Origin: Halobellus clavatus
Lineage (GTDB): Archaea > Halobacteriota > Halobacteria > Halobacteriales > Haloferacaceae
NCBI RefSeq assembly: GCF_900107195.1
Contig: NZ_FNPB01000003.1
Location: 248,001 to 312,000, forward strand
Reading direction: 5' to 3'
DNA length: 64,000 nucleotides
The position numbers and the translations under genes were made by a program. This document shows positions 1 to 64,000 of the stretch, piece after piece. The notes under the pieces are model-generated. The model saw nothing but the letters and a program-made list of their open reading frames with translations, ran no database searches and was not told the DNA's origin. Each line of letters opens with the position of its first letter. The first letter of the stretch is position 1.

Positions 1-665
1 TGGAGACCGAACGCCGACTCACCGAACGGGCCGATCATCTGGTCGCCGTGAGCGAACTCACCGCGAACGAGGTCCACCAGCAGTACGGCGGCGACCCCAC
101 GGTGATCTACAACGGATTCTCCGAGTGCGAGACGACCGGCCGCGACTACAAGACCGAACTCGGGATCGACGGCGAAATGCTGTTCTTCGTCGGTCGACAC
201 ACCGACCAGAAGGGAATCTCCCACCTCGTCTACGCGCTCGAAAAGCTCCGTCGCGACGACGTGACGCTCGTGATGGGTGGATCGGGTCATCTGACCGCAC
301 AGCTGAAGCGGTTCGCGGAACTGCTCGGTGTGGCGGACAGAATCGAGTGGGTCGGCTACGTGCCCGAAGAAGAACTCGGGGACTACTACGCGTCGGCGGA
401 CCTGTTCGTCTCGCCGTCGCTGGCGGAACCGTTCGGCATCACGATCACCGAGGCACTCTCGGCGGGGACCCGCGTCGTCGCCACCAGAAGCGGCGTCAAC
501 GAGGTTCTCAGCGAGGAGTGCGTCGTCGAGGTCGACCCCAACTCGGAGTCCATCGCTGCGGGCATCGAACGCGGACTCGAACTGGAGGGGACCCCGGAGT
601 ACGATCCCATCACCTGGGACGAAGTCGTCGAGCAGACCGTCTCCTTCTACGAAGACATCGTCTGA
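1..665 (+). CDS. GT4 family glycosyltransferase, C-terminal part (5' end outside window)
   Basis: The last 220 residues of a GT-B glycosyltransferase are visible; the reading frame (codons from base 3) stays open through the window edge, so the N-terminal acceptor domain lies upstream. The visible part is the nucleotide-sugar-binding Rossmann domain. It contains FVGRHTDQKG, the GGSG donor loop and the GT4 E-x7-E motif in SLAEPFGITITEAL, whose glutamates bind the donor sugar. It ends with a short helix that crosses back to the first domain, as is usual in GT4. The donor and acceptor cannot be told from this fragment. GT4 includes ADP-glucose glycogen synthases and S-layer or lipid glycosyltransferases; the glucan-degrading genes at 53-63 kb make a glucan role possible but do not prove it. 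The next gene is convergent. Confidence 0.88.
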   Translation, partial: ETERRLTERADHLVAVSELTANEVHQQYGGDPTVIYNGFSECETTGRDYKTELGIDGEMLFFVGRHTDQKGISHLVYALEKLRRDDVTLVMGGSGHLTAQLKRFAELLGVADRIEWVGYVPEEELGDYYASADLFVSPSLAEPFGITITEALSAGTRVVATRSGVNEVLSEECVVEVDPNSESIAAGIERGLELEGTPEYDPITWDEVVEQTVSFYEDIV

Positions 666-721
666 GGTGCCCTCCGTCTCTGACGTCGGCGCGGTGAGTT
701 GGCGGGCTGCTGCAGCCGTCG

Positions 722-1171
722 CTATCGCAGGAGCCGGACGTCGTGCGCCGGTTCGGGGTGTCGGATCCGGTACCCTTCGGCGGTCGACACCATTCCCTCG
801 CTCGGCAACTCCTGTCTGGCCGCCTGATACGGACTGTCGCTCTCGATGCCTCGATACGGACTGGAACTCTCCGCACCCTGGTAGGGACTGGAGCGTTCTG
901 CCCCCTGATACGGGCTCGAACTCTCTGCCCCTCGGTACGGGCTTGAATCAGTCGCTCCGTCCTCGGCGTTGCCGCCGCTCGCCTCGCGTTCGAAGTCTTC
1001 CGGCGGGAGATAGATCCGCTCGCCCATCTCGGACCGCACGATCACTGCGGTGTCCCGATCGCCGCGCATCGTCACGACTGTCTCCCCGTTCTCGATGGTG
1101 ACAGAGAACGTGACGCCCCCCTCGTCGTCGCCGCCATCGCCGTCGACGGTCGCGTCGTCTTCGGTACTCAT
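722..1171 (-). CDS. Acidic haloarchaeal protein with five tandem 9-residue SSPYxGxE repeats
   Basis: A 149-residue protein whose function I do not recognise. An acidic N-terminus (1-19) leads into a compact beta-rich segment (20-62: FSVTIENGETVVTM, then a stretch ending GERIYLPPEDFE). Residues 76-120 are five copies of a 9-residue unit: SSPYRGAES, SSPYQGAER, SSPYQGAES, SSPYRGIES and DSPYQAARQ. The C-terminus is charged and ends with YRIRHPEPAHDVRLLR. It has no signal peptide, membrane segment or cysteine, so it is probably cytoplasmic. The start fits a TATA-like box 27 bases upstream (1195-1202), suggesting a leaderless transcript. The repeats could be a disordered binding array or a modification site (Ser/Tyr); that is inference. 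Confidence 0.8.
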   Translation of the reverse strand: MSTEDDATVDGDGGDDEGGVTFSVTIENGETVVTMRGDRDTAVIVRSEMGERIYLPPEDFEREASGGNAEDGATDSSPYRGAESSSPYQGAERSSPYQGAESSSPYRGIESDSPYQAARQELPSEGMVSTAEGYRIRHPEPAHDVRLLR

Positions 1172-1194
1172 AGGCGCACCGTCGGCCGCGGCCT

Positions 1195-1202
1195 ACTTAA
1201 TC
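1195..1202 (-). promoter_or_regulatory. TATA-like box of the SPY-repeat gene
   Basis: GATTAAGT on the minus strand is centred about 27 bases before the ATG at 1171, the spacing expected for a leaderless haloarchaeal transcript. Confidence 0.5.
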
Positions 1203-1413
1203 GCTGGCAGTGTGAGACTCCTGGCGCTGACGGGGGACGCAGAGCCTTGGTTGCCGGAGCGGGTCGTTCATATCGAGCGGGTCGGGCGCGGATCGCCGGC
1301 AAAATTTGACATTTAGACATTGATTCGGCAGTACGGCCGCTCGGATTGCGAAAGGACCACACCTCGGCGGAGATTTCCCCGAATGTCAAGTGGGGGGACG
1401 ACCATATACGTGT

Positions 1414-2172
1414 ATGGACATTCGCGATGCTACGACGGAAGACGTAGCGGAGATTCGCCGTGTCGCCGCCGAGTCCTTAAGCGCCTCGTACGGCCACGCC
1501 ATCCGCGAGGACGCGATCGACGCCGCCATCGACAAGTGGTACAGCGCCCAGCGGGTGACCGCCTCGCTCAACGACGACAGCGAGGTGTTCGTTCTCGCAG
1601 CGGACGAGGGAGGCGTCGTCGGGTTCGCCCAGAGCGAGATTTCGGAGGGCCGCGAAACCGTGGGGTACCTCGACTGGCTCCACGTCGTGCCGGAACACCG
1701 GGGAGCGGGGATCGGCTCGCAACTGCTCGCCAGGCTCGAACAGGAACTGATCGAGGCGGACGTCGACCGACTGGAGGGGCGTGTCCTCACCGAGAACGAA
1801 GAGGGCGTCACCTTCTATGACGACCAGGGCTTCAGCGAGGTCGGCGAGCGGACGGTCGAGATCCGCGACGAGACCTTCACCGAGCGCGTCTACACGACGT
1901 TCCTCGACGACGACCAGGGCGACCCGACGGGGCTGGACGAGCGGAGGACCGAGGACGGGACGTCTGTCCACATCGCCTACGACGAGTCCGTTCGCGGTTC
2001 CGATGCGCCGTTCTTCGCGGTCTATCTCGACGGCGACCGCTCAGAGCGTTACGGGTGGATGTGCGGCGCTGACGACAGCCTCGATATCGCGATGGATACG
2101 ATGGAACGGCTCGAGTGCAACGGCTGCGGAAACCGTCGGAAGCCCGTCCGGTGGGACGCGGCGTATCTGTAG
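1414..2172 (+). CDS. GNAT family N-acetyltransferase with C-terminal CxxC domain
   Basis: A 252-residue two-part protein. Residues 1 to about 165 form a GNAT acetyltransferase: MDIRDATTEDVAEIRRVA is the usual first strand and helix, and the acetyl-CoA pyrophosphate loop is seen in VVPEHRGAGIGSQLLARLE. The remaining ~85 residues form an extra module ending with GWMCGADDSLDIAMD and CNGCGNRRKP, resembling a small haloarchaeal cysteine-containing domain (DUF5816-like from memory, not checked). The acetyl acceptor is unknown. I chose the ATG at 1414 because GNAT proteins begin right at this strand; an upstream in-frame GTG at 1390 would add eight residues with no family support. No clear TATA box is visible at the usual distance. 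Confidence 0.9.
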   Translation: MDIRDATTEDVAEIRRVAAESLSASYGHAIREDAIDAAIDKWYSAQRVTASLNDDSEVFVLAADEGGVVGFAQSEISEGRETVGYLDWLHVVPEHRGAGIGSQLLARLEQELIEADVDRLEGRVLTENEEGVTFYDDQGFSEVGERTVEIRDETFTERVYTTFLDDDQGDPTGLDERRTEDGTSVHIAYDESVRGSDAPFFAVYLDGDRSERYGWMCGADDSLDIAMDTMERLECNGCGNRRKPVRWDAAYL

Positions 2173-2299
2173 CGTCCCGTTTTCTCTCGGCCCGACGTTG
2201 TCCACGGCGTTTTCTTCCACGTACTCGCGTGATCCCGTCGTCGCTGGCCCGCGGCGCGTGTAGCCACCCCGCCCGCTGGCACGGAGCGATCGGAGCGCG

Positions 2300-2452
2300 T
2301 CAGCCGGATACCGCCGCTTCGAGGTCGAACCCCGTTTCACACTCGCTGCAGTACTTCTCGATATCGCGCTCGATGATGTCGATGTCGTTCGAGTAACAGT
2401 ACACGTCCGGGTTCCCGCAGTTCGGACACGCCTCGAGTTCGGGGACGACCAT
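2300..2452 (-). CDS. 50-residue double-CxxC zinc-ribbon protein
   Basis: A short reading frame of 50 codons starts MVVPELEACPNCG and ends with GFDLEAAVSG and TGA. Two zinc-knuckle pairs, CPNC near residues 9-12 and CSEC near 35-38, are separated by an acidic, isoleucine-rich linker, a complete four-cysteine zinc ribbon. Haloarchaea encode many such very small zinc-finger proteins, some with regulatory roles, but the target of this one is unknown. The near-perfect motif spacing, the acidic composition and the lack of an overlapping gene make this a real gene. It lies between the GNAT gene (convergent) and acs on the same strand. Confidence 0.82.
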   Translation of the reverse strand: MVVPELEACPNCGNPDVYCYSNDIDIIERDIEKYCSECETGFDLEAAVSG

Positions 2453-2619
2453 TCCGGGACTAATCGTGTGGCGGTTCTCTCATAGCCGTTGCGTTCGGTT
2501 GCGCCCGATGCGTGGGGAGATCGGACGCGATGATCCCGATCCCCCGTTTGCTCACGGTGGAGAGGGATTCCGGGCTTCGAACGGCGGGTGACCGCCTCGA
2601 CCGAGGAGCCGTGACCTCC

Positions 2620-4602
2620 TCAGTCCGAGACCTTCACCTGGATGTCTTCGACAATCTCGGGGTTCCGCAGCGTCGTCGTGTCGCCGAGTTCCTCGCCGTT
2701 GGCGATCTCTTCGAGGAGGCGACGCATAATCTTCCCCGAACGGGTCTTCGGCAGTTCGGGCGTGAAGATCACCTTCTCGGGCTTCGCGATCGGCCCGATG
2801 GCCTCGTTGACGCCCTCGATGATCGCGTCTTGCATCTCGTCGGTCCCCTCGTAGCCGTCTTCGAGGATGACGTACGCGTACACGGCTTCGCCGGTGACCT
2901 CGTGATCGCCGCCGACGACGGCCGCTTCGGCGACGCCCTCGACGCCGACGATGGCGGATTCGATCTCCATCGTCCCCAGGCGGTGCCCGGAGACGTTGAT
3001 CACGTCGTCGACGCGGCCGAGGATAGTGATGTACCCGTCCTCGTCGATCTTCGCGCCGTCCTCGGGGAAGTACACCCACTCGTCGGCGTCGGGGTCGGAG
3101 TACTCCTGCCAGTACTCATTGACGAACCGCTCGTCGTTCTGATACAGCGTCCGGAGCATCCCCGGCCACGGTCTGTCCACGGTGAGGTAGCCCGCACGCC
3201 CGGCGTCGACCTCCTCACCCGAAGCGTCGACGACGCGCGCGTCGATTCCCGGGAGCGGCGGCCCCGCCGAGCCCGGTTTCATCGTGTTGATGCCCGGCAG
3301 CGTCGTGACCATCATCCCCCCAGTCTCGGTCTGCCACCACGTGTCCACGATCGGGCACGCCTCGTCGCCGATGTGCTTGTAGTACCACTTCCAGGCGCGG
3401 GGGTTGATCGGCTCGCCCACCGTGCCCAGCAACCGGAGACTGGAGAGGTCGTGTCGCTCGGGGAACTCCGAACCCCACTTCATGAACGCCCGGATCGCGG
3501 TCGGAGCGGTGTAGAAGACGTCCACAGCGTACTTTTCGACCAGTTCCCACAGGCGGTCCCGTTCGGGGAAGTCCGGCGTTCCCTCGTACATCACGGTGGT
3601 CGTCCCGAGCGAGAGCGGGCCGTAGACGATGTACGAGTGCCCGGTGATCCACCCGATGTCCGCCGAACACCAGTAGGTGTCTTCGGGTTCCAGATCGAGC
3701 ACGGCGTGAGACGTCCACGTCGTGTACGCGAGGTAGCCGCCGGTGGTGTGCTTGACACCTTTCGGTTGCCCCGTCGTCCCCGAGGTGTACATCAGGAAGA
3801 GCATATCCTCGGCGCTCCGCTCGACGGGGTCCACCCGAGCGCCCGTGTGCTCCGCTAAGAGCGCGTCCCAGTCGTGTTGGTTGCCTTTGAGGTCGTGCCC
3901 GAAGCCGTCCTCGCCAAGGCGATCGACCACGACGGTCGCGTCGACCCCGTGGTCGACGCCTCCGAGCCCGTCGTTGGCCTTCTGGAGGTGGTCGAGCGGG
4001 TCGCCGCGGCGGTAGTAGCCGTCGCACGTGATGAGGTACCGGGAGTCCGCGGCGTTCATCCGCGTCGCCAGCGCGTCGGCGGAGAAGCCGGCGAAGACGA
4101 CCGAGTGCGGCGCGCCGATGCGTGCACACGCGAGCATCGCGATCGGGAGTTCCGGCACCATCGGCATATAGAGCGTCACCACGTCGTCCTCCTCGACGCC
4201 GAGGTCTCGCAGCGCCGCGGCGAATTCGTTGACCTCGCGGTAGAGGTCCTGATAGGTGTAGGTCCGAGTCTCGCCGTACTCGCCCTCCCACTGGATGGCG
4301 GCGCGGTTCTTATCGCCGTTCTCGACGTGTCGGTCGACGCAGTTGTACGAGGCGTTGAGGGTGCCGTCGGCGAACCACTCGTAGAACGGCCCTTCGGAGT
4401 CGTCGAGAACCTGGCTGTACTCCGAGTCCCAATCGAGCATGTCGGCCGCCCGGGTCCACGCGTGCGGCCAGTTCTCTTCGAACTCCTCGTAGATCGATTC
4501 GTCGGCGACGTTCGCCTGTTCGACGAACCCAGCCGGGGGCTCGAAGCGCTCCTGTTCGACGAGCCGTGCTTCGAGATCAGCTTCTCCGTCGTTGTCAGTC
4601 AT
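2620..4602 (-). CDS. acs: Acetyl-CoA synthetase (acetate--CoA ligase, AMP-forming)
   Basis: This 660-residue enzyme activates acetate with ATP and CoA to acetyl-CoA, AMP and pyrophosphate, allowing acetate to be used as a carbon source. The order is typical: an N-terminal ACS segment (about 40-100), the adenylate-forming core with P-loop LMYTSGTTGQPKGVKH, the DTWWQTETGG motif (A5 region), and a C-terminal lid that carries GRVDDVINVSGHR and the catalytic lysine in LPKTRSGKIMRR, the usual site of regulatory acetylation. Length and motifs match bacterial and haloarchaeal Acs and distinguish it from ADP-forming enzymes. It is divergent from the nos operon across a 317-base gap, with an upstream TATA-like box. 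Confidence 0.96.
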   Translation of the reverse strand: MTDNDGEADLEARLVEQERFEPPAGFVEQANVADESIYEEFEENWPHAWTRAADMLDWDSEYSQVLDDSEGPFYEWFADGTLNASYNCVDRHVENGDKNRAAIQWEGEYGETRTYTYQDLYREVNEFAAALRDLGVEEDDVVTLYMPMVPELPIAMLACARIGAPHSVVFAGFSADALATRMNAADSRYLITCDGYYRRGDPLDHLQKANDGLGGVDHGVDATVVVDRLGEDGFGHDLKGNQHDWDALLAEHTGARVDPVERSAEDMLFLMYTSGTTGQPKGVKHTTGGYLAYTTWTSHAVLDLEPEDTYWCSADIGWITGHSYIVYGPLSLGTTTVMYEGTPDFPERDRLWELVEKYAVDVFYTAPTAIRAFMKWGSEFPERHDLSSLRLLGTVGEPINPRAWKWYYKHIGDEACPIVDTWWQTETGGMMVTTLPGINTMKPGSAGPPLPGIDARVVDASGEEVDAGRAGYLTVDRPWPGMLRTLYQNDERFVNEYWQEYSDPDADEWVYFPEDGAKIDEDGYITILGRVDDVINVSGHRLGTMEIESAIVGVEGVAEAAVVGGDHEVTGEAVYAYVILEDGYEGTDEMQDAIIEGVNEAIGPIAKPEKVIFTPELPKTRSGKIMRRLLEEIANGEELGDTTTLRNPEIVEDIQVKVSD

Positions 4603-4630
4603 ATACGTTCACAACATTCGAAGGACCCGT

Positions 4631-4637
4631 CATAAAT
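4631..4637 (-). promoter_or_regulatory. TATA-like box of acs
   Basis: ATTTATG on the minus strand lies about 30 bases before the acs ATG, allowing a leaderless or very short-leader transcript. Confidence 0.5.
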
Positions 4638-4890
4638 CCTCCCGCCACCCGTCGATCAGCGCCCGGCGGTCGGTTCGGGGACGCCCGGCAGCAGCGTTTC
4701 CGACGGCGTCGACTCGGTCTGGTTGCAACGACTCTCCACGACCCCAGTGGGCCTGTTGACTACTCGGTTCGGCTGTCCGTGTCGTCGGCGACGGTAAGCC
4801 CGTTTCGCTCGAACGCATACCAGATACTAGTATTGGACGGACGTGGGTTTCATCCAAATTATTCTCAGCTGACTGGAATCGCCCGCGCTG

Positions 4891-4896
4891 TTTTAT
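4891..4896 (+). promoter_or_regulatory. TATA-like box of the nos operon
   Basis: TTTTAT is centred about 26 bases before the nosL ATG at 4920, as expected for a leaderless mRNA that would cover nosL to nosY. Confidence 0.55.
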
Positions 4897-4919
4897 CCGT
4901 CGGGTGAGTACCCATTCAT

Positions 4920-5549
4920 ATGAGGCAGACAGACTCTCCGAGTGACAACCGGGGCGACGAGACGCCCTCCATACATCGACGTCAGGTGCTGGTCGCGAGC
5001 GCGGGCGCGACGACGCTGGCGCTCGGTGGCTGTCTCGGCGGGGGCGGGTCGGGCGACAGTGATAGCGACGGCGACGCGCCGGCGGCGATCACCGTCCCGC
5101 AAGGCGCGACCTGCGACGTCTGCGGGATGACGATCAGACAACACCCGGGTCCGACGACGGAGATCTTCTACGCCGACGAGCAGCCGAGCAGCCACGAGAA
5201 CCCCGCGCGGTTCGACAGCACCTGGGAGGCTTACCAGTACGAATTCGAACGCGACGAGCAAGGCTGGGAGGACGTCGGATTCTACGTGACGGACTACTCG
5301 ACCGTCGAGTACGAGACGTTCGAGGACGGCGGCGACACGCTCATCTCCCGACACTACGAGGCGTCGTCGTTCGCGCCGGCGAGCGAGGTGACCTACGTCG
5401 TCGACAGCGACGTGAAGGGAACGATGGGCCGTGACCTGATCGCGTTCACCGACCGCGCCGACGCCGAATCGTTCCAGTCCGAACACGGCGGGTCACTCAC
5501 GGCCCACGACGGCGTCACGCCCGAGGTCGTCGCGGGGCTGGGGAAGTAA
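4920..5549 (+). CDS. nosL: NosL family copper-binding lipoprotein
   Basis: This 209-residue extracytoplasmic lipoprotein is of the NosL type, a Cu(I)-binding protein that helps deliver copper to nitrous oxide reductase. An N-terminal RRQVLVA-type twin-arginine segment and lipobox LALGGC at about residue 40 suggest Tat export and lipid anchoring. The metal-site motif CDVCGMTI follows at about 64-71, the C-x-x-C-G-M pattern of NosL. The second half has the NosL fold signature (VTDYSTV, TYVVDSDVKG, EHGGS). Its stop codon overlaps the ATG of nosD (TAATG), so the two are translationally coupled. No nosZ gene is in the window, so the copper client could be NosZ encoded elsewhere or another copper enzyme. 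Confidence 0.92.
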   Translation: MRQTDSPSDNRGDETPSIHRRQVLVASAGATTLALGGCLGGGGSGDSDSDGDAPAAITVPQGATCDVCGMTIRQHPGPTTEIFYADEQPSSHENPARFDSTWEAYQYEFERDEQGWEDVGFYVTDYSTVEYETFEDGGDTLISRHYEASSFAPASEVTYVVDSDVKGTMGRDLIAFTDRADAESFQSEHGGSLTAHDGVTPEVVAGLGK

Positions 5550-7585
5550 TGGCACTGCTCTCGCCGACCGGGACGGCGTGGCTGACAGTCGGCATCGGGG
5601 TCGTGCTCGTCGTCGTCAGCGGCTCGTTCGCGCTCACGCCCGCCGGCGGCGAAACGCTCGATCCCGTCGCCTTCGAGGACACCGTGAGTATGGGCGGAAC
5701 GGGTGTCGACGACCGCCGGGCGGAGGCCGAGGGGTTCGTGCTGCCGCGAGCGGAGGTGTTCTACTCCGGGTATCGCTACGTGGTCGGCTACGTCGGCATC
5801 GAAACGGCCGCGAGCGAACTCGGCGACGAGAGCGCTCGACGGCAGTTCGGCGATCCGCTGGCCGTCTACGTCTCTGACTTCTCGACGATCTCCCCGACGG
5901 TCACCGAGGAGGGCTACGTCGCTCCCGAGCGCGGGCGGGCAGTCGGGTGGACGCCCGCCGAGCGCGCACACTTCGTCGTCGACAGCGGCGCGCGGATCCC
6001 CTCCGGTCCGATCGTGCTGCCCTTCTCCGAACAGCGAGACGCCGAGCGGTTCGCCGCGTCTCACGGGGGCCGGGTCGTCGGCTGGGACGCCGTCACTTCC
6101 CGGGCCGGCGACCCGCTCCCGGCGCGATTGCGCGAGTTCGAGCAGTCGATCGACGACCGGCACGCGTGGGCGAATCGGACGGTCGACGCAGCGATGGAAC
6201 GGCGTGACCGACCTGTGAGCGTCGTCGTCGGCGACGACTCTGCGCGGCGGGCGGCGGCTGTACCGAGCGACGCGCGGACTGCGCGCACGATCGAGGCCGC
6301 GCTCGCGGCCGCGCCTCCGAACACGACGGTCTTCGTCCCGGCGGGAACCTACGACGTCGACCAGGTCGTGGTGAACCGATCGGTCACGCTCGCCGGTGCC
6401 GGTCCCGGCACCGACGGTGAGGCGACGACGCTCCGTGGCGACGGCAACGGGAGCGTGGTCGTCGTCCAGGCCCGCGGTGCGTCCGTCGCGGACCTCCGCG
6501 TCGACGGCGTCGGAAGCGTCGGCAGCCGCGGCCGCGAGCGTCGCAACGAGTCGGTGGACTGGGACACCACCGTCCAGTTGGCCTACGGCTACGGCGACGC
6601 CGGCCTCGTCCTCGACGGGGCGACCGGGGCGTCGGTCGCAGACGTCGCGATCGACACCCCCGCGAGCGGCGTGATCGTCCGCGACAGCCCGGGTTCGGTC
6701 GTGCGGGAACTCACCGTGCGCGGCGCGGACACCGCTCGGGAGGGATTCATGGGCGTCGTCCTCATCGGCGCGCCGTCGGTCGTCGCGGACTCGACGTTCC
6801 TCGGTGGCAGAGACGGCGTGTACACGCACCGCGCTGACGGGAGCGTCATCCGCGACAACCACGCCGACCCCGGGCGGTACGGCGTCCACGAGATGTACAC
6901 CTCGGAGTCGCTGGTCGCGAACAACACCGTCAGGAACGCCCAGACCGGTGTCGTCGTGATGACGCGTCCAACCGACAACATCGTCGTGGGCAACGACGTC
7001 AGGCGGAGTACGTACGGCGTCATCCCGGCCGGTGGCGGGTCCTACTACGCCCGCAACGTCGTCGTCGACAACGAATACGGAATCGGCGTCGCTGGCGACC
7101 GCAACGCCTTCGTCGGGAACGTCGTGGTTGACAACCGCGTGGGCGCGCGGGCGAACGAGATCCTGCCGGCGAACTGGGTCGTCCGCAACGACTTCGTCGG
7201 CAACGACCGCGCCGTCACGTCCGAAATCGGCCCGCTCCGGACGTGGTCCCACCGCGGCGTCGGCAACTACTGGGGAGCTCTGCCGATCGCTGACGCCGAC
7301 GAGGACGGCGTCTACGACCGCCCGTACCGACCGACAGGGACGGTCGACGGCCGGGTCGGCCGTGTCCAGGGTGCAACGACGCTGGCGCAATCACCGGCGT
7401 CAGCGACGCTCAGACGGGTCCAAGACGCGGTTTCGGGCCTCCGGCAGTCCGGCGTTGTCGACACCGACGCCCGGACGCGCCCGAGCAAATCCGCTCTGCT
7501 CGCAGCGGCTCGTAACGGCACCGACCCGGCGAACGAGACGCTGGCGCAGGTCAACGGCTCAGTTGCCGGGGGTACAGCGCCGTGA
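5549..7585 (+). CDS. nosD: NosD-type parallel beta-helix copper-maturation protein with NosL-like N-terminal domain
   Basis: A 678-residue exported protein. Residues 10-28 are a hydrophobic signal or anchor. Residues about 45-190 resemble the adjacent NosL without its CxxCGM site: compare VYVSDFSTI with YVTDYSTV and HFVVDS...ASHGGRVVGWDAV with TYVVDS...EHGGSLTAHDGV. Residues about 215-600 form a right-handed beta-helix of repeated DNxV and VxDNxxG turns, the NosD/CASH repeat, which in the family helps assemble the copper centre of nitrous oxide reductase together with the NosF/NosY transporter. The C-terminal 80 residues are polar. The start is fixed by the overlap with the nosL stop; the stop overlaps the nosF GTG by four bases. 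The NosL-like front half is unusual. Confidence 0.9.
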   Translation: MALLSPTGTAWLTVGIGVVLVVVSGSFALTPAGGETLDPVAFEDTVSMGGTGVDDRRAEAEGFVLPRAEVFYSGYRYVVGYVGIETAASELGDESARRQFGDPLAVYVSDFSTISPTVTEEGYVAPERGRAVGWTPAERAHFVVDSGARIPSGPIVLPFSEQRDAERFAASHGGRVVGWDAVTSRAGDPLPARLREFEQSIDDRHAWANRTVDAAMERRDRPVSVVVGDDSARRAAAVPSDARTARTIEAALAAAPPNTTVFVPAGTYDVDQVVVNRSVTLAGAGPGTDGEATTLRGDGNGSVVVVQARGASVADLRVDGVGSVGSRGRERRNESVDWDTTVQLAYGYGDAGLVLDGATGASVADVAIDTPASGVIVRDSPGSVVRELTVRGADTAREGFMGVVLIGAPSVVADSTFLGGRDGVYTHRADGSVIRDNHADPGRYGVHEMYTSESLVANNTVRNAQTGVVVMTRPTDNIVVGNDVRRSTYGVIPAGGGSYYARNVVVDNEYGIGVAGDRNAFVGNVVVDNRVGARANEILPANWVVRNDFVGNDRAVTSEIGPLRTWSHRGVGNYWGALPIADADEDGVYDRPYRPTGTVDGRVGRVQGATTLAQSPASATLRRVQDAVSGLRQSGVVDTDARTRPSKSALLAAARNGTDPANETLAQVNGSVAGGTAP

Positions 7586-8361
7586 GCGACACTGACCCGT
7601 CGCCGACGGCGTTGCGCGCGAGGGGTATCGACCAGGCCTTCGCCGACGTCGAAGTGCTCACGGACGTCGATCTGACGGTCGATCGCGGCGAAGTCGCAGC
7701 GATCGTCGGCCCGAACGGATCCGGGAAGTCGACGCTGCTACGGATTCTCGCGGGCGTCAGTCCCGCCGACGACGGCACGGTCGCGGTCCCGGTCGAGGGC
7801 GGCGCGCGCAGCCTCGGATACCTGCCGCAGCGGCCCGCGTTTCGCGGTGGGTTCACCGCCCGGGACACCCTGGCGTGGTACGCGTCGTTCCTCGACGGCG
7901 TCGACGCCGACGACGTCGACGCGACGCTGGATCGGGTCGGCCTCACCGGCGTGGGCGATCGGGCAGTCGGGTCGCTCTCCGGCGGGATGACCCGACTACT
8001 GGGACTCGGTCAGGCGGTCCTGGGTGACCCCGCCGCGTTGATCCTCGACGAACCGGGGAGCGGACTCGACCCCGCGATGGTCGAACGGCTGTTCGCCGTC
8101 GTCGGCGAACTCGCGGACGACGGCACTGGCGTCGCGGTCGCGTCTCACGAACTGCCGGCCGTCGAAGCGCACGCCGAGACGGTCCACGTCCTCGACCAGG
8201 GTGACTTCGTGCGGAGCGGTTCCCCGGAGGCCCTCCTCGAAGAGACCGAGACGGCCTCGCTGTCTGCGGCGTTCCGGAGCATCGTCCGCCCGGAAGGCAC
8301 AGCGTCGACGGTCAGCGCCGGTGTCGGTCGTGACGCCTCGGGGGTGACCGACGATGAATGA
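7582..8361 (+). CDS. nosF: ABC transporter ATP-binding protein, NosF type
   Basis: This 259-residue ATPase would power the nos-associated transporter. Motifs in order: Walker A GPNGSGKST, Q-loop GYLPQRPAF, signature SLSGGMTRLLGLGQA, Walker B ALILDEPGSGLDP and the switch histidine in VASHELPAVEAH. Family knowledge links NosDFY to biogenesis of the copper centre of N2O reductase; NosF is the cytoplasmic ATPase. It starts with GTG overlapping the nosD stop (GTGA) and ends eight bases inside nosY, so the operon is read as one unit. An alternative general multidrug or copper export role cannot be excluded from the ATPase alone, but the neighbours decide it. Confidence 0.9.
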   Translation: MSDTDPSPTALRARGIDQAFADVEVLTDVDLTVDRGEVAAIVGPNGSGKSTLLRILAGVSPADDGTVAVPVEGGARSLGYLPQRPAFRGGFTARDTLAWYASFLDGVDADDVDATLDRVGLTGVGDRAVGSLSGGMTRLLGLGQAVLGDPAALILDEPGSGLDPAMVERLFAVVGELADDGTGVAVASHELPAVEAHAETVHVLDQGDFVRSGSPEALLEETETASLSAAFRSIVRPEGTASTVSAGVGRDASGVTDDE

Positions 8362-9277
8362 GGGCGACGACGGCGCGGCGACTGCTCGCGAGGAGGGAGG
8401 AGTCACAGAGACCGTTGTGACGCGCATCTTCCTCAGCGTCGATCAGACGGGGTCGGACCTCCTCGTCGTCGCGACCCGTGAGCTCCGGACCATCGCTCGA
8501 ACGCCGGCGTTGCTCGCGCTCTCGGCAGCGTTCGTGGTCAGCGTCGCCGGCGTCGCCTGGGCGGGAACGGGCGGCGGCGGCGGGTTCGTGCCGCTGACGC
8601 TGGATCTGCTCACGTTCGTCGAAGTTCTGGTGCCTCTCCTCGCCGTCGCCTTCGGGTACCGCTCGATACTCGGCGACCGCGAGACCGGAGAACTCGACGT
8701 CCTGCGGACCTTCGATGTGTCGCGGACAGCCTACGTCGGTGGCGTCTATCTCGGCCGCGCACTCGCGCTCGTGAGTCTGATCCTCGGGACGCTCCTCGCG
8801 GTCGGCCTGCTGGTGCCGTTCCTGACTGCCGACATCCCGACCTTCCTGGCGATCAACGCCGCGGCGGACTCGGGCGTTCGGTACGTCCGGTTCGTCGCCC
8901 TCGCCGCCGGCTTCACGCTCACGGTCCTCGCGGCGACCGTCGCGATCTCCGCGGCTGCTCGGACCGCTCGAACGGCGTTCGCACTGGCAGCGGCACTGGC
9001 GGCAGCGCTCGTCCTCGGCATCGACACGGCGCTCGTGGCGGGACTCGCCGGCGGGGTGATCCCGGAGAGCGGACTGCCGACGCTGCTTGCGCTGAGCCCG
9101 AACAGCGCCTTCCGTAGCCTCGTCCTCTCCACGGCGGTCGGAGTGCTGGGCGGTGCCGAGGTCGCGGCGGGCAACCCGCTCGCGAACGCGATCGGACTCG
9201 GTCTCTGGTGGCTGGGCAGCCTCGGGATTGCGGTGTGGCAGGTGTGGCCCGCAGTGGACAACCGAGACGGCGAGTGA
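8354..9277 (+). CDS. nosY: ABC transporter permease, NosY type
   Basis: A 307-residue integral membrane protein and partner of the preceding ATPase. A polar cytoplasmic start of about 45 residues includes LLVVATRELRTIARTPALL, the typical coupling region of ABC-2 permeases. About six hydrophobic segments follow (roughly 50-70, 83-105, 130-155, 175-205, 210-235 and 275-300), with the YRSILGDRETGELDVLRTFDVSR loop between the second and third. This is the NosY arrangement. It overlaps nosF by eight bases and is the last gene of the nos operon; a hairpin follows. Confidence 0.88.
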   Translation: MNEGDDGAATAREEGGVTETVVTRIFLSVDQTGSDLLVVATRELRTIARTPALLALSAAFVVSVAGVAWAGTGGGGGFVPLTLDLLTFVEVLVPLLAVAFGYRSILGDRETGELDVLRTFDVSRTAYVGGVYLGRALALVSLILGTLLAVGLLVPFLTADIPTFLAINAAADSGVRYVRFVALAAGFTLTVLAATVAISAAARTARTAFALAAALAAALVLGIDTALVAGLAGGVIPESGLPTLLALSPNSAFRSLVLSTAVGVLGGAEVAAGNPLANAIGLGLWWLGSLGIAVWQVWPAVDNRDGE

Positions 9278-9299
9278 GCGGGCCGGGGTTCAGCCCCCG

Positions 9300-9328
9300 A
9301 TCCCGACTCGTTCGATCCCCGTCGGGAT
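9300..9328. terminator. Hairpin between convergent nosY and flavoprotein genes
   Basis: ATCCCGAC (9300-9307) and GTCGGGAT (9321-9328) form a perfect 8-bp stem with a 13-base loop, located between two converging stop codons. A GGGG/CCCC mini-stem lies just before it. It could act in both directions; no long T tract follows. Confidence 0.45.
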
Positions 9329-9966
9329 CACCCGAAGTTCTCGAACTTGGCCTCGTCGGCGTCGACGGCGGCGGCTTCGAGGGCGGCTGTCGCGTCGTCG
9401 ACGAACTCGGCGAACCCGTAGACGAAGAGCTGTTCGCCGGGGTCGCCGGTGACGGCGTCCTCGACGGCCGCGCTGATATCACCGGCAGTGATCGAGACCG
9501 AGACGCCGGCCTCCCGGAGCGCGTCCAGGCGCTCTTGGTGCGCCGGCGCGTCCGTCTGATACACAATGGCGGCCTCGCTCCCGTCGGCAAGCGCCGCTTC
9601 GGCGATCCCCACTGCGGGTCCGACGCCGGGCCCGCCCGCGAGGACGACGGCGCGCGATTCGCCGTCGTAGAAATTCCGCCCGAACGGCCCGGAGATGTCC
9701 AGCGTGTCGCCGGGGGTGAGAGCCAGGAGATATCGACTGAACGCACCCGCTTCCTCGGGGTCGACCCCGACTGTTACCTCGAAGGTGTCGTCGACTGACG
9801 GCGAGGAGAGCGTGTAGAACCGAGCGTATTCCTCGCCGTCGACGGTACCGAGGAGTTTCACGAACTGTCCGGGCTGGGCGGTGAACCCGTCGGGGGACTC
9901 CAGTTCGAGAGCGATCGTGTCCGGTCCGACGTCGCGGACTGCGCTGACAGCGACTGTCGCGTCCAT
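9328..9966 (-). CDS. FAD-dependent oxidoreductase of the ferredoxin--NADP(+) reductase family
   Basis: A 212-residue flavoprotein. The N-terminal beta-barrel (1-95) has the FAD motif RFYTLSSPS and the phosphate-binding GPFGRNFY. The C-terminal Rossmann half has AVVLAGGPGVGPAVGIAEAAL and QTDAPAHQERLDAL. It ends early compared with many reductases of this family and lacks an added 2Fe-2S domain, so it is a minimal FNR-like module. It would move electrons between NAD(P)H and a separate carrier such as ferredoxin, or act as an oxygenase reductase; the partner is not indicated by neighbours. It converges on the nos operon and diverges from korA. Confidence 0.85.
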   Translation of the reverse strand: MDATVAVSAVRDVGPDTIALELESPDGFTAQPGQFVKLLGTVDGEEYARFYTLSSPSVDDTFEVTVGVDPEEAGAFSRYLLALTPGDTLDISGPFGRNFYDGESRAVVLAGGPGVGPAVGIAEAALADGSEAAIVYQTDAPAHQERLDALREAGVSVSITAGDISAAVEDAVTGDPGEQLFVYGFAEFVDDATAALEAAAVDADEAKFENFG

Positions 9967-10253
9967 ACGAGACGGTTATTGTTCCGGCGAGAAGGCCTTT
10001 GCCTTCGCGACTGACAGCACCGATTGAACACGGAAAAGGGGCCGGTACAAGCGGTCCGGCGGTTCGCCCGTTCCGGCCACAACGGGTGGACAATCATTCA
10101 TTTATTACGCTTATATTGGCCATAATAAGCGATATAATCGGGTTTACTGGGGAGTAAAATGAACAATTAAAAAATTATGGCGGGATCGAACCGTTTCTTT
10201 TTTCAAGGTTTTTCAGAAGGCTTTTCTTAGGGCCACAGCAATCCCTTAGCCAC
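9967..10253. other. Divergent, locally AT-rich intergenic region upstream of korA
   Basis: 287 bases without a gene. 10090-10180 is one of the most AT-rich stretches in the window and includes a 22-bp inverted repeat (10109-10130). 10190-10235 contains several T-runs ending in CTTTTCTTA, a possible TATA-like box about 27 bases before the korA ATG. No open frame of note is present. Confidence 0.6.
10109..10130. repeat. 22-bp imperfect inverted repeat in the korA upstream region
   Basis: GCTTATATTGGCCATAATAAGC is a near palindrome: only two positions per half fail to pair. It is centred on GGCC and lies 123 bases before korA and 142 bases before the divergent flavoprotein gene. An operator for either gene is possible. 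Confidence 0.5.
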
Positions 10254-12008
10254 ATGCCTGCGGACTTCAACTGGGCCATCGGCGGAGAAGCCGGCGATGG
10301 CATCGATTCGACGGGAAAAATCTTCGCCCAGGCACTCTCCCGGGCCGGGCGGCACGTGTTCACGTCGAAGGACTTCGCGTCTCGCATCCGGGGCGGGTAC
10401 ACGGCGTACAAAGTCCGGACCGCCGTGGATCAGGTCCAGAGCGTCGTCGACCGGCTCGACGTTCTCATCGCGTTGACCCCCCGTACGATCGAGGAGAACC
10501 TCGACGAACTCCACGACGGTTCCGTCATCATTTACGATGGCGAACGCACGACGATGGAGAACGTCGAGATTCCCGACGGAATGATCGGACTGGACGTGCC
10601 CCTGAAACGGCTCGCTGAAGAAGCCGGCGGCGCGATTATGCGCAACGTCGTCGCGCTCGGCGCGGCCTGTGAGGTCGCGAACTTCCCGATCGAGAACCTC
10701 GACAGCGCGCTGGAGAAGCGCTTCGGCTCGAAGGGCAAGTCGCTCGTCGAGAACAACAAGGAGGCCGCCCGCAAAGGACAGGACCACGTCGCTACCGAGT
10801 ACGACCACGACCTCGAGTACGACCTGGAGACGACGGACTCGGACTACGTGCTGCTGAACGGTGATCAAGCCATCGGGATGGGAGCCATCGCTGCCGGCTG
10901 TAAGTTCTACGCCGGCTATCCGATCACGCCGGCGACGGACGTGATGGAGTATCTGACGGGACGCATCGAACAGTTCGGCGGGCACGTCCTCCAGGCCGAG
11001 GACGAGTTGTCGGCGATCAACATCGCGCTCGGCGCGGCGCGGGCCGGTGCGCGATCGATGACGGCGACGTCCGGGCCCGGGATCGACCTGATGGCCGAGA
11101 CGTTCGGTCTGGTCGCGACCAGCGAGACGCCGCTCGTCGTGGTCGACGTGATGCGCTCGGGTCCCTCGACGGGGATGCCGACGAAGCAAGAACAGGGCGA
11201 TCTGAATATGATGCTCTACGGCGGTCACGGAGAGATCCCGCGACTCGTCCTCGGGCCGACGACGATCTCGGAGTGTTTCTGGAAGACCGTCGAGGCGTTC
11301 AATCTCGCCGAGAAATACCAGACGCCGGTCTACATCGCCGCGGACCTCTCGTTGGCGGTCACCGAACAGACGTTCCCGCCCGAGGCGTTCGACATGGACG
11401 AGGTCGAGATCGAGCGCGGCAAGGTGGTCGACGAGGAGACCATCGAAGAGTGGCAGAACGAGAAGGGCCAGTTCACGCCGCACGCGATCACGGCGGACGG
11501 CGTCTCACCGCGGGCGTTCCCCGGGACGGCCGACGGTGCACACATGTCGACCGGACTCGAACACGACGAACTCGGGCGACGGACCGAAGACACCGAGATG
11601 CGCGTCGAACAGGTCGACAAGCGCACGCGGAAGGTCGATACCGCCCGCGAGGAGGAGGACTGGTCGCCCCGAGAGTTCGGCGACCCCGACTCGGAGAACC
11701 TCGTCATCTCGTGGGGGTCCAACGAGGGCGCGATGGAGGAAGCGATCGAATTCCTCGAGGAGGACGGCGTCGACGTGCGGTTCCTCTCGGTCCCGTATCT
11801 CTACCCGCGGCCCGACCTGAGCGACGCAGTGGACTCCGCGGAGAACGTGATCGTCGTCGAGTGTAACGCCACCGGCCAGTTCGCCGACGTGGTCGAACAC
11901 GACACGCTCTCGCGCGTCGACCGCGTGAACAAGTACGACGGCGTGCGATTCAAGGCGGACGAACTCGCAGATGAGATCGACGCCGCCCTGCAGGAGGCAA
12001 GCCAATGA
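10254..12008 (+). CDS. korA: 2-oxoacid:ferredoxin oxidoreductase, fused gamma-alpha subunit (KorA type)
   Basis: This 584-residue subunit belongs to the CoA-acylating 2-oxoacid:ferredoxin oxidoreductase that feeds acyl-CoA and reduced ferredoxin into central metabolism, replacing the 2-oxoacid dehydrogenase complex. Residues 1-190 are the gamma domain (FNWAIGGEAGDGIDSTGKIFA, RIRGGYTAYKVR). Residues 200-580 are the alpha domain with the pyrimidine/substrate region YAGYPITPATDVMEYL and SAINIALGAARAGARSMTATSGPG, and a C-terminal domain with VVECNATGQFADVV. The lengths here (584 plus 287) fit the haloarchaeal 2-oxoglutarate enzyme KorAB better than the longer PorA (about 630); this is a size-based inference. 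Its ATGA overlaps korB. Confidence 0.92.
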   Translation: MPADFNWAIGGEAGDGIDSTGKIFAQALSRAGRHVFTSKDFASRIRGGYTAYKVRTAVDQVQSVVDRLDVLIALTPRTIEENLDELHDGSVIIYDGERTTMENVEIPDGMIGLDVPLKRLAEEAGGAIMRNVVALGAACEVANFPIENLDSALEKRFGSKGKSLVENNKEAARKGQDHVATEYDHDLEYDLETTDSDYVLLNGDQAIGMGAIAAGCKFYAGYPITPATDVMEYLTGRIEQFGGHVLQAEDELSAINIALGAARAGARSMTATSGPGIDLMAETFGLVATSETPLVVVDVMRSGPSTGMPTKQEQGDLNMMLYGGHGEIPRLVLGPTTISECFWKTVEAFNLAEKYQTPVYIAADLSLAVTEQTFPPEAFDMDEVEIERGKVVDEETIEEWQNEKGQFTPHAITADGVSPRAFPGTADGAHMSTGLEHDELGRRTEDTEMRVEQVDKRTRKVDTAREEEDWSPREFGDPDSENLVISWGSNEGAMEEAIEFLEEDGVDVRFLSVPYLYPRPDLSDAVDSAENVIVVECNATGQFADVVEHDTLSRVDRVNKYDGVRFKADELADEIDAALQEASQ

Positions 12009-12868
12009 GCTCAGACGTTCGATTCACTGACTTCAAATCCGACAAGCAACCGACGTGGTGTCCCGGCTGCGGCGACTTCGGGACGATGAACGGGATGATG
12101 AAAGCGCTCGCGAACACCGGCAACGACCCCGACAACACCTTCGTCGTGGCCGGGATCGGGTGTTCCGGCAAGATCGGGACGTACATGCACTCGTATGCGC
12201 TCCACGGTGTTCACGGACGCGCACTCCCCGTCGGGACGGGTGTCAAACTCGCGAACCCCGACCTCGAAGTGATGGTCGCCGGCGGCGACGGCGACGGGTA
12301 CTCCATCGGCGCGGGACACTTCGTCCACGCCGTCCGTCGCAACGTCGATATGACCTACGTGGTGATGGACAACCGGATTTACGGCCTGACGAAGGGGCAG
12401 GCCTCGCCGACCTCGCGCAAGGACTTCGAGACGTCGACGACGCCGGAAGGACCGCAGCAACCGCCCGTCAATCCGCTCGCACTCGCGCTCGCCTCGGGTG
12501 CGACGTTCATCGCACAGTCGTTCTCGACGGACGCCCAGCGGCACGCCGAGATCGTCCAGGAGGCGATCGAACACGACGGCTTCGGGTTCGTCAACGTGTT
12601 CAGCCCCTGTGTTACCTTCAACGACGTCGACACCTACGACTACTTCCGAGACAACCTCGTCGACGTCGCCGAGGAAGGCCACGACCGCACGGACTACGAC
12701 GCCGCCAAAGAGAAGATCCTCGACGCCAGCAAGGAGTATCAGGGCGTCATCTGGCAGAGCGAGAAGTCGATCCCCTACAGCGAAAAGCACGGCGTCGACA
12801 CCGATATGTCGCAGATCGACGACGGCGCGCCCGAGGGCGCGATGGATCTCGTCCGAGAGTTCTACTGA
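12005..12868 (+). CDS. korB: 2-oxoacid:ferredoxin oxidoreductase beta subunit (KorB type)
   Basis: This 287-residue subunit binds thiamine diphosphate and the single 4Fe-4S cluster of the haloarchaeal enzyme. WCPGCGDFG at about 17-25, GIGCSGK at about 50-56 and SPCVTF near 200 supply the four likely cluster cysteines. The TPP/Mg motif is seen in MVAGGDGDGYSIGAGHF, followed by MDNRIYGLTKGQASPTS. It overlaps korA by four bases, so the subunits are made together. With korA it converts a 2-oxoacid (probably 2-oxoglutarate), CoA and oxidised ferredoxin to acyl-CoA, CO2 and reduced ferredoxin. Confidence 0.93.
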   Translation: MSSDVRFTDFKSDKQPTWCPGCGDFGTMNGMMKALANTGNDPDNTFVVAGIGCSGKIGTYMHSYALHGVHGRALPVGTGVKLANPDLEVMVAGGDGDGYSIGAGHFVHAVRRNVDMTYVVMDNRIYGLTKGQASPTSRKDFETSTTPEGPQQPPVNPLALALASGATFIAQSFSTDAQRHAEIVQEAIEHDGFGFVNVFSPCVTFNDVDTYDYFRDNLVDVAEEGHDRTDYDAAKEKILDASKEYQGVIWQSEKSIPYSEKHGVDTDMSQIDDGAPEGAMDLVREFY

Positions 12869-12979
12869 GCGGAACCGTTCGATCACGGACTGCCTGGGTT
12901 CTCGTTTGCCGATCCGAACGCGGACCGATAGAACGGATTCCGCCACCCGTCTTTTTGCCGTCCGACCCGTAGCGTCTCT

Positions 12980-14068
12980 ATGATCCGACGAACCCTCCGC
13001 TGGGTCGCCAGCGCGGTCGCGCTCTCGATCGCGGCGGCCGGGCCCGCCGCTGCCCACGTCGATTACGTCACCGACGAAACCGCTCCCGGCACTGTGGGAG
13101 AACTCTTCGCAGCGGTGTTTTCCTCGCCGGTGGCGCTGGCGCTACTCGGCGGCGGTGGCGTCGCCGTCGCGGCCGTCACCCTCGGGTACCTCCGGTTCTC
13201 CGGGTCCCTGCTGGACATCGAAGTGGCCCGGCGGACGCTCGCGTCGTACCGGCCGTACCTCCCCTGGATGCTGCGACTCTCGATCGGACTGCCGCTGGTC
13301 GGCGCGGGGTTCGCGGGATACCTCTTCTCGCCGAGCGTGCCCGTGAACGCGCGACTGCTACAGGTCGGCATCGGGTTCGTGTTACTCTTCGGACTCGCGA
13401 CGCGGATTGCCGCCCTCGTCGGTCTGGTGACGTACGCGTGGGCGCTTGCGGGGCAGTTTCCCGAGCTCCTCTTGGCCGGCGAGTACGTCGCCGGGTTCCT
13501 CGCGATCTTCCTGATCGGGCCGGGCCAACCCAGCGCGGATATGATGCTCCGGCGGATGGTGGCGACCGAGGGAACCATCCTCAGTCGGTTCCAGGGGCTC
13601 CCGAAGCCCGAGGACGTGCTCTCGGCGCTCGGACTCACGCCCGCGGCGGCACCCGTCGCCCTCCGGGTGTTCCTCGGCGCGAACTTCATCTACCTCGGGG
13701 TGGTCCAGAAGTGGTTCCAACCAGAACAGGCCGCTGCCGTCGTCGCGAAGTACGATCTCACGGCCGTCGTCCCCGTCTCTCCGGAACTGTGGGTGTTCGG
13801 GGCCGGCCTCACGGAGGCCGCGGTGGGCGTCCTCCTCCTCACCGGCACGCTCACTCGCGGGGCCGCGGCCGCCGCGTTCGTCATCCTGACGACGACGCTG
13901 TTCGGCCTCCCCGACGACCCCGTGTTAGCACACGTCACCCTCTTCGGGCTCTCGTCGGCGTTGATGGTGACTGGGGCCAGTGGGTTCTCGGTCGACGAGG
14001 CCGTGGTTCCGGCACTCCGGAATCGGCTGGGTGTGGGCGGGGATGTGACAGAGCGGCCGTCGACCTGA
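12980..14068 (+). CDS. DoxX-family membrane protein
   Basis: A 362-residue integral membrane protein. Residues 1-26 look like a signal peptide ending in AAA; a short extracellular stretch (HVDYVTDETAPG) and a hydrophobic segment follow. Two DoxX-like halves come next (about 85-190 and 225-345), each starting with an Arg/Leu-rich line such as WMLRLSIGLPLVGAGFAGY and VALRVFLGANFIYLGVVQKW. DoxX proteins are four-helix membrane proteins linked in some organisms to quinone or thiosulfate oxidation; the double form here is larger than the family average. A T-rich patch (TCTTTTTG) about 27 bases upstream fits a leaderless start. It converges on the next gene. Confidence 0.83.
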   Translation: MIRRTLRWVASAVALSIAAAGPAAAHVDYVTDETAPGTVGELFAAVFSSPVALALLGGGGVAVAAVTLGYLRFSGSLLDIEVARRTLASYRPYLPWMLRLSIGLPLVGAGFAGYLFSPSVPVNARLLQVGIGFVLLFGLATRIAALVGLVTYAWALAGQFPELLLAGEYVAGFLAIFLIGPGQPSADMMLRRMVATEGTILSRFQGLPKPEDVLSALGLTPAAAPVALRVFLGANFIYLGVVQKWFQPEQAAAVVAKYDLTAVVPVSPELWVFGAGLTEAAVGVLLLTGTLTRGAAAAAFVILTTTLFGLPDDPVLAHVTLFGLSSALMVTGASGFSVDEAVVPALRNRLGVGGDVTERPST

Positions 14069-14140
14069 CCGGTGGCAGTCACCCGGCCGTCGACTGTACC
14101 CAGCCGGGCCGAATCCCGCTCCGGATAATCAGCCGACTCT

Positions 14141-15289
14141 TCAGATGACGTATCCCAGGAAGTACTCGAACACCACTGAAGAGGCGTAGGGGAGGAACAG
14201 CGCGAAGAGGAACTCACGGAGCATCCCGAAGTTCAACGGGAGTTCGCTGGTCGATTGCACCCGTTGCATCCGGATGTGGTTGTAGGTGTACTGGCTGGTG
14301 TCGTCGATTGATTCCGGTTCGGCGTACGGGAACAGTTCGTCAGTCGACCCGACCCGTCGCACCGCCTCTGCGAGCGCGTCGATCTTCGCGGCTTTGGCGC
14401 TCGCGAGGTAGGATTTGATCCGTGCCATCGGACCGACGAAGAGCGCCACGCCGAGGGCCACGCCGGTCAGCAGGAGCACCGACGAAGACAAGTCGGTGGG
14501 ACTCGTCCCGGTGGCGACGGTCTGAAAGAGTGCGAAGAGCGTCAGCAGGATGAAATACGAGACGGCGACGTTCTTGAAGAGGGTGCCCGCGGGAGAGAGG
14601 CCGGCGAACCCGTGTGGATCCGAGAAGTCGATGAGCGACGCCCGTTCGATTTTGAACGGAAGCACCACCAGCGCGCCGATGACGACTGTCAGAAACTCCG
14701 CCCCGATCGGATAGAGGACGAATGGAATGACGACGGTGAACCGGACGAGTGCGACCGGTCGTCCCGTCAGGGCGGCGACGGGACCCACGAGTCCGGCGAA
14801 GTTCGTCAACAGTTGGACGCCGTAGAGAGCCAGCCCGATCGACAGGACCGCGTACCGGACGCGGGCGTGAGCGAGAACCTCCAGTCCCGCGTTGGCCTTG
14901 CCCGACGGAGCAGCCGGAATCCCGATGAGATCCAAGAGCCGTTCGCTGATCGACCCTTCGAGATCGAGCGCCTCGGTGTCGGGGTCGTCGGCGTCGGGGA
15001 GGTCGTTGATTGCGGTCTCGTAGGTGGCCTTCGTTCGGAGAGTGATCCAGACGACGGCGGGCCAGGCGATCACCTGGAACACCTCCCCCGGGTTGACCGC
15101 AATGGAGAGGACCCCCGTCTGTAGCCAGCCGACGACCGAGAGCAGCGGAAGGTGAACGAGCACCACCGCACCGATGAGGAGATACGGGCCCGCCCGCGTC
15201 GAGTCGAACAGTCGCGCCGAGAGCCTGTCGAATCCGAAGGATGCGGACCCGCGCTCGATCCAGAGGTCGCGGACTGCGATCTCAGCCAT
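14141..15289 (-). CDS. Multi-spanning membrane protein of unknown function
   Basis: A 382-residue protein I cannot assign to a family. The N-terminal 30 residues are polar; about eight hydrophobic segments follow (around 33-55, 66-82, 147-165, 170-190, 195-235, 263-285, 292-310 and 355-378). A hydrophilic loop near 85-140 contains acidic DDPDTEALDLEGS. A cytoplasmic-type region with SYLASAKAAKIDALAEAVRRVG and YTYNHIRMQRVQSTSELPLNFGM precedes the last helix. No transporter, protease or kinase motif is seen. The conserved-looking TSELPLNFGMLREFLFALFLP segment at the end may be the key region. It is convergent with the DoxX gene and divergent from the flavoprotein at 15567. Confidence 0.75.
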   Translation of the reverse strand: MAEIAVRDLWIERGSASFGFDRLSARLFDSTRAGPYLLIGAVVLVHLPLLSVVGWLQTGVLSIAVNPGEVFQVIAWPAVVWITLRTKATYETAINDLPDADDPDTEALDLEGSISERLLDLIGIPAAPSGKANAGLEVLAHARVRYAVLSIGLALYGVQLLTNFAGLVGPVAALTGRPVALVRFTVVIPFVLYPIGAEFLTVVIGALVVLPFKIERASLIDFSDPHGFAGLSPAGTLFKNVAVSYFILLTLFALFQTVATGTSPTDLSSSVLLLTGVALGVALFVGPMARIKSYLASAKAAKIDALAEAVRRVGSTDELFPYAEPESIDDTSQYTYNHIRMQRVQSTSELPLNFGMLREFLFALFLPYASSVVFEYFLGYVI

Positions 15290-15566
15290 CTATCCGACGG
15301 TGAGAGTATGTAACTAAAGAGGTTACGTCATCCGGTCACACGGGGTGATCGACCCGCTGCGGAATTCCGCCCTCTCGCGGGCGTCAGGAATGTTCCGGCG
15401 CGTTTTTTACCCGCGCGTCGATGTAGTATAACAACAGTGATTGCGGACGCCGCGACGGCCGGTCGAGGACGCGGGCGGGCGAACCACTACTCCCAGCACG
15501 GCGTCCCTGCGACCACGGCACCGCCACGCCGGTGCCTGCGGCCACCGTACACTACGGAAATACCAT

Positions 15567-16802
15567 ATGTCTGAGAACTACGATGTCGTCATCGCCGGAG
15601 CAGGCCCGGCTGGAGCACAGTGCGCGCGAGACCTCGCACAGCGCGAGTACGACGTGCTCGTGCTGGAGGCCGAACCCGAAGACCAGTTCCCGAGACAGTC
15701 GAACAAGTCGACGGCGGGGACGTTCGCGTCGATGACAGGCGCGTTCGGGATCCCCGACGACGTCGTGATGAACTACACCGACGAGGTCGTCCTCGAGTCG
15801 CCCAACCGCCACTTCGTCCAGCACCAACCCGGTGCCGTGCTCGAATTCGCCGACTTCAAGCGGTGGCTGGTCGCGGAGGGGCGGAGACACGGCGCGGACT
15901 ATCGCTTCGACGCGCGAGTGAACGCCCCCGTCGTCGAGGACGGCGAAGTCGTCGGCGTCCAGTACGCGGGCGACGAGGAGGTGTCCGCCGACATCGTCGT
16001 GGACGCCACGGGGCCGGCGGCACCGCTCGCGAAGAAACTCGGCGTCTGCGACCTCGAACGGAAGAACCAGGCGGTCGGCATCGAGTGGGAGATGGAAGGC
16101 ATCGACGTGGACCACCCCGAGTTCGCGGATCTGACCGACGCGATGATGCTGCGCCTCGATCACGAGTACGCGCCCGGCGGCTACTCGTGGATCTTCCACA
16201 CGGGCGGTGACACCGCGAAAGTCGGCCTGTGTTACATCCAGAACGAGAGCTATCAGGAGTACGGCGACACGTCCAAGAGCATCGACGACCACCTCAACCA
16301 CTGGCTGGAGACAGATCCGCGGTTCGCCAGCGCCCAGCGGCTCACGGACAAACAACAGCACCGGGGGAGCGCCCACATCCAGATGCCGGACGACCTCAGC
16401 ACGGACGGGTTTATGGCCATCGGCGATACCGTGCCGACCATCGATCCGCTGTGGGGCGAAGGCATCCACAAATGTATGGAATCTGCGCGTGCCGCCGCCA
16501 TCACCGCGGACCGGTGTCTGATGGGTTCAGAGCGGGACACCTCCGCGGACGCGATGGCGATTTACGACGATCTCTGGCACGCCCGCGTCGCACCGGATAT
16601 GCGCACGCGATTGACGATGACGCAGTTGCTGTATCTCGCACCGAACGACCGCTACGACCGTCTGATGAGCGACCTGAACGAGATGGACATCGACACGCTC
16701 AGCGACGCGAACGATGGCAGCATCCGCGGGCTCTCGAAACTCGTCCACCTCGACGACGTGCCGCTGCTCGCAAGATTCGCGAAACAGCGGCTCGCCGAGT
16801 GA
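15567..16802 (+). CDS. Geranylgeranyl reductase family FAD-dependent oxidoreductase
   Basis: A 411-residue flavoprotein. The dinucleotide motif VVIAGAGPAGAQCARDL opens the protein; the substrate-pocket motif of the GGR family appears as GGYSWIFHTGGDTAKVGLCY (YxWxF pattern), and the second FAD site is AIGDTVPTIDPLWGEGIHKCMES. Family members reduce the isoprenoid chains of archaeal lipids (digeranylgeranylglycerophospholipid) or of menaquinone and carotenoid precursors. This copy may be a paralogue with a different substrate, so no gene symbol is given. The ATG at 15567 matches the family start; the open frame upstream to 15441 has no homology. A TATA-like GTAGTATAAC lies at about 15423, which would give a leader of over 100 bases. 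Confidence 0.87.
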   Translation: MSENYDVVIAGAGPAGAQCARDLAQREYDVLVLEAEPEDQFPRQSNKSTAGTFASMTGAFGIPDDVVMNYTDEVVLESPNRHFVQHQPGAVLEFADFKRWLVAEGRRHGADYRFDARVNAPVVEDGEVVGVQYAGDEEVSADIVVDATGPAAPLAKKLGVCDLERKNQAVGIEWEMEGIDVDHPEFADLTDAMMLRLDHEYAPGGYSWIFHTGGDTAKVGLCYIQNESYQEYGDTSKSIDDHLNHWLETDPRFASAQRLTDKQQHRGSAHIQMPDDLSTDGFMAIGDTVPTIDPLWGEGIHKCMESARAAAITADRCLMGSERDTSADAMAIYDDLWHARVAPDMRTRLTMTQLLYLAPNDRYDRLMSDLNEMDIDTLSDANDGSIRGLSKLVHLDDVPLLARFAKQRLAE

Positions 16803-16855
16803 CGTATCACGCCGCTTTCCAAACCCATAACGGGCCAACGTGACTTGTAGCTGGT

Positions 16856-17680
16856 ATGAACGCTCACGAGCAGCGACGCGTGGAACTCACCGACGGGATG
16901 CCGATTCTCGGACTCGGCACGTGGCAGAACGACGATGCGACCACCTGTGCGAACACGGTCCAGACTGCGCTCGAAGCGGGCTACCGTCACGTCGACACTG
17001 CGCAGGCCTACGGCAACGAGCAGGCGGTGGGCCAAGGGCTCGCCGCCGCCGATGTCGACCGCGAGGACGTCTTTCTGGCGACGAAAGTCTGGATCGATAA
17101 CCTCGGGTACGACGACGTGCTGGAGTCAACCCAGGCGAGCCTCAAGAAACTGGGCGTCGACTATCTCGACCTCCTGTACATTCACTGGCCGTCACGGGCG
17201 TACGACCCCGTAGAGACGTTCCGAGCGTTCGACGAACTCGTCGACAGGGGCGCGATACGACGGATCGGCATCAGTAATTTCCTGCCGGAACACGTCGAGG
17301 AGGCGATCGAACACGCCGACGCGCCGATCTTCGCCAATCAGGTCGAACTCCACCCGCTGTTGCCGCAGGCGGACCTTCGGGAGTACTGTGCGGAGCGCGA
17401 CGTCGAAGTCGTCGCGTACTCACCTCTTGCTCGTGGCGAGGTCTTCGACGTTCCCGAGATCGTCGAAATCGCCGACAAGCACGACGTCAGTGCGGCTCAG
17501 GTGTCACTGGCCTGGCTCCGTGAGAAGGGCTTGACCGCGATCCCGAAAGCGACCGGCGAGAGCCACCTCCTCGACAACCTCGCCTCGGTCGACCTCGAAC
17601 TCGACGCCGCTGACGTGGAGGCGATCGACGCCATCGACCGGACCGACAGGACGGTCGATCCCGGTTTCTCGCCGTGGTGA
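16856..17680 (+). CDS. Aldo/keto reductase
   Basis: This 274-residue NAD(P)H-dependent oxidoreductase reduces aldehydes or ketones to alcohols. The (beta/alpha)8 barrel has the AKR marks: GLGTWQNDDA, GYRHVDTAQAYGNEQAVG (catalytic Asp and Tyr), VFLATKVW (catalytic Lys), LYIHWPS (catalytic His), RRIGISNF, VELHPLLPQ and the cofactor loop AIPKATGESHLLDN. Its length is normal for prokaryotic 2,5-diketo-D-gluconate-reductase-like AKRs. The physiological substrate is unknown. It follows the GGR-type flavoprotein by 53 bases on the same strand, which could allow co-transcription. Confidence 0.93.
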   Translation: MNAHEQRRVELTDGMPILGLGTWQNDDATTCANTVQTALEAGYRHVDTAQAYGNEQAVGQGLAAADVDREDVFLATKVWIDNLGYDDVLESTQASLKKLGVDYLDLLYIHWPSRAYDPVETFRAFDELVDRGAIRRIGISNFLPEHVEEAIEHADAPIFANQVELHPLLPQADLREYCAERDVEVVAYSPLARGEVFDVPEIVEIADKHDVSAAQVSLAWLREKGLTAIPKATGESHLLDNLASVDLELDAADVEAIDAIDRTDRTVDPGFSPW

Positions 17681-17755
17681 CCGGCCGATCGCAAACAGCA
17701 GGGGTCGAGCACGGAGGGTAACCGATTTGCCGCCTCGGACCCAACGGGAGACCGT

Positions 17756-17950
17756 ATGGAATTCACATTCGGGACGACGCTCGGTATCCTCGTTGCACTC
17801 ATCGCCGCCGGCACCGCGGCGTTGATCGGATCCGGCGTGATGGCGATGGGGACGGTACTGATGATGGTGACGCCGTCGATGTTGGTCTTCGGAGTGATCT
17901 GTGTCGCGCTGGGGGTCAAACACGGCGAGCACCGCTCGAACGCCGCCTGA
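17756..17950 (+). CDS. Small two-helix membrane protein
   Basis: A 64-residue protein. Two hydrophobic segments, about 7-30 (TLGILVALIAAGTAALIGSG) and 33-54, are linked by a very short turn and followed by a basic/polar tail KHGEHRSNAA. The start is set by an ATG after GGGAGACCGT, and codon use is typical of the surrounding genes. Haloarchaea have many conserved small membrane proteins of this shape; no function is known. It lies 75 bases after the aldo/keto reductase and converges on the DUF373 gene. Confidence 0.75.
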   Translation: MEFTFGTTLGILVALIAAGTAALIGSGVMAMGTVLMMVTPSMLVFGVICVALGVKHGEHRSNAA

Positions 17951-17998
17951 CAGGCCGAACGCGGATTCTACGGGCACGAACCGAGACGAGCACCGGGC

Positions 17999-19105
17999 TC
18001 ACTGCACGACGTCGTCGATCGACTCGCCGCTCACGCTGGCCGCGACGCGAACGCCGACGACGCTCACGACGATCCCCGCGATGATGAACGCCGCGAGCCG
18101 TTGACGAGGCGTCACGAGGTAGCCGAACAGTTGCGGACTCGGCAACGCGCTCTCACGCTGGAGGAACCATCCGGCGAACCCGCGGACGACCAGTCCGAGC
18201 GAGACGACACCGAAGGGAAGATTCAGGTAGGGCGTACTCACGCCGTCGGAGCCGATGAGTTCGTCGAGCAGTCGCCCGGCGCTCCCGGTCAAGGCCGCGA
18301 GGGCCAGCCACGGGACGGCGCTGTAAGTGAACTGCATCGTGCGGATGATGACTGATTCGGGACCGACCTGCGGCGAGACCGAGAGCGCCCCGAGGAAGAT
18401 CCCGACCAGTCCGAGCCCCAGACTGACCGCGTAGGTGACGACCGAGACCCGCCCGGAGTACAGCGCGTCGCGCACCCGTTCGGGGACTTCTGAGAGGGAC
18501 TCGTCGATCGCGAGTCCCTTGTACAGCAGCGCCGCCCCCAGGACACCGGCGAGGCCTGCGAGCGCGAAGCCCGTCGAAAAGAACGTCAGCAGGATCGGCA
18601 ACAGGAGCAGCGTCGCGCCCAGTGGGACGAGGACTGTCGTCCGCAACTCCTCGTCGGCGAGAAACTGCTTGAGCAGGTAGTACGTCGATTCGATGTCGTG
18701 GGCCTGCCGGACGACCACGCGGTCGACTGAGTCGACGCGGAGTCGGCTTTCGACTACCGGGACGACTCGCTCGTCGCTGGCGGAATCGAGGACCACGACC
18801 GCCGAGTCGGGGTCGTAGTCCTCGATGAGTTCATCGAGCTGTGACGACAGGGACCGATCGGCACCGACCAGCGAGTCGCCGCCCCCGGCGACGACAGCGA
18901 CGACCGTCTCCTCGTGATCGTCCCGGAGGTCGCGGGCGACGCGGAGTGCCTCCAACAGGCAGTTCACACTCGAATCCTCGGGGTCCGCGAGGCCGACGTC
19001 GGTGACGAGCGACTGGACGGCTTCCCAGCCGACCACCGGCAGCGCTAACCCAGTCGCGCGCCCGATGTCGTTCGAGCGGTCCACACAGAGGACGAGCGTG
19101 GTCAC
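17999..19105 (-). CDS. DUF373 family membrane protein
   Basis: A 368-residue archaeal protein. The N-terminal 140 residues form a soluble alpha/beta domain, seen in TTLVLCVDRSNDIGRATGL, VVAVVAGGGDSLVGADRSLS and AVVVLDSASDERVVPVVESR. The C-terminal part has about seven membrane helices, starting near residue 155 (TTVLVPLGATLLLLPILLTFF) and ending at about 360. This architecture matches DUF373, which is widespread in archaea and of unknown function; the front domain looks like a nucleotide or signal-binding domain, which is inference. A minus-strand CTTTAAC about 25 bases upstream would serve as its TATA element. Confidence 0.85.
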   Translation of the reverse strand: MTTLVLCVDRSNDIGRATGLALPVVGWEAVQSLVTDVGLADPEDSSVNCLLEALRVARDLRDDHEETVVAVVAGGGDSLVGADRSLSSQLDELIEDYDPDSAVVVLDSASDERVVPVVESRLRVDSVDRVVVRQAHDIESTYYLLKQFLADEELRTTVLVPLGATLLLLPILLTFFSTGFALAGLAGVLGAALLYKGLAIDESLSEVPERVRDALYSGRVSVVTYAVSLGLGLVGIFLGALSVSPQVGPESVIIRTMQFTYSAVPWLALAALTGSAGRLLDELIGSDGVSTPYLNLPFGVVSLGLVVRGFAGWFLQRESALPSPQLFGYLVTPRQRLAAFIIAGIVVSVVGVRVAASVSGESIDDVVQ

Positions 19106-19248
19106 GGTCGTGCGAACGGTTCACTCGGTTAAAGTCCTCCCGGTCGCCGCAGACAGCGCGACCGCTCCTCGCGCCCATCCGCGAAAAAGAACCGTCAGAA
19201 CGTGTGTCGGAACCGGAGTCGAAGCCCGGATTCCAGCCTCTCCAGCGT

Positions 19249-20172
19249 TTAGAGCAGCCCCGTCTTCTGGAGCTTCATCAGATCCTCGGTGTCGAGGGTC
19301 TCGCCTTCCTTGAACTTCTGGTAGATCTCTTCGGCCTCCTCCTTGGCGGCCTCGCGCTCCTCTTCGCGCTCGTCCTCGCGCTCCTGCTCTTCCTGCTTGT
19401 CGAGTTCGCGCAGGCGCTTTTGGACGCGGACGAAGTCCTCGTGGTGGCGGTCAGCGGCTTCCTGGGCCTCGACGAACAGCTCGTGCATCGCGTCGGCCTC
19501 GTCGCGGATGTCGTCGGCCTCTCGGTAGGCCTCGATCATCTGGTTGTGGTGTTCCTGTGCCTCGTCGGCGAGCTCGGTCACCTTCTGGTGGTGCTGGGAC
19601 GCCTCCGAGCGGACCTCTTCGGCCTCCTCAATGAGTTCCTCGAGTTCACCGCTGTCTTCGACCTTCTCCTTCTTCTGGCGGAGTTCCTCGCGCTTGTCCT
19701 CGATCTTCTCGATGAGTTCGCGCTCGTCTTCTGTCGAGAGCACTTCCGTCTGCTGACGGAACTCGAGCTGCTCGATCTCCTCTTCGAGCTCCTCGATGTC
19801 TTTGCCGTCGTCGAGCTCGAGGTCCTCTTTCATCTGCTCGACTTTGTCGAACAGCTCGTTGGCCTTCGCGTTGAGCTCGTTTCGGCTCTCTTTGTGCTCT
19901 TGGACCTGCTCGTTGAGCTCGTCGCGCTTCTCGCGGTGCTCTTGGGCCTCGTCGACCTTCTCACGCGTCTTCGCGTTCAGGTCGTCGCGCTCGGAGGCGC
20001 GTTCGGAGGCCATCTGGTTGAGTTCGTTTCGTCGGTCTCGGAGCTGGCCGGCCACCTTGATCAGCTGGCCTTTCGAGCCGTTTTCGAGCTTCTCGTCGGT
20101 AAGCTCGATGTTATCCGATTCTTTGAGTTCCTGTACGTCGTATTCCTGAAGAACGTCTTGCTGCGTCACCAT
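19249..20172 (-). CDS. COG1340-like archaeal coiled-coil protein
   Basis: A 307-residue, highly charged protein, almost wholly heptad-patterned coiled coil from about residue 28 to 285, with runs of E, K, R and Q. A short N-terminal region (MVTQQDVLQEYDVQELKES) and a C-terminal YQKFKEGETLDTEDLMKLQ tail are the only non-coiled parts. The tail is typical of archaeal COG1340 proteins, sometimes mislabelled phosphoserine phosphatase. A scaffold role with ribosome or RNA factors has been suggested for related proteins but is not established. The upstream gap contains a hairpin and two possible minus-strand TATA boxes, so the mRNA may have a leader. Confidence 0.85.
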   Translation of the reverse strand: MVTQQDVLQEYDVQELKESDNIELTDEKLENGSKGQLIKVAGQLRDRRNELNQMASERASERDDLNAKTREKVDEAQEHREKRDELNEQVQEHKESRNELNAKANELFDKVEQMKEDLELDDGKDIEELEEEIEQLEFRQQTEVLSTEDERELIEKIEDKREELRQKKEKVEDSGELEELIEEAEEVRSEASQHHQKVTELADEAQEHHNQMIEAYREADDIRDEADAMHELFVEAQEAADRHHEDFVRVQKRLRELDKQEEQEREDEREEEREAAKEEAEEIYQKFKEGETLDTEDLMKLQKTGLL

Positions 20173-20493
20173 ACGTAATCAATCCTCGATACCATCACCG
20201 CTCCGGACCGTGGCGGCTGCTCGTCGAGCGCTGCCGACCGTGGATAAGAATTCCCGATCATTCTGCGTGCTGTGCCGCCGGAACGCCGGAGGCGTTCTGG
20301 TACCTACATATTTCCGTCTACCGCATATAAATCTGCCGGTGCCACGAGCGCCTGAGATCCGCTCTCACAGCCATACAGCGCCTTGTGAGGAGTTATCAGC
20401 ATTCGTGGGTGATATATAAATGAAAGTGAGAACTGTTCCCACACGATGTCCGGAACCGTGCCTGACTTATCGCGGCACCCACCAGTGCGAACG
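20173..20493. other. Divergent intergenic region with hairpin and multiple TATA-like boxes
   Basis: 321 bases without a clear gene. It includes a strong hairpin (20278-20300), AT-rich boxes at about 20308-20333 and TATATAAA at 20413-20420. An in-frame ATG at 20446 could begin the DUF371 protein 16 residues earlier. Confidence 0.6.
20278..20300. other. Hairpin in divergent intergenic region
   Basis: CCGGAACGCC, loop GGA, GGCGTTCTGG pair over ten positions with one mismatch. If the minus-strand promoter near 20326-20333 is used, it would sit early in the leader of the coiled-coil gene. Confidence 0.5.
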
Positions 20494-20931
20494 ATGGAGG
20501 AAGTTGTTCACGCGTGCGGGCACGAGCACGTCTCGGCGGAACACGCCAGCACGTTCGAGGTGACCAGCGACGACTGGCTGACCCCTGCCGGCGACTGCAT
20601 CCTCGCAGTCGAGGCGGATCGAGTGCCCGCGGACTTCGACCCGGCGTTCGTCGCGGCCTGCCGCGACCCCGAGGCCACGATTACCGCCTCGATTACGGTC
20701 ACCACGGCCGACGGCGACACGTACGTCGAGACGGTTACTGGCCGCGGCGATCCGGACCTCTCGTTCGAGAACGATCGAAGCCACGTGGGTCGGACCTCGG
20801 CGTACGTCGACGACCGGACGGTCCTCGTCGGCGCCGACGCCGCCGCGGCCGACTTCGATCGGGAACTCGTCGCGGCCCTCGCCGACGGAGCGGACCTGCG
20901 CCTGGAACTCGAGGTCGAAGCGGCGGACTGA
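20494..20931 (+). CDS. DUF371 family protein
   Basis: A 145-residue archaeal protein of DUF371, a single beta-rich domain whose signature is seen in MEEVVHACGHEHVSAEHASTFEVT and DDWLTPAGDCILAV. Its function is unknown. I prefer the ATG at 20494 because the conserved family sequence begins there and the preceding 16 codons have atypical codon use, including TTA. A weak box (CTTAT at 20466-20470) lies 26 bases before it. However, a better TATA box (20413-20420) is placed correctly for the upstream ATG at 20446, so the longer 161-residue form is possible. Endonuclease III follows after 67 bases. Confidence 0.85.
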   Translation: MEEVVHACGHEHVSAEHASTFEVTSDDWLTPAGDCILAVEADRVPADFDPAFVAACRDPEATITASITVTTADGDTYVETVTGRGDPDLSFENDRSHVGRTSAYVDDRTVLVGADAAAADFDRELVAALADGADLRLELEVEAAD

Positions 20932-20969
20932 CCAGCGCGTCGGACGCAGTGGATCTCCGGCCAGACGTC

Positions 20970-20976
20970 TTTTTTA
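20970..20976 (+). promoter_or_regulatory. TATA-like box of nth
   Basis: TTTTTTA is centred 26 bases before the ATG at 20999, typical of a leaderless promoter, so nth probably has its own transcript. Confidence 0.5.
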
Positions 20977-20998
20977 TCGGTGGGGACTACTGCCGACT

Positions 20999-21817
20999 AT
21001 GCCCGAGGAACCGGAGGAGAACATCGCCAGCGGGGAGGCGGCGTCCACCGCCGCGATGTTCAGTACCGGCGAGGCCGAGACCCGCGCCGAGGCGGTCGTC
21101 GACGAGCTGGGCGAGCGCTACTGGCAGAAGACCTACGGCGGTACGGACGCCTTCGAGTCGCTGGTGCGGACGATCCTCTCACAGAACACCAGCGACGTGG
21201 CCAGCCAACCGGCCCACGACGCGCTGATGGAACGGTACGGGGACGGCGGTTCCGACGACGATCACGATCTGGCGGCCGCACTCGCCGATGCCGACCAGTC
21301 GACGCTCTCGGAAACGATCGCGTCTGCCGGCCTCTACAACCAGAAATCAGCGATGATCATCGGCGCGGCCGAGCGGATCTGCGAAGCTTACGGCGGCGCG
21401 GACGGCTTCGACGCGTTCGTCACGGAGGAACCCGCGACGGCGGTTCGCGAGGCGTTACTCGACATCCACGGCGTCGGGCCGAAGACCGCCGATTGCGTGC
21501 TGTTGTTCGCGGGGGGCCGCGACGGCGTCTTTCCCGTCGATACCCACGTCCACCGAATCGCGCGCCGGATGGGACTGGCCCCGCCAGACGCCGACCACGA
21601 AGCCGTGCGAGAACAGCTCGAAGCCGACATTCCGGGCGAGAAGTGCGGCTTCGGTCACACAGCGATGATCCAGTTCGGTCGGGAGTACTGCTCGGCCCGG
21701 AAGCCCGCGTGTCTGGACGGCCCCGAAGCCTGTCCGCTCTATGACCTGTGCGATCGCGTCGGCGTCGACGAAGTCGCCGAGTCAGTCGTCGACCCCGAAG
21801 CGGCTGCGGGCGACTGA
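20999..21817 (+). CDS. nth: Endonuclease III (DNA glycosylase/AP lyase)
   Basis: This 272-residue base-excision repair enzyme removes oxidised pyrimidines and cleaves at abasic sites. It has the HhH-GPD core: LVRTILSQNTSD, the helix-hairpin-helix with the catalytic lysine in DIHGVGPKTADCVLLF, and the catalytic aspartate in FPVDTHVHRIARRMG. The 4Fe-4S loop is complete, C-x6-C-x5-C-x5-C in YCSARKPACLDGPEACPLYDLC. A 30-residue acidic N-terminal extension and a short acidic tail are haloarchaeal additions. It has its own TATA-like box. Confidence 0.94.
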   Translation: MPEEPEENIASGEAASTAAMFSTGEAETRAEAVVDELGERYWQKTYGGTDAFESLVRTILSQNTSDVASQPAHDALMERYGDGGSDDDHDLAAALADADQSTLSETIASAGLYNQKSAMIIGAAERICEAYGGADGFDAFVTEEPATAVREALLDIHGVGPKTADCVLLFAGGRDGVFPVDTHVHRIARRMGLAPPDADHEAVREQLEADIPGEKCGFGHTAMIQFGREYCSARKPACLDGPEACPLYDLCDRVGVDEVAESVVDPEAAAGD

Positions 21818-21842
21818 TCGAGGGGGACCACTCTCGGATCGG

Positions 21843-22337
21843 CTAACAGCCGCGCGTTTCGACCCCGGAGACGGGCCCGTCCGTCGGTTCGTACGTCGAG
21901 TCGTCGAAGGAATCGGCGAACATCGGCAGCGAAAGCTGGTAGTCGAAGAGCACCACGAACGAGTCCCAGACCGCGCTCGCTGCGACGTTCTCCTGGTCGG
22001 CCTCGAAGAGGACGCCGGTCCGCAGTTCGACGATGTCGGCTTCGAGCGCGACGCCGCGCGCCGACAGGCCGAGAGCGCTCGGCGGCGCGGGCGAGGTGAA
22101 GAGCGACGTGTGGATGGTGACGTTGATGTGTGGGTTGCCGTCACCGACCGTGAGGTCGTACCCGCCCGGCGGGAAGCAGCGACGGGTGTCGTCACCGGCC
22201 CCCGCGTTCGAGCCGCCGTCGCCGGACTGGGCCGCGGCGACAGGCGTTCCGGCGAGCGCAAGCGCAGTCACCAACGTGAGGACCGTGAGAACCGCAAGGG
22301 TCCGACCAGCCGCGTCGGACGCATTCGACGGAGACAT
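21843..22337 (-). CDS. Secreted haloarchaeal protein of unknown function
   Basis: A 164-residue protein with a clear Sec-type signal peptide: polar start, hydrophobic TLAVLTVLTLVTALALAG, and a likely cleavage after VAAAQS near residue 35. The mature part is beta-rich (YDLTVGDGNPHINVTIHTSLF, GVALEADIVELRTGVLF) and contains two cysteines, one near the mature start (RRCFPPGGY) and one as the last residue, which could pair. I know no function for it. The ATG at 22337 was chosen because the signal peptide begins there. It follows the methylglyoxal synthase gene by 46 bases on the same strand. Confidence 0.78.
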   Translation of the reverse strand: MSPSNASDAAGRTLAVLTVLTLVTALALAGTPVAAAQSGDGGSNAGAGDDTRRCFPPGGYDLTVGDGNPHINVTIHTSLFTSPAPPSALGLSARGVALEADIVELRTGVLFEADQENVAASAVWDSFVVLFDYQLSLPMFADSFDDSTYEPTDGPVSGVETRGC

Positions 22338-22383
22338 ACTGGTCCATTTCGCCGGTCTGCGATTAAGTCCCGCGGTTCGGTTC

Positions 22384-22773
22384 TCAGCGTTGAGAATCCG
22401 GTTCCGACTGACGGACCAGTTCGTCGAGGACGGCGTCGGCGCTGGCGAGGTTAGTCGCCAGCGGGACGTCGTGGACGTCACAGATCCGCAGGAGCGCGGT
22501 GATGTCCGGTTCGTGGGGCTGGGCAGTGAGCGGGTCGCGGAGGAACACGACCCCGTCACAGTCCCCGTCGACGATTTCCGCGCCGATCTGCATATCGCCG
22601 CCGATCGGCCCGGACTCCTTGCGGTCGACGTCCAGTCCCGTGGCCTCCTGGATCCGCTTCCCGGTCGTGCCAGTCGTCGTGATCTCCATCGCCTCGAGGT
22701 CGCCCAGCCGGCCCCGGACGAAGTCGATCATATCCGGTTTCTTCTCGTCGTGAGCGATCAGCGCGATTCGCAT
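22384..22773 (-). CDS. mgsA: Methylglyoxal synthase
   Basis: A 129-residue enzyme that converts dihydroxyacetone phosphate to methylglyoxal and phosphate, a bypass of lower glycolysis. The key residues sit at a constant offset of 11 from E. coli MgsA: H8 (H19), the phosphate loop TTGTTGKRI near 33-41, the catalytic base D60 in [11 protein letters not shown] (D71), H87 (H98) and D90 (D101) in [12 protein letters not shown]. Only the small single-domain form is present. The ATG at 22773 is the family start; the in-frame codons above it have no homology. It lies between aCPSF1 and a secreted protein on the same strand. Confidence 0.93.
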
Positions 22774-22837
22774 ACTGTCGTGTATCGGGGCTCCATCAAG
22801 AAGGTTCGTCACCGCCCGGGTGGTTGGCTCCCGCCAC

Positions 22838-24754
22838 TCATCGGAACCGGAACGTCTCGAGATTCTTCGGGGCGAACGTCCGGAGGTGGTGATCGTGATA
22901 CAGTCCGGAGGAGAGGTCCTGGACGGCGCGCTCCTCGCCGTGCACGCAGAGGATCTTCTCCGGGCGGGGGTTCATCGTCTTCACGAAGTTCTCCAGTCCC
23001 TGTCGGTCGGCGTGACCGGAGAAGCCGTCGACGGTTTCGACGTGCATCGCTAGCGTCGTCTCGCTACGACCACCGCCACCTCGCGTGAGTGCGACCTCTC
23101 GGTGGCCGTTCTGAATCCGGTGGCCGAGCGTCCCCGGTGCCTGATAGCCGACGAACAGGAGCGACGAGTCGCTGTCGTCGCTGAAGTGCCGGAGCCACGA
23201 CTGGATCGGCCCACGAGAGACCATCTCCGACGTCGAGAGGACGATCGCCGGATCGCCGTCGGCGATGTCTTCCCGTTCGTCCTCGCCACCGTCGATACGG
23301 TTGAACACGTCAGCCAGGAAGGGATTGTCGCCCTCGTCGAAGATCCGGGTGCGGAGTCGGTCGCGGAGGAATTCGGGATACGTGGTGTGGATGGCGGTCG
23401 CCTCCCAGATCATCCCATCCAGGTGGATCGGCATCTCGGGAAGGTCACCCTCGCGCATCGCCTCCTCGAAAACGAGCATCAGTTCCTGGGCCTGGCCCGC
23501 GGCGGCGGTGGGGACGACGACCGAGCCGCCGCGCTCGGCGGTCTCGGTGATCGTGTCGAGCAGTTTCCGCTCGGCGTCCTCCCGGTCGGTCTGGTAGTCG
23601 TTACGGCCGCCGTAGGTGGATTCGAGGACCAGCGTTTCCACGCGCGGGAAGTCGTTGACGGCCCCGTCGAACAGCCGGGTGTCCCCGTAGTGGATGTCGC
23701 CGGAGAAGGCGACGTTGTAGAGGCCGTCACCGATGTGGAAGTGCGCGATCGAGGAGCCGAGCACGTGCCCGGCGTTGTGGAGCGTGAGTTTGACGTCGGG
23801 CGCGATGTCCGTGACGTCCCCGTACTCCAAGGTGATCGTGTGCTTGATCGCTTCGCGAACCATCTCCGAGTCGTACGGCGGCGAGCGGCCCTCGCTCTCG
23901 GCGACGTCGAGATAATCGAGCGTCAGGAGCCCCATCAGATCCCGCGTCGGTTCCGTGGTGTAGACCGGGCCGTCGTACCCGTACTCATAGAGGAGCGGGA
24001 CGAGTGCGGAGTGATCCAGATGCGCGTGCGTCAAGACGACGGCGTCGATCGAGTTCGCGCCCGCGCCGAGGGCTTCTGGGATGTCGAGATACGGCCGGTC
24101 GCCCGACCCCGGCCGGTCGCCGCAGTCGACGAGGACGCGCGTCTCGCCCGTCGAGAGGATGAACGAAGCGCGGCCGACCTCTCGGCAGGATCCGAGGGTG
24201 GTGATTCGCACCCACTCCTCGCTGCCGAGCGGTTCGCGGTGGATCTGTCGCCCGACGCGTTCGAGGATCTCCCGGCGGTCCTCGCGTTCCTGTCGGAGGA
24301 AGTTCCGCACGTTCGAGACCGTCGCGGACTCGATCGGTGGCGTGCGGACGACCTCGGGGGTCCAGCCGGTCTCTCTGGTGACCTCTCTGAGGGTCGTTCC
24401 GTGACTGCCGATGACCATTCCCGGGCGTTCGGCCTGAATCACCACTTCGCCGGTGTCGTTGTGGAACTCGAGATCGGTGACGCCAGCCTCCTCGGGCACG
24501 ACCTCACGGATCCGTTCGCGGGCCCGCTCGGGCGTCGAGAGCGCCCGCGGATCCGGGCGGACGGTGATTCGCTTTCGGAGCGTGCCCGCGAGGTCGCGAA
24601 CGAGATCGCCGTTCCGTGCGAACCGCTTCGGATCTCGGGTGTAAATGACCAGTTCGGGCCCCTCGTAGGTGACGTCCGTGACCGAGATGTCGGCTGGCAG
24701 TTCCGATTTGACTTCCCCTTTCAACTCCTCGAGTTGCGTGTCTACTGAGCTCAT
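22838..24754 (-). CDS. aCPSF1 beta-CASP ribonuclease (archaeal transcription termination factor)
   Basis: A 638-residue archaeal homologue of CPSF73. Two N-terminal KH-like domains (1 to about 150: [44 protein letters not shown]) precede a metallo-beta-lactamase fold with the zinc motif [17 protein letters not shown], a beta-CASP insert and the C-terminal motifs [14 protein letters not shown] and CVHGEE. In archaea aCPSF1 cleaves RNA after U-rich tracts and ends transcription genome-wide. The start ATG at 24754 gives the normal length; the large open frame beyond it is spurious. A perfect 8-bp hairpin sits 13 bases before the ATG. Confidence 0.94.
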
Positions 24755-24767
24755 ACCTGAGAGCGTC

Positions 24768-24793
24768 CCGTCGCGGCGTGTGTGTCGCGACGG
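24768..24793 (-). promoter_or_regulatory. Hairpin in the 5' leader of aCPSF1
   Basis: CCGTCGCG (24768-24775) and CGCGACGG (24786-24793) form an 8-bp stem with a 10-base loop, 13 bases before the start codon. Either it lies in the mRNA leader or it overlaps the promoter; no TATA-like box is visible at the leaderless spacing, which favours a leader. Confidence 0.45.
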
Positions 24794-24965
24794 TCGATTG
24801 GGATTCTCCGCCTGCAGCGCAGGACCGACAGCGCGAGTGCGTCGTCGACGATGGACAGCAACGGTGTCTTCTGAGAGCACATAGACGTCGTGTGAACGGT
24901 AGTCTCTGCGATTCCGGCTGCGAAGAGGCAGGGAGAACCCGCTTGGTATGCAGTACCTTCGTCGT

Positions 24966-24973
24966 CGTATAAA
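24966..24973. promoter_or_regulatory. TATAAAAG box between aCPSF1 and the 25016 gene
   Basis: TATAAAAG on the plus strand, CTTTTATA on the minus. On the plus strand it would start a transcript about 20 bases before the ATG at 25016; on the minus it would give aCPSF1 a leader of about 185 bases. A second weak box AAATATC (24989-24995) fits a leaderless start at 25016. Confidence 0.4.
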
Positions 24974-25015
24974 AGCCTTCGCAAAGTCGAAATATCGGGC
25001 CGTTCTCCGGTCGAT

Positions 25016-25507
25016 ATGAATCTGAGTCCCGACCGGGTCGCCCGCGAGGCCGTCTGGGTCGCCGACCGCGCCGATCGGATCGTCCCACTGATCAACGAGA
25101 CCCGACGCCGACTCGGCGCCGCCTTCGAGACCGACGTCGGTTCGGTCACGACGGAACAGTATCGCGAAGCGGTGAGGGCGGTGTTCGCCGACGGCGACAG
25201 CGCCGTCAACGCGGCCGCCTACGTCGCGATCCTTCGCGACCTCGACGTCGACGGCGATTATCCCGGGTTCGTCGTCGACGAGGTCCTCGGCCGCGAACTG
25301 GCGGCGACGATCGCCGGTGGGACACCGCTGTCGCTGCTCGCGCAGGCGACGTTCCACTACGCCGATATCACGACGCACAGCGAGGGCGGGGCCGGCGTCG
25401 ATGATCTCGATGCGGCGCTGGCGGCCGGCTTCCAGACTCGGCTGCCGGGGTGGGCCTGGCAGGCGGACGAGAGTCCATTCGACGTGACCGCCGAGGCGTT
25501 CGAGTGA
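25016..25507 (+). CDS. Conserved-type haloarchaeal cytosolic protein of unknown function
   Basis: A 163-residue acidic protein I do not recognise. It appears mainly helical (DRVAREAVWVADRADRIVPLINETRRRL, TTEQYREAVRAVFADGDSAVNAAAYVAIL) and ends with a glycine-poor tail including LPGWAWQADESPFDVTAEAFE. There is no signal peptide, cysteine or known catalytic motif. The open frame has strong haloarchaeal codon bias, a TATA-like element at about -25, and abuts proS on the same strand (67-base gap), so it is very likely a real gene. Confidence 0.78.
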   Translation: MNLSPDRVAREAVWVADRADRIVPLINETRRRLGAAFETDVGSVTTEQYREAVRAVFADGDSAVNAAAYVAILRDLDVDGDYPGFVVDEVLGRELAATIAGGTPLSLLAQATFHYADITTHSEGGAGVDDLDAALAAGFQTRLPGWAWQADESPFDVTAEAFE

Positions 25508-25542
25508 GCCGCGGTCGTGACCGCAGCGGGGCGCTTCAGGGG

Positions 25543-25549
25543 ATTTAAG
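25543..25549 (+). promoter_or_regulatory. TATA-like box of proS
   Basis: ATTTAAG is centred about 29 bases before the proS ATG, consistent with a leaderless start. Confidence 0.5.
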
Positions 25550-25574
25550 ACCGACCTGGGGCTCGAAATACGTA

Positions 25575-27041
25575 ATGAGCGACGAGCAGGAACTCGGCAT
25601 CACCGAGTCGAAAGAGTACAACACGGGCGAGTGGTACGCCGAGGTCGTCAAGAAGGCCGACCTGGCCAACTACGCGCCGGACGGAATGAGCGGGTTCATC
25701 GTCACCCGCCCCCGCGCCTACGAACTGTGGGAGCGGCTGCAGGGGCACCTCGACTCCCTGTTCAAAGACACCGGGGTCAAGAACGCCTACTTCCCGATGT
25801 TCATCCCCGAGAGTTACCTCGAACAGGAGAAGGACATCGTCGAGGGATTCGACCCCGAGGTCGCCTGGGTCGAGCGCGCCGGCAAGGAAGAACTCGAAGA
25901 GCCGCTCGCGGTCCGGCCGACCTCCGAATCGATCATCACGCCGTACATCTCCCAGTGGGTGCGGAGCCACCGGGACCTGCCACTCCGCGTGAATCAGTGG
26001 GTCTCGGTCGTGCGCTGGGAGGCCACGGAGACGAAGCCGTTCTTCCGGACGAAGGAGTTCCTCTGGCAGGAGGGCCACACCGCCCACGCAACGCGCGAAG
26101 ACGCGTGGGAGGAGACGACCCGCCGGCTCGATCAGTACGAGGAGACGTACGAGGACCTGCTCGCGATGCCGGTGCTCCGCGGGGCGAAACCAGAGCACGA
26201 CAAGTTCCCCGGCGCGGACACGACCACGACCGTCGAAGCGCTAATGCCCGACGGCAAGTCCGTCCAGGGCGCGACCTCGCACTACCTCGGGACGTCGTTC
26301 GCGGAGGCGTTCGACATCACCTACACCGACGAGGACGAGGACGAACAGATCGCGCATACGACCTCATGGGGACTCTCCTGGCGGGCCCTCGGCGCGCTGA
26401 TTATGACGCACTCGGACGATCAGGGACTCGTCCTCCCGCCGGCGATCGCGCCCGAGCAGCTCGTGATCGTCCCGATCTGGCAGGCCGACACGAAAGACGA
26501 GGTCCTCTCGTACGCGGAGGGCATCGCCGCGGACCTCGAAGAGGCGGGAATCCGCGTCGAACTCGACGACCGCGACGAGCGGAATCCGGGCTTCAAATTC
26601 AACGAGTGGGAACTGAAGGGCGTGCCCGTCCGAATGGAGATTGGTCCCAACGAGGCCGACGACGGCACGGTCACGCTCGTGCACCGCCCCGACGGCGAAT
26701 CCACCGAAGAGGGTCGCGAGGACATCGCCGAAACGGTCTCCTCGCACTTCGACGAGGTGTACGCCAAACTGTACGCCGCCGCCGAAGAGAACCTCGAATC
26801 CAACGTCCGCGAGGCCGAAGACAGAGCCGAAATCCTCGGCACGATCGGGCAACACGGCGGCTACGTCAAGGCCCCGTGGTGTGGCGACGAGGCCTGCGAA
26901 GACGAGATCAAAGACCAGATCGCCGCCGAGATCGTGATGGTGCCGCTGAACGACGAGGATGCGGAGATCCACCACGGCGAAGACTGCGCCATCTGCGACG
27001 ACGACGCGGCGGAGACGGCGTACTTCGCGAAATCGTACTGA
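25575..27041 (+). CDS. proS: Prolyl-tRNA synthetase, archaeal/eukaryotic type
   Basis: This 488-residue class II aminoacyl-tRNA synthetase charges tRNA-Pro. Class II motif 2 is seen in VRWEATETKPFFRTKEFLWQEGHTAH and motif 3 in SWGLSWRALGALIMTHSDDQGLVLPP. The C-terminal anticodon-binding domain (VIVPIWQAD...) is followed by the archaeal-type C-terminal zinc domain with cysteines in APWCGDEAC and HHGEDCAICD, ending in aromatic AYFAKSY. It lacks the editing insertion of the bacterial type. Length and tail agree with the archaeal form. Confidence 0.96.
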   Translation: MSDEQELGITESKEYNTGEWYAEVVKKADLANYAPDGMSGFIVTRPRAYELWERLQGHLDSLFKDTGVKNAYFPMFIPESYLEQEKDIVEGFDPEVAWVERAGKEELEEPLAVRPTSESIITPYISQWVRSHRDLPLRVNQWVSVVRWEATETKPFFRTKEFLWQEGHTAHATREDAWEETTRRLDQYEETYEDLLAMPVLRGAKPEHDKFPGADTTTTVEALMPDGKSVQGATSHYLGTSFAEAFDITYTDEDEDEQIAHTTSWGLSWRALGALIMTHSDDQGLVLPPAIAPEQLVIVPIWQADTKDEVLSYAEGIAADLEEAGIRVELDDRDERNPGFKFNEWELKGVPVRMEIGPNEADDGTVTLVHRPDGESTEEGREDIAETVSSHFDEVYAKLYAAAEENLESNVREAEDRAEILGTIGQHGGYVKAPWCGDEACEDEIKDQIAAEIVMVPLNDEDAEIHHGEDCAICDDDAAETAYFAKSY

Positions 27042-27122
27042 CTCGCGCGGGCCACGCGGTCACCCCTCGCTGTGTCAGACGCCTGGCAGACTGATCGCAG
27101 TCGTGAGATCGTCCCACAACGC

Positions 27123-27130
27123 TTTATAAG
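27123..27130 (+). promoter_or_regulatory. TATA box of dacZ
   Basis: TTTATAAG is centred about 27 bases before the ATG at 27153; it supports this start over the upstream in-frame candidates and predicts a leaderless dacZ-mscS transcript. Confidence 0.65.
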
Positions 27131-27152
27131 TGCCCGGCGAGTACTCTCAGTA

Positions 27153-27968
27153 ATGGCGGCGTTATCGGACCTCCTAGGAGCTGTCGTGTCGGATGTCGAA
27201 GGCGTGTTTCTGTTCTCGCCGAGCAGTTCCCACTACGAGCGATTCGCTGACGCCGAACTTGATGTCGAACTCGTCGTCGTCGCCCCCGAGAACGCCGTCG
27301 GCGCGGACCCGTACGTCGAACTCCCGCTTGAGTTCACCAACGTCCGCGACCGGATTCGATTCGGCATCGAGGGCGCGTTCGAGCAGGGACTCGTCGAGGA
27401 GGGTGACGCCATCGCCTGCAGCGTCGGTGTCTTCGGCGGCGACGCCGATGGCGTGATCCGGGTCCGGATCGAAGAGTCGATGCGCTCGGGAATCTACGAC
27501 CTCTTCGCGAACTCGCGGGCCGAGCCGGGTGTCATCCGCGACGTCTTCGAGGTGGCGATCGAACTGGGCAAGAAGGGACAGAAAGGCAAGCCCGTCGGCG
27601 CGCTCTTCGTCGTCGGCGACGCGGGGAAGGTGATGAACAAGTCCCGACCGCTCAGTTACAATCCCTTCGAGAAATCGCACGTCCACGTCGGCGATCCGAT
27701 CGTGAACGTGATGCTCAAAGAGTTCTCGAGACTCGACGGCGCGTTCGTCATCTCCGACGCCGGGAAGATCGTCAGCGCCTACCGCTATCTCGAACCGGCC
27801 GCCGAGGGCGTCGACATTCCGAAAGGACTCGGTGCGCGGCATATGTCCGGCGCGGCGATCACCCGCGACACAAACGCGACGGCGATCGTTCTCTCTGAGT
27901 CGGACGGTCTGGTCCGGGCGTTCAAAGGTGGGCAAATAATCCTGGAGATCGATCCGGAGGAGTACTGA
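27153..27968 (+). CDS. dacZ: Diadenylate cyclase DacZ
   Basis: A 271-residue archaeal diadenylate cyclase that makes the second messenger c-di-AMP from two ATP. The N-terminal half is an archaeal-specific domain (1-125). The DAC (DisA_N-type) domain occupies about 130-265, with the catalytic DGA at residues 195-197 (RLDGAFVISDAG) and the RHxSGAA motif at 229-235 (GARHMSGAAITRDT). In Haloferax volcanii DacZ is needed within a narrow c-di-AMP range and affects osmotic balance. The stop codon shares one base with the start of the MscS-type channel (TGATG), giving direct translational coupling. The start is fixed by the TATA box 27 bases upstream. Confidence 0.93.
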   Translation: MAALSDLLGAVVSDVEGVFLFSPSSSHYERFADAELDVELVVVAPENAVGADPYVELPLEFTNVRDRIRFGIEGAFEQGLVEEGDAIACSVGVFGGDADGVIRVRIEESMRSGIYDLFANSRAEPGVIRDVFEVAIELGKKGQKGKPVGALFVVGDAGKVMNKSRPLSYNPFEKSHVHVGDPIVNVMLKEFSRLDGAFVISDAGKIVSAYRYLEPAAEGVDIPKGLGARHMSGAAITRDTNATAIVLSESDGLVRAFKGGQIILEIDPEEY

Positions 27969-28816
27969 TGACACCGCCTCTCCGCGTTCAGGCCGCCGAG
28001 AGCGTCGCTGTCGATCCAATCGGGATGCTGCAGATCGGGGGAGACCCCTTGCGGGACGTACTTGGGGCGATCCCTCGCCCGATCTGGGTGGCCCTCGTGG
28101 TGGGGCTCGTCGGCCTCGTCGTCGCCCTCGTGCTGGGAACGTTGACCACCCGTCTGCTCGTCCGGCTCGGCGTGCCCGATGCGATCGAGGGGACCGCATT
28201 CGAGCGGACGGCGCGGGACTTCGACACCTCGACTGTCGAAGTGCTGGGCTCACTGGTCCGCGTGTTCGTCCTGGCGATCACCGTTCTCCTGGTGTTTTCT
28301 GTCGCCAACGTGTCTGTCGCGTTCTCGTTTTGGACCCGAGCCGTGCAGTTCCTCCCCCAACTGTTTCTCGCACTCGTCATCCTCATCGTCGGTGTCGTCG
28401 TCGGCGACAAGGTCGATCTCCTGATCAACGAACGCCTGACAGGAGTCAAGGTTCCGCAGATCGGTGTCTTTCCCCGGATCGCGAAGTTCACCGTCTTCTT
28501 CGTCGCGGTGCTCGTGGCGCTCTCGCAACTGGGCGTCGCGACTCTCGCGCTCGTCGTCCTGTTGGGCGCGTACCTGTTTGCACTGGTGCTGCTCTTCACC
28601 TTCGCGTTCTCCGATATGCTGAAGTCGGGAGCGGCCGGGTCGTATCTACTGCTCGATCAGCCGTACGTCATCGGTGACGAAGTCGAGATCGGCGGCAAAC
28701 GCGGCGTCGTCCAGGAAGTGAACCTCTTCGTGACGCACATCGAGAACGACGGCGAGGAGTTCATCGTTCCCAACCGCGCGGTCTTCGAGGACGGCGTCGT
28801 GCGGATCCGGGATTAG
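27968..28816 (+). CDS. MscS-family mechanosensitive channel
   Basis: A 282-residue small-conductance mechanosensitive channel. A short periplasmic-type start is followed by about five membrane helices (about 38-60, 96-118, 124-146, 170-188 and 193-218), with the last two forming the pore region (LATLALVVLLGAYLFALVLLFTFAFSDML). The soluble beta domain follows in QPYVIGDEVEIGGKRGVVQEVNLFVTHIENDGEEFIVPN. MscS channels release solutes on osmotic downshock. Overlap with dacZ suggests c-di-AMP and the channel are made together and act in turgor control. The C-terminus is short compared with E. coli MscS, lacking the large cage domain. It converges and overlaps by four bases with the acyltransferase gene. 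Confidence 0.9.
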   Translation: MTPPLRVQAAESVAVDPIGMLQIGGDPLRDVLGAIPRPIWVALVVGLVGLVVALVLGTLTTRLLVRLGVPDAIEGTAFERTARDFDTSTVEVLGSLVRVFVLAITVLLVFSVANVSVAFSFWTRAVQFLPQLFLALVILIVGVVVGDKVDLLINERLTGVKVPQIGVFPRIAKFTVFFVAVLVALSQLGVATLALVVLLGAYLFALVLLFTFAFSDMLKSGAAGSYLLLDQPYVIGDEVEIGGKRGVVQEVNLFVTHIENDGEEFIVPNRAVFEDGVVRIRD

Positions 28817-29505
28817 GTCGCCGTCTCGTCGCGCTGCCCGGAGGCGTCGTCGTCGTCGGCCTCGTCACTCGCTGCGTCATCTGCTGGTTCGGGGTCGTCA
28901 TCGTCCGTTTCGGAGGTGTCACCGGCTGGTTCGGCGGGACCATCCTGCGCCGCGTCCGCGCCAACTCCCGCTTCGACCGGTCTCGCGGGGATCCCGGCCA
29001 CCGTCGTGTCCGGCGGGACGTCGCGAGTGACCAGCGAGTTGGCGGCCACCTGCGCGTTCTCACCGATCTGGACGCCGGGGAGGACCACCGCCTTCGCACC
29101 GATCATCGCGCGATCGCCCACGACGACTTCGCCCGTTCGGTACTCGTCCTGCAGGAATTCGTGACACAGGAGCACCGAGTCGTACCCGACGACGGCGTGG
29201 TCGCCGAGCGTGATGAGTTCCGGCCAGAAGACGTCCGGCGTCGCCTCCAGTCCCCACGCGACGCCCGTGCCGACGGTCACGCCGAGTCGGCGCAGCGCCC
29301 AGTTCCTGAGGCGGAGGGAGGGCACCACCCGGGCGAGCCACACGAGGAGGTAGTTGAGCGCGACTCGCGTGATCGGCTTCGCGTCCGTCCAGTGCCACAG
29401 CGAATTCCGCACGCCCGGCGTGGAGTGCCGTCCCAGTCGGTCGTGTCTCCGACCGTCGCTGCCGCCGGCTTCACGTCCGTCGCGTTCCTCGGCGTCCTCG
29501 CTCAC
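28813..29505 (-). CDS. Hexapeptide-repeat acyltransferase (LbetaH family)
   Basis: A 230-residue protein. A polar N-terminus precedes a helical part (ITRVALNYLLVWLARVVPSLRLRNWALRRLG) and a left-handed beta-helix made of hexapeptide repeats (GVTVGTGVAWG, ITLGDHAVVGYDSVL, VVVGDRAMIGAKAVVLPGVQIGENAQVAANSLVTRDV) as in serine and sugar O-acetyltransferases. The motif IPARPVEAG ends the enzyme. A 65-residue acidic, disordered tail follows. The acceptor is unknown; the N-terminal hydrophobic helix may place it at the membrane. I chose GTG at 29505 because GGAG at 29511-29514 is a well-spaced ribosome-binding site, unusual in this window; a TTG at 29532 would be longer. Confidence 0.83.
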   Translation of the reverse strand: MSEDAEERDGREAGGSDGRRHDRLGRHSTPGVRNSLWHWTDAKPITRVALNYLLVWLARVVPSLRLRNWALRRLGVTVGTGVAWGLEATPDVFWPELITLGDHAVVGYDSVLLCHEFLQDEYRTGEVVVGDRAMIGAKAVVLPGVQIGENAQVAANSLVTRDVPPDTTVAGIPARPVEAGVGADAAQDGPAEPAGDTSETDDDDPEPADDAASDEADDDDASGQRDETAT

Positions 29506-29510
29506 GACCG

Positions 29511-29514
29511 CTCC
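29511..29514 (-). promoter_or_regulatory. Ribosome-binding site that sets the acyltransferase start
   Basis: GGAG on the minus strand, five bases before the GTG at 29505. The gene lies 101 bases after purD on the same strand, so it may be translated from a purD read-through mRNA. Confidence 0.45.
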
Positions 29515-29606
29515 TTCGTGTGCACCGACCAAAAGGTTCCCTCGTCGGCGTCGGAGTCCGGGGCCGAGCGGGGGAGCCGCTGCGTCGACAGGGCCACACC
29601 CGACCG

Positions 29607-30905
29607 CTACTCGCTGCGGAGTTCGCGCAGATGGTCGATCCGCCGCTGGACCAGATCGGGCTTGCCGACGTCGTGGCGGATCCGGAGTCCGTCGCCCGCG
29701 GCCGCGAGGCCGTCTTCGGCCTGCGCTTCGGCCGCTTCGATCGTGTCGGCGACGCCGACGACCGCGAACGAGCGAGAGGTGGTCGTGTAGAGTCCGTCCT
29801 CGCGGGCGTCGACGCTGGCGTAGAACAGCAGCGCGTCCCCCACGTTCCCCTCGTCGACGGCGATCTGCGCGCCGCTGTCGGGGTCGGTCGGGTACCCGTC
29901 GGGGACGGCATACTTACAGACGGTCGCCGCTCGGTTGAACTCGAGTTCCGGGAGGGTGTCTTCGTCGCGGGCGGCGGTCAGGACGTCGAGGAACGACGTC
30001 TCCAGGACGGGGAGCGTGTTCATCGCCTCGGGGTCACCGAAGCGGGCGTTGAACTCGACCACGCGCGGGCCGTCGGCGCCGAGCATAAACTGTCCGTAGA
30101 GGATCCCCTTGTAGTCGGGAAGCGCCTCGACGGTCGCCTCCAGGATGTCGACGGCGGCCTCGTACTCCTCGCCGGTCATAAACGGGAGCGCTGGCGTCGC
30201 ATCACTGTAACTCCCCATTCCGCCCGTGTTGGGACCCTCGTCGCCCTCGTACGCCCGTTTGTGGTCCTGTACGGCCGGCGTGGTCCGGAGTTCGCCGTTC
30301 GCGACGAACGCCTGGACGGTGAACTCCTCGCCGACGAGTCGCTCCTCGAGGACGACCCGGTCGTAGTCGTTCTCTCTGAGGTAGGCCTTCGCTCCCTCCC
30401 GGTCGACCTGGTCTCCGATGACCTTCACGCCCTTCCCGCCCGTGAGGCCCGCGGGCTTGACCGCGAGGTCGCCGTCGTATTCGTCGATGTACTCGCAGGC
30501 GGCGTCCATATCGTCGAACACGGCGAAGTCGGGACAGCCGTGGATCTCCTCGGTCTGCATAAACTCCCGTTGGAACGCCTTGTCCGTCTCGATGCGTGCG
30601 GCCTCCGCGCCGGGGCCGAACGTGTAGACGCCGGCGGCGTCCAGTTCGTCGGCGACCCCCGCCTGCAGCGCCGACTCTGGACCGATGATTGCGAGCGTCG
30701 CGCCGATTCGGTCGGCGTACTCGACGATCGCGGCGGCGTCGGTCTCGGCGATCGTCTCGAAGCCCGCGGCGAGCGCAGCGATTCCGGGATTCCGGTTGCT
30801 GGCACAGGCGTACAGGTCACAGGCTGAATCAGCGGTCAGCGACCGAGCGATCGCGTGCTCGCGGCCGCCGCCGCCGATCAGCAGGACCGTCTCCGAAGCA
30901 GACAT
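29607..30905 (-). CDS. purD: Phosphoribosylamine--glycine ligase (GAR synthetase)
   Basis: This 432-residue ATP-grasp enzyme catalyses the second step of purine synthesis: phosphoribosylamine plus glycine plus ATP to GAR. Domains: N-terminal Rossmann (VLLIGGGGREHAIARSL), ATP-grasp (about 105-330) with the phosphate-binding KPAGLTGGKGVKVI, EERLVGEEFTVQAF, HKRAYEGDEGPNTGGMGSYS and the metal site VVEFNARFGDPE, then the C-terminal domain. Length is standard for PurD. The ATG at 30905 precedes the Rossmann motif directly; the long open frame above is antisense to the next gene and spurious. Confidence 0.95.
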   Translation of the reverse strand: MSASETVLLIGGGGREHAIARSLTADSACDLYACASNRNPGIAALAAGFETIAETDAAAIVEYADRIGATLAIIGPESALQAGVADELDAAGVYTFGPGAEAARIETDKAFQREFMQTEEIHGCPDFAVFDDMDAACEYIDEYDGDLAVKPAGLTGGKGVKVIGDQVDREGAKAYLRENDYDRVVLEERLVGEEFTVQAFVANGELRTTPAVQDHKRAYEGDEGPNTGGMGSYSDATPALPFMTGEEYEAAVDILEATVEALPDYKGILYGQFMLGADGPRVVEFNARFGDPEAMNTLPVLETSFLDVLTAARDEDTLPELEFNRAATVCKYAVPDGYPTDPDSGAQIAVDEGNVGDALLFYASVDAREDGLYTTTSRSFAVVGVADTIEAAEAQAEDGLAAAGDGLRIRHDVGKPDLVQRRIDHLRELRSE

Positions 30906-31043
30906 ATCCGGAGGACCTGCACACGAGAGTGTAAAGGTTGCTCTTTGTGCGCTCTCGTGTGTGCACGTTCGTGACTGTCCGATTGCGTTCCGCACGGACG
31001 GCCCTGTCGCACCGCTTTTCCCCGGCACGGCCGTATACGGCCT

Positions 31044-33296
31044 ATGAACGATCCGCTGTCCCGGAACCGCCTCGACGAGGAGGAGAGTCCCTACCTCCGA
31101 CAACACGCGGACAACCCCGTCAACTGGCAACCGTGGGACGACGCGGCACTGCAAGCCGCCGAGGCGACCGACCGCCCGATCTTCCTCTCGGTCGGCTACT
31201 CGGCGTGCCACTGGTGTCACGTGATGGCCGAGGAGAGCTTCGAGGACGAGGCGGTCGCCGAGGTGCTCAACGAGTCGTTCGTCCCGATCAAAGTCGACCG
31301 CGAGGAGCGACCAGATCTGGATCGAATCTACCAGACGATCTGCCAGCGCGTCACCGGCGGCGGCGGGTGGCCGCTGTCGGTGTGGCTCACACCTGCTGGC
31401 GAACCCTTCTACGTCGGGACCTACTTCCCGAAACGGGAGGACCCCCAACGCGGCAACGTCCCCGGCTTTCTCGACATCTGTGAGTCGTTCGCGACCGCCT
31501 GGGAGACCGATCGGGGCGAGATCCAGAACCGGGCGTCGCAGTGGACTGACGCGATCCGCGACCAGTTGGAGACGACGCCGGACGCGACTCCAGCGGGCAC
31601 CGAAGGCTCTCGCTCTGCCGACGGCGAGACCCCCGAAGTCGGGGCCGAGGCCGGTCAGCAATCCGGTCCCGATGCCGACACCGCGGGCGAGGATGGGCTC
31701 GGTTCGGAGGTCCTGGGGAGCCTCGCGAAATCGGCACTCAGAGCCACGGACCGGGAGTACGGCGGGTTCGGCTCCGGCGGTCCGAAATTCCCACAACCGG
31801 GGCGGATCGACGCGCTCCTCCGCTCGTACGCGGCGTCGGATACCGACGACGCGCGAACGGCCGCGACTCGAACGCTCGACGCGATGGCGGCCGGCGGGAT
31901 GTACGACCACGTCGGCGGCGGCTTTCACCGCTACGCCACCGACCGGGAGTGGACGGTCCCGCACTTCGAGAAGATGCTCTACGACAACGCCGAACTCCCA
32001 CGGGTCTACCTGTCGGCGTATCAGCTCACGGGGCGCGAGCGGTACGCGACGATCGTCCGGGAGACCTTCGGGTTCCTCCGGCGGGAGTTCCGCCACGAGG
32101 ACGGTGGCTTCTTCAGCACGCTCGACGCCCGCAGCGAGGGCGAGGAGGGCGCGTTCTACGTCTGGACGCCAGAGGGAGTCACGGCCGCGATCGACGACGA
32201 GCGGACTGCTGAGATCGCTCTCGACCGGTTCGGGGTGACGGAGTCGGGGAACTTCGAGGGCGACACCGTCCTCACGATCGACACCTCGATTCCCGACCTC
32301 GCCGACGCCTACGACTGTTCGGAGTCGGACGTCGCCAACCGCTTAGCGGACGCCCGTGAGGCGTTGTTCGAGTCCCGCGCCGAGCGCGTCCGCCCGGCCC
32401 GTGACGAGAAGATCCTGGCCTCCTGGAACGGCCTCGCGATCGGCAGCCTCGCCCGCGGCGGTCTCGTCCTCGGCGACGACGAGTACACCGATCTCGCTGC
32501 GGACGCGCTCTCGTTCGTCCGCGAGCACCTTTGGGATGCATCGGAGCAGCGGCTCGCCAGACGGTACAAGGACGGCGACGTGCAGGGCGACGGGTACCTC
32601 GACGACTACGCGTTCCTCGCGCGGGGCGCGTTCGAGCTGTATCAGGTGACGGGCGACGTCGCCCACCTCGCCTTCGCCGTCGAGTTGGCCGAGGTGATGG
32701 TCTCGGAGTTCTACGACGCCGAGGCGGGCACGCTGTATCTCACGCCCGCCGACGGCGAGTCGCTGGTCGCGCGGCCCCAGGAACTGATGGATCAATCGAC
32801 GCCGTCGAGCGCCGGCGTCGCGGCGTCGGTGCTGCTCCATCTCGATTCGTTCGTCCCCGACTCGGACTTCGGGCGCGTGGCCGGATCGGTCCTCGACACG
32901 CACGCGGATACGATCCGCGGTCGGCCGCTCGAACACGTCTCGCTCGGACTCGCAGCGGCGTCGCGGGCGCGGGGCGGGACGGAGGTCGTCCTCGCGACCG
33001 GGGGACTGACATCGACAGACGGGCGGACCAGCGGCCTCCCCGAGTCGGTGCGGTCCTCGCTGGCCTCGACGTACCTGCCCGACGCAGTCGTCGCACCGCG
33101 GCCCGGGGCCGACGACGACCTCGACGCCTGGCTGACGACGCTCGGCCTCGAGGAGGCCCCGCCCATCTGGCGTGGCCGGACCGAACGGGACGGCGAGCCC
33201 ACAATCTACCTGTGTGAGGGGCGGGTCTGCTCGCCGCCGACGCACTCGCTCTCGGAGGCGCTCGCGTGGTTCAGTGCGGACACGGACGACGAGTGA
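31044..33296 (+). CDS. Thioredoxin-domain DUF255 protein (YyaL/SSP411 type)
   Basis: A 750-residue cytosolic protein. The N-terminal thioredoxin-like DUF255 domain (1-165) carries the CxxC motif in SVGYSACHWCHVMAEESFEDEAVAEVLNESF and the sequence VDREERPDLD. The rest is an (alpha/alpha)6 barrel of the N-acylglucosamine 2-epimerase/glycosidase-like type, for example GGFGSGGPKFPQ, GGMYDHVGGGFHRYATD and HFEKMLYDNAEL. A low-complexity acidic/Gly insertion lies at about 175-215. Family members in bacteria, archaea and animals have no established substrate; a redox-sensitive or sugar-related role is inferred from the two domains. Confidence 0.9.
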   Translation: MNDPLSRNRLDEEESPYLRQHADNPVNWQPWDDAALQAAEATDRPIFLSVGYSACHWCHVMAEESFEDEAVAEVLNESFVPIKVDREERPDLDRIYQTICQRVTGGGGWPLSVWLTPAGEPFYVGTYFPKREDPQRGNVPGFLDICESFATAWETDRGEIQNRASQWTDAIRDQLETTPDATPAGTEGSRSADGETPEVGAEAGQQSGPDADTAGEDGLGSEVLGSLAKSALRATDREYGGFGSGGPKFPQPGRIDALLRSYAASDTDDARTAATRTLDAMAAGGMYDHVGGGFHRYATDREWTVPHFEKMLYDNAELPRVYLSAYQLTGRERYATIVRETFGFLRREFRHEDGGFFSTLDARSEGEEGAFYVWTPEGVTAAIDDERTAEIALDRFGVTESGNFEGDTVLTIDTSIPDLADAYDCSESDVANRLADAREALFESRAERVRPARDEKILASWNGLAIGSLARGGLVLGDDEYTDLAADALSFVREHLWDASEQRLARRYKDGDVQGDGYLDDYAFLARGAFELYQVTGDVAHLAFAVELAEVMVSEFYDAEAGTLYLTPADGESLVARPQELMDQSTPSSAGVAASVLLHLDSFVPDSDFGRVAGSVLDTHADTIRGRPLEHVSLGLAAASRARGGTEVVLATGGLTSTDGRTSGLPESVRSSLASTYLPDAVVAPRPGADDDLDAWLTTLGLEEAPPIWRGRTERDGEPTIYLCEGRVCSPPTHSLSEALAWFSADTDDE

Positions 33297-33355
33297 GTAC
33301 TACCGCACGCCGAAGCGCCCGCGTCCACTGAGTGATCAGGACCGACCGCGCCGGA

Positions 33356-34747
33356 TCACCGATCGGCCAGCGGCAAACGAAGGGTGATCCGGTTTCCGCT
33401 CTCTCCGGAGTCGACGATCACCGACCCACCCGAGACTTCGACGGCCCAGTAGACGAGCCAGAATCCGAGGCCACTGCTGTGATAGACGTCACTCATCTCG
33501 TGGTTTCCCTCGAGGACGTCCGCTTCGATCTGCGGAATCGGGCTCCCCTCGTCCTCGACGACGAGTTCGGCGTGATCGCTCCAGCAGCGCGTCGATATCC
33601 GCACCCGTGGCGAGTCCGATTCCGCGTGTCTGATCGCGTTCTCGAGCAGTTCGATCACGCAGAGTCTGAGTTCGGGTCGGACGTACACGGGACAGGACTC
33701 ACGCGGGTCGTATTCGAGATTCGTCGCCTCGAACCGTCGACGGATGTCCGTGAGGCCATCCTCGACGACTCCCTGGAGGTCCAAGCGCTCTCGGGCCGCC
33801 CGCTTGGTGACGATGTTGATGATCTCCCGCCCCTTTTCGGCGCTCTCTAACAGGGCCTCGCCGGTCCGGCGGATCACGGCGGTCTGCTCGGCGGCCTCCG
33901 GAATGCTGTCTTCGATGACGGTCGCCGTCCCCAGGATGACGTTGAGATCGTTGCGGAGGTTGTGTCGCAGCAGATTGTCCATCACGTACAGTTGCCGTTC
34001 GCGACGTCGCCGATCGGTGACGTCGCGGGTGAACCCCGTAATCCGGCGCACGTCGCCGTCCTCGACGATCGGTTCGGCCTGCACCCACACCCAGCGGTCG
34101 TAGTCCTCCGCGGGGTTGACTCGGTACTCGATGTCGACTGACGTCCCCGAACTGAGACGGTCCATCGCCTCCTCGACCTGCGGCACGTCTTCGGGGTGGA
34201 TCGTGTCGAGGAACGTCCGGGGGGTTCCCTCGAGTTCCTCGACGGGACGCCCGTACAACTCCTCGTACGCGGGGTTGACGAAGAGAACCTCGGACCAGTC
34301 TGCATCGAACATCCAGAGGACGTCGCCCGAGGCGGCCGCGATCTCCTCCAGTCGTTCCGCCGTTGCCTGCCGCTCACGCTCGGCCTCGATCCGTCTGGTG
34401 ATGTCGCGTGAACTCACGACGAAGCCGTCGAGTGCGGCGTCGCTGAGATTCGACATCCGACTCTCCAGCCAGACCCAGCCACCGTCTGCGGAGCGGTGTC
34501 GATACTCGACAGAGATGTCGGCGAAGGAGCCGGCCTGGATGGTTTCCTCGAAGGCGTCGACCACGGTCTCGCGGTCCTCGGGATGGATGTACTCGAAGGC
34601 GTTCTCGCCGACGAGATCATCGGGGTCGAATCCGAGAAGCCGCTTCGCGGCGCCGCTGACGTAGGTGAACGTCCCGGTTTCGTCGAGGACCGCCACCTTG
34701 TCCTGGGCGCGATCGAGTAGGATGCCGGTGAAATCCGGCCGGTCCAT
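33356..34747 (-). CDS. PAS-domain sensor histidine kinase (soluble)
   Basis: A 463-residue cytoplasmic kinase with no membrane helix. Two PAS domains (about 10-115 and 130-245) come first; the second has LWMFDADWSEVLFVNPAYEELYG. A histidine box follows in YVMDNLLRHNLRNDLNVILG (about residue 250-270), typical of haloarchaeal kinases. The HATPase_c domain (from about 355) has the N box LLENAIRHAESDSP and the G box SSGLGFWLVYWAVEVSGGS. The signal is unknown; PAS domains often sense redox, light or small ligands. Its partner receiver is not next to it. A TATA-like ATATTTTG lies about 30 bases upstream on the minus strand. Confidence 0.92.
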   Translation of the reverse strand: MDRPDFTGILLDRAQDKVAVLDETGTFTYVSGAAKRLLGFDPDDLVGENAFEYIHPEDRETVVDAFEETIQAGSFADISVEYRHRSADGGWVWLESRMSNLSDAALDGFVVSSRDITRRIEAERERQATAERLEEIAAASGDVLWMFDADWSEVLFVNPAYEELYGRPVEELEGTPRTFLDTIHPEDVPQVEEAMDRLSSGTSVDIEYRVNPAEDYDRWVWVQAEPIVEDGDVRRITGFTRDVTDRRRRERQLYVMDNLLRHNLRNDLNVILGTATVIEDSIPEAAEQTAVIRRTGEALLESAEKGREIINIVTKRAARERLDLQGVVEDGLTDIRRRFEATNLEYDPRESCPVYVRPELRLCVIELLENAIRHAESDSPRVRISTRCWSDHAELVVEDEGSPIPQIEADVLEGNHEMSDVYHSSGLGFWLVYWAVEVSGGSVIVDSGESGNRITLRLPLADR

Positions 34748-34798
34748 TACGATTGAACGATGACCAGACCCCTACAAAATATCTATGGCCGCTGTCCC

Positions 34799-35191
34799 TC
34801 AGAGTCGCGCTGCGAGATAGGCGGCGATCGGCCGGTCCTCGTTCTCCACGTAGCGAGCGACTTCGTCGCCGTCGCGCTCGACGACGACGGTGGGGATCAG
34901 TTCGATGTCGTACGCCTCGACGAGCGGGCCGGTTTTGCTCCCGTCGTCTTCTTTCTCGACGGGGTAGTGATGGACGCGTTCGTCGGGGACCTCGGCCGCC
35001 GCGAGTGCGGCCCCGAAGTCCGGGAGTTGGCCGCGACAGTCGCCACACCAGTCGCCGCCCCAGATGCGGAAGACGAGTCCGTCTTCGGCCAGCGCTTCGA
35101 CGGTGTCTTCGTGTGCGTCCGCGCTCCAGGCTGGATTCGGCTGCATCGTGTCGAGTTCTCCGGCGTCGACGTCGGTGTCGGGTTCTGACAT
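34799..35191 (-). CDS. Thioredoxin-family protein (TlpA/thioredoxin-like)
   Basis: A 130-residue thioredoxin-fold protein. The active-site pair is WCGDC (IWGGDWCGDCRGQLPDFG at about 44-61) with a downstream cis-proline segment IELIPTVVVERDGDEVARYVE. A short acidic N-terminal extension precedes the fold. Bacterial proteins of this type reduce disulfides; the CGDC active site differs from the common CGPC. The ATG at 35191 is preferred over the long upstream extension, which overlaps the divergent cysteine synthase promoter. It precedes the histidine kinase gene on the same strand by 51 bases. Confidence 0.86.
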   Translation of the reverse strand: MSEPDTDVDAGELDTMQPNPAWSADAHEDTVEALAEDGLVFRIWGGDWCGDCRGQLPDFGAALAAAEVPDERVHHYPVEKEDDGSKTGPLVEAYDIELIPTVVVERDGDEVARYVENEDRPIAAYLAARL

Positions 35192-35311
35192 ACGCTCGGG
35201 TACGACGGGCGAGCGGGTAAACCTCGCGGTGGCTTCTGGGGGCGACAGCGATACCGGAACGGTGTGGCCGCCGTCGTCATCGTCTTGTGCCCCTCCGACG
35301 AACGGATGCAT

Positions 35312-36301
35312 ATGAACGCGAACGTGCTGGAGACGATCGGGTCACCGCTGGTCCGGGTCGATTCGCCGCCGGGGGCGACCGTCGCGGCGAAGCTCGAGTC
35401 GAAGAACCCCGGCGGATCGGCGAAGGATCGGCCGGCGCTGGCGATGGTCGAGCGCGCCGAGCGCGACGGCGAGATCTCCCCCGGCGACGCGCTCGTCGAA
35501 CCGACGAGCGGGAACACTGGCATCGGCCTCGCAGTCGTCGCGGCCGCGAAAGGGTACGACCTCACAGTCGTGATGCCTGGCTCGAAGTCTCCCGAACGGC
35601 GGCAGATTATGGCGGCCTACGGGGCCGACATCGAACTCGTCGACGGCGACATCTCCGATGCGAAAGAGCGGGCAGACGAACTCGAAGAGCAGGGGATGAT
35701 CCAGTTGCGGCAGTTCGAGAACCCCGCGAACCCCCGCGCACACTATCTGACCACCGGCGAGGAGATACTCGATCAGATCGGTGATCGCACGGTCGATGCG
35801 TTGGTCGCGGGCGTCGGAACGGGCGGGACGATCACCGGGATCGGCCGTCGGTTGCGCGAGGCGTTCCCCGAGATGGAGATCGTCGCCGTCGAACCCGCCG
35901 ACAACGCCGTCCTCTCGGGCGGCGAGCCCGGGATCGACGACTTCCAGGGGATGGGGCCGGGGTTCGTCAGTCCCAACCTCGATACGGAGCTGCTCGACGA
36001 CGTCGAGACGGTCACCATCGACGCGGCCGAGGCCGAGTGCCGCCGCCTCGCCCGCGAGGAGGGCATCCTCGTCGGGCAGTCCTCCGGCGCATCGAACCTC
36101 GCCGCCAAGCGGGTTGCCGAACGACTCGCCGACCCCGACGCGGCGGATACAGACCCCGATCCCGGGTACATCATCGACTCCGAAGCGGACCACGATGGAC
36201 CGACTGAACGGGATGCCCGGGCGGCGGATGATCCCCCGCTGGTGCTCACAGTGTTCTGGGACAGCGGTGAACGGTACATGTCGACCGGGATGTTCGAGTG
36301 A
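35312..36301 (+). CDS. Cysteine synthase family PLP enzyme
   Basis: A 329-residue PLP-dependent fold type II enzyme of the cysteine synthase/cystathionine beta-synthase family, making cysteine from O-acetylserine (or phosphoserine) and sulfide. The PLP lysine is in SKNPGGSAKDRPALAMVE (with NPGGSxKDR pattern), and the substrate and phosphate loops are VEPTSGNTGIGLAVV and GVGTGGTITGIGR. A 30-residue acidic stretch near 280-310 is a halophilic insertion. An ATG six bases earlier (35306) adds two residues and is equally possible. The start region is separated from the divergent thioredoxin gene by about 120 bases. Confidence 0.9.
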   Translation: MNANVLETIGSPLVRVDSPPGATVAAKLESKNPGGSAKDRPALAMVERAERDGEISPGDALVEPTSGNTGIGLAVVAAAKGYDLTVVMPGSKSPERRQIMAAYGADIELVDGDISDAKERADELEEQGMIQLRQFENPANPRAHYLTTGEEILDQIGDRTVDALVAGVGTGGTITGIGRRLREAFPEMEIVAVEPADNAVLSGGEPGIDDFQGMGPGFVSPNLDTELLDDVETVTIDAAEAECRRLAREEGILVGQSSGASNLAAKRVAERLADPDAADTDPDPGYIIDSEADHDGPTERDARAADDPPLVLTVFWDSGERYMSTGMFE

Positions 36302-36377
36302 CGATCCTAGAGTCTCAGGTATAAACCTGCACCCGAGACTGACGCCGGAATCCCGGTTCGTCTCCACAACGGTAGGT

Positions 36378-36443
36378 GATTATAAGTACCGAGAGAGCAA
36401 TTATTGCACTGCCGGGGTGCCTCTGACAACCGGCAATTGCGTG
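36378..36443 (+). other. Orphan TATA box followed by inverted-repeat region
   Basis: GATTATAAG (36378-36386) is a good plus-strand TATA box with no gene downstream on that strand. It is followed by GCAATTATTGC (36397-36407) and by TGCCGG (36410-36415) pairing with CCGGCA (36430-36435). It lies in the 245-base gap between cysteine synthase and the DUF123 gene. A short non-coding RNA is possible; the rest of the gap shows nothing else. Confidence 0.35.
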
Positions 36444-36546
36444 GGTTCACCGGGGGCGAAATCGGTATCGACTAGCCCTTTGGCCGAATCCCCTGCCGAC
36501 CCCGTGCCGGCTCTGCCCGGACCGGTGTGGGGTCGGCCGGATCGTT

Positions 36547-37089
36547 CTACTCGGCGATACCGCTCACCGCGTCACGGAATCCGTCGTTCACTGCCGAGCG
36601 TAGAGTCTCCACATCGTCAGCGACGAAGAGGTGCGTCGGGCAGTCACAGTCGGACGCGCCGAACCCGCTGACGGGTGCGGATTCGAGTCGCGCCTCCTCC
36701 GCCCGCAGCGAGGACGCGAGTCGGCACTCGACGTCCGCGTGCGGCGCGGCGACGACGCCGTCGAGCGACGTGGAGGGATGACCGCCGAGGTAGTCGATGT
36801 GCCAGTGGGTGACGTCGTGCTCGCCCGCCGCGACCCGTCTGTGCCGGTCGACGCGAGCGAGGCCGTTGGATCCGAACGCGCTGCCGACGTAGGCATACGC
36901 ACCGGGTGGCATTCGCGCTGTCCCGAGCGCGCCGATCGAGACGGTTTCGGCAGCGGGGAGCGAGAGCAAGAGGACGTACGTCCCCGGCGGGGCCGCGCCT
37001 GCTCCGATTCCGACGGCGTCGTCTTCGGCCGCGACGTCGACGGGGTCGATGTCGACGATGTTGCTATCAGGACGTCCGGCGTCGCTCAT
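36547..37089 (-). CDS. DUF123 GIY-YIG nuclease-like protein
   Basis: A 180-residue protein whose core (about 35-165) matches DUF123, a GIY-YIG-like domain found in archaea and bacteria, sometimes fused to endonuclease III. Motifs: GTYVLLLSLPA (GxY element), PPGAYAYVGSAFG (YVGSA, second element), ARVDRHRRVA and THWHIDYL, and a late CDCPTHLF with paired cysteines. A 30-residue acidic N-terminus precedes it. Nuclease activity has not been shown for DUF123 to my knowledge. Its gene starts two bases after the stop codon of the DCC protein gene, so the two are co-transcribed. Confidence 0.87.
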   Translation of the reverse strand: MSDAGRPDSNIVDIDPVDVAAEDDAVGIGAGAAPPGTYVLLLSLPAAETVSIGALGTARMPPGAYAYVGSAFGSNGLARVDRHRRVAAGEHDVTHWHIDYLGGHPSTSLDGVVAAPHADVECRLASSLRAEEARLESAPVSGFGASDCDCPTHLFVADDVETLRSAVNDGFRDAVSGIAE

Positions 37090-37091
37090 CC

Positions 37092-37520
37092 TCAGGCCAG
37101 CGCTTCGGGCTGTCGTTCGGCGTTCGCGCCGAGCCCGTCGAACAGGTCCGCCGCGTCGTCACCGAGCGGGTAGATGTCGTGATAGTCGGCGGCCTCGCGG
37201 CCGCGGCCGCTCGCCACGCCGACGACCGTGGCGATCGTCTCGTAGTTGTCGCGCACCAGTGACCCGACGATGCCGGGCGTCCCGGCCCGGTCGGCTAATT
37301 CCTTGGCCGCCGAGCGTCCGGCGTAGACGCGTCGCCGCCGCCGATCAACGAGGAACATCGCAAACGGCGTCTCGTCGAACTGGGCCTGCAAGAACTCCTG
37401 GGCGGCGTCGTCGTACCACGAGATGGCCCCGACGTCGTCGAGCCGTTCGAGCGCCCGGGCGGCGATCGAGCAGTAGGGACACTCGCCGTCGTAGATGAGA
37501 ATGGAGTCGTACTGGGTCAT
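37092..37520 (-). CDS. DCC-family (DUF393) thiol-disulfide oxidoreductase-like protein
   Basis: A 142-residue protein with the DUF393 signature at its start: SILIYDGECPYCSIAARALERL, in which D-x-x-C-P-Y-C is the name-giving DCC motif and CPYC the presumed redox site. AMFLVDRRRRRVYAGRSAAKELADR follows the family pattern. Thioredoxin-fold activity is inferred; substrates are unknown. I placed the start at the ATG at 37520, because the five extra residues of the longer frame add nothing. It is the first gene of a pair with DUF123 (two-base gap). Confidence 0.86.
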   Translation of the reverse strand: MTQYDSILIYDGECPYCSIAARALERLDDVGAISWYDDAAQEFLQAQFDETPFAMFLVDRRRRRVYAGRSAAKELADRAGTPGIVGSLVRDNYETIATVVGVASGRGREAADYHDIYPLGDDAADLFDGLGANAERQPEALA

Positions 37521-37631
37521 ATCTGTACTTGGCACTGCATAGGCAAAATCGTGCTGGCGGCCGTGGATCCGCCCCGGCGGCCGCCGGCGCAGTCAGCGGG
37601 ACCGTCGTCGCCGCCCCCGGTCAGTCGTTCG

Positions 37632-37740
37632 CGACCCAGCCACCCAGCCCCTCAGTGATCCAGCGATTCTGCCTCCCAGTGACCCAGCGGTTCAGCCACC
37701 CAGTGACCCAGCGGTTCAGCCACCCAGTCACCCAGCGATC
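37632..37740. repeat. 24-bp tandem repeat upstream of the helicase gene
   Basis: Two perfect copies of CCCAGTGACCCAGCGGTTCA plus GCCA (24 bp each) at 37675-37698 and 37699-37722, an incomplete third copy at 37723-37740 and a degenerate copy at about 37650-37674. They lie 41 bases before the helicase start. No spacers separate the units, so it is not a CRISPR. Confidence 0.8.
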
Positions 37741-37780
37741 GTAACGGTCAGGGGGCTCTCGGCCCGACGGAGAAACGACT

Positions 37781-40186
37781 GTGGACGAACGCCCGACGGT
37801 CGACGCACTCGTGGCCGACCTCCGAGACCGCCCCTACTACGTGGACCAGATCCGCGACCACCGGCGCGTCGAGGGTCGCGAGGCGACACACGCCGATGTC
37901 GACCTCGAATCGCGGCTCGAAACCGCGCTCTCGAACGCGGGGATCGACCGACTCTACGACCACCAGGCGGCGGCGATCGGGGCCGTCCGGGACGGCGACA
38001 ACGTCGTCCTCGCGACGCCGACTGCGAGCGGGAAGAGCCTCGCGTACACGGTGCCGGCGTTCGAACGGGCGATGGACCACGGCGGTCGGACGCTGTATCT
38101 CGGCCCCCAGAACGCTCTCATCGCCGATCAGGCGGAGACGCTCTCGTCGCTGGCCCGCGGCCTCGGATTCGGGAGTCGCGTGTCCGTCGCGGAGTACACG
38201 GGGCGACAGTCGAAGTCGGAGAAGCGCGACGTTCGCGACCGCGGCCCGACGGTGCTGCTCTCGAATCCGGATATGCTCCATTACGGAATCTTACCGCACG
38301 CGCACCGGCTCTGGGAGTGGTTCTTCTCGTCGCTCGAGACGGTCGTGATCGACGAGATCCACGGCTATCGGGGCGTGTTCGGGAGCCACGTATCGCTGGT
38401 GTTGCGCCGGCTGAACCGACTCTGTGAGCGGTTCGACAGCGATCCGCAGTACGTCTGCTGCTCGGCGACCATCGGGAACCCGATCAAGCACGCTGCCCGG
38501 GTCACCGGCCGCGAGGCGTCGACGTTCCGTCTGATCGACGAGGACGCGAGTGCCACTGGCCCGAAGCACTGGCTCCTGTGGAACCCACCGGAGTACGACG
38601 CCAACGGGGACGGACGGGACGCGACGGGTGACGGTGCGACGACCGACGGGCCGGCGGCGTCGAACGGAACCACCGGCGGGAGCGGCCGCCGTCGGTCGAG
38701 CCACGTCGAGACGAAGAACCTCTTCGTCGACCTCGTCGCCGAGGGGTTCCAGACGCTCGCGTTCACCCGCGCGAGGCAGGCCGCCGAACGGTATGCGACA
38801 GAGAGCGCCTCCGACCTCCGCGAGCGCGGCCACCACGACGCGGCGTCGTCGGTGACTGCCTACCAAGCGGCGCTCACGAACGATCGGCGGCGAGAGATCG
38901 AGGCGGGGCTCCACGACGGTTCGGTCCGCGGGGTCTGGTCGACGAACGCGCTGGAACTCGGCGTCGACGTCGGCGAACTCGACGCCGTTCTGATCGACGG
39001 CTATCCAGGGACGCGGATGTCCGCGTTCCAGCAGGCGGGTCGCGCGGGCCGCGGCGACGACGAGGCGCTCGTGATCCTCCTCGGCGGCGAGGACCAACTG
39101 GATCAGTACCTGCTCCGACACCCCGAGGAGTTCTGGGAGGGCGATCCCGAGCGCGCCGTCTGCGACCCCGAGAACGAGGAGTTGCTTCCGGACCACGTCG
39201 CCTCGGCGGCGGCGGAAAACTGGCTCAACACGGCCGACGACGCGCACTTCGGCTCGCAGTTCGCGTCGGTCGTGAGTGATCTCACGGCGGCTGGACGGCT
39301 CGACCGCCGTGAGACCGACCGGGGGATCCGCTGGCTCCACGACGGCGACGGGAGCCCGCAGCACGAGATGAGTCTGCGGACGATCGAACGTCGAGAGATC
39401 GACCTGCTGGACTCGCGGTCGAACGACGTCGTCGCGTCGCTCTCGTTCGCCGAGGCGCTTCGCGACGCCCACGAGGGCGCCATCTACCACCACCAGGGAC
39501 AGACCTACGAGGTGCGCACCCTGGATCTGGATCGCGACGTCGCCACCCTGCAGCCCACCTGGGCGGACTACTACACGCGGGTCCGCCACGACAAGACGAT
39601 CACCGTCGAAGCCGACGAGCGGGCGAAGTCGCTGTCGGCCCGACCGGACACCGAGGTCCGATTCGCCGAGGTGACGATGCGAAAGCAGATCACGGGCTTC
39701 GAGCGGCGCGACCCGAAGCGCGGCGAGACGATCGGTCGCGAGTCGCTCGATCTGCCTGAGACAACTCTGCGCACGAGCGCGCTGTACGTCACTGTCCCAC
39801 GCGACGTCGAGCGGGAGATGCGAGAGATGGGCGGCGAATACGGCTTCAACGGTGGGATCCACGCTGCCGAGCACGGAATGATCTCACTGTTCCCGCTGTC
39901 GTTCTTGTGTGATCGCGGCGACATCGGCGGGCTGTCGACGCCGCATCACCCCCACACCGGGCAGTCGACGATCTTCATCTACGACGGCTACCCCGGCGGC
40001 GTCGGTCTGACCGAGAGCGGGTACGAGGAGATCGAGACGCTGCTCCGGCGGACCGGCGAGGTGATCGCCGACTGCGACTGCGCGGACGGCTGTCCAGCCT
40101 GCGTGCAGTCGCCGCACTGCGGCAACGCCAACGACCCGCTGTCCAAAGCCGAAGCGGTCCACCTCCTCGACGCGCTCAGCGAATGA
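37781..40186 (+). CDS. DEAH-type DNA helicase with C-terminal DUF1998 zinc domain (MrfA/YprA-like)
   Basis: An 801-residue SF2 helicase. Motif I is VVLATPTASGKSLAYTVPAF, motif II is DEIH (VIDEIHGYRGVFGSH), motif III is CCSATIGNP, and the second RecA domain has STNALELGVDVGELDAVLIDGYPGT and QQAGRAGRG. The C-terminal DUF1998 region ends with the four-cysteine cluster CDCADGCPACVQSPHCGN. This matches YprA/MrfA, which in Bacillus acts in repair of mitomycin-type crosslinks; an archaeal repair role is inferred. An 80-residue disordered Gly/Thr-rich insertion is present between the lobes (about 265-310). It starts with GTG and converges on the photolyase with a 14-base gap. Confidence 0.91.
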   Translation: MDERPTVDALVADLRDRPYYVDQIRDHRRVEGREATHADVDLESRLETALSNAGIDRLYDHQAAAIGAVRDGDNVVLATPTASGKSLAYTVPAFERAMDHGGRTLYLGPQNALIADQAETLSSLARGLGFGSRVSVAEYTGRQSKSEKRDVRDRGPTVLLSNPDMLHYGILPHAHRLWEWFFSSLETVVIDEIHGYRGVFGSHVSLVLRRLNRLCERFDSDPQYVCCSATIGNPIKHAARVTGREASTFRLIDEDASATGPKHWLLWNPPEYDANGDGRDATGDGATTDGPAASNGTTGGSGRRRSSHVETKNLFVDLVAEGFQTLAFTRARQAAERYATESASDLRERGHHDAASSVTAYQAALTNDRRREIEAGLHDGSVRGVWSTNALELGVDVGELDAVLIDGYPGTRMSAFQQAGRAGRGDDEALVILLGGEDQLDQYLLRHPEEFWEGDPERAVCDPENEELLPDHVASAAAENWLNTADDAHFGSQFASVVSDLTAAGRLDRRETDRGIRWLHDGDGSPQHEMSLRTIERREIDLLDSRSNDVVASLSFAEALRDAHEGAIYHHQGQTYEVRTLDLDRDVATLQPTWADYYTRVRHDKTITVEADERAKSLSARPDTEVRFAEVTMRKQITGFERRDPKRGETIGRESLDLPETTLRTSALYVTVPRDVEREMREMGGEYGFNGGIHAAEHGMISLFPLSFLCDRGDIGGLSTPHHPHTGQSTIFIYDGYPGGVGLTESGYEEIETLLRRTGEVIADCDCADGCPACVQSPHCGNANDPLSKAEAVHLLDALSE

Positions 40187-40200
40187 CGGGCCGCGGCGAC

Positions 40201-41826
40201 TCACTCCGGGCGGAACTCGGACTCGCCGAACGCGTCCAGTCTGGCCTGTGTGCCGTCGTCTGACTCGTTCTGTTCGGTCTCGGTCCCGTGATTCCGAGCG
40301 ATCGACCGCGCTGCGGACCGGCCCCCGGAGAGCGACGCGCGGTCCGCCACCGCCGGCCGGGCGAGGGCGTCGGCGGCCCTGGCGCGGACGTCCTCGAGGC
40401 GCTCGCGGAACTCCTGGCGGGCTGCTTCGTAGTCGACCACCGGCCGCGGATACTCCTCGCCGATCCTGACGCCGCACTCCGCCTGCACGGCGAGGGGTGT
40501 ATGTTCGGGTCGGTCCAGGTACTCGGTTGGCAGCGCAGCCAGTTCGGGTATCCACTCGCGGATGAACTCACCCTCGGGATCCTGATCGCGGACCTGCTTC
40601 CGGGGGTTGTACAGCCGGAGCGTCGGTCGCCCGACGAGGCCGCACTGCGACTGCCACTGCGTGTAGTTGATCGATGCCTCCGCGTCGATCAGGTGGCGAT
40701 AGAACCAGTCGGCCCCGATCCGCCACGGCTGTTGGAGCACGTGGAAATAACAGGACGCACACAGCGCTCGCATCCGAAAGTTGAGCCAGCCGGTCTCGCG
40801 AAGACACCGCATCGAGGCGTCGACCATCGGATAGCCGGTGCGGCCGCGTTTCCACGCCGCGATCAACTCGGGGTCTCGTCGGTCCGCATTGAACCCTCTG
40901 AGCACGGGGTTGACGGCGCGGTCGGTCCACCCGGGCCAGTCGGCCAGTTTCTGCTCGTAGTGTCTGTTCCAGAAGAGTCGGGAGACGAACATTTCCGTGC
41001 CCCGGGCATCCGGTGCGTGTGCATCGACGTACTGGTACACCTGCCGGACGGAGAGGCAGCCGAATTTGAGGTACGGCGAGAGCCCGCTGGTCCCCTCGCG
41101 GGCGTCGACGGGTGAGGAGATGGCGCCCGGGTACTCGTGGATCTGATCCACGAAGGAGCGCAACCGCGCTCGCGCCTGCTGTCCGCCCCCCTGCGGGACC
41201 CGCGACTTCGTCGGGTCGACGTCGTACGCGCGCTCGACGTCCGAGGAATCGAGCCCCGTGGGGAACTCGACCACGCGGACCGAGTCGGGGTCCCAGTCGT
41301 ACTGGTCGGCGGCGAACCACGCCTCGGTTCGGTCCTGCCACTCCCGGCGCGGTCGCTCCGCGTCGCGGACGAGACCGTCGCCGGGGACGAACGTCGCGTC
41401 GAGTTCCCTGTAGGCCCGTTGGTCTCGTTCGTGGCCGTAGCGGCCCGACGGAGACGCTGTGGCGACGAGGTTCCAGCCGGCCGAGCGGAACCGCTCGAGG
41501 AGGTCGATCGGCTCACCGACCGCGTACGAGAGCCCCGCGTTGGTCCGCTCGCGGTATCGTCGATCGAGGTCGTCGAGGCACTCGTGGAGGAAGCGGAGTC
41601 GGGCGTCGCACGCGAGCCCGTCGGACCCGTAGAACGACGGGTCGAAGACGAACAGCGGCAGCAGCCGATCGGCCTCCGCGCCCGCGGCGACGGCCGCCTG
41701 GTCGTCGAGGCGCAAGTCGTCCCGGTGCCAGACGACGGTCCCTGTCGTGTCGGCCGGCAGTGTCGGGACTCCCGTCTCTCGGGTCCGCGAACGCAACGCC
41801 TCCGGAGTGAGTTCGCTGCTCGACAC
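40201..41826 (-). CDS. Cryptochrome/photolyase family protein
   Basis: A 541-residue FAD flavoprotein that repairs UV-induced pyrimidine dimers using light. The N-terminal antenna domain (TGTVVWHRDDLRLDDQAAVAAGAEADRLLPLFVFD) and the C-terminal FAD-binding domain (EGTSGLSPYLKFGCLSVRQVY, WKRGRTGYPMVDASMRCLRETGWLNFRMR) are both complete. The line ASINYTQWQSQCGLV with RLYNPRKQVRDQDPEGEFIREWIPEL replaces the usual NNGGWQW pattern but keeps the first Asn. A halophilic 60-residue acidic tail follows. Start is GTG. It could be a true photolyase or a cryptochrome; the family alone cannot tell. Confidence 0.92.
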   Translation of the reverse strand: MSSSELTPEALRSRTRETGVPTLPADTTGTVVWHRDDLRLDDQAAVAAGAEADRLLPLFVFDPSFYGSDGLACDARLRFLHECLDDLDRRYRERTNAGLSYAVGEPIDLLERFRSAGWNLVATASPSGRYGHERDQRAYRELDATFVPGDGLVRDAERPRREWQDRTEAWFAADQYDWDPDSVRVVEFPTGLDSSDVERAYDVDPTKSRVPQGGGQQARARLRSFVDQIHEYPGAISSPVDAREGTSGLSPYLKFGCLSVRQVYQYVDAHAPDARGTEMFVSRLFWNRHYEQKLADWPGWTDRAVNPVLRGFNADRRDPELIAAWKRGRTGYPMVDASMRCLRETGWLNFRMRALCASCYFHVLQQPWRIGADWFYRHLIDAEASINYTQWQSQCGLVGRPTLRLYNPRKQVRDQDPEGEFIREWIPELAALPTEYLDRPEHTPLAVQAECGVRIGEEYPRPVVDYEAARQEFRERLEDVRARAADALARPAVADRASLSGGRSAARSIARNHGTETEQNESDDGTQARLDAFGESEFRPE

Positions 41827-41906
41827 TCTCGGAGTGAACGGACTGCGGCAACCACTGTCTTTCGGCCGTCCCGCTGATCTCGCCGCGAGGGCGGAGCGAC
41901 AGATCT

Positions 41907-41922
41907 TTTAGGGCAGCCTAAA
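41907..41922. promoter_or_regulatory. 16-bp palindrome TTTAGG-N4-CCTAAA: putative metal-regulator operator
   Basis: A perfect palindrome with a four-base spacer (GCAG), overlapping the only TATA-like element (TTTTA at 41906-41910) about 27 bases before the ATG at 41935. The identical half-sites occur at 46643-46658 before the iron transporter. The pattern resembles operators of DtxR/Idr-type iron regulators of haloarchaea; binding is an inference. Confidence 0.7.
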
Positions 41923-41934
41923 GAAATGGTGGCA

Positions 41935-43107
41935 ATGGATCAGGACGTCTGTGTCGTCGTCCCGACGATTCGCGAGTACGAGTGTATGCGAGCGTACTTC
42001 GAGAACGCGCGGGCCCACGGGTTCGACCTCGATCGACTGTTCGTGCTCCTCGTCACCGAGGACTTCTGCGACGTCGACGCGATGGAACAGCTGCTCGAAG
42101 AGGAGGGCGTCGACGGTGCAGTCTACGACGGATCGCGTCGTGAGGCGTGGTTCGAGACGCACGACGTCGGCGAGTTCGCACACCTCGTCCCCGCCGCATC
42201 TCACGCGCAGACCAGTTTCGGGCTCCTGTATATGTGGGCCCACCCGCGCTTCGAGCGGGGCGTGTTCATCGACGACGACACGCTCCCGCACGAGGAGTGG
42301 GACTTTTTCGGTCGCCACCTGGCGAATCTCGACCGCACCGACGAGGTCGAGTCCGTCAGTTCCGACGAGCGCTGGGTGAACGTCCTCTATCAGCACGCCG
42401 ACGAGCACGGGTTGTATCCGCGGGGCTACCCCTACTCGGCGATGGACGAGACCGTCGAGACCGGGCGGCAGGAACTGACCGACGTGGTGGCCTCCCAGGG
42501 ACTGTGGACGAACGTTCCGGACCTCGATGCGGTCCGGATCCTGATGGACGGCGACCTGCAGGGACAGGCGCAGACCCGGACCGAAAAGGCGGACTTCGAC
42601 GGCGACTTCGTCGCCGAATCCGGGCAGTACCTCACCGTTTGTTCGATGAATCTCGCGTTCGAGCGCGAGGTGATCCCGGCGTTCTACCAACTCCCGATGG
42701 ACGACAACGACTGGGACGTCGGCCGGTTCGACGACATCTGGTCGGGGGTGTTCCTGAAGCGCGCGGCCGACGTACTGGACAAACAGATCGTCAACGGCTA
42801 CCCTCTCTGTGCGCACAACAAGGCCCCGCGGCCGACGTTCGACGACCTCAACAACGAGGTCCCCGGGCTGGAACTCAACGAGCACGTCTGGGAGGTCGTC
42901 GACGACGTCGGGGGCGACGCCGACTCCTGGTGGACCGCTGCCGAAACGATGGCTCGCGCGTTCGCCGAGGGCGACTTCGATGACTGGATCAACGGTGCGT
43001 TCCTGAACCACTGCGGGGCCTACTGGCTCGACTGGCTCGACTGTCTGGATCGACTGGCGGACACGACAGTCCGGCCACAGCAGGATCCGGCCATCGCGGA
43101 CGACTGA
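41935..43107 (+). CDS. GT75-like protein (alpha-1,4-glucan-protein synthase/reversibly glycosylated polypeptide family)
   Basis: A 390-residue cytosolic protein related to reversibly glycosylated polypeptides and UDP-sugar mutases (GT75). The GT-A-like start CVVVPTIREYECMRAYF and the DxD-like DDDTLP in ERGVFIDDDTLPHEEWDFFG mark the nucleotide-sugar site; GYPLCAHNKAPRPTFDDLNNE is another family stretch. In plants the family forms arabinosyl mutases; archaeal members have no proven reaction. The start at 41935 puts the TATA-like box and the 16-bp palindrome just upstream, as in a leaderless promoter; ATG at 41926 adds three residues. Iron-type control is suggested by the operator. Confidence 0.85.
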   Translation: MDQDVCVVVPTIREYECMRAYFENARAHGFDLDRLFVLLVTEDFCDVDAMEQLLEEEGVDGAVYDGSRREAWFETHDVGEFAHLVPAASHAQTSFGLLYMWAHPRFERGVFIDDDTLPHEEWDFFGRHLANLDRTDEVESVSSDERWVNVLYQHADEHGLYPRGYPYSAMDETVETGRQELTDVVASQGLWTNVPDLDAVRILMDGDLQGQAQTRTEKADFDGDFVAESGQYLTVCSMNLAFEREVIPAFYQLPMDDNDWDVGRFDDIWSGVFLKRAADVLDKQIVNGYPLCAHNKAPRPTFDDLNNEVPGLELNEHVWEVVDDVGGDADSWWTAAETMARAFAEGDFDDWINGAFLNHCGAYWLDWLDCLDRLADTTVRPQQDPAIADD

Positions 43108-43299
43108 GGACCCCTCGCTCCGATCGGCCGCCCGGACTCGTCTGCGGTCGCGGGCGACGGTGTATGTGAAACCTCCATTATGTTTCTTAGATAACACTGT
43201 ACCGCCCGTAGAAGCGACGTTCCGGCGCTGTCCCTGTCAACGGAGATAGCGCGAAGAAAATCCTTATCACCGTACTGGGAAAAGTACAACCTGATTTAT

Positions 43300-44775
43300 A
43301 TGGACTCGTCATTCAATCAACTCTCCAGTGGGATTCCCGGCCTCGATTCGCTTCTCGAGGGAGGATTCGTCCGGGGGCGACTCTATCTGGTTCTCGGCGA
43401 ACCCGGAACCGGGAAGACGCTCCTCGGGACCGAGTTCCTCAGTGAGGGGCTCGCCGACGACGAGACGGTCCTGTTCATCCACGGCGAGGAGTCCGTCGGG
43501 GACCTCCGCGCCAACGCGGCCGAACTCGGGATCGACATCGAGGGAGCCGAGTTCCTCGACATCGGCCCCGAATCGGACTTCTTTACGTCCGCGCAGTCGT
43601 ACGACGTCGTCGATCCGGCCGATCTCGAAGACCGGAACCTGATCTCGGACATCCGGGAATCGATCGAGACTCTCGATCCGTCCCGCGTGTTGATCGATCC
43701 GATCACGCAGTTCCAGTATCTCGAACCGACGGAGTACCAGTTCCGCAGGCGCATCATCTCGTTCGCGCGGTTTCTGAAGAACCGTGGGACGACTGTCCTC
43801 GCGACCAAGACCCCGCGGCAACAGATGGACACGCAGTTGCGATCGCTCAGCGACGGGGTCATCGCGCTCGAATACGAGGACGAAAAGGCGGGCCGGCGCA
43901 TCAGCGTGCCCAAGCACCGCGGGGTCGGCCAGCGCGACGGGAAACACGGACTGGAGATCCGCGGAGACAGCCTGCGGATCTATCCCTCACTCCGGCCGGA
44001 GAACCACGCACGGCGGTTCGAACCGGATCAGTTCGAGTCCGGGAGCAGCGCGTTCGATTCGCTCCTCGGCGGCGGTCTCGAGCGGGGGACGGTGACCATC
44101 GTCAGCGGGCCGACCGGCGTGGGGAAGACGACGGCCGCGACCGCGTTCCTGTCGACCGCCGCGGCGAACGGCCAGACGGCCATCGCGTGCCTCTTCGAGG
44201 AATCGCTGGAGATGTTCACCCAGCGGTCTGAGACCTTCGGGTACCCGATCACCGACCAGCGCGAGTCGGGGTCGCTCTACGTCGATGCGGTCGATTCACT
44301 CTCGAACTCCCCCGAGGAGTTCGCGCACCGCGTCCGGACGCACGTCGAAGAGAACGACGCCGAGATGGTCGTGATCGATGGGATCGCCGGGTACAACACG
44401 GCGATCAAGGGCGACGAGAACGGCGTCGGCCTGCGACGGCGGCTGCAGGCCCTGACGCAGTACCTGACGAATATGAACGTCTCCGTGATCCTGATCGATC
44501 AACGGAACGACGTGATGGGCCTTCCGCAAGCGACCAGCGAGAACGTGAGTTACATCGCGGACAACATCATCTTCCAGAACTACATCGAACTCGAGGGGGA
44601 CCTCCAGCGGATCGTCGGCGTGCTCAAGAAACGCCTCGGTGGATTCGAGACAGTTCCGCGCCGGTATCGGATCACCGGTGACGGCCTGGAGGTCGGCGAG
44701 CCAGTGACCGGCATTCACGGGGTCTTCGAGGGGATACCGCAACGAACGGATGGGGCGACGCGCTCCTCGGAGTGA
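43300..44775 (+). CDS. Double-KaiC-domain ATPase
   Basis: A 491-residue RecA-superfamily protein with two KaiC domains. Domain 1 (about 10-235) has Walker A GEPGTGKT at 33-40 and the catalytic Glu pair at 63-64 (HGEESVGDL). Domain 2 (about 248-475) has GPTGVGKT at 270-277 and a second Glu pair at 300-301 (LFEESLEMF). Both domains therefore look ATP-active. KaiC-like proteins in archaea are linked to signalling and archaellum control (the FlaH family) and, unlike cyanobacterial KaiC, rarely to a clock. Its stop codon is 14 bases before the PAS histidine kinase start, which has its own Shine-Dalgarno site, so the pair is an operon. Confidence 0.9.
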   Translation: MDSSFNQLSSGIPGLDSLLEGGFVRGRLYLVLGEPGTGKTLLGTEFLSEGLADDETVLFIHGEESVGDLRANAAELGIDIEGAEFLDIGPESDFFTSAQSYDVVDPADLEDRNLISDIRESIETLDPSRVLIDPITQFQYLEPTEYQFRRRIISFARFLKNRGTTVLATKTPRQQMDTQLRSLSDGVIALEYEDEKAGRRISVPKHRGVGQRDGKHGLEIRGDSLRIYPSLRPENHARRFEPDQFESGSSAFDSLLGGGLERGTVTIVSGPTGVGKTTAATAFLSTAAANGQTAIACLFEESLEMFTQRSETFGYPITDQRESGSLYVDAVDSLSNSPEEFAHRVRTHVEENDAEMVVIDGIAGYNTAIKGDENGVGLRRRLQALTQYLTNMNVSVILIDQRNDVMGLPQATSENVSYIADNIIFQNYIELEGDLQRIVGVLKKRLGGFETVPRRYRITGDGLEVGEPVTGIHGVFEGIPQRTDGATRSSE

Positions 44776-44779
44776 GATC

Positions 44780-44784
44780 GGAGG
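44780..44784 (+). promoter_or_regulatory. Ribosome-binding site of the KaiC-linked histidine kinase
   Basis: GGAGG, five bases before the ATG at 44790; it supports this start over the in-frame GTG at 44772 and shows internal translation of the KaiC-kinase mRNA. Confidence 0.6.
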
Positions 44785-44789
44785 CACCG

Positions 44790-46562
44790 ATGGCCAGAAT
44801 CCAACTGCTCCTCGCCGACGAGGGAAACCGTCGCGCGATGGCGTCGTTGCTCTCGGAGCTCCACTCGCCGGTCGTCGAAGAGACGCTCGAATCCGTCGAC
44901 CTCTCTCTCGTCGGCGAGGAGTCGTTCCCCCGATACCGCGAGGCGATCATAGAATACAAGCGAGCGCAGGATCCGGTGTACTGTCCAGTGGTCCTGGTCC
45001 GTCGGGAAGCGTCTCCGGTCTCGGTCACGCTGTCGGATATCCAGACGAGTGAGCCGCCGCTCGCGGTGAACGACGTCGTGTCGGCCCCGGTCGAGAAACA
45101 GGCGCTGTTCCGCACCATCTCGAATCACCTCGTCCGCCGTGAACAGACCGAAGAACTGACCGCGGACCTCAGAGAGCGGAACGACCGGCTCAGAGAGGAG
45201 CACACGAAGTACCGGACGCTGGTCGAACGGAGCCAGAACGGCATCGCAGTCGTACAAAACGGGGCGTTCGCGTTCGTCAACGGGCGGATGGAGGAGATCA
45301 CCGGCCGTGACAGTGACGCCCTCAGGGAGATGCCCCCACTCGAACTGTTCACCTCCGAGCAACGGGCGTTCATCAGCGATCAGTACGGCCGATTGATCGC
45401 CGGTGAAATCGCCCAGACTCGGGCGGAAGTGCCGATCCGGACACCGGAGGGTCGAAAGCAGATCGATCTTCGGGCGTCTCGGATCAGTTACGACGGTGCG
45501 CCTGCCGTGCTGGCGCTGTTTCAGGACATCAGCCGGCGGAAAGAGCGCGAGCAGGATCTGCGACGGTTCAAGAACGCTGTCGAACACGCCGGGCACGCGA
45601 TCCTCATCACCGACGACGAGGGCACGATCCAGTATGTGAACCCGGCCTTCGAGGAGATGACGGGATATACCGCGGCCGAGGCCATCGGCGAAGACCCCAG
45701 TATTCTCAAATCCGGTGCGCACGGCGACGCGTTCTACACGGAACTCTGGGAGACGATCCTCAGCGGCGAGGTGTGGAACAGCGAGACGGTGAACGAGCGT
45801 AAATCCGGCGAGCGACTCGTGTTGAATCAGACCATCGCGCCGATCAAAGCCGAGGACGGCGTCGTCCAGGGGTTCGTCGCTATCCAGGACGATATCACCG
45901 ATCACCGACTGCGCCAACAGCAGCTCGCGGTCTTCGATCGGGTGCTCCGTCACAACCTCCGCAACAAGGGGGCCGCGATCCAGGGATACGCCGACGTGCT
46001 CCAGCGGACGCTGGACGAGGACCGGGTCCTCGATCACCTCGGGGCGATTCAGGATAACGTCGGGTCGCTGCTCGAGATGGGCGAGAAAGCGCGGCACGCT
46101 CGGCAGGCGTTCAACAGGACGCTGGAGGAGGACTCGAATCGGGAACTCACAGAAATCCTGGAGCGACTCGGAGACGGCATTGCGTCCTCGTATCCGGACA
46201 CCGAGGTGGTCGTCGACGGTGGCCCGTCACCTTCGCCCGCTGTGGACACGCGGGTGGTGCCGGCGCTTCGTGAACTCATCGAGAACGCGGCCAAGCACTG
46301 CGACGCACCGTCGCCGCAGGTGTTCATCTCGGCGAGGCTCGACGGCACGACGGCGACCGTCACCGTCGTGGACAACGGGTCCGGCCTCCCGAGCGAGGAA
46401 CAACGGGTCATCGAGGCCGGAACCGAGGATCCACTCGAACACGGGTCGGGACTCGGACTGTGGTTCGCCTACTGGCTCATCACGTACGTCGGCGGGACGA
46501 TCGACATCACCGCCGACCACGACGGCACCGAGATCCGTGTGACCGTACCGACACGGGAGTAG
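44790..46562 (+). CDS. PAS histidine kinase with degenerate receiver domain, partner of KaiC-like protein
   Basis: A 590-residue soluble kinase. Residues 1 to about 120 are receiver-like (ARIQLLLADEGNRRAMASLLSEL, ending SAPVEKQALFRTISNHL) but lack an obvious phospho-acceptor Asp at the end of the third strand, so this is a pseudo-receiver. A short coiled segment leads to two PAS domains (about 140-255 and 262-380; the second has ILITDDEGTIQYVNPAFEEMTGYT). The histidine box is FDRVLRHNLRNKGAAIQGYADVL, followed by an HATPase with ALRELIENAAKHCD and GSGLGLWFAYWLITYVGG. It is the second gene of the KaiC operon. The kinase may report on or be controlled by the ATPase; that is inference. Confidence 0.91.
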   Translation: MARIQLLLADEGNRRAMASLLSELHSPVVEETLESVDLSLVGEESFPRYREAIIEYKRAQDPVYCPVVLVRREASPVSVTLSDIQTSEPPLAVNDVVSAPVEKQALFRTISNHLVRREQTEELTADLRERNDRLREEHTKYRTLVERSQNGIAVVQNGAFAFVNGRMEEITGRDSDALREMPPLELFTSEQRAFISDQYGRLIAGEIAQTRAEVPIRTPEGRKQIDLRASRISYDGAPAVLALFQDISRRKEREQDLRRFKNAVEHAGHAILITDDEGTIQYVNPAFEEMTGYTAAEAIGEDPSILKSGAHGDAFYTELWETILSGEVWNSETVNERKSGERLVLNQTIAPIKAEDGVVQGFVAIQDDITDHRLRQQQLAVFDRVLRHNLRNKGAAIQGYADVLQRTLDEDRVLDHLGAIQDNVGSLLEMGEKARHARQAFNRTLEEDSNRELTEILERLGDGIASSYPDTEVVVDGGPSPSPAVDTRVVPALRELIENAAKHCDAPSPQVFISARLDGTTATVTVVDNGSGLPSEEQRVIEAGTEDPLEHGSGLGLWFAYWLITYVGGTIDITADHDGTEIRVTVPTRE

Positions 46563-46633
46563 CCTGCTGTGGCACGGTGTCAGTCGGGCTCGTCGGGAGT
46601 AGCCACGGTCACCGATCGTCAGAGACCGGAAGG

Positions 46634-46639
46634 TATATA
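46634..46639 (+). promoter_or_regulatory. TATA box of the Fe(III) ABC transporter operon
   Basis: TATATA, centred about 28 bases before the ATG at 46665; the operator (46643-46658) lies between it and the start. Confidence 0.6.
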
Positions 46640-46642
46640 CGT

Positions 46643-46658
46643 TTTAGGCAGACCTAAA
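46643..46658. promoter_or_regulatory. 16-bp palindrome TTTAGG-N4-CCTAAA before the Fe(III) transporter
   Basis: Perfect palindrome with spacer CAGA, between the TATA box and the start codon, where a bound repressor would block transcription. The same half-sites are at 41907-41922. It resembles haloarchaeal iron-regulator (Idr/DtxR) sites. Confidence 0.75.
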
Positions 46659-46664
46659 TCAGGT

Positions 46665-47837
46665 ATGGACGGAGCATCCGGAACCTCGGGCGGACCGAGC
46701 CGGCGCCGGTTCCTCGAAGCCGCTGCGGCTGCGGGAATCATCGGCGTCGCAGGCTGTAATACGCCGGGGTCCGACGGCACAGCGACGGAGACCTCGACGG
46801 CGACCCCGGCGGCGGAGTCGTCCGAGCAGATCGGCTCGGGTCGATCACCGTTCGGCGATCGGACTGTCTCGGGCGTGTCGATGTCGGAGATGCCCGACCT
46901 CTCGGGTGAGTTGACGCTGTACTCCGGACGCGGCGAGGCCCTGGTCGGCGAACTCATCTCGTACATCGAGGATCTGTATCCGGACCTCACGGTCCGGCCG
47001 CTGTACAACAATGCGGCCGAACTGGTGAGCCAACTCGAGACCGAGGGGCAGAACAGCCCCGGGGACGTGTTCTACTCGGTCAACGCCGGTGCGCTCGGCG
47101 CGCTGGAGAACCGTGGACGGACGCAGTCGCTGCCGCAGGACGTACTGGAGTTCGTCCCGCAGAACTTCCGCGCCGACAGCGGTGCGTGGATCGGGACCTC
47201 CGGCCGCGCCCGTTCGGTCCCCTACAACACCGACGTGCTCTCAGCGTCTGACGTCCCGACCGACATTATGTCGTTCCCGGACGAGTCGGCGTTCGAAGAC
47301 GGATTCGGGTGGGCCCCGACGTACTCGTCGTTCCAGGCGTTCATCACCGCGATGCGGCTGCTCGAGGGCGAGTCGGCGACCCGCGAGTGGCTCACCGGAA
47401 TGCAGGAGCTCGGGGCGAGCCAGTATGGTGACGAGTTCCAGGTCGCACGCGCGGTGGCTGACGGTGAAATCTCCGCCGGCTTGACAAACCACTACTACAT
47501 CCAGCGCGTGCTGGCGCGACGAGGGCTCTCGGCACCGGTCCGGACCGCGTTCACGCAGAACGACGCCGGCGCGATCTTCAACGTCGCCGGAGCGTGTGTT
47601 CTCGATACCGCCGCGGACACGACGCTCGCCGCGAATTTCGTCCGGCACCTCCTCTCGGCGGAGGCGCAGGACTACTTCGCCCGGACGACGTTCGAGTATC
47701 CGCTGGTCCCCGCGGTCGAACCGATCGGTCGCCTCCCGACGATCGACGAGTTGAATCCCCCCGAGGAGATAGACCTCTCACAACTGTCGGACCTCGAGGC
47801 GACGATCGATCTCCTGCGGGAGACCGGCGTCCTCTGA
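46665..47837 (+). CDS. Fe(III) ABC transporter substrate-binding lipoprotein
   Basis: A 390-residue extracellular iron-binding lipoprotein. The Tat signal PSRRRFLEAAAAAGIIGVAGC (twin arginines, then lipobox with Cys near residue 29) is followed by a Thr/Ser-rich linker. The binding fold starts with GELTLYSGRGEALVGELI; the typical adjacent tyrosine pair of iron-binding FbpA proteins appears in LTNHYYIQRVLARRG. The ATG at 46665 is set by the signal peptide and by the TATA box 28 bases before it. It is the first gene of a three-part importer; the permease starts 25 bases after its stop. The operator at 46643-46658 suggests iron-dependent repression. Confidence 0.92.
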   Translation: MDGASGTSGGPSRRRFLEAAAAAGIIGVAGCNTPGSDGTATETSTATPAAESSEQIGSGRSPFGDRTVSGVSMSEMPDLSGELTLYSGRGEALVGELISYIEDLYPDLTVRPLYNNAAELVSQLETEGQNSPGDVFYSVNAGALGALENRGRTQSLPQDVLEFVPQNFRADSGAWIGTSGRARSVPYNTDVLSASDVPTDIMSFPDESAFEDGFGWAPTYSSFQAFITAMRLLEGESATREWLTGMQELGASQYGDEFQVARAVADGEISAGLTNHYYIQRVLARRGLSAPVRTAFTQNDAGAIFNVAGACVLDTAADTTLAANFVRHLLSAEAQDYFARTTFEYPLVPAVEPIGRLPTIDELNPPEEIDLSQLSDLEATIDLLRETGVL

Positions 47838-47862
47838 GTTTCCGAGGAGCGGACACCCCACG

Positions 47863-49467
47863 ATGGCCACCGAACACCAGCGCACGGCCGACGGCGACAC
47901 AGACGACGACGCCAGCCCCCCGCTCGGCGTCTCGATCGCTGCGGCCGCCGTCGCGGCGGGTGTGCTGCTCCCCGTCCTCTGGCTGTTCCGGACCGGACTA
48001 TCAGTGGGCCTCACCGAATCCCTCGCGCTGCTCACTCGCCCGACGACGCTGCAGGTGTTCGTCAACAGCGCCGTGCTCGTGGTGCTCTCGACGGCCGCGT
48101 GCGTCCTGATCGGCGTCCCGCTCGCGTACCTCACTGTCCGGACCGACATCCCGTTCCGTCGCTTCTGGACCGTGATGGTGTCGCTGCCGCTCGTGATCCC
48201 GAGTTACGTCGGGGCGTTCGCTTTCGTCTCAGCGTTCGGCCCGCAGGGCGGCTTCCAGCGACTGCTCGCGCCGCTGGGCGTGGCGAAGATCCCCGAGATT
48301 TACGGGCTGCAGGGATCGGTGTTGATCCTGACGCTGTACACGTATCCGTACGTCTACATCACAGCACGGGCGTCGCTGAAGTCGATGGACACGACCCTCA
48401 TCGATGCCGCCCGGACGTTAGAACACGACCGCTGGGAGACGTTCCGACGGGTGACGCTCCCACAGATCCGTCCGGCAGTCGCGGCCGGGGCGCTGCTCTC
48501 GGGGCTGTACGTTCTCGCGGACTTCGGGACCCCGTCGATTATGCGCTACGACGTGTTCACACGCGTAATCTTCGTCGAGTTCGGGAGCTTCGGCCGCGAC
48601 ACTGCGATCCTGCTCTCGCTGCAACTCGTCGCAGTCACGGTCTTCATCCTCTGGCTGGAGGCGCGAGTGCGCGGAGAGGAGCGGACCACCGCCGGCGGGC
48701 GCTCGCGGGCGACCGTCTCACTCGGGCGCTGGCGCTATCTGGCGATGGGATTCGCCGCGTTGATCGCCGGCCTGGCGCTCGTCGTGCCCGTCGCGATCCT
48801 GCTCTCGTGGGTGGGGACGGGATCCGCGTCGGTGAACCAGTCGCTGGCGTTTCAGTGGTCCTACGTGAGCAACTCGGTGCTGGTCGCTGCCGCAGCCGCG
48901 GCTGTCGCCGTCGTCGCGGGGCTGCCGGTAGCCTACCTCTCAGCCCGATACGACGGCATTCTCCCCGCGACGTTCGAACGCATCAGTTACGTGGGCTATG
49001 CGGTTCCAGGCGTCGTCCTCGGCCTCGCGCTCGTCTACTTCGGGAGCCAGTACGCGACCCCGATCTATCAGACGCTGTATCTCCTGGTCTTCGCGTACGT
49101 GATCCGGTTTCTGCCCCAGTCGGTCGGGTCGCTCAGAGCCTCGTTCCTCTCGGTCGACCCCTCGTTGCCGGAGGCCGCGCGAACGCTCGGGCAGACCTCG
49201 GCGGGCGCGTTCCGGCACGTGACGCTCCCGCTCGTCGCGCCGGGGCTGTTCGGCGGTGCGGCGCTCGTGTTCCTGACAACGATGAAAGAGCTCCCCGCGA
49301 CCCTGCTTCTTCGACCGTCGGGTTTTACCACGTTGGTCACGCATATCTGGACAGCGTATGAGTCGGGGTACTTCGGACAGGCGGCGATACCGGCGCTGGT
49401 CTTACTATTCGTGTCCGGACTCTCGATGCTCGTGATTCTCAGACAGGAGGGATATGATGTCAAATAG
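47863..49467 (+). CDS. Fe(III) ABC transporter permease
   Basis: A 534-residue fused permease with about 12 membrane helices in two homologous halves. Each half has a permease coupling loop: IDAARTLEHDRWETFRRVTLPQIRPAVAAG near 185-215 and PEAARTLGQTSAGAFRHVTLPLVAPGLFGG near 430-460 (EAA motif). The two-in-one layout matches FbpB-type iron permeases, in which one chain forms the whole channel. The stop lies 10-13 bases inside the ATPase gene. A 35-residue acidic N-terminus is a halophilic feature. Confidence 0.92.
   Translation: MATEHQRTADGDTDDDASPPLGVSIAAAAVAAGVLLPVLWLFRTGLSVGLTESLALLTRPTTLQVFVNSAVLVVLSTAACVLIGVPLAYLTVRTDIPFRRFWTVMVSLPLVIPSYVGAFAFVSAFGPQGGFQRLLAPLGVAKIPEIYGLQGSVLILTLYTYPYVYITARASLKSMDTTLIDAARTLEHDRWETFRRVTLPQIRPAVAAGALLSGLYVLADFGTPSIMRYDVFTRVIFVEFGSFGRDTAILLSLQLVAVTVFILWLEARVRGEERTTAGGRSRATVSLGRWRYLAMGFAALIAGLALVVPVAILLSWVGTGSASVNQSLAFQWSYVSNSVLVAAAAAAVAVVAGLPVAYLSARYDGILPATFERISYVGYAVPGVVLGLALVYFGSQYATPIYQTLYLLVFAYVIRFLPQSVGSLRASFLSVDPSLPEAARTLGQTSAGAFRHVTLPLVAPGLFGGAALVFLTTMKELPATLLLRPSGFTTLVTHIWTAYESGYFGQAAIPALVLLFVSGLSMLVILRQEGYDVK
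49446..49450 (+). promoter_or_regulatory. Ribosome-binding site for the iron-transporter ATPase
   Basis: GGAGG in the end of the permease gene, six bases before the ATG at 49457 (three before the ATG at 49454). It marks translation inside the polycistronic mRNA. Confidence 0.5.
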
Positions 49468-50692
49468 CACACAGGCTGCGGTGGAATCAAAGGCGGAGGA
49501 TCGCGTCGATACGGGTCGCGGTGACGGTGTCGCGGCCAGCCCAGAGACTGCCGGCGGGAACGCATCCGCAGCGGACGGTCCGGCCGACGCAGACGATGAC
49601 GTCGTGCTCGAACTCGACGGCCTCAAGAAGTCCTACGGCTCCGAAACCGTCGTCGAGGGGCTCTCGCTGTCGGTCTCCGAAGGGGAGATCCTCACGCTGC
49701 TGGGCCCCTCCGGGTGCGGGAAGACGACGACGCTCCGCGTCATCGCGGGGCTGGAGCGGCCGGACGGCGGCGTGGTGCGGTTGAACGGTCGGTCCGTCTC
49801 CGATCCCGGGTCCGCCTTCGTTCCACCCGAAGAACGCGGCGTTGGCGTCGTCTTCCAGGAGTTCGCTCTCTTTCCACACCTCACCGCCCGCGAGAACGTC
49901 GCCTTCGGGCTGAAGGACCGACCCGACGACGAGGTCGACGCCCGAGTCGACGAACTGCTCGAACTGGTCGACCTCGTCGGGCAGGGCGACAGCTATCCCG
50001 ATCAACTCTCCGGCGGCCAGCAGCAACGCGTCGCCCTCGCGCGTTCGCTCGCCCCCGAACCGGAGATTCTCCTGCTCGACGAACCGTTCTCGAACCTCGA
50101 CGTCGACCTCCGCGTCGAGATGCGCGAGGAAGTCCGCGAGATCATCAAAGAGACCGGTGTGACAGCGGTGTCCGTCACGCACGATCAGGAAGAGGCGCTG
50201 TCGATCTCCGACCGCGTCGCCGTGATGAACGACGGCCGGATCGAACAGGTCGGTGACCCCGAAGGCGTCTTCCAGCACCCCGAATCCCGCTTCGTCGCGG
50301 CCTTCCTCGGCTACGCGAGCTTCGTTCCGGGGTACGTCTCCGGCGACAGCGTTGAGACCGACCTGGGGACCGTCCCCAGAGCACAGATCCACGGGCTCGC
50401 GCCCGAGTACGATCACACCAAGATCGACCTGCTGGTCCGCCCTGACGACGTGAGCGCCCACCCACCAGATGGTGAGTTCGAGACCTGCGGGGAGGTCGTC
50501 ACGCGCCGGTATCTCGGTCCGACCTTCCTCTACGAAGTCGAACTCGAGACCGGCGAATCGATCCAGTGTATGCACAACCACGACGAGAACGTCCCCGATT
50601 CGGGGCCCGTCGGGCTCGAACTCGCCGCCGATCACGAACTCGCGTGGTTCCCACGCGAACAGCGCCCCGACGACGACCGCTACAGCGGCTGA
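49457..50692 (+). CDS. Fe(III) ABC transporter ATP-binding protein
   Basis: A 411-residue ATPase of the FbpC/PotA type. An acidic, low-complexity N-terminus (to about 45) is followed by Walker A LLGPSGCGKTTTLRV, Q-loop VVFQEFALFPHLT, signature QLSGGQQQRVALARSLA, Walker B ILLLDEPFSNLD and the switch His in SVTHDQEEALSISDRVAVM. A C-terminal TOBE domain (from about 290) completes it. It overlaps the permease gene by 11 bases, and the next gene starts two bases after its stop. Together with the two previous genes it forms the iron importer. Confidence 0.93.
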   Translation: MSNSTQAAVESKAEDRVDTGRGDGVAASPETAGGNASAADGPADADDDVVLELDGLKKSYGSETVVEGLSLSVSEGEILTLLGPSGCGKTTTLRVIAGLERPDGGVVRLNGRSVSDPGSAFVPPEERGVGVVFQEFALFPHLTARENVAFGLKDRPDDEVDARVDELLELVDLVGQGDSYPDQLSGGQQQRVALARSLAPEPEILLLDEPFSNLDVDLRVEMREEVREIIKETGVTAVSVTHDQEEALSISDRVAVMNDGRIEQVGDPEGVFQHPESRFVAAFLGYASFVPGYVSGDSVETDLGTVPRAQIHGLAPEYDHTKIDLLVRPDDVSAHPPDGEFETCGEVVTRRYLGPTFLYEVELETGESIQCMHNHDENVPDSGPVGLELAADHELAWFPREQRPDDDRYSG

Positions 50693-50694
50693 TC

Positions 50695-52914
50695 GTGTTC
50701 CGTGGGGCCGTTGGGGACGCACGCGACGCCCTCGACCGACTGTCCGCTCGGATTCGTTCGGCCGCGCTCGACCACCCGGAACGCGTGGCGGCGGCCGGAC
50801 TCGTTCTGGGCGTCGGCCTCCTGATTTATTTCCTGGCGATCGACCTCTTCCCCTACCACTCGGTAAACGACGACGAAGGGGTCTACCTCTATCAGGCAGC
50901 GATGCTGCTCGAGGGGAAGCTCTTCCTCCGGCCGGGAGAGATTCCCTTCGAGGCCGTCCGTCCGTGGTTCTTCGTCGTCGATGGCACCGACAGCGGCGTG
51001 CGGATGTACGGGAAGTACTCGCCGGTCGCGCCAGCGATCTTCGCCGTCGGCCGACTACTCGGTGACTGGAACCTCGCGCTCGGGGTCGTTGCGGCCGGCA
51101 CGGCCGCCGGCGTCTATTGGCTCGCGGCCGCCGCGTTCGACCGCCGGGTCGGCCTCCTCGCGATCCCGACGCTGGCGGGCGCACCCCTGTTTCTGCTCAC
51201 CTCGGCGACGTTTCTCTCCTACGCGCCGGCGACGATGCTGAACGTCGCGTTCGCGGTGGCGTACGTGAAGGCGGCGCGAACTGAGAGCCGGGTGTGGGCC
51301 GTCGCCGCCGGAACCGCGATCGGCCTTGCATTCTTCTGCCGGCCGTACACGGCCGTGTTGTTCGCCTCGCCGTTCATCGGTCACACGCTGCTCTCGCTCG
51401 GCGTGGTCTGGCGACGGCGCGGACTGGGGGAGTCTTTCAGCGTGGTGTTCACCCGCGCCCTGGCTGTCGCCGTCCCGGGCGCGGCGCTCGTCGGCGTCAC
51501 GCTCGCGTACAACGTCATCGTGACCGGTGACCCGCTCGTCTTCCCGTACGCCGCCTTCGCGCCGGAGGACGGGATCGGGTTCGGCCCGCACGAGATCCTC
51601 AACTACGAGCGGAACTACACGCCCGCGCTGGCGCTCGAAACGACGGTGACGATCACGCAAGAATTCTTCACGTCGTGGGTTCCGGCGGGCGCCATCGGCA
51701 CCGGACTCGCCGCGGTCGGCGCGGGAGCGACGGTGTGGCGATCGCGCGGCCTGCAACGCGTCCGCTCACGGTTCCAGCCTGCGAGTGGACTGCGAGACGG
51801 CGAGGTAGCCGCACTGCTCGGTGCAGTCGTCCCGGCCGTCTTCCTCGGGGAAGCGTACTTCTGGGGGACGCACAACGGCCTGCGGAACGGCCTCATCGAC
51901 CTGCTCGGTCCCTTCTATCACTTCGACGCCCTGGTCCCGGTCGCCGTGTTCGCCGCCGCGGGGGTGGCTGCCATCGCTCGTCGCGGCGTCAGCGTGGTGG
52001 CCCGGTGGACGACCACCCACTACGCCCGTCTCGTCGTCTTCGTGGCCCTCGTCGCGAGCGCGCCCGCCGTGGCTTCCGCAGAACTGGCGGTCGTCGATGG
52101 GCCGCTGGCGGCGAATGAGCGCCGAAGCGAGAACCTCGCGGCGACCTACGAGCCCTTCGAGGGCCGCTCGTTCGACGATGCGGTCGTGTTCACGCCCGAT
52201 CCCTACGGCGACTGGCAGGCGCACCCGTTCCAGTACCTCAGATCCGACCCCGGGTACGACGGCGCTGTCGTGTACGCCACCGACGGCGGACCCGAGCGCG
52301 ACCTCCGGGTGTTGAACGCGACGAATCGGACGCCGTACCGCTTCACCTACCGCGGGACGTGGACCGGGGCGACGACGCCAGTGACTCCGAAACTCGAACG
52401 GCTCCGCGTCATCGAAGCCGCCTCGGTTCGGGCCGAGACCAGCGTGGGCGTACCTACCGAGGCGACCAGCGCGAGCGTTCGAATCGAGACGCCCGAGGGC
52501 TACGCGCGCTACAGTGTGCCGACGGCGGCCGTCGACAACGGCAACGTCACCGTGACCTGGAGCATCGGCCCCGAGACCGCACAGGTGCGGAACCTCCCCT
52601 TCGAGAGCGGATCACGCTTCCGCGATGTCCCCCTCGCGTCGGACCGCGCCGAGGTCGACCTCGTGGTGACCTTCGTCGGCGTCGGCGGTTCGAGCGTCAC
52701 CTATCGCCAGGAGGTCACTGTCGACGGACGGGGCGAGGGCGTCCGTGCCGTCTGGCCGCCGGAGACCCGGGTCTGCCGACTCACCACCGAGTGTGGCTAC
52801 GACGGCACCTGGGTCGGTCCCGACGGCGACTACGTCCGAGGAATCGCCGTGGAGACGAGCGCCCGGGGCGTCGAGAACGCGTCGCGGACCGCCGGTCTCA
52901 CATCGGTCCCGTGA
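50695..52914 (+). CDS. Large membrane protein, GT39-like glycosyltransferase fold, iron-operon linked
   Basis: A 739-residue protein. The first ~420 residues have about 10-12 membrane helices with the acidic loop HSVNDDEGVYLYQAAMLLEGK after the first one, like lipid-linked-sugar (PMT/GT39-type) glycosyltransferases. The C-terminal 280 residues form an exposed domain after the last helix (VVFVALVASAPAVASAELAVVDG), with many Thr and Ser residues and ending in TRTAGLTSVP-like polar sequence. I do not know its reaction. The GTG start two bases after the ATPase stop shows translational linkage to the iron operon. It overlaps the next minus-strand gene tail-to-tail by 17 bases. Confidence 0.82.
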   Translation: MFRGAVGDARDALDRLSARIRSAALDHPERVAAAGLVLGVGLLIYFLAIDLFPYHSVNDDEGVYLYQAAMLLEGKLFLRPGEIPFEAVRPWFFVVDGTDSGVRMYGKYSPVAPAIFAVGRLLGDWNLALGVVAAGTAAGVYWLAAAAFDRRVGLLAIPTLAGAPLFLLTSATFLSYAPATMLNVAFAVAYVKAARTESRVWAVAAGTAIGLAFFCRPYTAVLFASPFIGHTLLSLGVVWRRRGLGESFSVVFTRALAVAVPGAALVGVTLAYNVIVTGDPLVFPYAAFAPEDGIGFGPHEILNYERNYTPALALETTVTITQEFFTSWVPAGAIGTGLAAVGAGATVWRSRGLQRVRSRFQPASGLRDGEVAALLGAVVPAVFLGEAYFWGTHNGLRNGLIDLLGPFYHFDALVPVAVFAAAGVAAIARRGVSVVARWTTTHYARLVVFVALVASAPAVASAELAVVDGPLAANERRSENLAATYEPFEGRSFDDAVVFTPDPYGDWQAHPFQYLRSDPGYDGAVVYATDGGPERDLRVLNATNRTPYRFTYRGTWTGATTPVTPKLERLRVIEAASVRAETSVGVPTEATSASVRIETPEGYARYSVPTAAVDNGNVTVTWSIGPETAQVRNLPFESGSRFRDVPLASDRAEVDLVVTFVGVGGSSVTYRQEVTVDGRGEGVRAVWPPETRVCRLTTECGYDGTWVGPDGDYVRGIAVETSARGVENASRTAGLTSVP

Positions 52915-53149
52915 TATCGACTTCGAGGAGCCCCTCGCGGATCGCGTACAGCAGCCGTTCGTCGAGCGGCATCTCAGCCCAGTTCTCCGGATGCGCCGAC
53001 TCCGGAATCGCTTCGAGTCGACCCACGAACGACTCGTGCAGGAACCGGCCGTTCTCCCCGCAGTCGGGACAAGTGAGGATGATGAAGCGCACTTTGTACG
53101 AGCGTTCTTCGACTCGTTCACAGCGCGGACAGACGTACGATTCGGTCAC
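52898..53149 (-). CDS. Small two-CxxC zinc-finger protein
   Basis: An 83-residue protein: MTESYVCPRCERVEERSYKVRF, ILTCPDCGENGRFLHESF and a C-terminal helical segment with WAEMPLDERLLYAIREGLLEVDI. The two CxxC pairs (CPRC and CPDC, about 20 residues apart) form a zinc ribbon. It is a member of the large group of small haloarchaeal zinc-finger proteins with unknown function. It ends 17 bases inside the previous convergent gene. Confidence 0.83.
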   Translation of the reverse strand: MTESYVCPRCERVEERSYKVRFIILTCPDCGENGRFLHESFVGRLEAIPESAHPENWAEMPLDERLLYAIREGLLEVDITGPM

Positions 53150-53212
53150 TACCGGACGTACGAACGGCGGGAACTCGTATCTGTGGGTTTCGACCGGGGG
53201 TTGCTGAGGGAC

Positions 53213-55879
53213 TCAGGGCGTCCGTCGCCAGAGAACCGCGTCACCGTTTTCGAGCGTCACCTCACTCGCACCGTCGGCAGCGGGTACGCCTTCGGCAGCA
53301 TCGCCGTCGATCGCGTCGGTTCCTGAGGCCGTATCGACCCCCGGCGGCACGAGTAGCGGACTCCATCCGTCGGCCGAAACCGAGCGATCCCCGTGGTCGG
53401 CTGCGATCGCACTCGTGACTCCTGCCAGCGTGACCGTCACCGGAGGCCCTTCCATATTCCCGGCGAAGAGGAGTTCCTCGTCGGTTGCTGCGGTGTCCGG
53501 CGCGCGTCGGTACCCGTAGTAGCGGACTGTTCCGTCGACCGGGTGGCGGTAGGTGAAGCACTCGTCGTCGCGGAGGTCGGCTGCGAGCCAGCCCCGCGTC
53601 CGCCGGAACTCTCGGGTCCGGAGTCGGAACGCGCTGCGGGCGTCGTCCTGGCGCTCGTGCCAGTGGCTGAGGGTCGCAAAGTCGCGGACGTCCCGTAACC
53701 ACGCATCGGCGAACGCGTCGAGGTCGTCCGCCGAGAGCGTCGTCCCGAGCGGCGTCTCCATCGGAGAGAGCGATGCGGCCGCTGCCTCGCGGTCGCCACC
53801 CGTCGCCGCGAGCACCGACGACAGCGCCTCGACGGTCGCGCGCAACTCGGACAGAGCGTCGACGCCGAACGACTTCGTCCGCCGGAAGAACCGGGCCTCG
53901 TCGAACGCGGCCGGGCGGACCGCCCAGTGGGCGAACGTCGCCTCGTCGGCGAGGACTGACGCGCTGCCCTCGCCGTCGGTGTCGCGGAAGAATCCCCACG
54001 GAGCGCGCATCGTCGCGTGTGCGAAGTCCAGCGGGACGCCTGGCAGGAACGCGTGAAAGAGGATCGACGCCGCGGCGGTGTCGTACGCCGCCGCGAGTCG
54101 TTCGGGGGCGTGATCGCCGAGGTGGGGATTCACCGGAACGCGACCCGCCTGCCCGTGCGGAGCCAACTGCGTCCCGCGGCGAACCGTGTCGTGATTGGCG
54201 ACGCCGGTGATCCAGTTCGCACCGTGAGCAGCGACTTCTCGAACGCGCCACCAGTTTCGCGCCCAGTACGTCAGGAGGGCGGGCGTGTTGTCGCCGAATG
54301 TGAGTGGTGACCACTGGAACGCGTCCGGGTGGGTGTCGGTGACGTCGCGGTAGGTGGCCGTCAGCGGCCAGTCGGGTTGCGGACAGGGACGAGCGTCCTC
54401 GTACACCGTCCACGGGCGGTAGGCGACACCGGCGGTCTCGACCACGATATCGTGCATCGACGCGAGGAAGTCGTCGTCGATGGGGGGCATCCCGCCGGTC
54501 GTGGTGCCCGAATCGGGACGACGGATATCGTGGGAGGCGTCGATCCGGATCCCGTCCGCCCCGAACGACACCTTTCGGCGCAGCATCTCGAGGAGGATCG
54601 CGCGGACGGTCGGATCGGCGTAGTTCAGTCGCTTCCCGAAGGGCCCGGGACCGGCGAAGAAGCGGTCCGGGAGGCGTTCGACGGCGCGGTTGGCCGCGTG
54701 GCCGAACACCACGTCGAAGACGACTGCCATCGGGTTCGGGTCGGCGTGACACGTCGCGATGAACTCGACGAGTTCGTCCGGCCGGCCGGTCCCCAAGAGC
54801 GACGGGTTCGGTGCGGCGGCACCCGCCACGACGGGATCGTAGCCCCAGTTCTGGATCTCCGGTCGGCTCACGCGCGCCGTCAGCCCCTCGATGTCGACCT
54901 CGCGTTCGGTCCAGAACGTGTGCGTCTGACGGCTCTCGGTGAGTGGCTCGATCGGGAGGAGTTCGACGGCGTCGTAGCCCGCGAAGTTCCGCTCCCACGG
55001 CTCCAGCGGGTCGTCAGCGGCGCGCTTCTCGGCGACGGTCCCGAGGACGTCTGCGAGTCCGGACAGCGTGCCCCGCTCCGTGGCCGTCCCGACGTGGAGT
55101 TCGAGGACGTTCGTCGGCGGCGCGATCCGCGGAATCTCCGCCGTCGGACTCCGGTGGCCGTTCGTCACGTCTGTCGGCGCGTCAGTCCCGGTTGCGGGTG
55201 AATCAACACCGTCCGTCGGTGTGGCTGCTTCGTCAGCCGGCCCGGCTGCTTCGTCCGTCGACTCATCAGTCTCTCCTCCGGCCCTGTCGGCCGAGCCAAC
55301 GGTGGCGTCAGCGCCGACCGCGCTTGCGCCGCCGTCAGCGGTGCCGAGGCGTTCGAAGTACGACCGGTCCGCGCGCGTCGCGTCCAGTCGGTCGAGGTCG
55401 TACAGTTCCGCGGGACCGAACGCTCCGAACGGGAGCGAAGCACACAGCGGATCCATACTCGTCTCGCGGCCCTCGGCCGTCTCGTAGACGAGTCGATAGA
55501 GCGACCCGAGATCCTCGCGGGTCCCCGGGCGCACACCCTCCACGGCGACCCAGTGACACTGGCGGTGTCGTGCAGTCGGTATCAGCGTCCGCTCGAATCG
55601 CACGTCGCGAGCGACGGTCTGCGCCGGGTCGACGTCCGGCGGCGGAGTCAACACCTCGAGAGACACTGCGGATTCGGGCACGCCCTCGTCGACGACGTCC
55701 GGTGTCCAGAACCCGAACTCAGCGGTCGTGTCGTCGACGACGCGCGCGCCCAACCGCGACGCGAGTTCCGATGCCGCTTCGTGCGGATCGACGGCGGTGG
55801 CAGGCGCTCGTGAGCGGTGCCACGCGACCAGATCGGCCGTCCGGTCGTCGAGCCGACGGGGCGAATCAGCGGCCGTCAT
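53213..55879 (-). CDS. GH13 alpha-amylase family glycoside hydrolase with low-complexity insert
   Basis: An 888-residue protein with a GH13 barrel. The catalytic triad is intact: nucleophile D447 (GADGIRIDASHD), acid/base E494 (WTVYEDARP) and transition-state D564 (GVANHDTVRR). A front domain (1-175) of immunoglobulin/beta type precedes a 65-residue acidic, Thr/Pro/Ala-rich insertion (181-245) before the barrel. The protein has no signal peptide, so it is probably cytoplasmic and acts on internal alpha-glucan or glycogen-like material; branching, debranching or maltose-forming activity cannot be told by eye. It is followed downstream by the zinc-finger gene and preceded by another GH13 enzyme in the same direction (22-base gap). 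Confidence 0.86.
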   Translation of the reverse strand: MTAADSPRRLDDRTADLVAWHRSRAPATAVDPHEAASELASRLGARVVDDTTAEFGFWTPDVVDEGVPESAVSLEVLTPPPDVDPAQTVARDVRFERTLIPTARHRQCHWVAVEGVRPGTREDLGSLYRLVYETAEGRETSMDPLCASLPFGAFGPAELYDLDRLDATRADRSYFERLGTADGGASAVGADATVGSADRAGGETDESTDEAAGPADEAATPTDGVDSPATGTDAPTDVTNGHRSPTAEIPRIAPPTNVLELHVGTATERGTLSGLADVLGTVAEKRAADDPLEPWERNFAGYDAVELLPIEPLTESRQTHTFWTEREVDIEGLTARVSRPEIQNWGYDPVVAGAAAPNPSLLGTGRPDELVEFIATCHADPNPMAVVFDVVFGHAANRAVERLPDRFFAGPGPFGKRLNYADPTVRAILLEMLRRKVSFGADGIRIDASHDIRRPDSGTTTGGMPPIDDDFLASMHDIVVETAGVAYRPWTVYEDARPCPQPDWPLTATYRDVTDTHPDAFQWSPLTFGDNTPALLTYWARNWWRVREVAAHGANWITGVANHDTVRRGTQLAPHGQAGRVPVNPHLGDHAPERLAAAYDTAAASILFHAFLPGVPLDFAHATMRAPWGFFRDTDGEGSASVLADEATFAHWAVRPAAFDEARFFRRTKSFGVDALSELRATVEALSSVLAATGGDREAAAASLSPMETPLGTTLSADDLDAFADAWLRDVRDFATLSHWHERQDDARSAFRLRTREFRRTRGWLAADLRDDECFTYRHPVDGTVRYYGYRRAPDTAATDEELLFAGNMEGPPVTVTLAGVTSAIAADHGDRSVSADGWSPLLVPPGVDTASGTDAIDGDAAEGVPAADGASEVTLENGDAVLWRRTP

Positions 55880-55901
55880 TCGACTCTTGGGCGACCCGGG
55901 T

Positions 55902-58019
55902 TCACGCCACGGGGAACACGGCCACGTCGTCGACTGCCAGGCCCTCGTCAGTCGCGAGCGACTCGCCCGTGATTGCGTCGGTCGGGTCCACCGACACGGT
56001 GTCGAGTGTCACGGTCGCCGTCGACTCGCCGAAGTTCAGGACGCAGACGTACGCCTCGTCGTCGAGCGAGCGCTCGAACGCCACCGCACGGTCGGAGTCT
56101 GTCCCGTAGTCGACTCGCTTGAGGTCGCCATCGTAGCCGAGTGCGGGGATCTCCTCGCGGACCTCGAGCAGGCGTTCGTAGTGCTCGTGGAACGCCTCGC
56201 GCGCGTGGTCCCACGCGAGCGCGTCGCGGCGGCCGCGCTGACCCAGTTCCTGGCCCCCGTAGAGCATCGGGACGCCGGGGAGCGTGACGAGCGCCCCGGC
56301 GGCCGCCATCGCGGCGTCGTCGCCGCACTCGACGACGTACCGCGTCTCGTCGTGATTCTCGATGTAGAGCATAAACGCCGCGTGCGGCGGGAACCCCACC
56401 TCGGCGCGCTGATCGATCGCGTCCAGAATGGCCGAGGCCGGTTCGTCACCGCGGCCGACCTGCCGGAGCGTGAAGTACAGCGTCGTGTCGAAGTGCATGT
56501 CGAACATCCCGTCGTGGAAGTCCGCGATGTACGGGATGGTCTCGTCCAAGAGCAGGAAGTCCCGGTCGCGGGATTTCACCCGATCGCGGAGCTCCCGCCA
56601 GAACGAGTCCGGGACCGCCCACGCCATATCGCACCGGAAGCCGTCGGCGATCTCGAACCACGTATCGACGGCGTCGAGCAGGTGCCGGCGGACCGCGAGA
56701 TTCGAGAAGTTCCAGTTGGCGATGTACTCCCACTCGAAGTACGTCTCGGGCTCGCCGTCGTCCTTCCAGTCGTACCAGTCGTAGTACGCCGAATCGGGGT
56801 TCCGGTAGGCGTCCTGGTAGAACGGGTGGTCGCGGGCGGAGTGGTTCATCACGAGGTCGAAGAGCACCTTCATTCCGTGGTCGTGGGCGGCCTCGACGAA
56901 CTGCTCGTAATCCTCGCGATCCCCGAGATCCTCGGCGATCGAAAAGAAATCCGTGATGTTGTAGCCGTGCGGCGCGTGGTCGTTCTGGAGGACGGGCGTG
57001 AGCCACAGACAGTCGACGCCCAACGATTCGAGGTAGTCGAGTCGCTCCTCGATGGCCGCGAAGACGGTGTCGGCCTGCTGGTCCTCCGGGGGGCCCGCGA
57101 AGCCGCGCACGTAGATCTCATACAGCGTGACGTCCGTCGACCACGCCGGCGGGTCGTTCGTGCGGACGACCTCGAACGCGTCGGACCCCGCGGCGTCGTC
57201 GCCCGGCGCGTCTCCGGTTGCGCTCTCTGGATCGGCGGCCGTGTGTCCCCCATCGGAGGCGGCATCAGCGTCCGATGCCTCGGACCCCTGCCCTTCGGCG
57301 CTCGCGTCGGGGACCGTCACCATTCGACCCTGCGCGTCGCCGCCGTCGGGGACGGTTTCTCGAGCGAACTCGATGGTGTCGGGGACGCTGTAGGACTCCT
57401 CGACCGCCACGGCGTGGACACGGACGCGGTCGCCGACGACGCTCGTCGGAATCCTGAGCTCCCACCCCTCGATGGCGATCTGGTCCCGGTCGACGTCGTC
57501 GCGGTCGTCGACGAGGAACTCCACGACGACGTCGTCGCGGTCGGCGTCGCTGTCTGGGTGTGGCTGGGGATCGGCGCGGACGACGAGTTCGGTTCCCTCG
57601 ACGTCGCCGTGCAGTTGCAGGCGGGGCCGGCCGCCGCCACCTCCTTCGGAGTGCGTCCCGGAGCCGGACCCGGAGACGCCGCCGCTCTCACCGGACGTCC
57701 GGGCTGATCCGCTCTGGTAGCCACTCAGCCCGCTCCCCCCGCTCGCGCCCACGCCCCGGCCGGCCGGGGCGAGATCGCCGGGGAACGCGCGGACGGTGAG
57801 GCGGTGTCGCCGGTCGGACGCATCGAGTTCGAGTTCGTACGTCCCGGGAGCGTCCGGGGCGAACTCGACGACCGGTTCATCGTCCGGAAGTTCGATCGTA
57901 CTATCCACCGGTGCGGCACGGAGGTGCCAGGCGTACGTCTCCGTCGGGTCTGGATCGCGCGGGGCGAGTTCGATCGCGTCGCCGACGGCGACGAACCGGG
58001 GCGGGCCAGGATGTTCCAT
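55902..58019 (-). CDS. GH13 alpha-amylase/neopullulanase-like enzyme
   Basis: A 705-residue GH13 enzyme with all catalytic residues: D464 (DGFRCDMAWAVP), E493 (LLLDETIPY) and D557 (YIENHDETRY). An N-terminal carbohydrate-binding-like domain is split by Gly/Ser-rich (87-130) and acidic (238-282) linkers before the barrel, which starts near residue 292 (STDVTLYEIYVRGFAG). The C-terminal beta domain is short (from about 620). There is no signal peptide. Likely substrates are alpha-1,4-glucans or cyclodextrin-type sugars. It shares a 141-base divergent region with the GH15 gene, and the two GH13 genes form an operon. Confidence 0.88.
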   Translation of the reverse strand: MEHPGPPRFVAVGDAIELAPRDPDPTETYAWHLRAAPVDSTIELPDDEPVVEFAPDAPGTYELELDASDRRHRLTVRAFPGDLAPAGRGVGASGGSGLSGYQSGSARTSGESGGVSGSGSGTHSEGGGGGRPRLQLHGDVEGTELVVRADPQPHPDSDADRDDVVVEFLVDDRDDVDRDQIAIEGWELRIPTSVVGDRVRVHAVAVEESYSVPDTIEFARETVPDGGDAQGRMVTVPDASAEGQGSEASDADAASDGGHTAADPESATGDAPGDDAAGSDAFEVVRTNDPPAWSTDVTLYEIYVRGFAGPPEDQQADTVFAAIEERLDYLESLGVDCLWLTPVLQNDHAPHGYNITDFFSIAEDLGDREDYEQFVEAAHDHGMKVLFDLVMNHSARDHPFYQDAYRNPDSAYYDWYDWKDDGEPETYFEWEYIANWNFSNLAVRRHLLDAVDTWFEIADGFRCDMAWAVPDSFWRELRDRVKSRDRDFLLLDETIPYIADFHDGMFDMHFDTTLYFTLRQVGRGDEPASAILDAIDQRAEVGFPPHAAFMLYIENHDETRYVVECGDDAAMAAAGALVTLPGVPMLYGGQELGQRGRRDALAWDHAREAFHEHYERLLEVREEIPALGYDGDLKRVDYGTDSDRAVAFERSLDDEAYVCVLNFGESTATVTLDTVSVDPTDAITGESLATDEGLAVDDVAVFPVA

Positions 58020-58128
58020 ACAGGTCCCATCGTTACGTTGGGACTTTGGCTTTGCCCCGATCGGCGTTTACAGTAATCATTCGTGTGGATTTCGGGCGGG
58101 AGGGTCGACGTATCGCCGGTTACGCCAA

Positions 58129-58136
58129 TACTTATG
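58129..58136 (+). promoter_or_regulatory. TATA-like box of the GH15 gene
   Basis: TACTTATG centred about 28 bases before the ATG at 58161. It supports this start over the ATG at 58083 of the longer frame. Confidence 0.5.
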
Positions 58137-58160
58137 TCGCGGGCACACAGGTCCGTTTGT

Positions 58161-61100
58161 ATGAGACTTCGAACCGTGCTGAACGAGTATAAGCGCGACC
58201 GCGATAAGCGCTTTCCGGGGGAGTTACCCACGAGCGGGGGCGCGTTCTCCGGGCACGGCGATCGGCTCGTTTACGTCGGCGGCGACGGCGCTCTTCGCGA
58301 TTACTCGTCTGCGCTTTCAGGGCTGTACGGCATCGACCGTTCCCGGTTCGCTATCGAAGCCGAGGGCGAAATACGGTGGTTTGACGATCTCGAGCTGGTC
58401 CGACAGCACTACTACCGGGAGACGAGCCTCGTCGAGACCGAGTACAATGCGGGCTCTTACACCGTCCACCAGTACGATCTGACGCTCGGCCGGGCACACG
58501 TCACACACGTCGAACTCCGCGGGGCCATCCCCACGGACGCGCACCTGACGGCGTTTCTCACGCTGGCTCCGGAGGGCCGCGAGACCAAAGTCAGCCGACT
58601 GATCCACGAGACGGGCGGCCCGAACGAGGCCCAGGCCGTCGAGGTATTCCACCGCCGCGAACACGACTACGTCACGGCGTCGACCGGCATCGACGACGTC
58701 CGCGGCCAGATCCCCGAGCGGTTCGAGGAGATGCTCTCCGAGGACGCCTTCGAGTTCCCCCGAGACGCCGTCCTCGAACGCTACGAAGACACCCACCTCA
58801 GCGGCGACATCGTCGTCTCCGCGCCGCTCGAACCCGAAGATCGCGGCGTTCAGACGACGCTCGTCACCCAGTTATCCGACCACGAGGAGGTCGACCGCGA
58901 GGACGCACTCCGCGACCTCCGTCACTGCGCGCTCGAACACGCGACGGCCGACGACATCCGTGCGGCCGCGCGCCAGCGCGCCGAGGTGTCAGTCCCCGAT
59001 GGCGTCTCGCGTCCCAGTGCCGTGCGCTCTGATCTCCGTGCGCTGTCTCTCCTGACAGCGCCGTCTGGGGCCCAGATCGCCGGTCCCGAGTTCGACCCCT
59101 TCTACACCCACACCGGCGGGTACGGCTACACCTGGTTCCGTGATCAGGCAGAAGTGGGCCGGTGTCTGGCGACTGCCGACGACCTGCTCGGCCTCGACGC
59201 CGGCGCGCGGCTCACCGCGATTGCGGAGTTCTTCTGCGATACCCAACTGGACGACGGCTCGTGGCCGCACCGCGCGTGGGCCATCGACGGATCGCTCGCG
59301 CCGGGGTGGGCGAACGCCCGCGTCGAAGCGTCCGGGGTGCCCGAGTATCAGGCCGACCAGACGGCCAGCGTCGTCTCGTTCCTCACAACGCTCCTGACAG
59401 AGCGCTCGAAGGAACTCTCGGCTGGGCTCGAAGCGCGGATCCGGAACGCAGTCCGCGACGGAGTCGACGTCCTCGACGACACGCTCGGCGACGACGGCCT
59501 GCCGGAGACGTGTCAGAACGCGTGGGAGAATATGACCGGGCGCTTCGTCCACACGGCGGCCACCTACCTCCACGCGTACGCGACCGTGGCGGCGGGCCCG
59601 GTCGACGACGATCTTAAACGCCGCGCCGGGGAGCAGGCCACTGCCGTGTTCGAGGGCCTCGATCGGCTGTGGGACGACCATTACGAGGTGTACGCGCTTC
59701 GTCTCCGCGACGGCGACGACCGCGACGCCCGCCTCGACTCCGGATCGTTCGCGCTCGTCGAAGCGTTCGCCGCCTACGACGAACTCGACCAGGTCGACGA
59801 GATCCCGGCCGCGAAACTCGAGCGGCTCAAGATGCATCTGGATCGAGCGTTCACCGACCTCCGTCGGGAATCCGACGACGGCGACGTCGAGGGGCTGATC
59901 CGCTTCGAGGGCGACTACTGGCGCAGCGCCGAGCAGGACGACGAGAAGGTGTGGTCAGTGTCCACCGCGTGGGGGGCCAACGCCGCGGCCGACTTCGCCG
60001 AACTGCTCGAATCCTACGGAGACGAGGAGGCCGGGGCGGCGTTCAGAGAGACGGCCACCGAACTCTACGAACTCCTCGGGGCCGACGGCCCGTTCGCCAG
60101 CGATGCGGGGTACCTCGCAGAGCAGGTGTTCGACGACGGGACGGCCGACAGTGCGGTCCCCCTCGGCTGGTCGCACGCGCTGCGACTCCGCGCCACGGGC
60201 GTGCTCGGAGAACAGGACGCGCTTCCGGCTCCGAAGGCGGCCCCCTCGGGGCCGTCAGGGCGTCCACGCTGGACGACCGGCGAGAAGTACGGAGTCGCGA
60301 CGGTACCGGACCACACTGAGACGGATCCCTCCCGGATCTGGTTCACGCTCACCGAAGGATCCCTGACCGAGGTCCGGTTCCCGCGCGTCGACCTGATGAA
60401 CCTCCGCACGCTGGATTTCCTCGTCGTCGACGAGGACTCGAACTACACCGCACGGACGCACAACGAGACGCGTCGCGACGACGACGCCGACACCATCGAG
60501 CGGCGAGTCGAGGTCGCTGACGACGACGCGCTGCTCTACCGACACGTGATCGCCGAGACCGGCGACGGACGGGGTCATCAGTGGACGCTCAAGGCCGAGT
60601 ACGTGCCCGATCCGGAACACGACGCCGTCCTCGTCGACGTCGACTTCCAGGCCGACGACGACAACGAGTACGAACTGTACGCTGTGGCGGACGCCGCGCT
60701 CGTCAACACCGGCACGACTGACCGGGGGCTTCGCCTCGGCGGGCCGAACGGCTACCATCTCGTCGCGCGGGACGCGAGCGCCTACGATCAGGAGGGCGAC
60801 ACCGAACCGCTCCTCATCGACGAGGAGGGCGACGAGTACAGCGTCGCCGCGGCGATGGCAGCGGCGAACCGGTTCGAGTGGGCCACCGTCGGCGTCGCCG
60901 GCTCGGAGTACCTCTCGGAACTGTTTTCCGACGGCACCGCTCCGACGCCCGAGAGCAGCGTCGACGACGAGAACGTCGTGCTGGTCGGCCGGGTCGGGAC
61001 GGGCGAGACCGTCGGAAACCGACTGGCACTCGGCTTCGCCGAGGACGCCGACACGGCGGCCGCGCTCGGCGAGGCCGCAGGGGCCCTCAGCCGCGAGTAC

Positions 61101-62708
61101 GGGTCGGTTCGGGCCGGGTACATCGACGCCTGGGCCTCGTTCCTCGCGGACAAGGACTTCCCGGAGTCGGTCCGCGGCGACGACAGACTCACAAACCAGT
61201 ACAAGGCCTGTCTGATGAGCCTTCGCGCCGTCGAGGACAAGACGTTCTTGGGGGCCGGGATCGCCTCGCCGTCAGTGCCGTGGGGCGAGGCCGTCACCGC
61301 CGAGGAGGCCAAGGGGTACGGCTACAACTTCGTCTGGTCGCGCGACCTCTATCAGGTGTTTACCGCCTTCGAGGCGGTCGGCGACATCGAGACAGGCCGG
61401 CTGGCGCTCGAGTACATTTATCAGTACCAACAGGACGATCGCGGGTTCATCCCGCAGAACACCTACCTGAACGGCCGGACTCGCTGGGGCGGCGAGCAGA
61501 TGGACAACATCTCGTTCCCGGCGGTGATGGCCTGGATGCTCCGCCAGCACGGCGTCGGCTTCGATGACGCCGGGTACGACTACAGCAACGTCAAGCGCTC
61601 GGCCGACTACGTCGCCCGCAACGGACCGCCGACGGCCCAGGAGCGCTGGGAGGAGGAAGCGGGCTACTCGCCGTCTTCGATCGCCGCCGAGATCGCCGGA
61701 CTCACGTGCGCGGCCGACATCGCTCGGGAGGAGGGCCACGACGCGGACGCGCTCATCTGGCAGTCCCTCGCGGACGACTGGAGGGACCGCGTCGAGGAGT
61801 GGACCGCGACCGAAACGGGGTCGAAGCGCCACACGAACACGCCGTACTACGTCCGGATCACTCGCGACGGTGACCCCGACGCGGGTCACCTCCGGACGCT
61901 CGCGAACAACGGTCCGACGCTCGACGAGCGCGAGATCATCGACGCGGGATTCCTCGAACTCGCGCGACTCGGGATCAAGCCCGCTGACGACGACACGATG
62001 GTGAACTCGGTACAGGAGGTCGACGACACCATCCGGGTCGACACGCCGCACGGTCCGGCGTTCTACCGGTACAACGGCGACGGCTACGGCGAGCGGGCCG
62101 TCGACGAGGAGGGGGCTCCGTGGTCGATCGAGGCCAAGGGCAAGGGCCGACTCTGGCCGATCTTCACGGGCGAGCGCGGCGAGTACGAACTCCTCCACGA
62201 CCCCGACGAGGAGGCGCTCGAACCGCAGAATATGCTCGAGACGATGGCGGGCTTTGCGAACTCCGGGCGGATGCTCGCCGAGCAGGTGTGGGACCGACAG
62301 CACAGCACGGAGTACAACTGGGCGTTCGGGGAGGGAACCGGAGCGGCGACCCCGTTGGCCTGGTCGATGGCGCAGTACGTCCGACTCGCCCACAGCGTCG
62401 ACGCCGGCGAACCCATCGAGATGCCGTCGGTCATCCGCGAACGCTTCCTCGAAACCGATCGCCAGGACGCGCCGCGTCTCCAGGTCAGCACGCGGTTTAT
62501 GGGCGACGAAATCGTCGTCTCCGGCCGGACGGACGGGGCGGTCGTCGCGGTGAAAACCCCGACCGAGACGCAGGTTGTCGACCCCGACGAGGGATCCTTC
62601 GAGGCCTCTCTCGACATCGAACACGGCGAGAACCAGATCACCGTTGCCGCCGCGAGCGACGAGGACCTCTCGGTCGCCGGGACGAACGTGACCCGGCTCA
62701 CGCTGTAA
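58161..62708 (+). CDS. Double GH15 glucoamylase-type protein
   Basis: A 1515-residue protein made of two GH15 units in tandem. Unit 1 (1 to about 695): beta domain (LVYVGGDGALRDYSSALSGLYG), (alpha/alpha)6 barrel with GYGYTWFRDQAEVGRC near 320, likely general acid in CQNAWENMTG (E456) and the general-base region LAEQVFDDG near 652. Unit 2 (from about 700): the glucodextranase/glucoamylase N-domain (RWTTGEKYGVATVPDH), barrel with GYGYNFVWSRDLYQVF near 1053, the general acid in RWEEEAGYSPSS (about 1164-1166), LAEQVWDRQ near 1372, and a short C-terminal beta domain. Both seem catalytically competent. It releases glucose from the ends of alpha-glucans. It lacks a signal peptide. Single-unit GH15 enzymes are about half this size. 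Confidence 0.9.
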   Translation: MRLRTVLNEYKRDRDKRFPGELPTSGGAFSGHGDRLVYVGGDGALRDYSSALSGLYGIDRSRFAIEAEGEIRWFDDLELVRQHYYRETSLVETEYNAGSYTVHQYDLTLGRAHVTHVELRGAIPTDAHLTAFLTLAPEGRETKVSRLIHETGGPNEAQAVEVFHRREHDYVTASTGIDDVRGQIPERFEEMLSEDAFEFPRDAVLERYEDTHLSGDIVVSAPLEPEDRGVQTTLVTQLSDHEEVDREDALRDLRHCALEHATADDIRAAARQRAEVSVPDGVSRPSAVRSDLRALSLLTAPSGAQIAGPEFDPFYTHTGGYGYTWFRDQAEVGRCLATADDLLGLDAGARLTAIAEFFCDTQLDDGSWPHRAWAIDGSLAPGWANARVEASGVPEYQADQTASVVSFLTTLLTERSKELSAGLEARIRNAVRDGVDVLDDTLGDDGLPETCQNAWENMTGRFVHTAATYLHAYATVAAGPVDDDLKRRAGEQATAVFEGLDRLWDDHYEVYALRLRDGDDRDARLDSGSFALVEAFAAYDELDQVDEIPAAKLERLKMHLDRAFTDLRRESDDGDVEGLIRFEGDYWRSAEQDDEKVWSVSTAWGANAAADFAELLESYGDEEAGAAFRETATELYELLGADGPFASDAGYLAEQVFDDGTADSAVPLGWSHALRLRATGVLGEQDALPAPKAAPSGPSGRPRWTTGEKYGVATVPDHTETDPSRIWFTLTEGSLTEVRFPRVDLMNLRTLDFLVVDEDSNYTARTHNETRRDDDADTIERRVEVADDDALLYRHVIAETGDGRGHQWTLKAEYVPDPEHDAVLVDVDFQADDDNEYELYAVADAALVNTGTTDRGLRLGGPNGYHLVARDASAYDQEGDTEPLLIDEEGDEYSVAAAMAAANRFEWATVGVAGSEYLSELFSDGTAPTPESSVDDENVVLVGRVGTGETVGNRLALGFAEDADTAAALGEAAGALSREYGSVRAGYIDAWASFLADKDFPESVRGDDRLTNQYKACLMSLRAVEDKTFLGAGIASPSVPWGEAVTAEEAKGYGYNFVWSRDLYQVFTAFEAVGDIETGRLALEYIYQYQQDDRGFIPQNTYLNGRTRWGGEQMDNISFPAVMAWMLRQHGVGFDDAGYDYSNVKRSADYVARNGPPTAQERWEEEAGYSPSSIAAEIAGLTCAADIAREEGHDADALIWQSLADDWRDRVEEWTATETGSKRHTNTPYYVRITRDGDPDAGHLRTLANNGPTLDEREIIDAGFLELARLGIKPADDDTMVNSVQEVDDTIRVDTPHGPAFYRYNGDGYGERAVDEEGAPWSIEAKGKGRLWPIFTGERGEYELLHDPDEEALEPQNMLETMAGFANSGRMLAEQVWDRQHSTEYNWAFGEGTGAATPLAWSMAQYVRLAHSVDAGEPIEMPSVIRERFLETDRQDAPRLQVSTRFMGDEIVVSGRTDGAVVAVKTPTETQVVDPDEGSFEASLDIEHGENQITVAAASDEDLSVAGTNVTRLTL

Positions 62709-62772
62709 TCGCCGCCGACAGCGACGCCGAATCCGCCGCGGCGCTTTTGCCCCGGTGGCTCCTCTCTCCGGT

Positions 62773-63252
62773 ATGGCCACGTACTCACGACTGACGCGCG
62801 TCGACGCACCACTCTCCGCAGTCTGGGACTTTCACTCACGCGTCTCCGGCCTCGAAGCGCTCACGCCCGACTGGATGAACCTCCAGATCGAAGCGGTGAC
62901 CGGGCCGGACGGCGACCCCGATCCCGAGCTCCTGACCGAGGGGTCGGAGATCCAGATGTCGATGCAGCCGTTCGGGATCGCCCCCCGGCAGGAGTGGCGT
63001 TCGGTGATCACCGAGCGCGAGGAGGGCATCGACCAGGCGATGTTCCGCGACGAGATGCGCGGCGGCCCGTTCGCGACGTGGATCCACACCCACCGGTTCG
63101 TCGCCGACGGCGAGGAGACCATCATCGACGACGAGGTCGAGTACGAACTCCCGGGCGGTGGGATCGGTCGATCGGTCTCTCCGCTCGCCGTCGTCGGATT
63201 CGAGCCGATGTTTCGGGGGCGACACCGGAAGACGAAAGCGCTGCTGGAGTAA
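62773..63252 (+). CDS. SRPBCC-superfamily (START/Bet v1-like) protein
   Basis: A 159-residue small ligand-binding or cyclase-like protein. MATYSRLTRVDAPLSAVWDFHSRVSGLEALTPDWMNLQIE is the typical first strand and helix of the SRPBCC fold. The signature end is DDEVEYELPGGGIGRSVSPLAVVGFEPMFRGRHRKTKALLE. The family binds hydrophobic molecules in a large pocket; the ligand is unknown. ATG at 62773 was chosen since the family begins here (a GTG-type start at 62755 is a little longer). It lies 64 bases after the GH15 gene and may be co-transcribed. Confidence 0.88.
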   Translation: MATYSRLTRVDAPLSAVWDFHSRVSGLEALTPDWMNLQIEAVTGPDGDPDPELLTEGSEIQMSMQPFGIAPRQEWRSVITEREEGIDQAMFRDEMRGGPFATWIHTHRFVADGEETIIDDEVEYELPGGGIGRSVSPLAVVGFEPMFRGRHRKTKALLE

Positions 63253-63293
63253 CGGCGACTATATTGAACTACCAGGGGCCTGAACGGAGAGGT

Positions 63294-63758
63294 ATGGACT
63301 GTCCCCGCTGCGGCACCCCGTTGACGACGATCGCCATCGCGGGTGGAGACAGCGAAGCGGCGTACTGCGAGCACTGTCGGTTCTCAGGCGTCACCTCGGA
63401 GTTCGAATCGTCGCCCGAAACTGCGGAATCCTGGGACGAAGCCGTCGAACGATTCAGGCGGTCGGCCGCCTCTCGATCGGACCCAGGAGACGCCGGGGAC
63501 GAGTCAGCATCCGAGAGCCTCGAATCGGAAGCAGCAGCAGATGAGGAAGGCGACACGTCGGCGTCCGAGAGCTCCAACGAGGCCGAGGCTGAAGAGCGTG
63601 ATGAGTCGGCATCCGAGGAATCCGACGCGTCTCCGTCACCAGCCGGAACGGAGGCGCGAACCGAAGACGGGGAGAGCGGAGGGTCCGGACCGGAACAGGG
63701 TGAAGAAAGCGAGGATGTGGAATCTGCGAACGGGTCCGCCGACGAGAGCACGACCTGA
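63294..63758 (+). CDS. Zinc-ribbon protein with long acidic disordered tail
   Basis: A 154-residue protein. The N-terminal 30 residues form a zinc ribbon: MDCPRCGTPLTT and AAYCEHCRFSG carry two CxxC pairs. A short helix (SWDEAVERFRRSAAS) follows. The last ~90 residues are a Ser/Glu/Asp/Ala-rich low-complexity tail with imperfect SASES and DESASE repeats. The ribbon could be a protein or nucleic-acid contact; the tail is typical of halophilic disordered regions. An AT-rich box (CTATATT near 63259) lies about 32 bases upstream. A strong hairpin begins three bases after the stop. Confidence 0.82.
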   Translation: MDCPRCGTPLTTIAIAGGDSEAAYCEHCRFSGVTSEFESSPETAESWDEAVERFRRSAASRSDPGDAGDESASESLESEAAADEEGDTSASESSNEAEAEERDESASEESDASPSPAGTEARTEDGESGGSGPEQGEESEDVESANGSADESTT

Positions 63759-63760
63759 TG

Positions 63761-63781
63761 CCGACAGGTCTCGCCTGTCGG
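63761..63781 (+). terminator. Hairpin right after the zinc-ribbon gene
   Basis: CCGACAGG (63761-63768), loop TCTCG, CCTGTCGG (63774-63781): a perfect 8-bp stem two bases after the stop codon. No T tract follows, so intrinsic termination is uncertain; it may protect the 3' end. Confidence 0.45.
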
Positions 63782-63792
63782 TACTCGGCGGT

Positions 63793-63858
63793 CAGGCACT
63801 AGGTGGAGGCTCAGGCACTAGGTGGAGGGTCAGACACCAGGTGGAGGCTCAGGCACCA
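63793..63858. repeat. 19-bp tandem repeat near the window end
   Basis: Three units of CAGGCACTAGGTGGAGGCT at 63793-63811, 63812-63830 (G instead of C at one position) and 63831-63849 (two changes), plus a half unit at 63850-63858. It is non-coding and without spacers, so not a CRISPR. Confidence 0.8.
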
Positions 63859-63929
63859 GTGGCCAACTCCACCGAATCGGGGTCGCAGCCGCGATCGCGG
63901 CCGCGGCGTCGATCCGAAAGCGCTGGGGC

Positions 63930-64000
63930 TCAGTCCTCCGGTTCCGGCGCGCCCACTCCGGCGGCCCCGGGGCCGTCGGATTCTTCCTCCGAACGAGCGG
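63930..64000 (-). CDS. 3' end of a minus-strand gene with acidic C-terminus (start outside window)
   Basis: Twenty-three codons are visible, ending ESDGPGAAGVGAPEPED and TGA. The acidic, Gly/Pro-rich tail and strong G/C third positions suit a haloarchaeal protein tail, but no domain can be seen, so it may be a chance open frame. Confidence 0.4.
   Translation of the reverse strand, partial: ARSEEESDGPGAAGVGAPEPED

Follow-up and report, generated by a model that had tools for sequence, protein, structure and literature searches.

KaiC-like ATPases have reportedly been proposed, by Makarova, Galperin and Koonin in 2017, as archaeal signalling hubs linking input and output domains, and the gene pair described here fits that general proposal. 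The closest cyanobacterial comparisons are SasA, a histidine kinase whose N-terminal domain contacts KaiC directly, and CikA, whose pseudo-receiver follows the kinase core as the C-terminal domain and joins the Kai complex. According to the available parts of the sources, the SasA N-terminus has a KaiB-like thioredoxin fold (PMC6378743), the CikA pseudo-receiver binds KaiB (PMC12632262, PMC6378743), and a pseudo-receiver is a receiver fold without the residues of phosphotransfer (PMC12632262). The double KaiC gene cirC of Haloferax volcanii was reported in 2014 as "adjacent to fixL" (PMC3941300); CirC, the only double-Walker KaiC of that species, sits beside a fixL-like gene and by this description resembles the present pair, and the available part of the article describes neither a receiver-like domain nor conservation of the pair. 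Also described are a KaiC-REC fusion in Methanosarcinaceae, which we count in favour of the model given below, and archaeal REC-PAS-HK and REC-PAS-GAF-BAT-HTH_10 proteins, the Bat proteins having a divergent N-terminal REC domain of obscure role (PMC5847659). These are the same architectures as those of the KaiC partners reported here, and no link between them and a neighbouring KaiC was found in the available text of PMC5847659. Nor was a constant pseudo-receiver partner of KaiC found in the literature searched, as far as its text was available; the 2017 article, the likeliest overlap, lies outside that search. The suggestion of a novel archaeal module, made in the first-pass annotation of this DNA, is thus not supported in full, the cirC-fixL adjacency being in print since 2014 and signalling hubs having reportedly been proposed in 2017.

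The window, i.e., the whole stretch of 64,000 nucleotides of Halobellus clavatus DNA that was analysed, contains a gene for a double KaiC followed by one for a histidine kinase with an N-terminal pseudo-receiver (PsR) and two PAS domains, with the following features:

43300..44775, + strand: double-domain KaiC ATPase, 491 aa (open reading frame and translation; PF06745, E 5e-67; phmmer against the solved KaiC 8zn5, E 5e-51)
43324..43989 (C20:291324-291989), + strand: first KaiC domain, CI-like (PF06745 match)
43396-43419 and 43486-43491, + strand: Walker A and Glu pair, respectively, of the CI-like domain (motif conservation)
44041..44703 (C20:292041-292703), + strand: second KaiC domain, CII-like (PF06745 match)
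44107-44130 and 44197-44202, + strand: Walker A and Glu pair, respectively, of the CII-like domain (motif conservation)
44548..44553, + strand: Ser417-Tyr418, aligning with the adjacent Ser and Thr that are phosphorylated in cyanobacterial KaiC (alignment to 8zn5/8zn6)
44780..44784, + strand: GGAGG ribosome-binding site of the kinase gene (sequence)
44790..46562, + strand: histidine kinase, PsR-PAS-PAS-DHp-HATPase, 590 aa (open reading frame and translation; Pfam)
44790..45161, + strand: pseudo-receiver, residues 1-124, conserved KaiC-partner domain (profile, AlphaFold model, fold match, adjacency to KaiC)
45096..45197, + strand: long helix, residues 103-136, modelled as the final receiver-fold helix continuing toward the first PAS domain
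about 45190-45555, + strand: first PAS domain (Pfam PAS, two stretches)
45564..45908, + strand: second PAS domain, residues 259-373 (Pfam PAS; motif reading)
45951..45953, + strand: His388, predicted phosphorylation site in the H-box RHNLRN (motif position)
46248..46556, + strand: HATPase_c catalytic domain with N, G1 and G2 boxes (PF02518, E 1e-13; motif positions)

The ATPase domain, Walker A motifs and catalytic glutamates place the first protein in the KaiC family. As initially annotated, both domains retain an unbroken Walker A, with Lys39 and Lys276 invariant in all 82 aligned double KaiCs, and a Glu pair (E63/E64 and E300/E301 by motif alignment); judging from its solved relatives, the protein probably forms a hexameric ring. 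Ser417-Tyr418 matches what we take to be S431/T432 in cyanobacterial numbering, so that the CII-like domain has the Ser of the adjacent Ser-Thr pair but Tyr in place of its Thr. The S431 place is Ser in 82/82 double KaiCs, the T432 place Tyr in 80/82, and the T426 place Thr or Ser in 82/82.

The KaiC stop codon (44773-44775) and the next ATG (44790) are separated by 14 bases, within which lies the GGAGG site, both as first annotated. The ORF finder gives a longer kinase frame from GTG 44772, which is less likely because in the Halobellus relatives the corresponding genes begin 8 and 15 bp past KaiC; a bacterial promoter and terminator scan for operon signals was uninformative for an archaeon. 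The encoded protein has the H-box histidine (invariant at this place in the 15-row alignment A3), the N, G1 and G2 boxes and HATPase_c of a histidine kinase, an activity predicted here from sequence; its HisKA domain stays under the Pfam cut-off (E 0.58). Pfam also finds the two PAS stretches that had been annotated. Motif reading of the second shows GEDPSILK where the LOV Cys motif would stand, so that light sensing via LOV is ruled out for this kinase, the motif being present in 22/59 relatives.

The N-terminal domain matches receivers along its whole length: the PsR profile finds PleD among PDB receivers (E 9e-15), and the AlphaFold model (pLDDT 82) matches the PleD fold with Z 14.6. The receiver-like fold read by eye at first, and for which structure prediction had been advised, is thereby corroborated. 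Pfam did not call PF00072 in the kinase, and a Pfam run on the PsR gave only scattered weak names. By alignment, Gly42 occupies the phospho-Asp place and Ala99-Pro100 that of the KP motif; the domain lacks the receiver active site (Asp, acid pair, Thr/Ser, Lys) and is a pseudo-receiver by definition. The initially noted lack of a phospho-acceptor applies to this protein but is not general: among 57 PsRs, Asp is kept at the phosphorylation place in 43, which therefore may have a phosphorylated form, although the conserved Lys is present in none.

A SasA-like thioredoxin N-terminus is ruled out for this kinase, as both profile and fold matches are receivers, even though its N-terminal domain is proposed to contact KaiC as that of SasA does. 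The layout also differs from that of CikA, with the PsR at residues 1-124 and the kinase core C-terminal. Among the fold matches listed, the CikA and KaiA pseudo-receivers do not appear. Profile search of the whole genome gave no match to KaiA or KaiB (PF07688, PF07689), the KaiA control matching Synechococcus elongatus only and the KaiB control 6/14 genomes including S. elongatus; the genome thus has neither a cyanobacterial KaiABC clock nor the KaiB that CikA binds, and the reported absence of both proteins extends beyond the window. The comparison suggests that the unit works like SasA and CikA yet is neither, in keeping with the first-pass annotation, which had likened the layout to KaiC with SasA/CikA-type kinases without KaiA or KaiB.

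Conservation of the pair, on which the initial reading was made to depend, is borne out across haloarchaea. A PsR gene is present at 81/82 of the double-KaiC loci studied, and 50/51 double KaiCs adjoin one in 60 genomes overlapping the training set of the profile, counts that are partly by construction since the 57 proteins behind the profile (A1) had been picked as KaiC followers. This does not affect 95 genomes outside profile building, in which 58/64 double-KaiC genes adjoin a PsR gene, and which comprise 55 genomes with KaiC and PsR, one with KaiC only, four with PsR only and 35 with neither; four of the 95 belong to the family of H. clavatus, and as haloarchaeal genomes share ancestry, these counts do not represent independent events. 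Adjoining means within 4 kb in both genome counts, nearly all pairs lying within 430 bp and often with gaps of -8 to +20 bp; the PsR gene is divergent from KaiC in 5/58 and 8/50 cases (95 and 60 genomes, respectively). The loci are the best 80 of a longer match list, from which at least one full-length match (G059:C28) is omitted, plus the C27 copy of the same genome as the window; L009 and L010 were left out because they duplicate L093 and L094. L101 and L111, identical or near-identical to other rows, were excluded from A1, and L111 from A2. For the 60 genomes, the broken KaiC pieces of G054 were joined, one gene each, and single-domain KaiC matches were excluded.

Neither gene strictly requires the other in cis, since the H. 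clavatus genome has another double KaiC without a PsR neighbour (C20:70134) and a PsR-LOV kinase that has lost its KaiC (C22:395055). PsR matches away from KaiC number 9/63 (60 genomes) and 11/77 (95 genomes), some of them weak and perhaps ordinary receivers; decayed KaiC pieces lie directly upstream of several orphan PsRs, where the pairing was therefore ancestral. Outside Halobacteria, a KaiC-family gene lies just upstream in 5/8 PsR-bearing genomes of a family that is presumably Archaeoglobaceae. The A1 profile also matches, at E about 1e-8 to 1e-11, many proteins of another family (f12), taken for ordinary receivers. KaiC distances follow those of the PsR more closely than those of the kinase core (Spearman 0.56 vs 0.35, 46 pairs; bootstrap of the difference 0.07-0.33), the Mantel r is 0.87 (0/2000 permutations), and the choice of paralog is concordant in 231/246 comparisons.

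While the PsR is constant, the part attached to it differs, comprising PAS or LOV kinases (LOV motif GxNCR[FL]LQ in 22/59 partners, PAS in most others), bare kinases and Bat-type DNA-binding regulators, with HATPase_c in 48/58 and BAT plus HTH_10 in 8/58. What is kept next to KaiC is thus the PsR rather than, as first annotated, the PAS kinase itself. The phosphorylated His of five bare kinases follows the invariant PsR Arg by 21-22 residues, and in the model of one of them a single helix (residues 98-152) covers the PsR end and the phosphorylation helix.

On balance we favour the reading that the two genes form a two-protein unit, in which KaiC binds the PsR and its state gates the attached output. 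The double KaiC would act as an ATP-driven hub docking on the N-terminal PsR of the adjacent gene product, and the position of the PsR would be set by the nucleotide state or the phosphorylation of KaiC. The final PsR helix would relay this change through the PAS domains to the histidine kinase in the H. clavatus protein, straight to the kinase in bare relatives, and to the DNA-binding domain in Bat-type relatives. The physical binding, the direction from KaiC to kinase and the identity of the final target are the parts that we infer. The kinase would then phosphorylate a response regulator encoded elsewhere. No PF00072 receiver was found within the window, the nearest on the contig being about 130 kb off, which agrees with the earlier remark that no output regulator is nearby, except that Bat-type HTH_10 partners elsewhere can themselves be the regulator. 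The pairing suggests a read-out of KaiC in haloarchaea without cyanobacterial clock partners. More tentatively, with the balance slightly against it, the PsR would be a dedicated archaeal KaiC-reading adaptor of Halobacteria and another lineage (probably Archaeoglobi), coupling one ATPase hub to interchangeable outputs (light-sensing LOV kinases, bare kinases, Bat-type transcription factors), with an origin separate from SasA and from the KaiB-dependent role of CikA.

The signal might instead run in reverse, the PAS or LOV kinase sensing light or redox and altering KaiC via the PsR, with KaiC as the real output; the many partners with sensors of their own (22/59 with the LOV motif, most others with PAS) are consistent with this, as is the service of CikA in input as well as output (PMC6378743, available part). 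We consider it unlikely as the sole explanation, as bare PsR kinases without their own sensor still keep their catalytic parts and 8/58 partners terminate in a DNA-binding domain, which is naturally read as an output; both directions could be at work.

Receivers often dimerise, and the PsR could be a plain kinase dimerisation domain, with adjacency serving expression only and KaiC having other targets, as the persistence of the orphan PsR kinase in H. clavatus would allow. This is improbable given the near-complete co-occurrence across 95 genomes, the divergent PsR genes that remain KaiC neighbours outside an operon, the co-divergence of KaiC with the PsR above the kinase core, and the decayed KaiC pieces upstream of orphan PsRs. 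A true circadian timer, with oscillating KaiC phosphorylation read by the PsR kinase or regulator, is very hard to credit in a genome without KaiA and KaiB and with Tyr at the T432 place in 80/82 double KaiCs, despite the conserved Ser and Thr/Ser at the S431 and T426 places, the LOV partners (22/59) and the light-dependent expression of H. volcanii cir genes (PMC3941300, available part).

If true, the adaptor reading would supply the output pathway that archaeal KaiC has been reported to lack. According to the available text, a 2025 review knew no functional study of any archaeal pseudo-receiver (PMC12632262), and deletions of KaiC-family genes in Haloferax give motility and cell-shape phenotypes (PMC13286277); a conserved KaiC-PsR pair with swappable outputs makes archaeal KaiC output and pseudo-receiver function directly testable in Haloferax.

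As to the wider neighbourhood, a conserved block was rejected, the upstream RGP-like gene and the downstream ABC transporter being syntenic in Halobellus rarus only. The downstream ABC ATPase has one further distant match, at 40%, at a different locus.

The double KaiC of the window is one half of a recurrent gene pair: KaiC and a pseudo-receiver (PsR) domain are adjacent, co-occur and co-diverge across haloarchaea, and this domain is the constant partner of KaiC, the part downstream of it being variable. In the 3.75 Mb haloarchaeal genome containing the window, the first gene of the pair is:

43300-44775, plus strand: double KaiC, 491 residues

Two Walker A motifs and two Glu pairs were found, in agreement with the first-pass annotation, which had Walker A and the catalytic Glu pair kept in both KaiC domains. 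The Walker lysines do not vary among 82 aligned double KaiCs. Alignment to solved KaiC places Ser417-Tyr418 at the cyanobacterial phosphorylation pair, with Ser at the first position in 82/82 double KaiCs and Tyr at the second in 80/82; the place of T426 (cyanobacterial KaiC numbering) holds Thr or Ser in all 82. The kinase gene starts at ATG 44790, 14 bases past the KaiC stop, with the GGAGG site of its own (44780-44784) that had been noticed earlier. Its product contains HATPase_c and two PAS domains (Pfam), an H-box RHNLRN with His388, and N, G1 and G2 boxes.

Residues 1-137 of the kinase gave no Pfam matches. A profile of 57 relatives, chosen as followers of KaiC, matched receiver domains in the PDB (top match PleD, E 9e-15), and the AlphaFold model of this N-terminus has a receiver fold (mean pLDDT 82). 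A fold search with the model returned receivers throughout, the best being PleD (Z 14.6, 123 residues, 2.3 A). As modelled, the domain lacks the helices between strands 2/3 and strands 4/5 and has a long final helix (residues 103-136). In the alignment of 57 PsRs, not one keeps the KP-motif Lys, and the acid pair and Thr/Ser of the receiver active site are mostly lost; at the phospho-Asp place, 43 rows have Asp, 3 have Glu and 1 has Ser, and Gly stands in the window and 9 other rows. The suspicion of a degenerate receiver without phospho-acceptor was thus borne out for the window by model, search and Gly residue and, because the receiver active site is gone, the domain is a PsR as defined in the abstract of PMC12632262.

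Conservation of the pair across haloarchaea, the check proposed earlier, was found in all sets. Among 82 loci (80 further fetched double-KaiC loci, the window and the Halovenus locus L011), 59 have a same-strand gene starting -60 to +170 bp from the KaiC end, and 59/59 of these genes carry PsR, 41 of them already detected by single-sequence phmmer search; a PsR gene is also present at 22 of the 23 remaining loci, mostly just upstream and divergently transcribed. In 60 genomes, PsR lies within 4 kb of 50/51 double KaiCs (42 downstream, 8 divergent) and 54/63 PsR matches adjoin a double KaiC; both sets share members with the profile training set. In an independent test on 95 genomes outside that training, 91 of which belong to families other than the window's, PsR adjoins 58/64 double KaiCs (53 downstream, 5 divergent), and KaiC adjoins 66/77 PsR matches. 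Both were present in 55 of these genomes, KaiC only in 1, PsR only in 4 and neither in 35; the Fisher p of 2e-20 overstates this evidence, since the genomes are related.

KaiC and PsR distances are correlated over 57 pairs (Mantel r 0.87; 0/2000 permutations as high), and their paralog choice is concordant in 231/246 comparisons. Over 46 pairs, the Spearman coefficient of KaiC distances was higher with PsR (0.56) than with the same protein's kinase core (0.35), and the bootstrap interval for this gap was 0.07-0.33. HATPase_c occurs in 48 of 58 partner proteins and BAT with HTH_10, a DNA-binding regulator, in 8, leaving 2 with neither, provided that no member has both. The LOV signature GxNCR[FL]LQ is found in 22/59 partners. 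In five partners PsR leads into the kinase without PAS or other sensor between, the H-box His standing 21-22 residues past an Arg invariant in PsR. The model of one such kinase (L104, 335 aa; pLDDT 81, pTM 0.56) predicts that the last PsR helix is continuous into the kinase helix, as one helix 98-152 including His133. Three loci (L104, L119, L130) apparently have two tandem PsR genes behind a single KaiC, the short one ahead of a long PAS kinase.

We infer that KaiC would be a hub docking on PsR, whose last helix would relay the nucleotide or phosphorylation state of KaiC to the attached output. The hub idea reportedly originates with Makarova et al. 2017. The window kinase likely targets a response regulator encoded at another genomic site, because the 64-kb window contains no PF00072-type receiver and the closest such domain on the contig lies some 130 kb off. 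A second KaiC-PsR pair of this genome (L172:4489-10428, contig C27) has a partner kinase with the LOV motif GKNCRFLQ, and a protein with an intact-looking receiver follows that kinase after 601 bp.

Upstream of the window KaiC lies a reversibly glycosylated polypeptide family gene (41926-43107; PF03214, archaeal), for which, of the loci compared, Halobellus rarus alone shows synteny. A DNA photolyase gene encoded on the other strand (40201-41826), about 1.5 kb before KaiC, showed no conserved neighbourhood.

The sole locus without PsR among the 82 is another double KaiC of the same genome (L117:4486-5985; C20:70134-71570), adjoining a YcaO-family gene and near a gene that, judged by its sequence, resembles an AsnC-type regulator. 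The same genome also encodes an orphan PsR-PAS-LOV histidine kinase with a GRNCRLLQ motif (L174:1477-3297; C22:395055-395465 and on). The N-terminus of its neighbour's product is the same as that of the gene preceding KaiC in L150, L159, L167 and L168, where KaiC stands between the two corresponding genes; no KaiC remnant was found in the 342 bp between the flanking genes of L174. Loss of KaiC beside this kinase shows that a PsR kinase can, in some cases, be retained with no KaiC next to it. Of nine loci with an orphan PsR, all from the class of the window, three (L185, L186, L193) have decayed KaiC pieces just upstream and six have none. KaiC remnants, either decayed or with internal deletions, immediately precede orphan PsR genes at the following places, as though the pair had been caught midway in losing KaiC:

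L185:4434-4808
L186:2958-4004
L193:4444-5310
L180:5338-5499

In the literature searched, with Makarova et al. 2017 outside its coverage, no description of PsR as constant KaiC partner was found. According to PMC3941300, cirC is the only double KaiC of H. volcanii and adjoins fixL. PMC5847659 lists REC-PAS-HK and REC-PAS-GAF-BAT-HTH_10 proteins, notes that the role of the divergent REC in Bat is obscure, and documents fusions of KaiC with REC in Methanosarcinaceae.

A scan of 294 genomes of the phylum beyond the class with the PsR profile gave single PsR matches in family f14 (best E 4e-22). In 5/8 of the f14 genomes with a match, the gene immediately upstream, in the same orientation, is of the KaiC family, double in G265 and single-domain in G270, G294, G454 and G431; in G314 only a 53-residue KaiC piece remains. 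This family is presumably Archaeoglobaceae, with Archaeoglobus fulgidus and A. profundus likely among its members.
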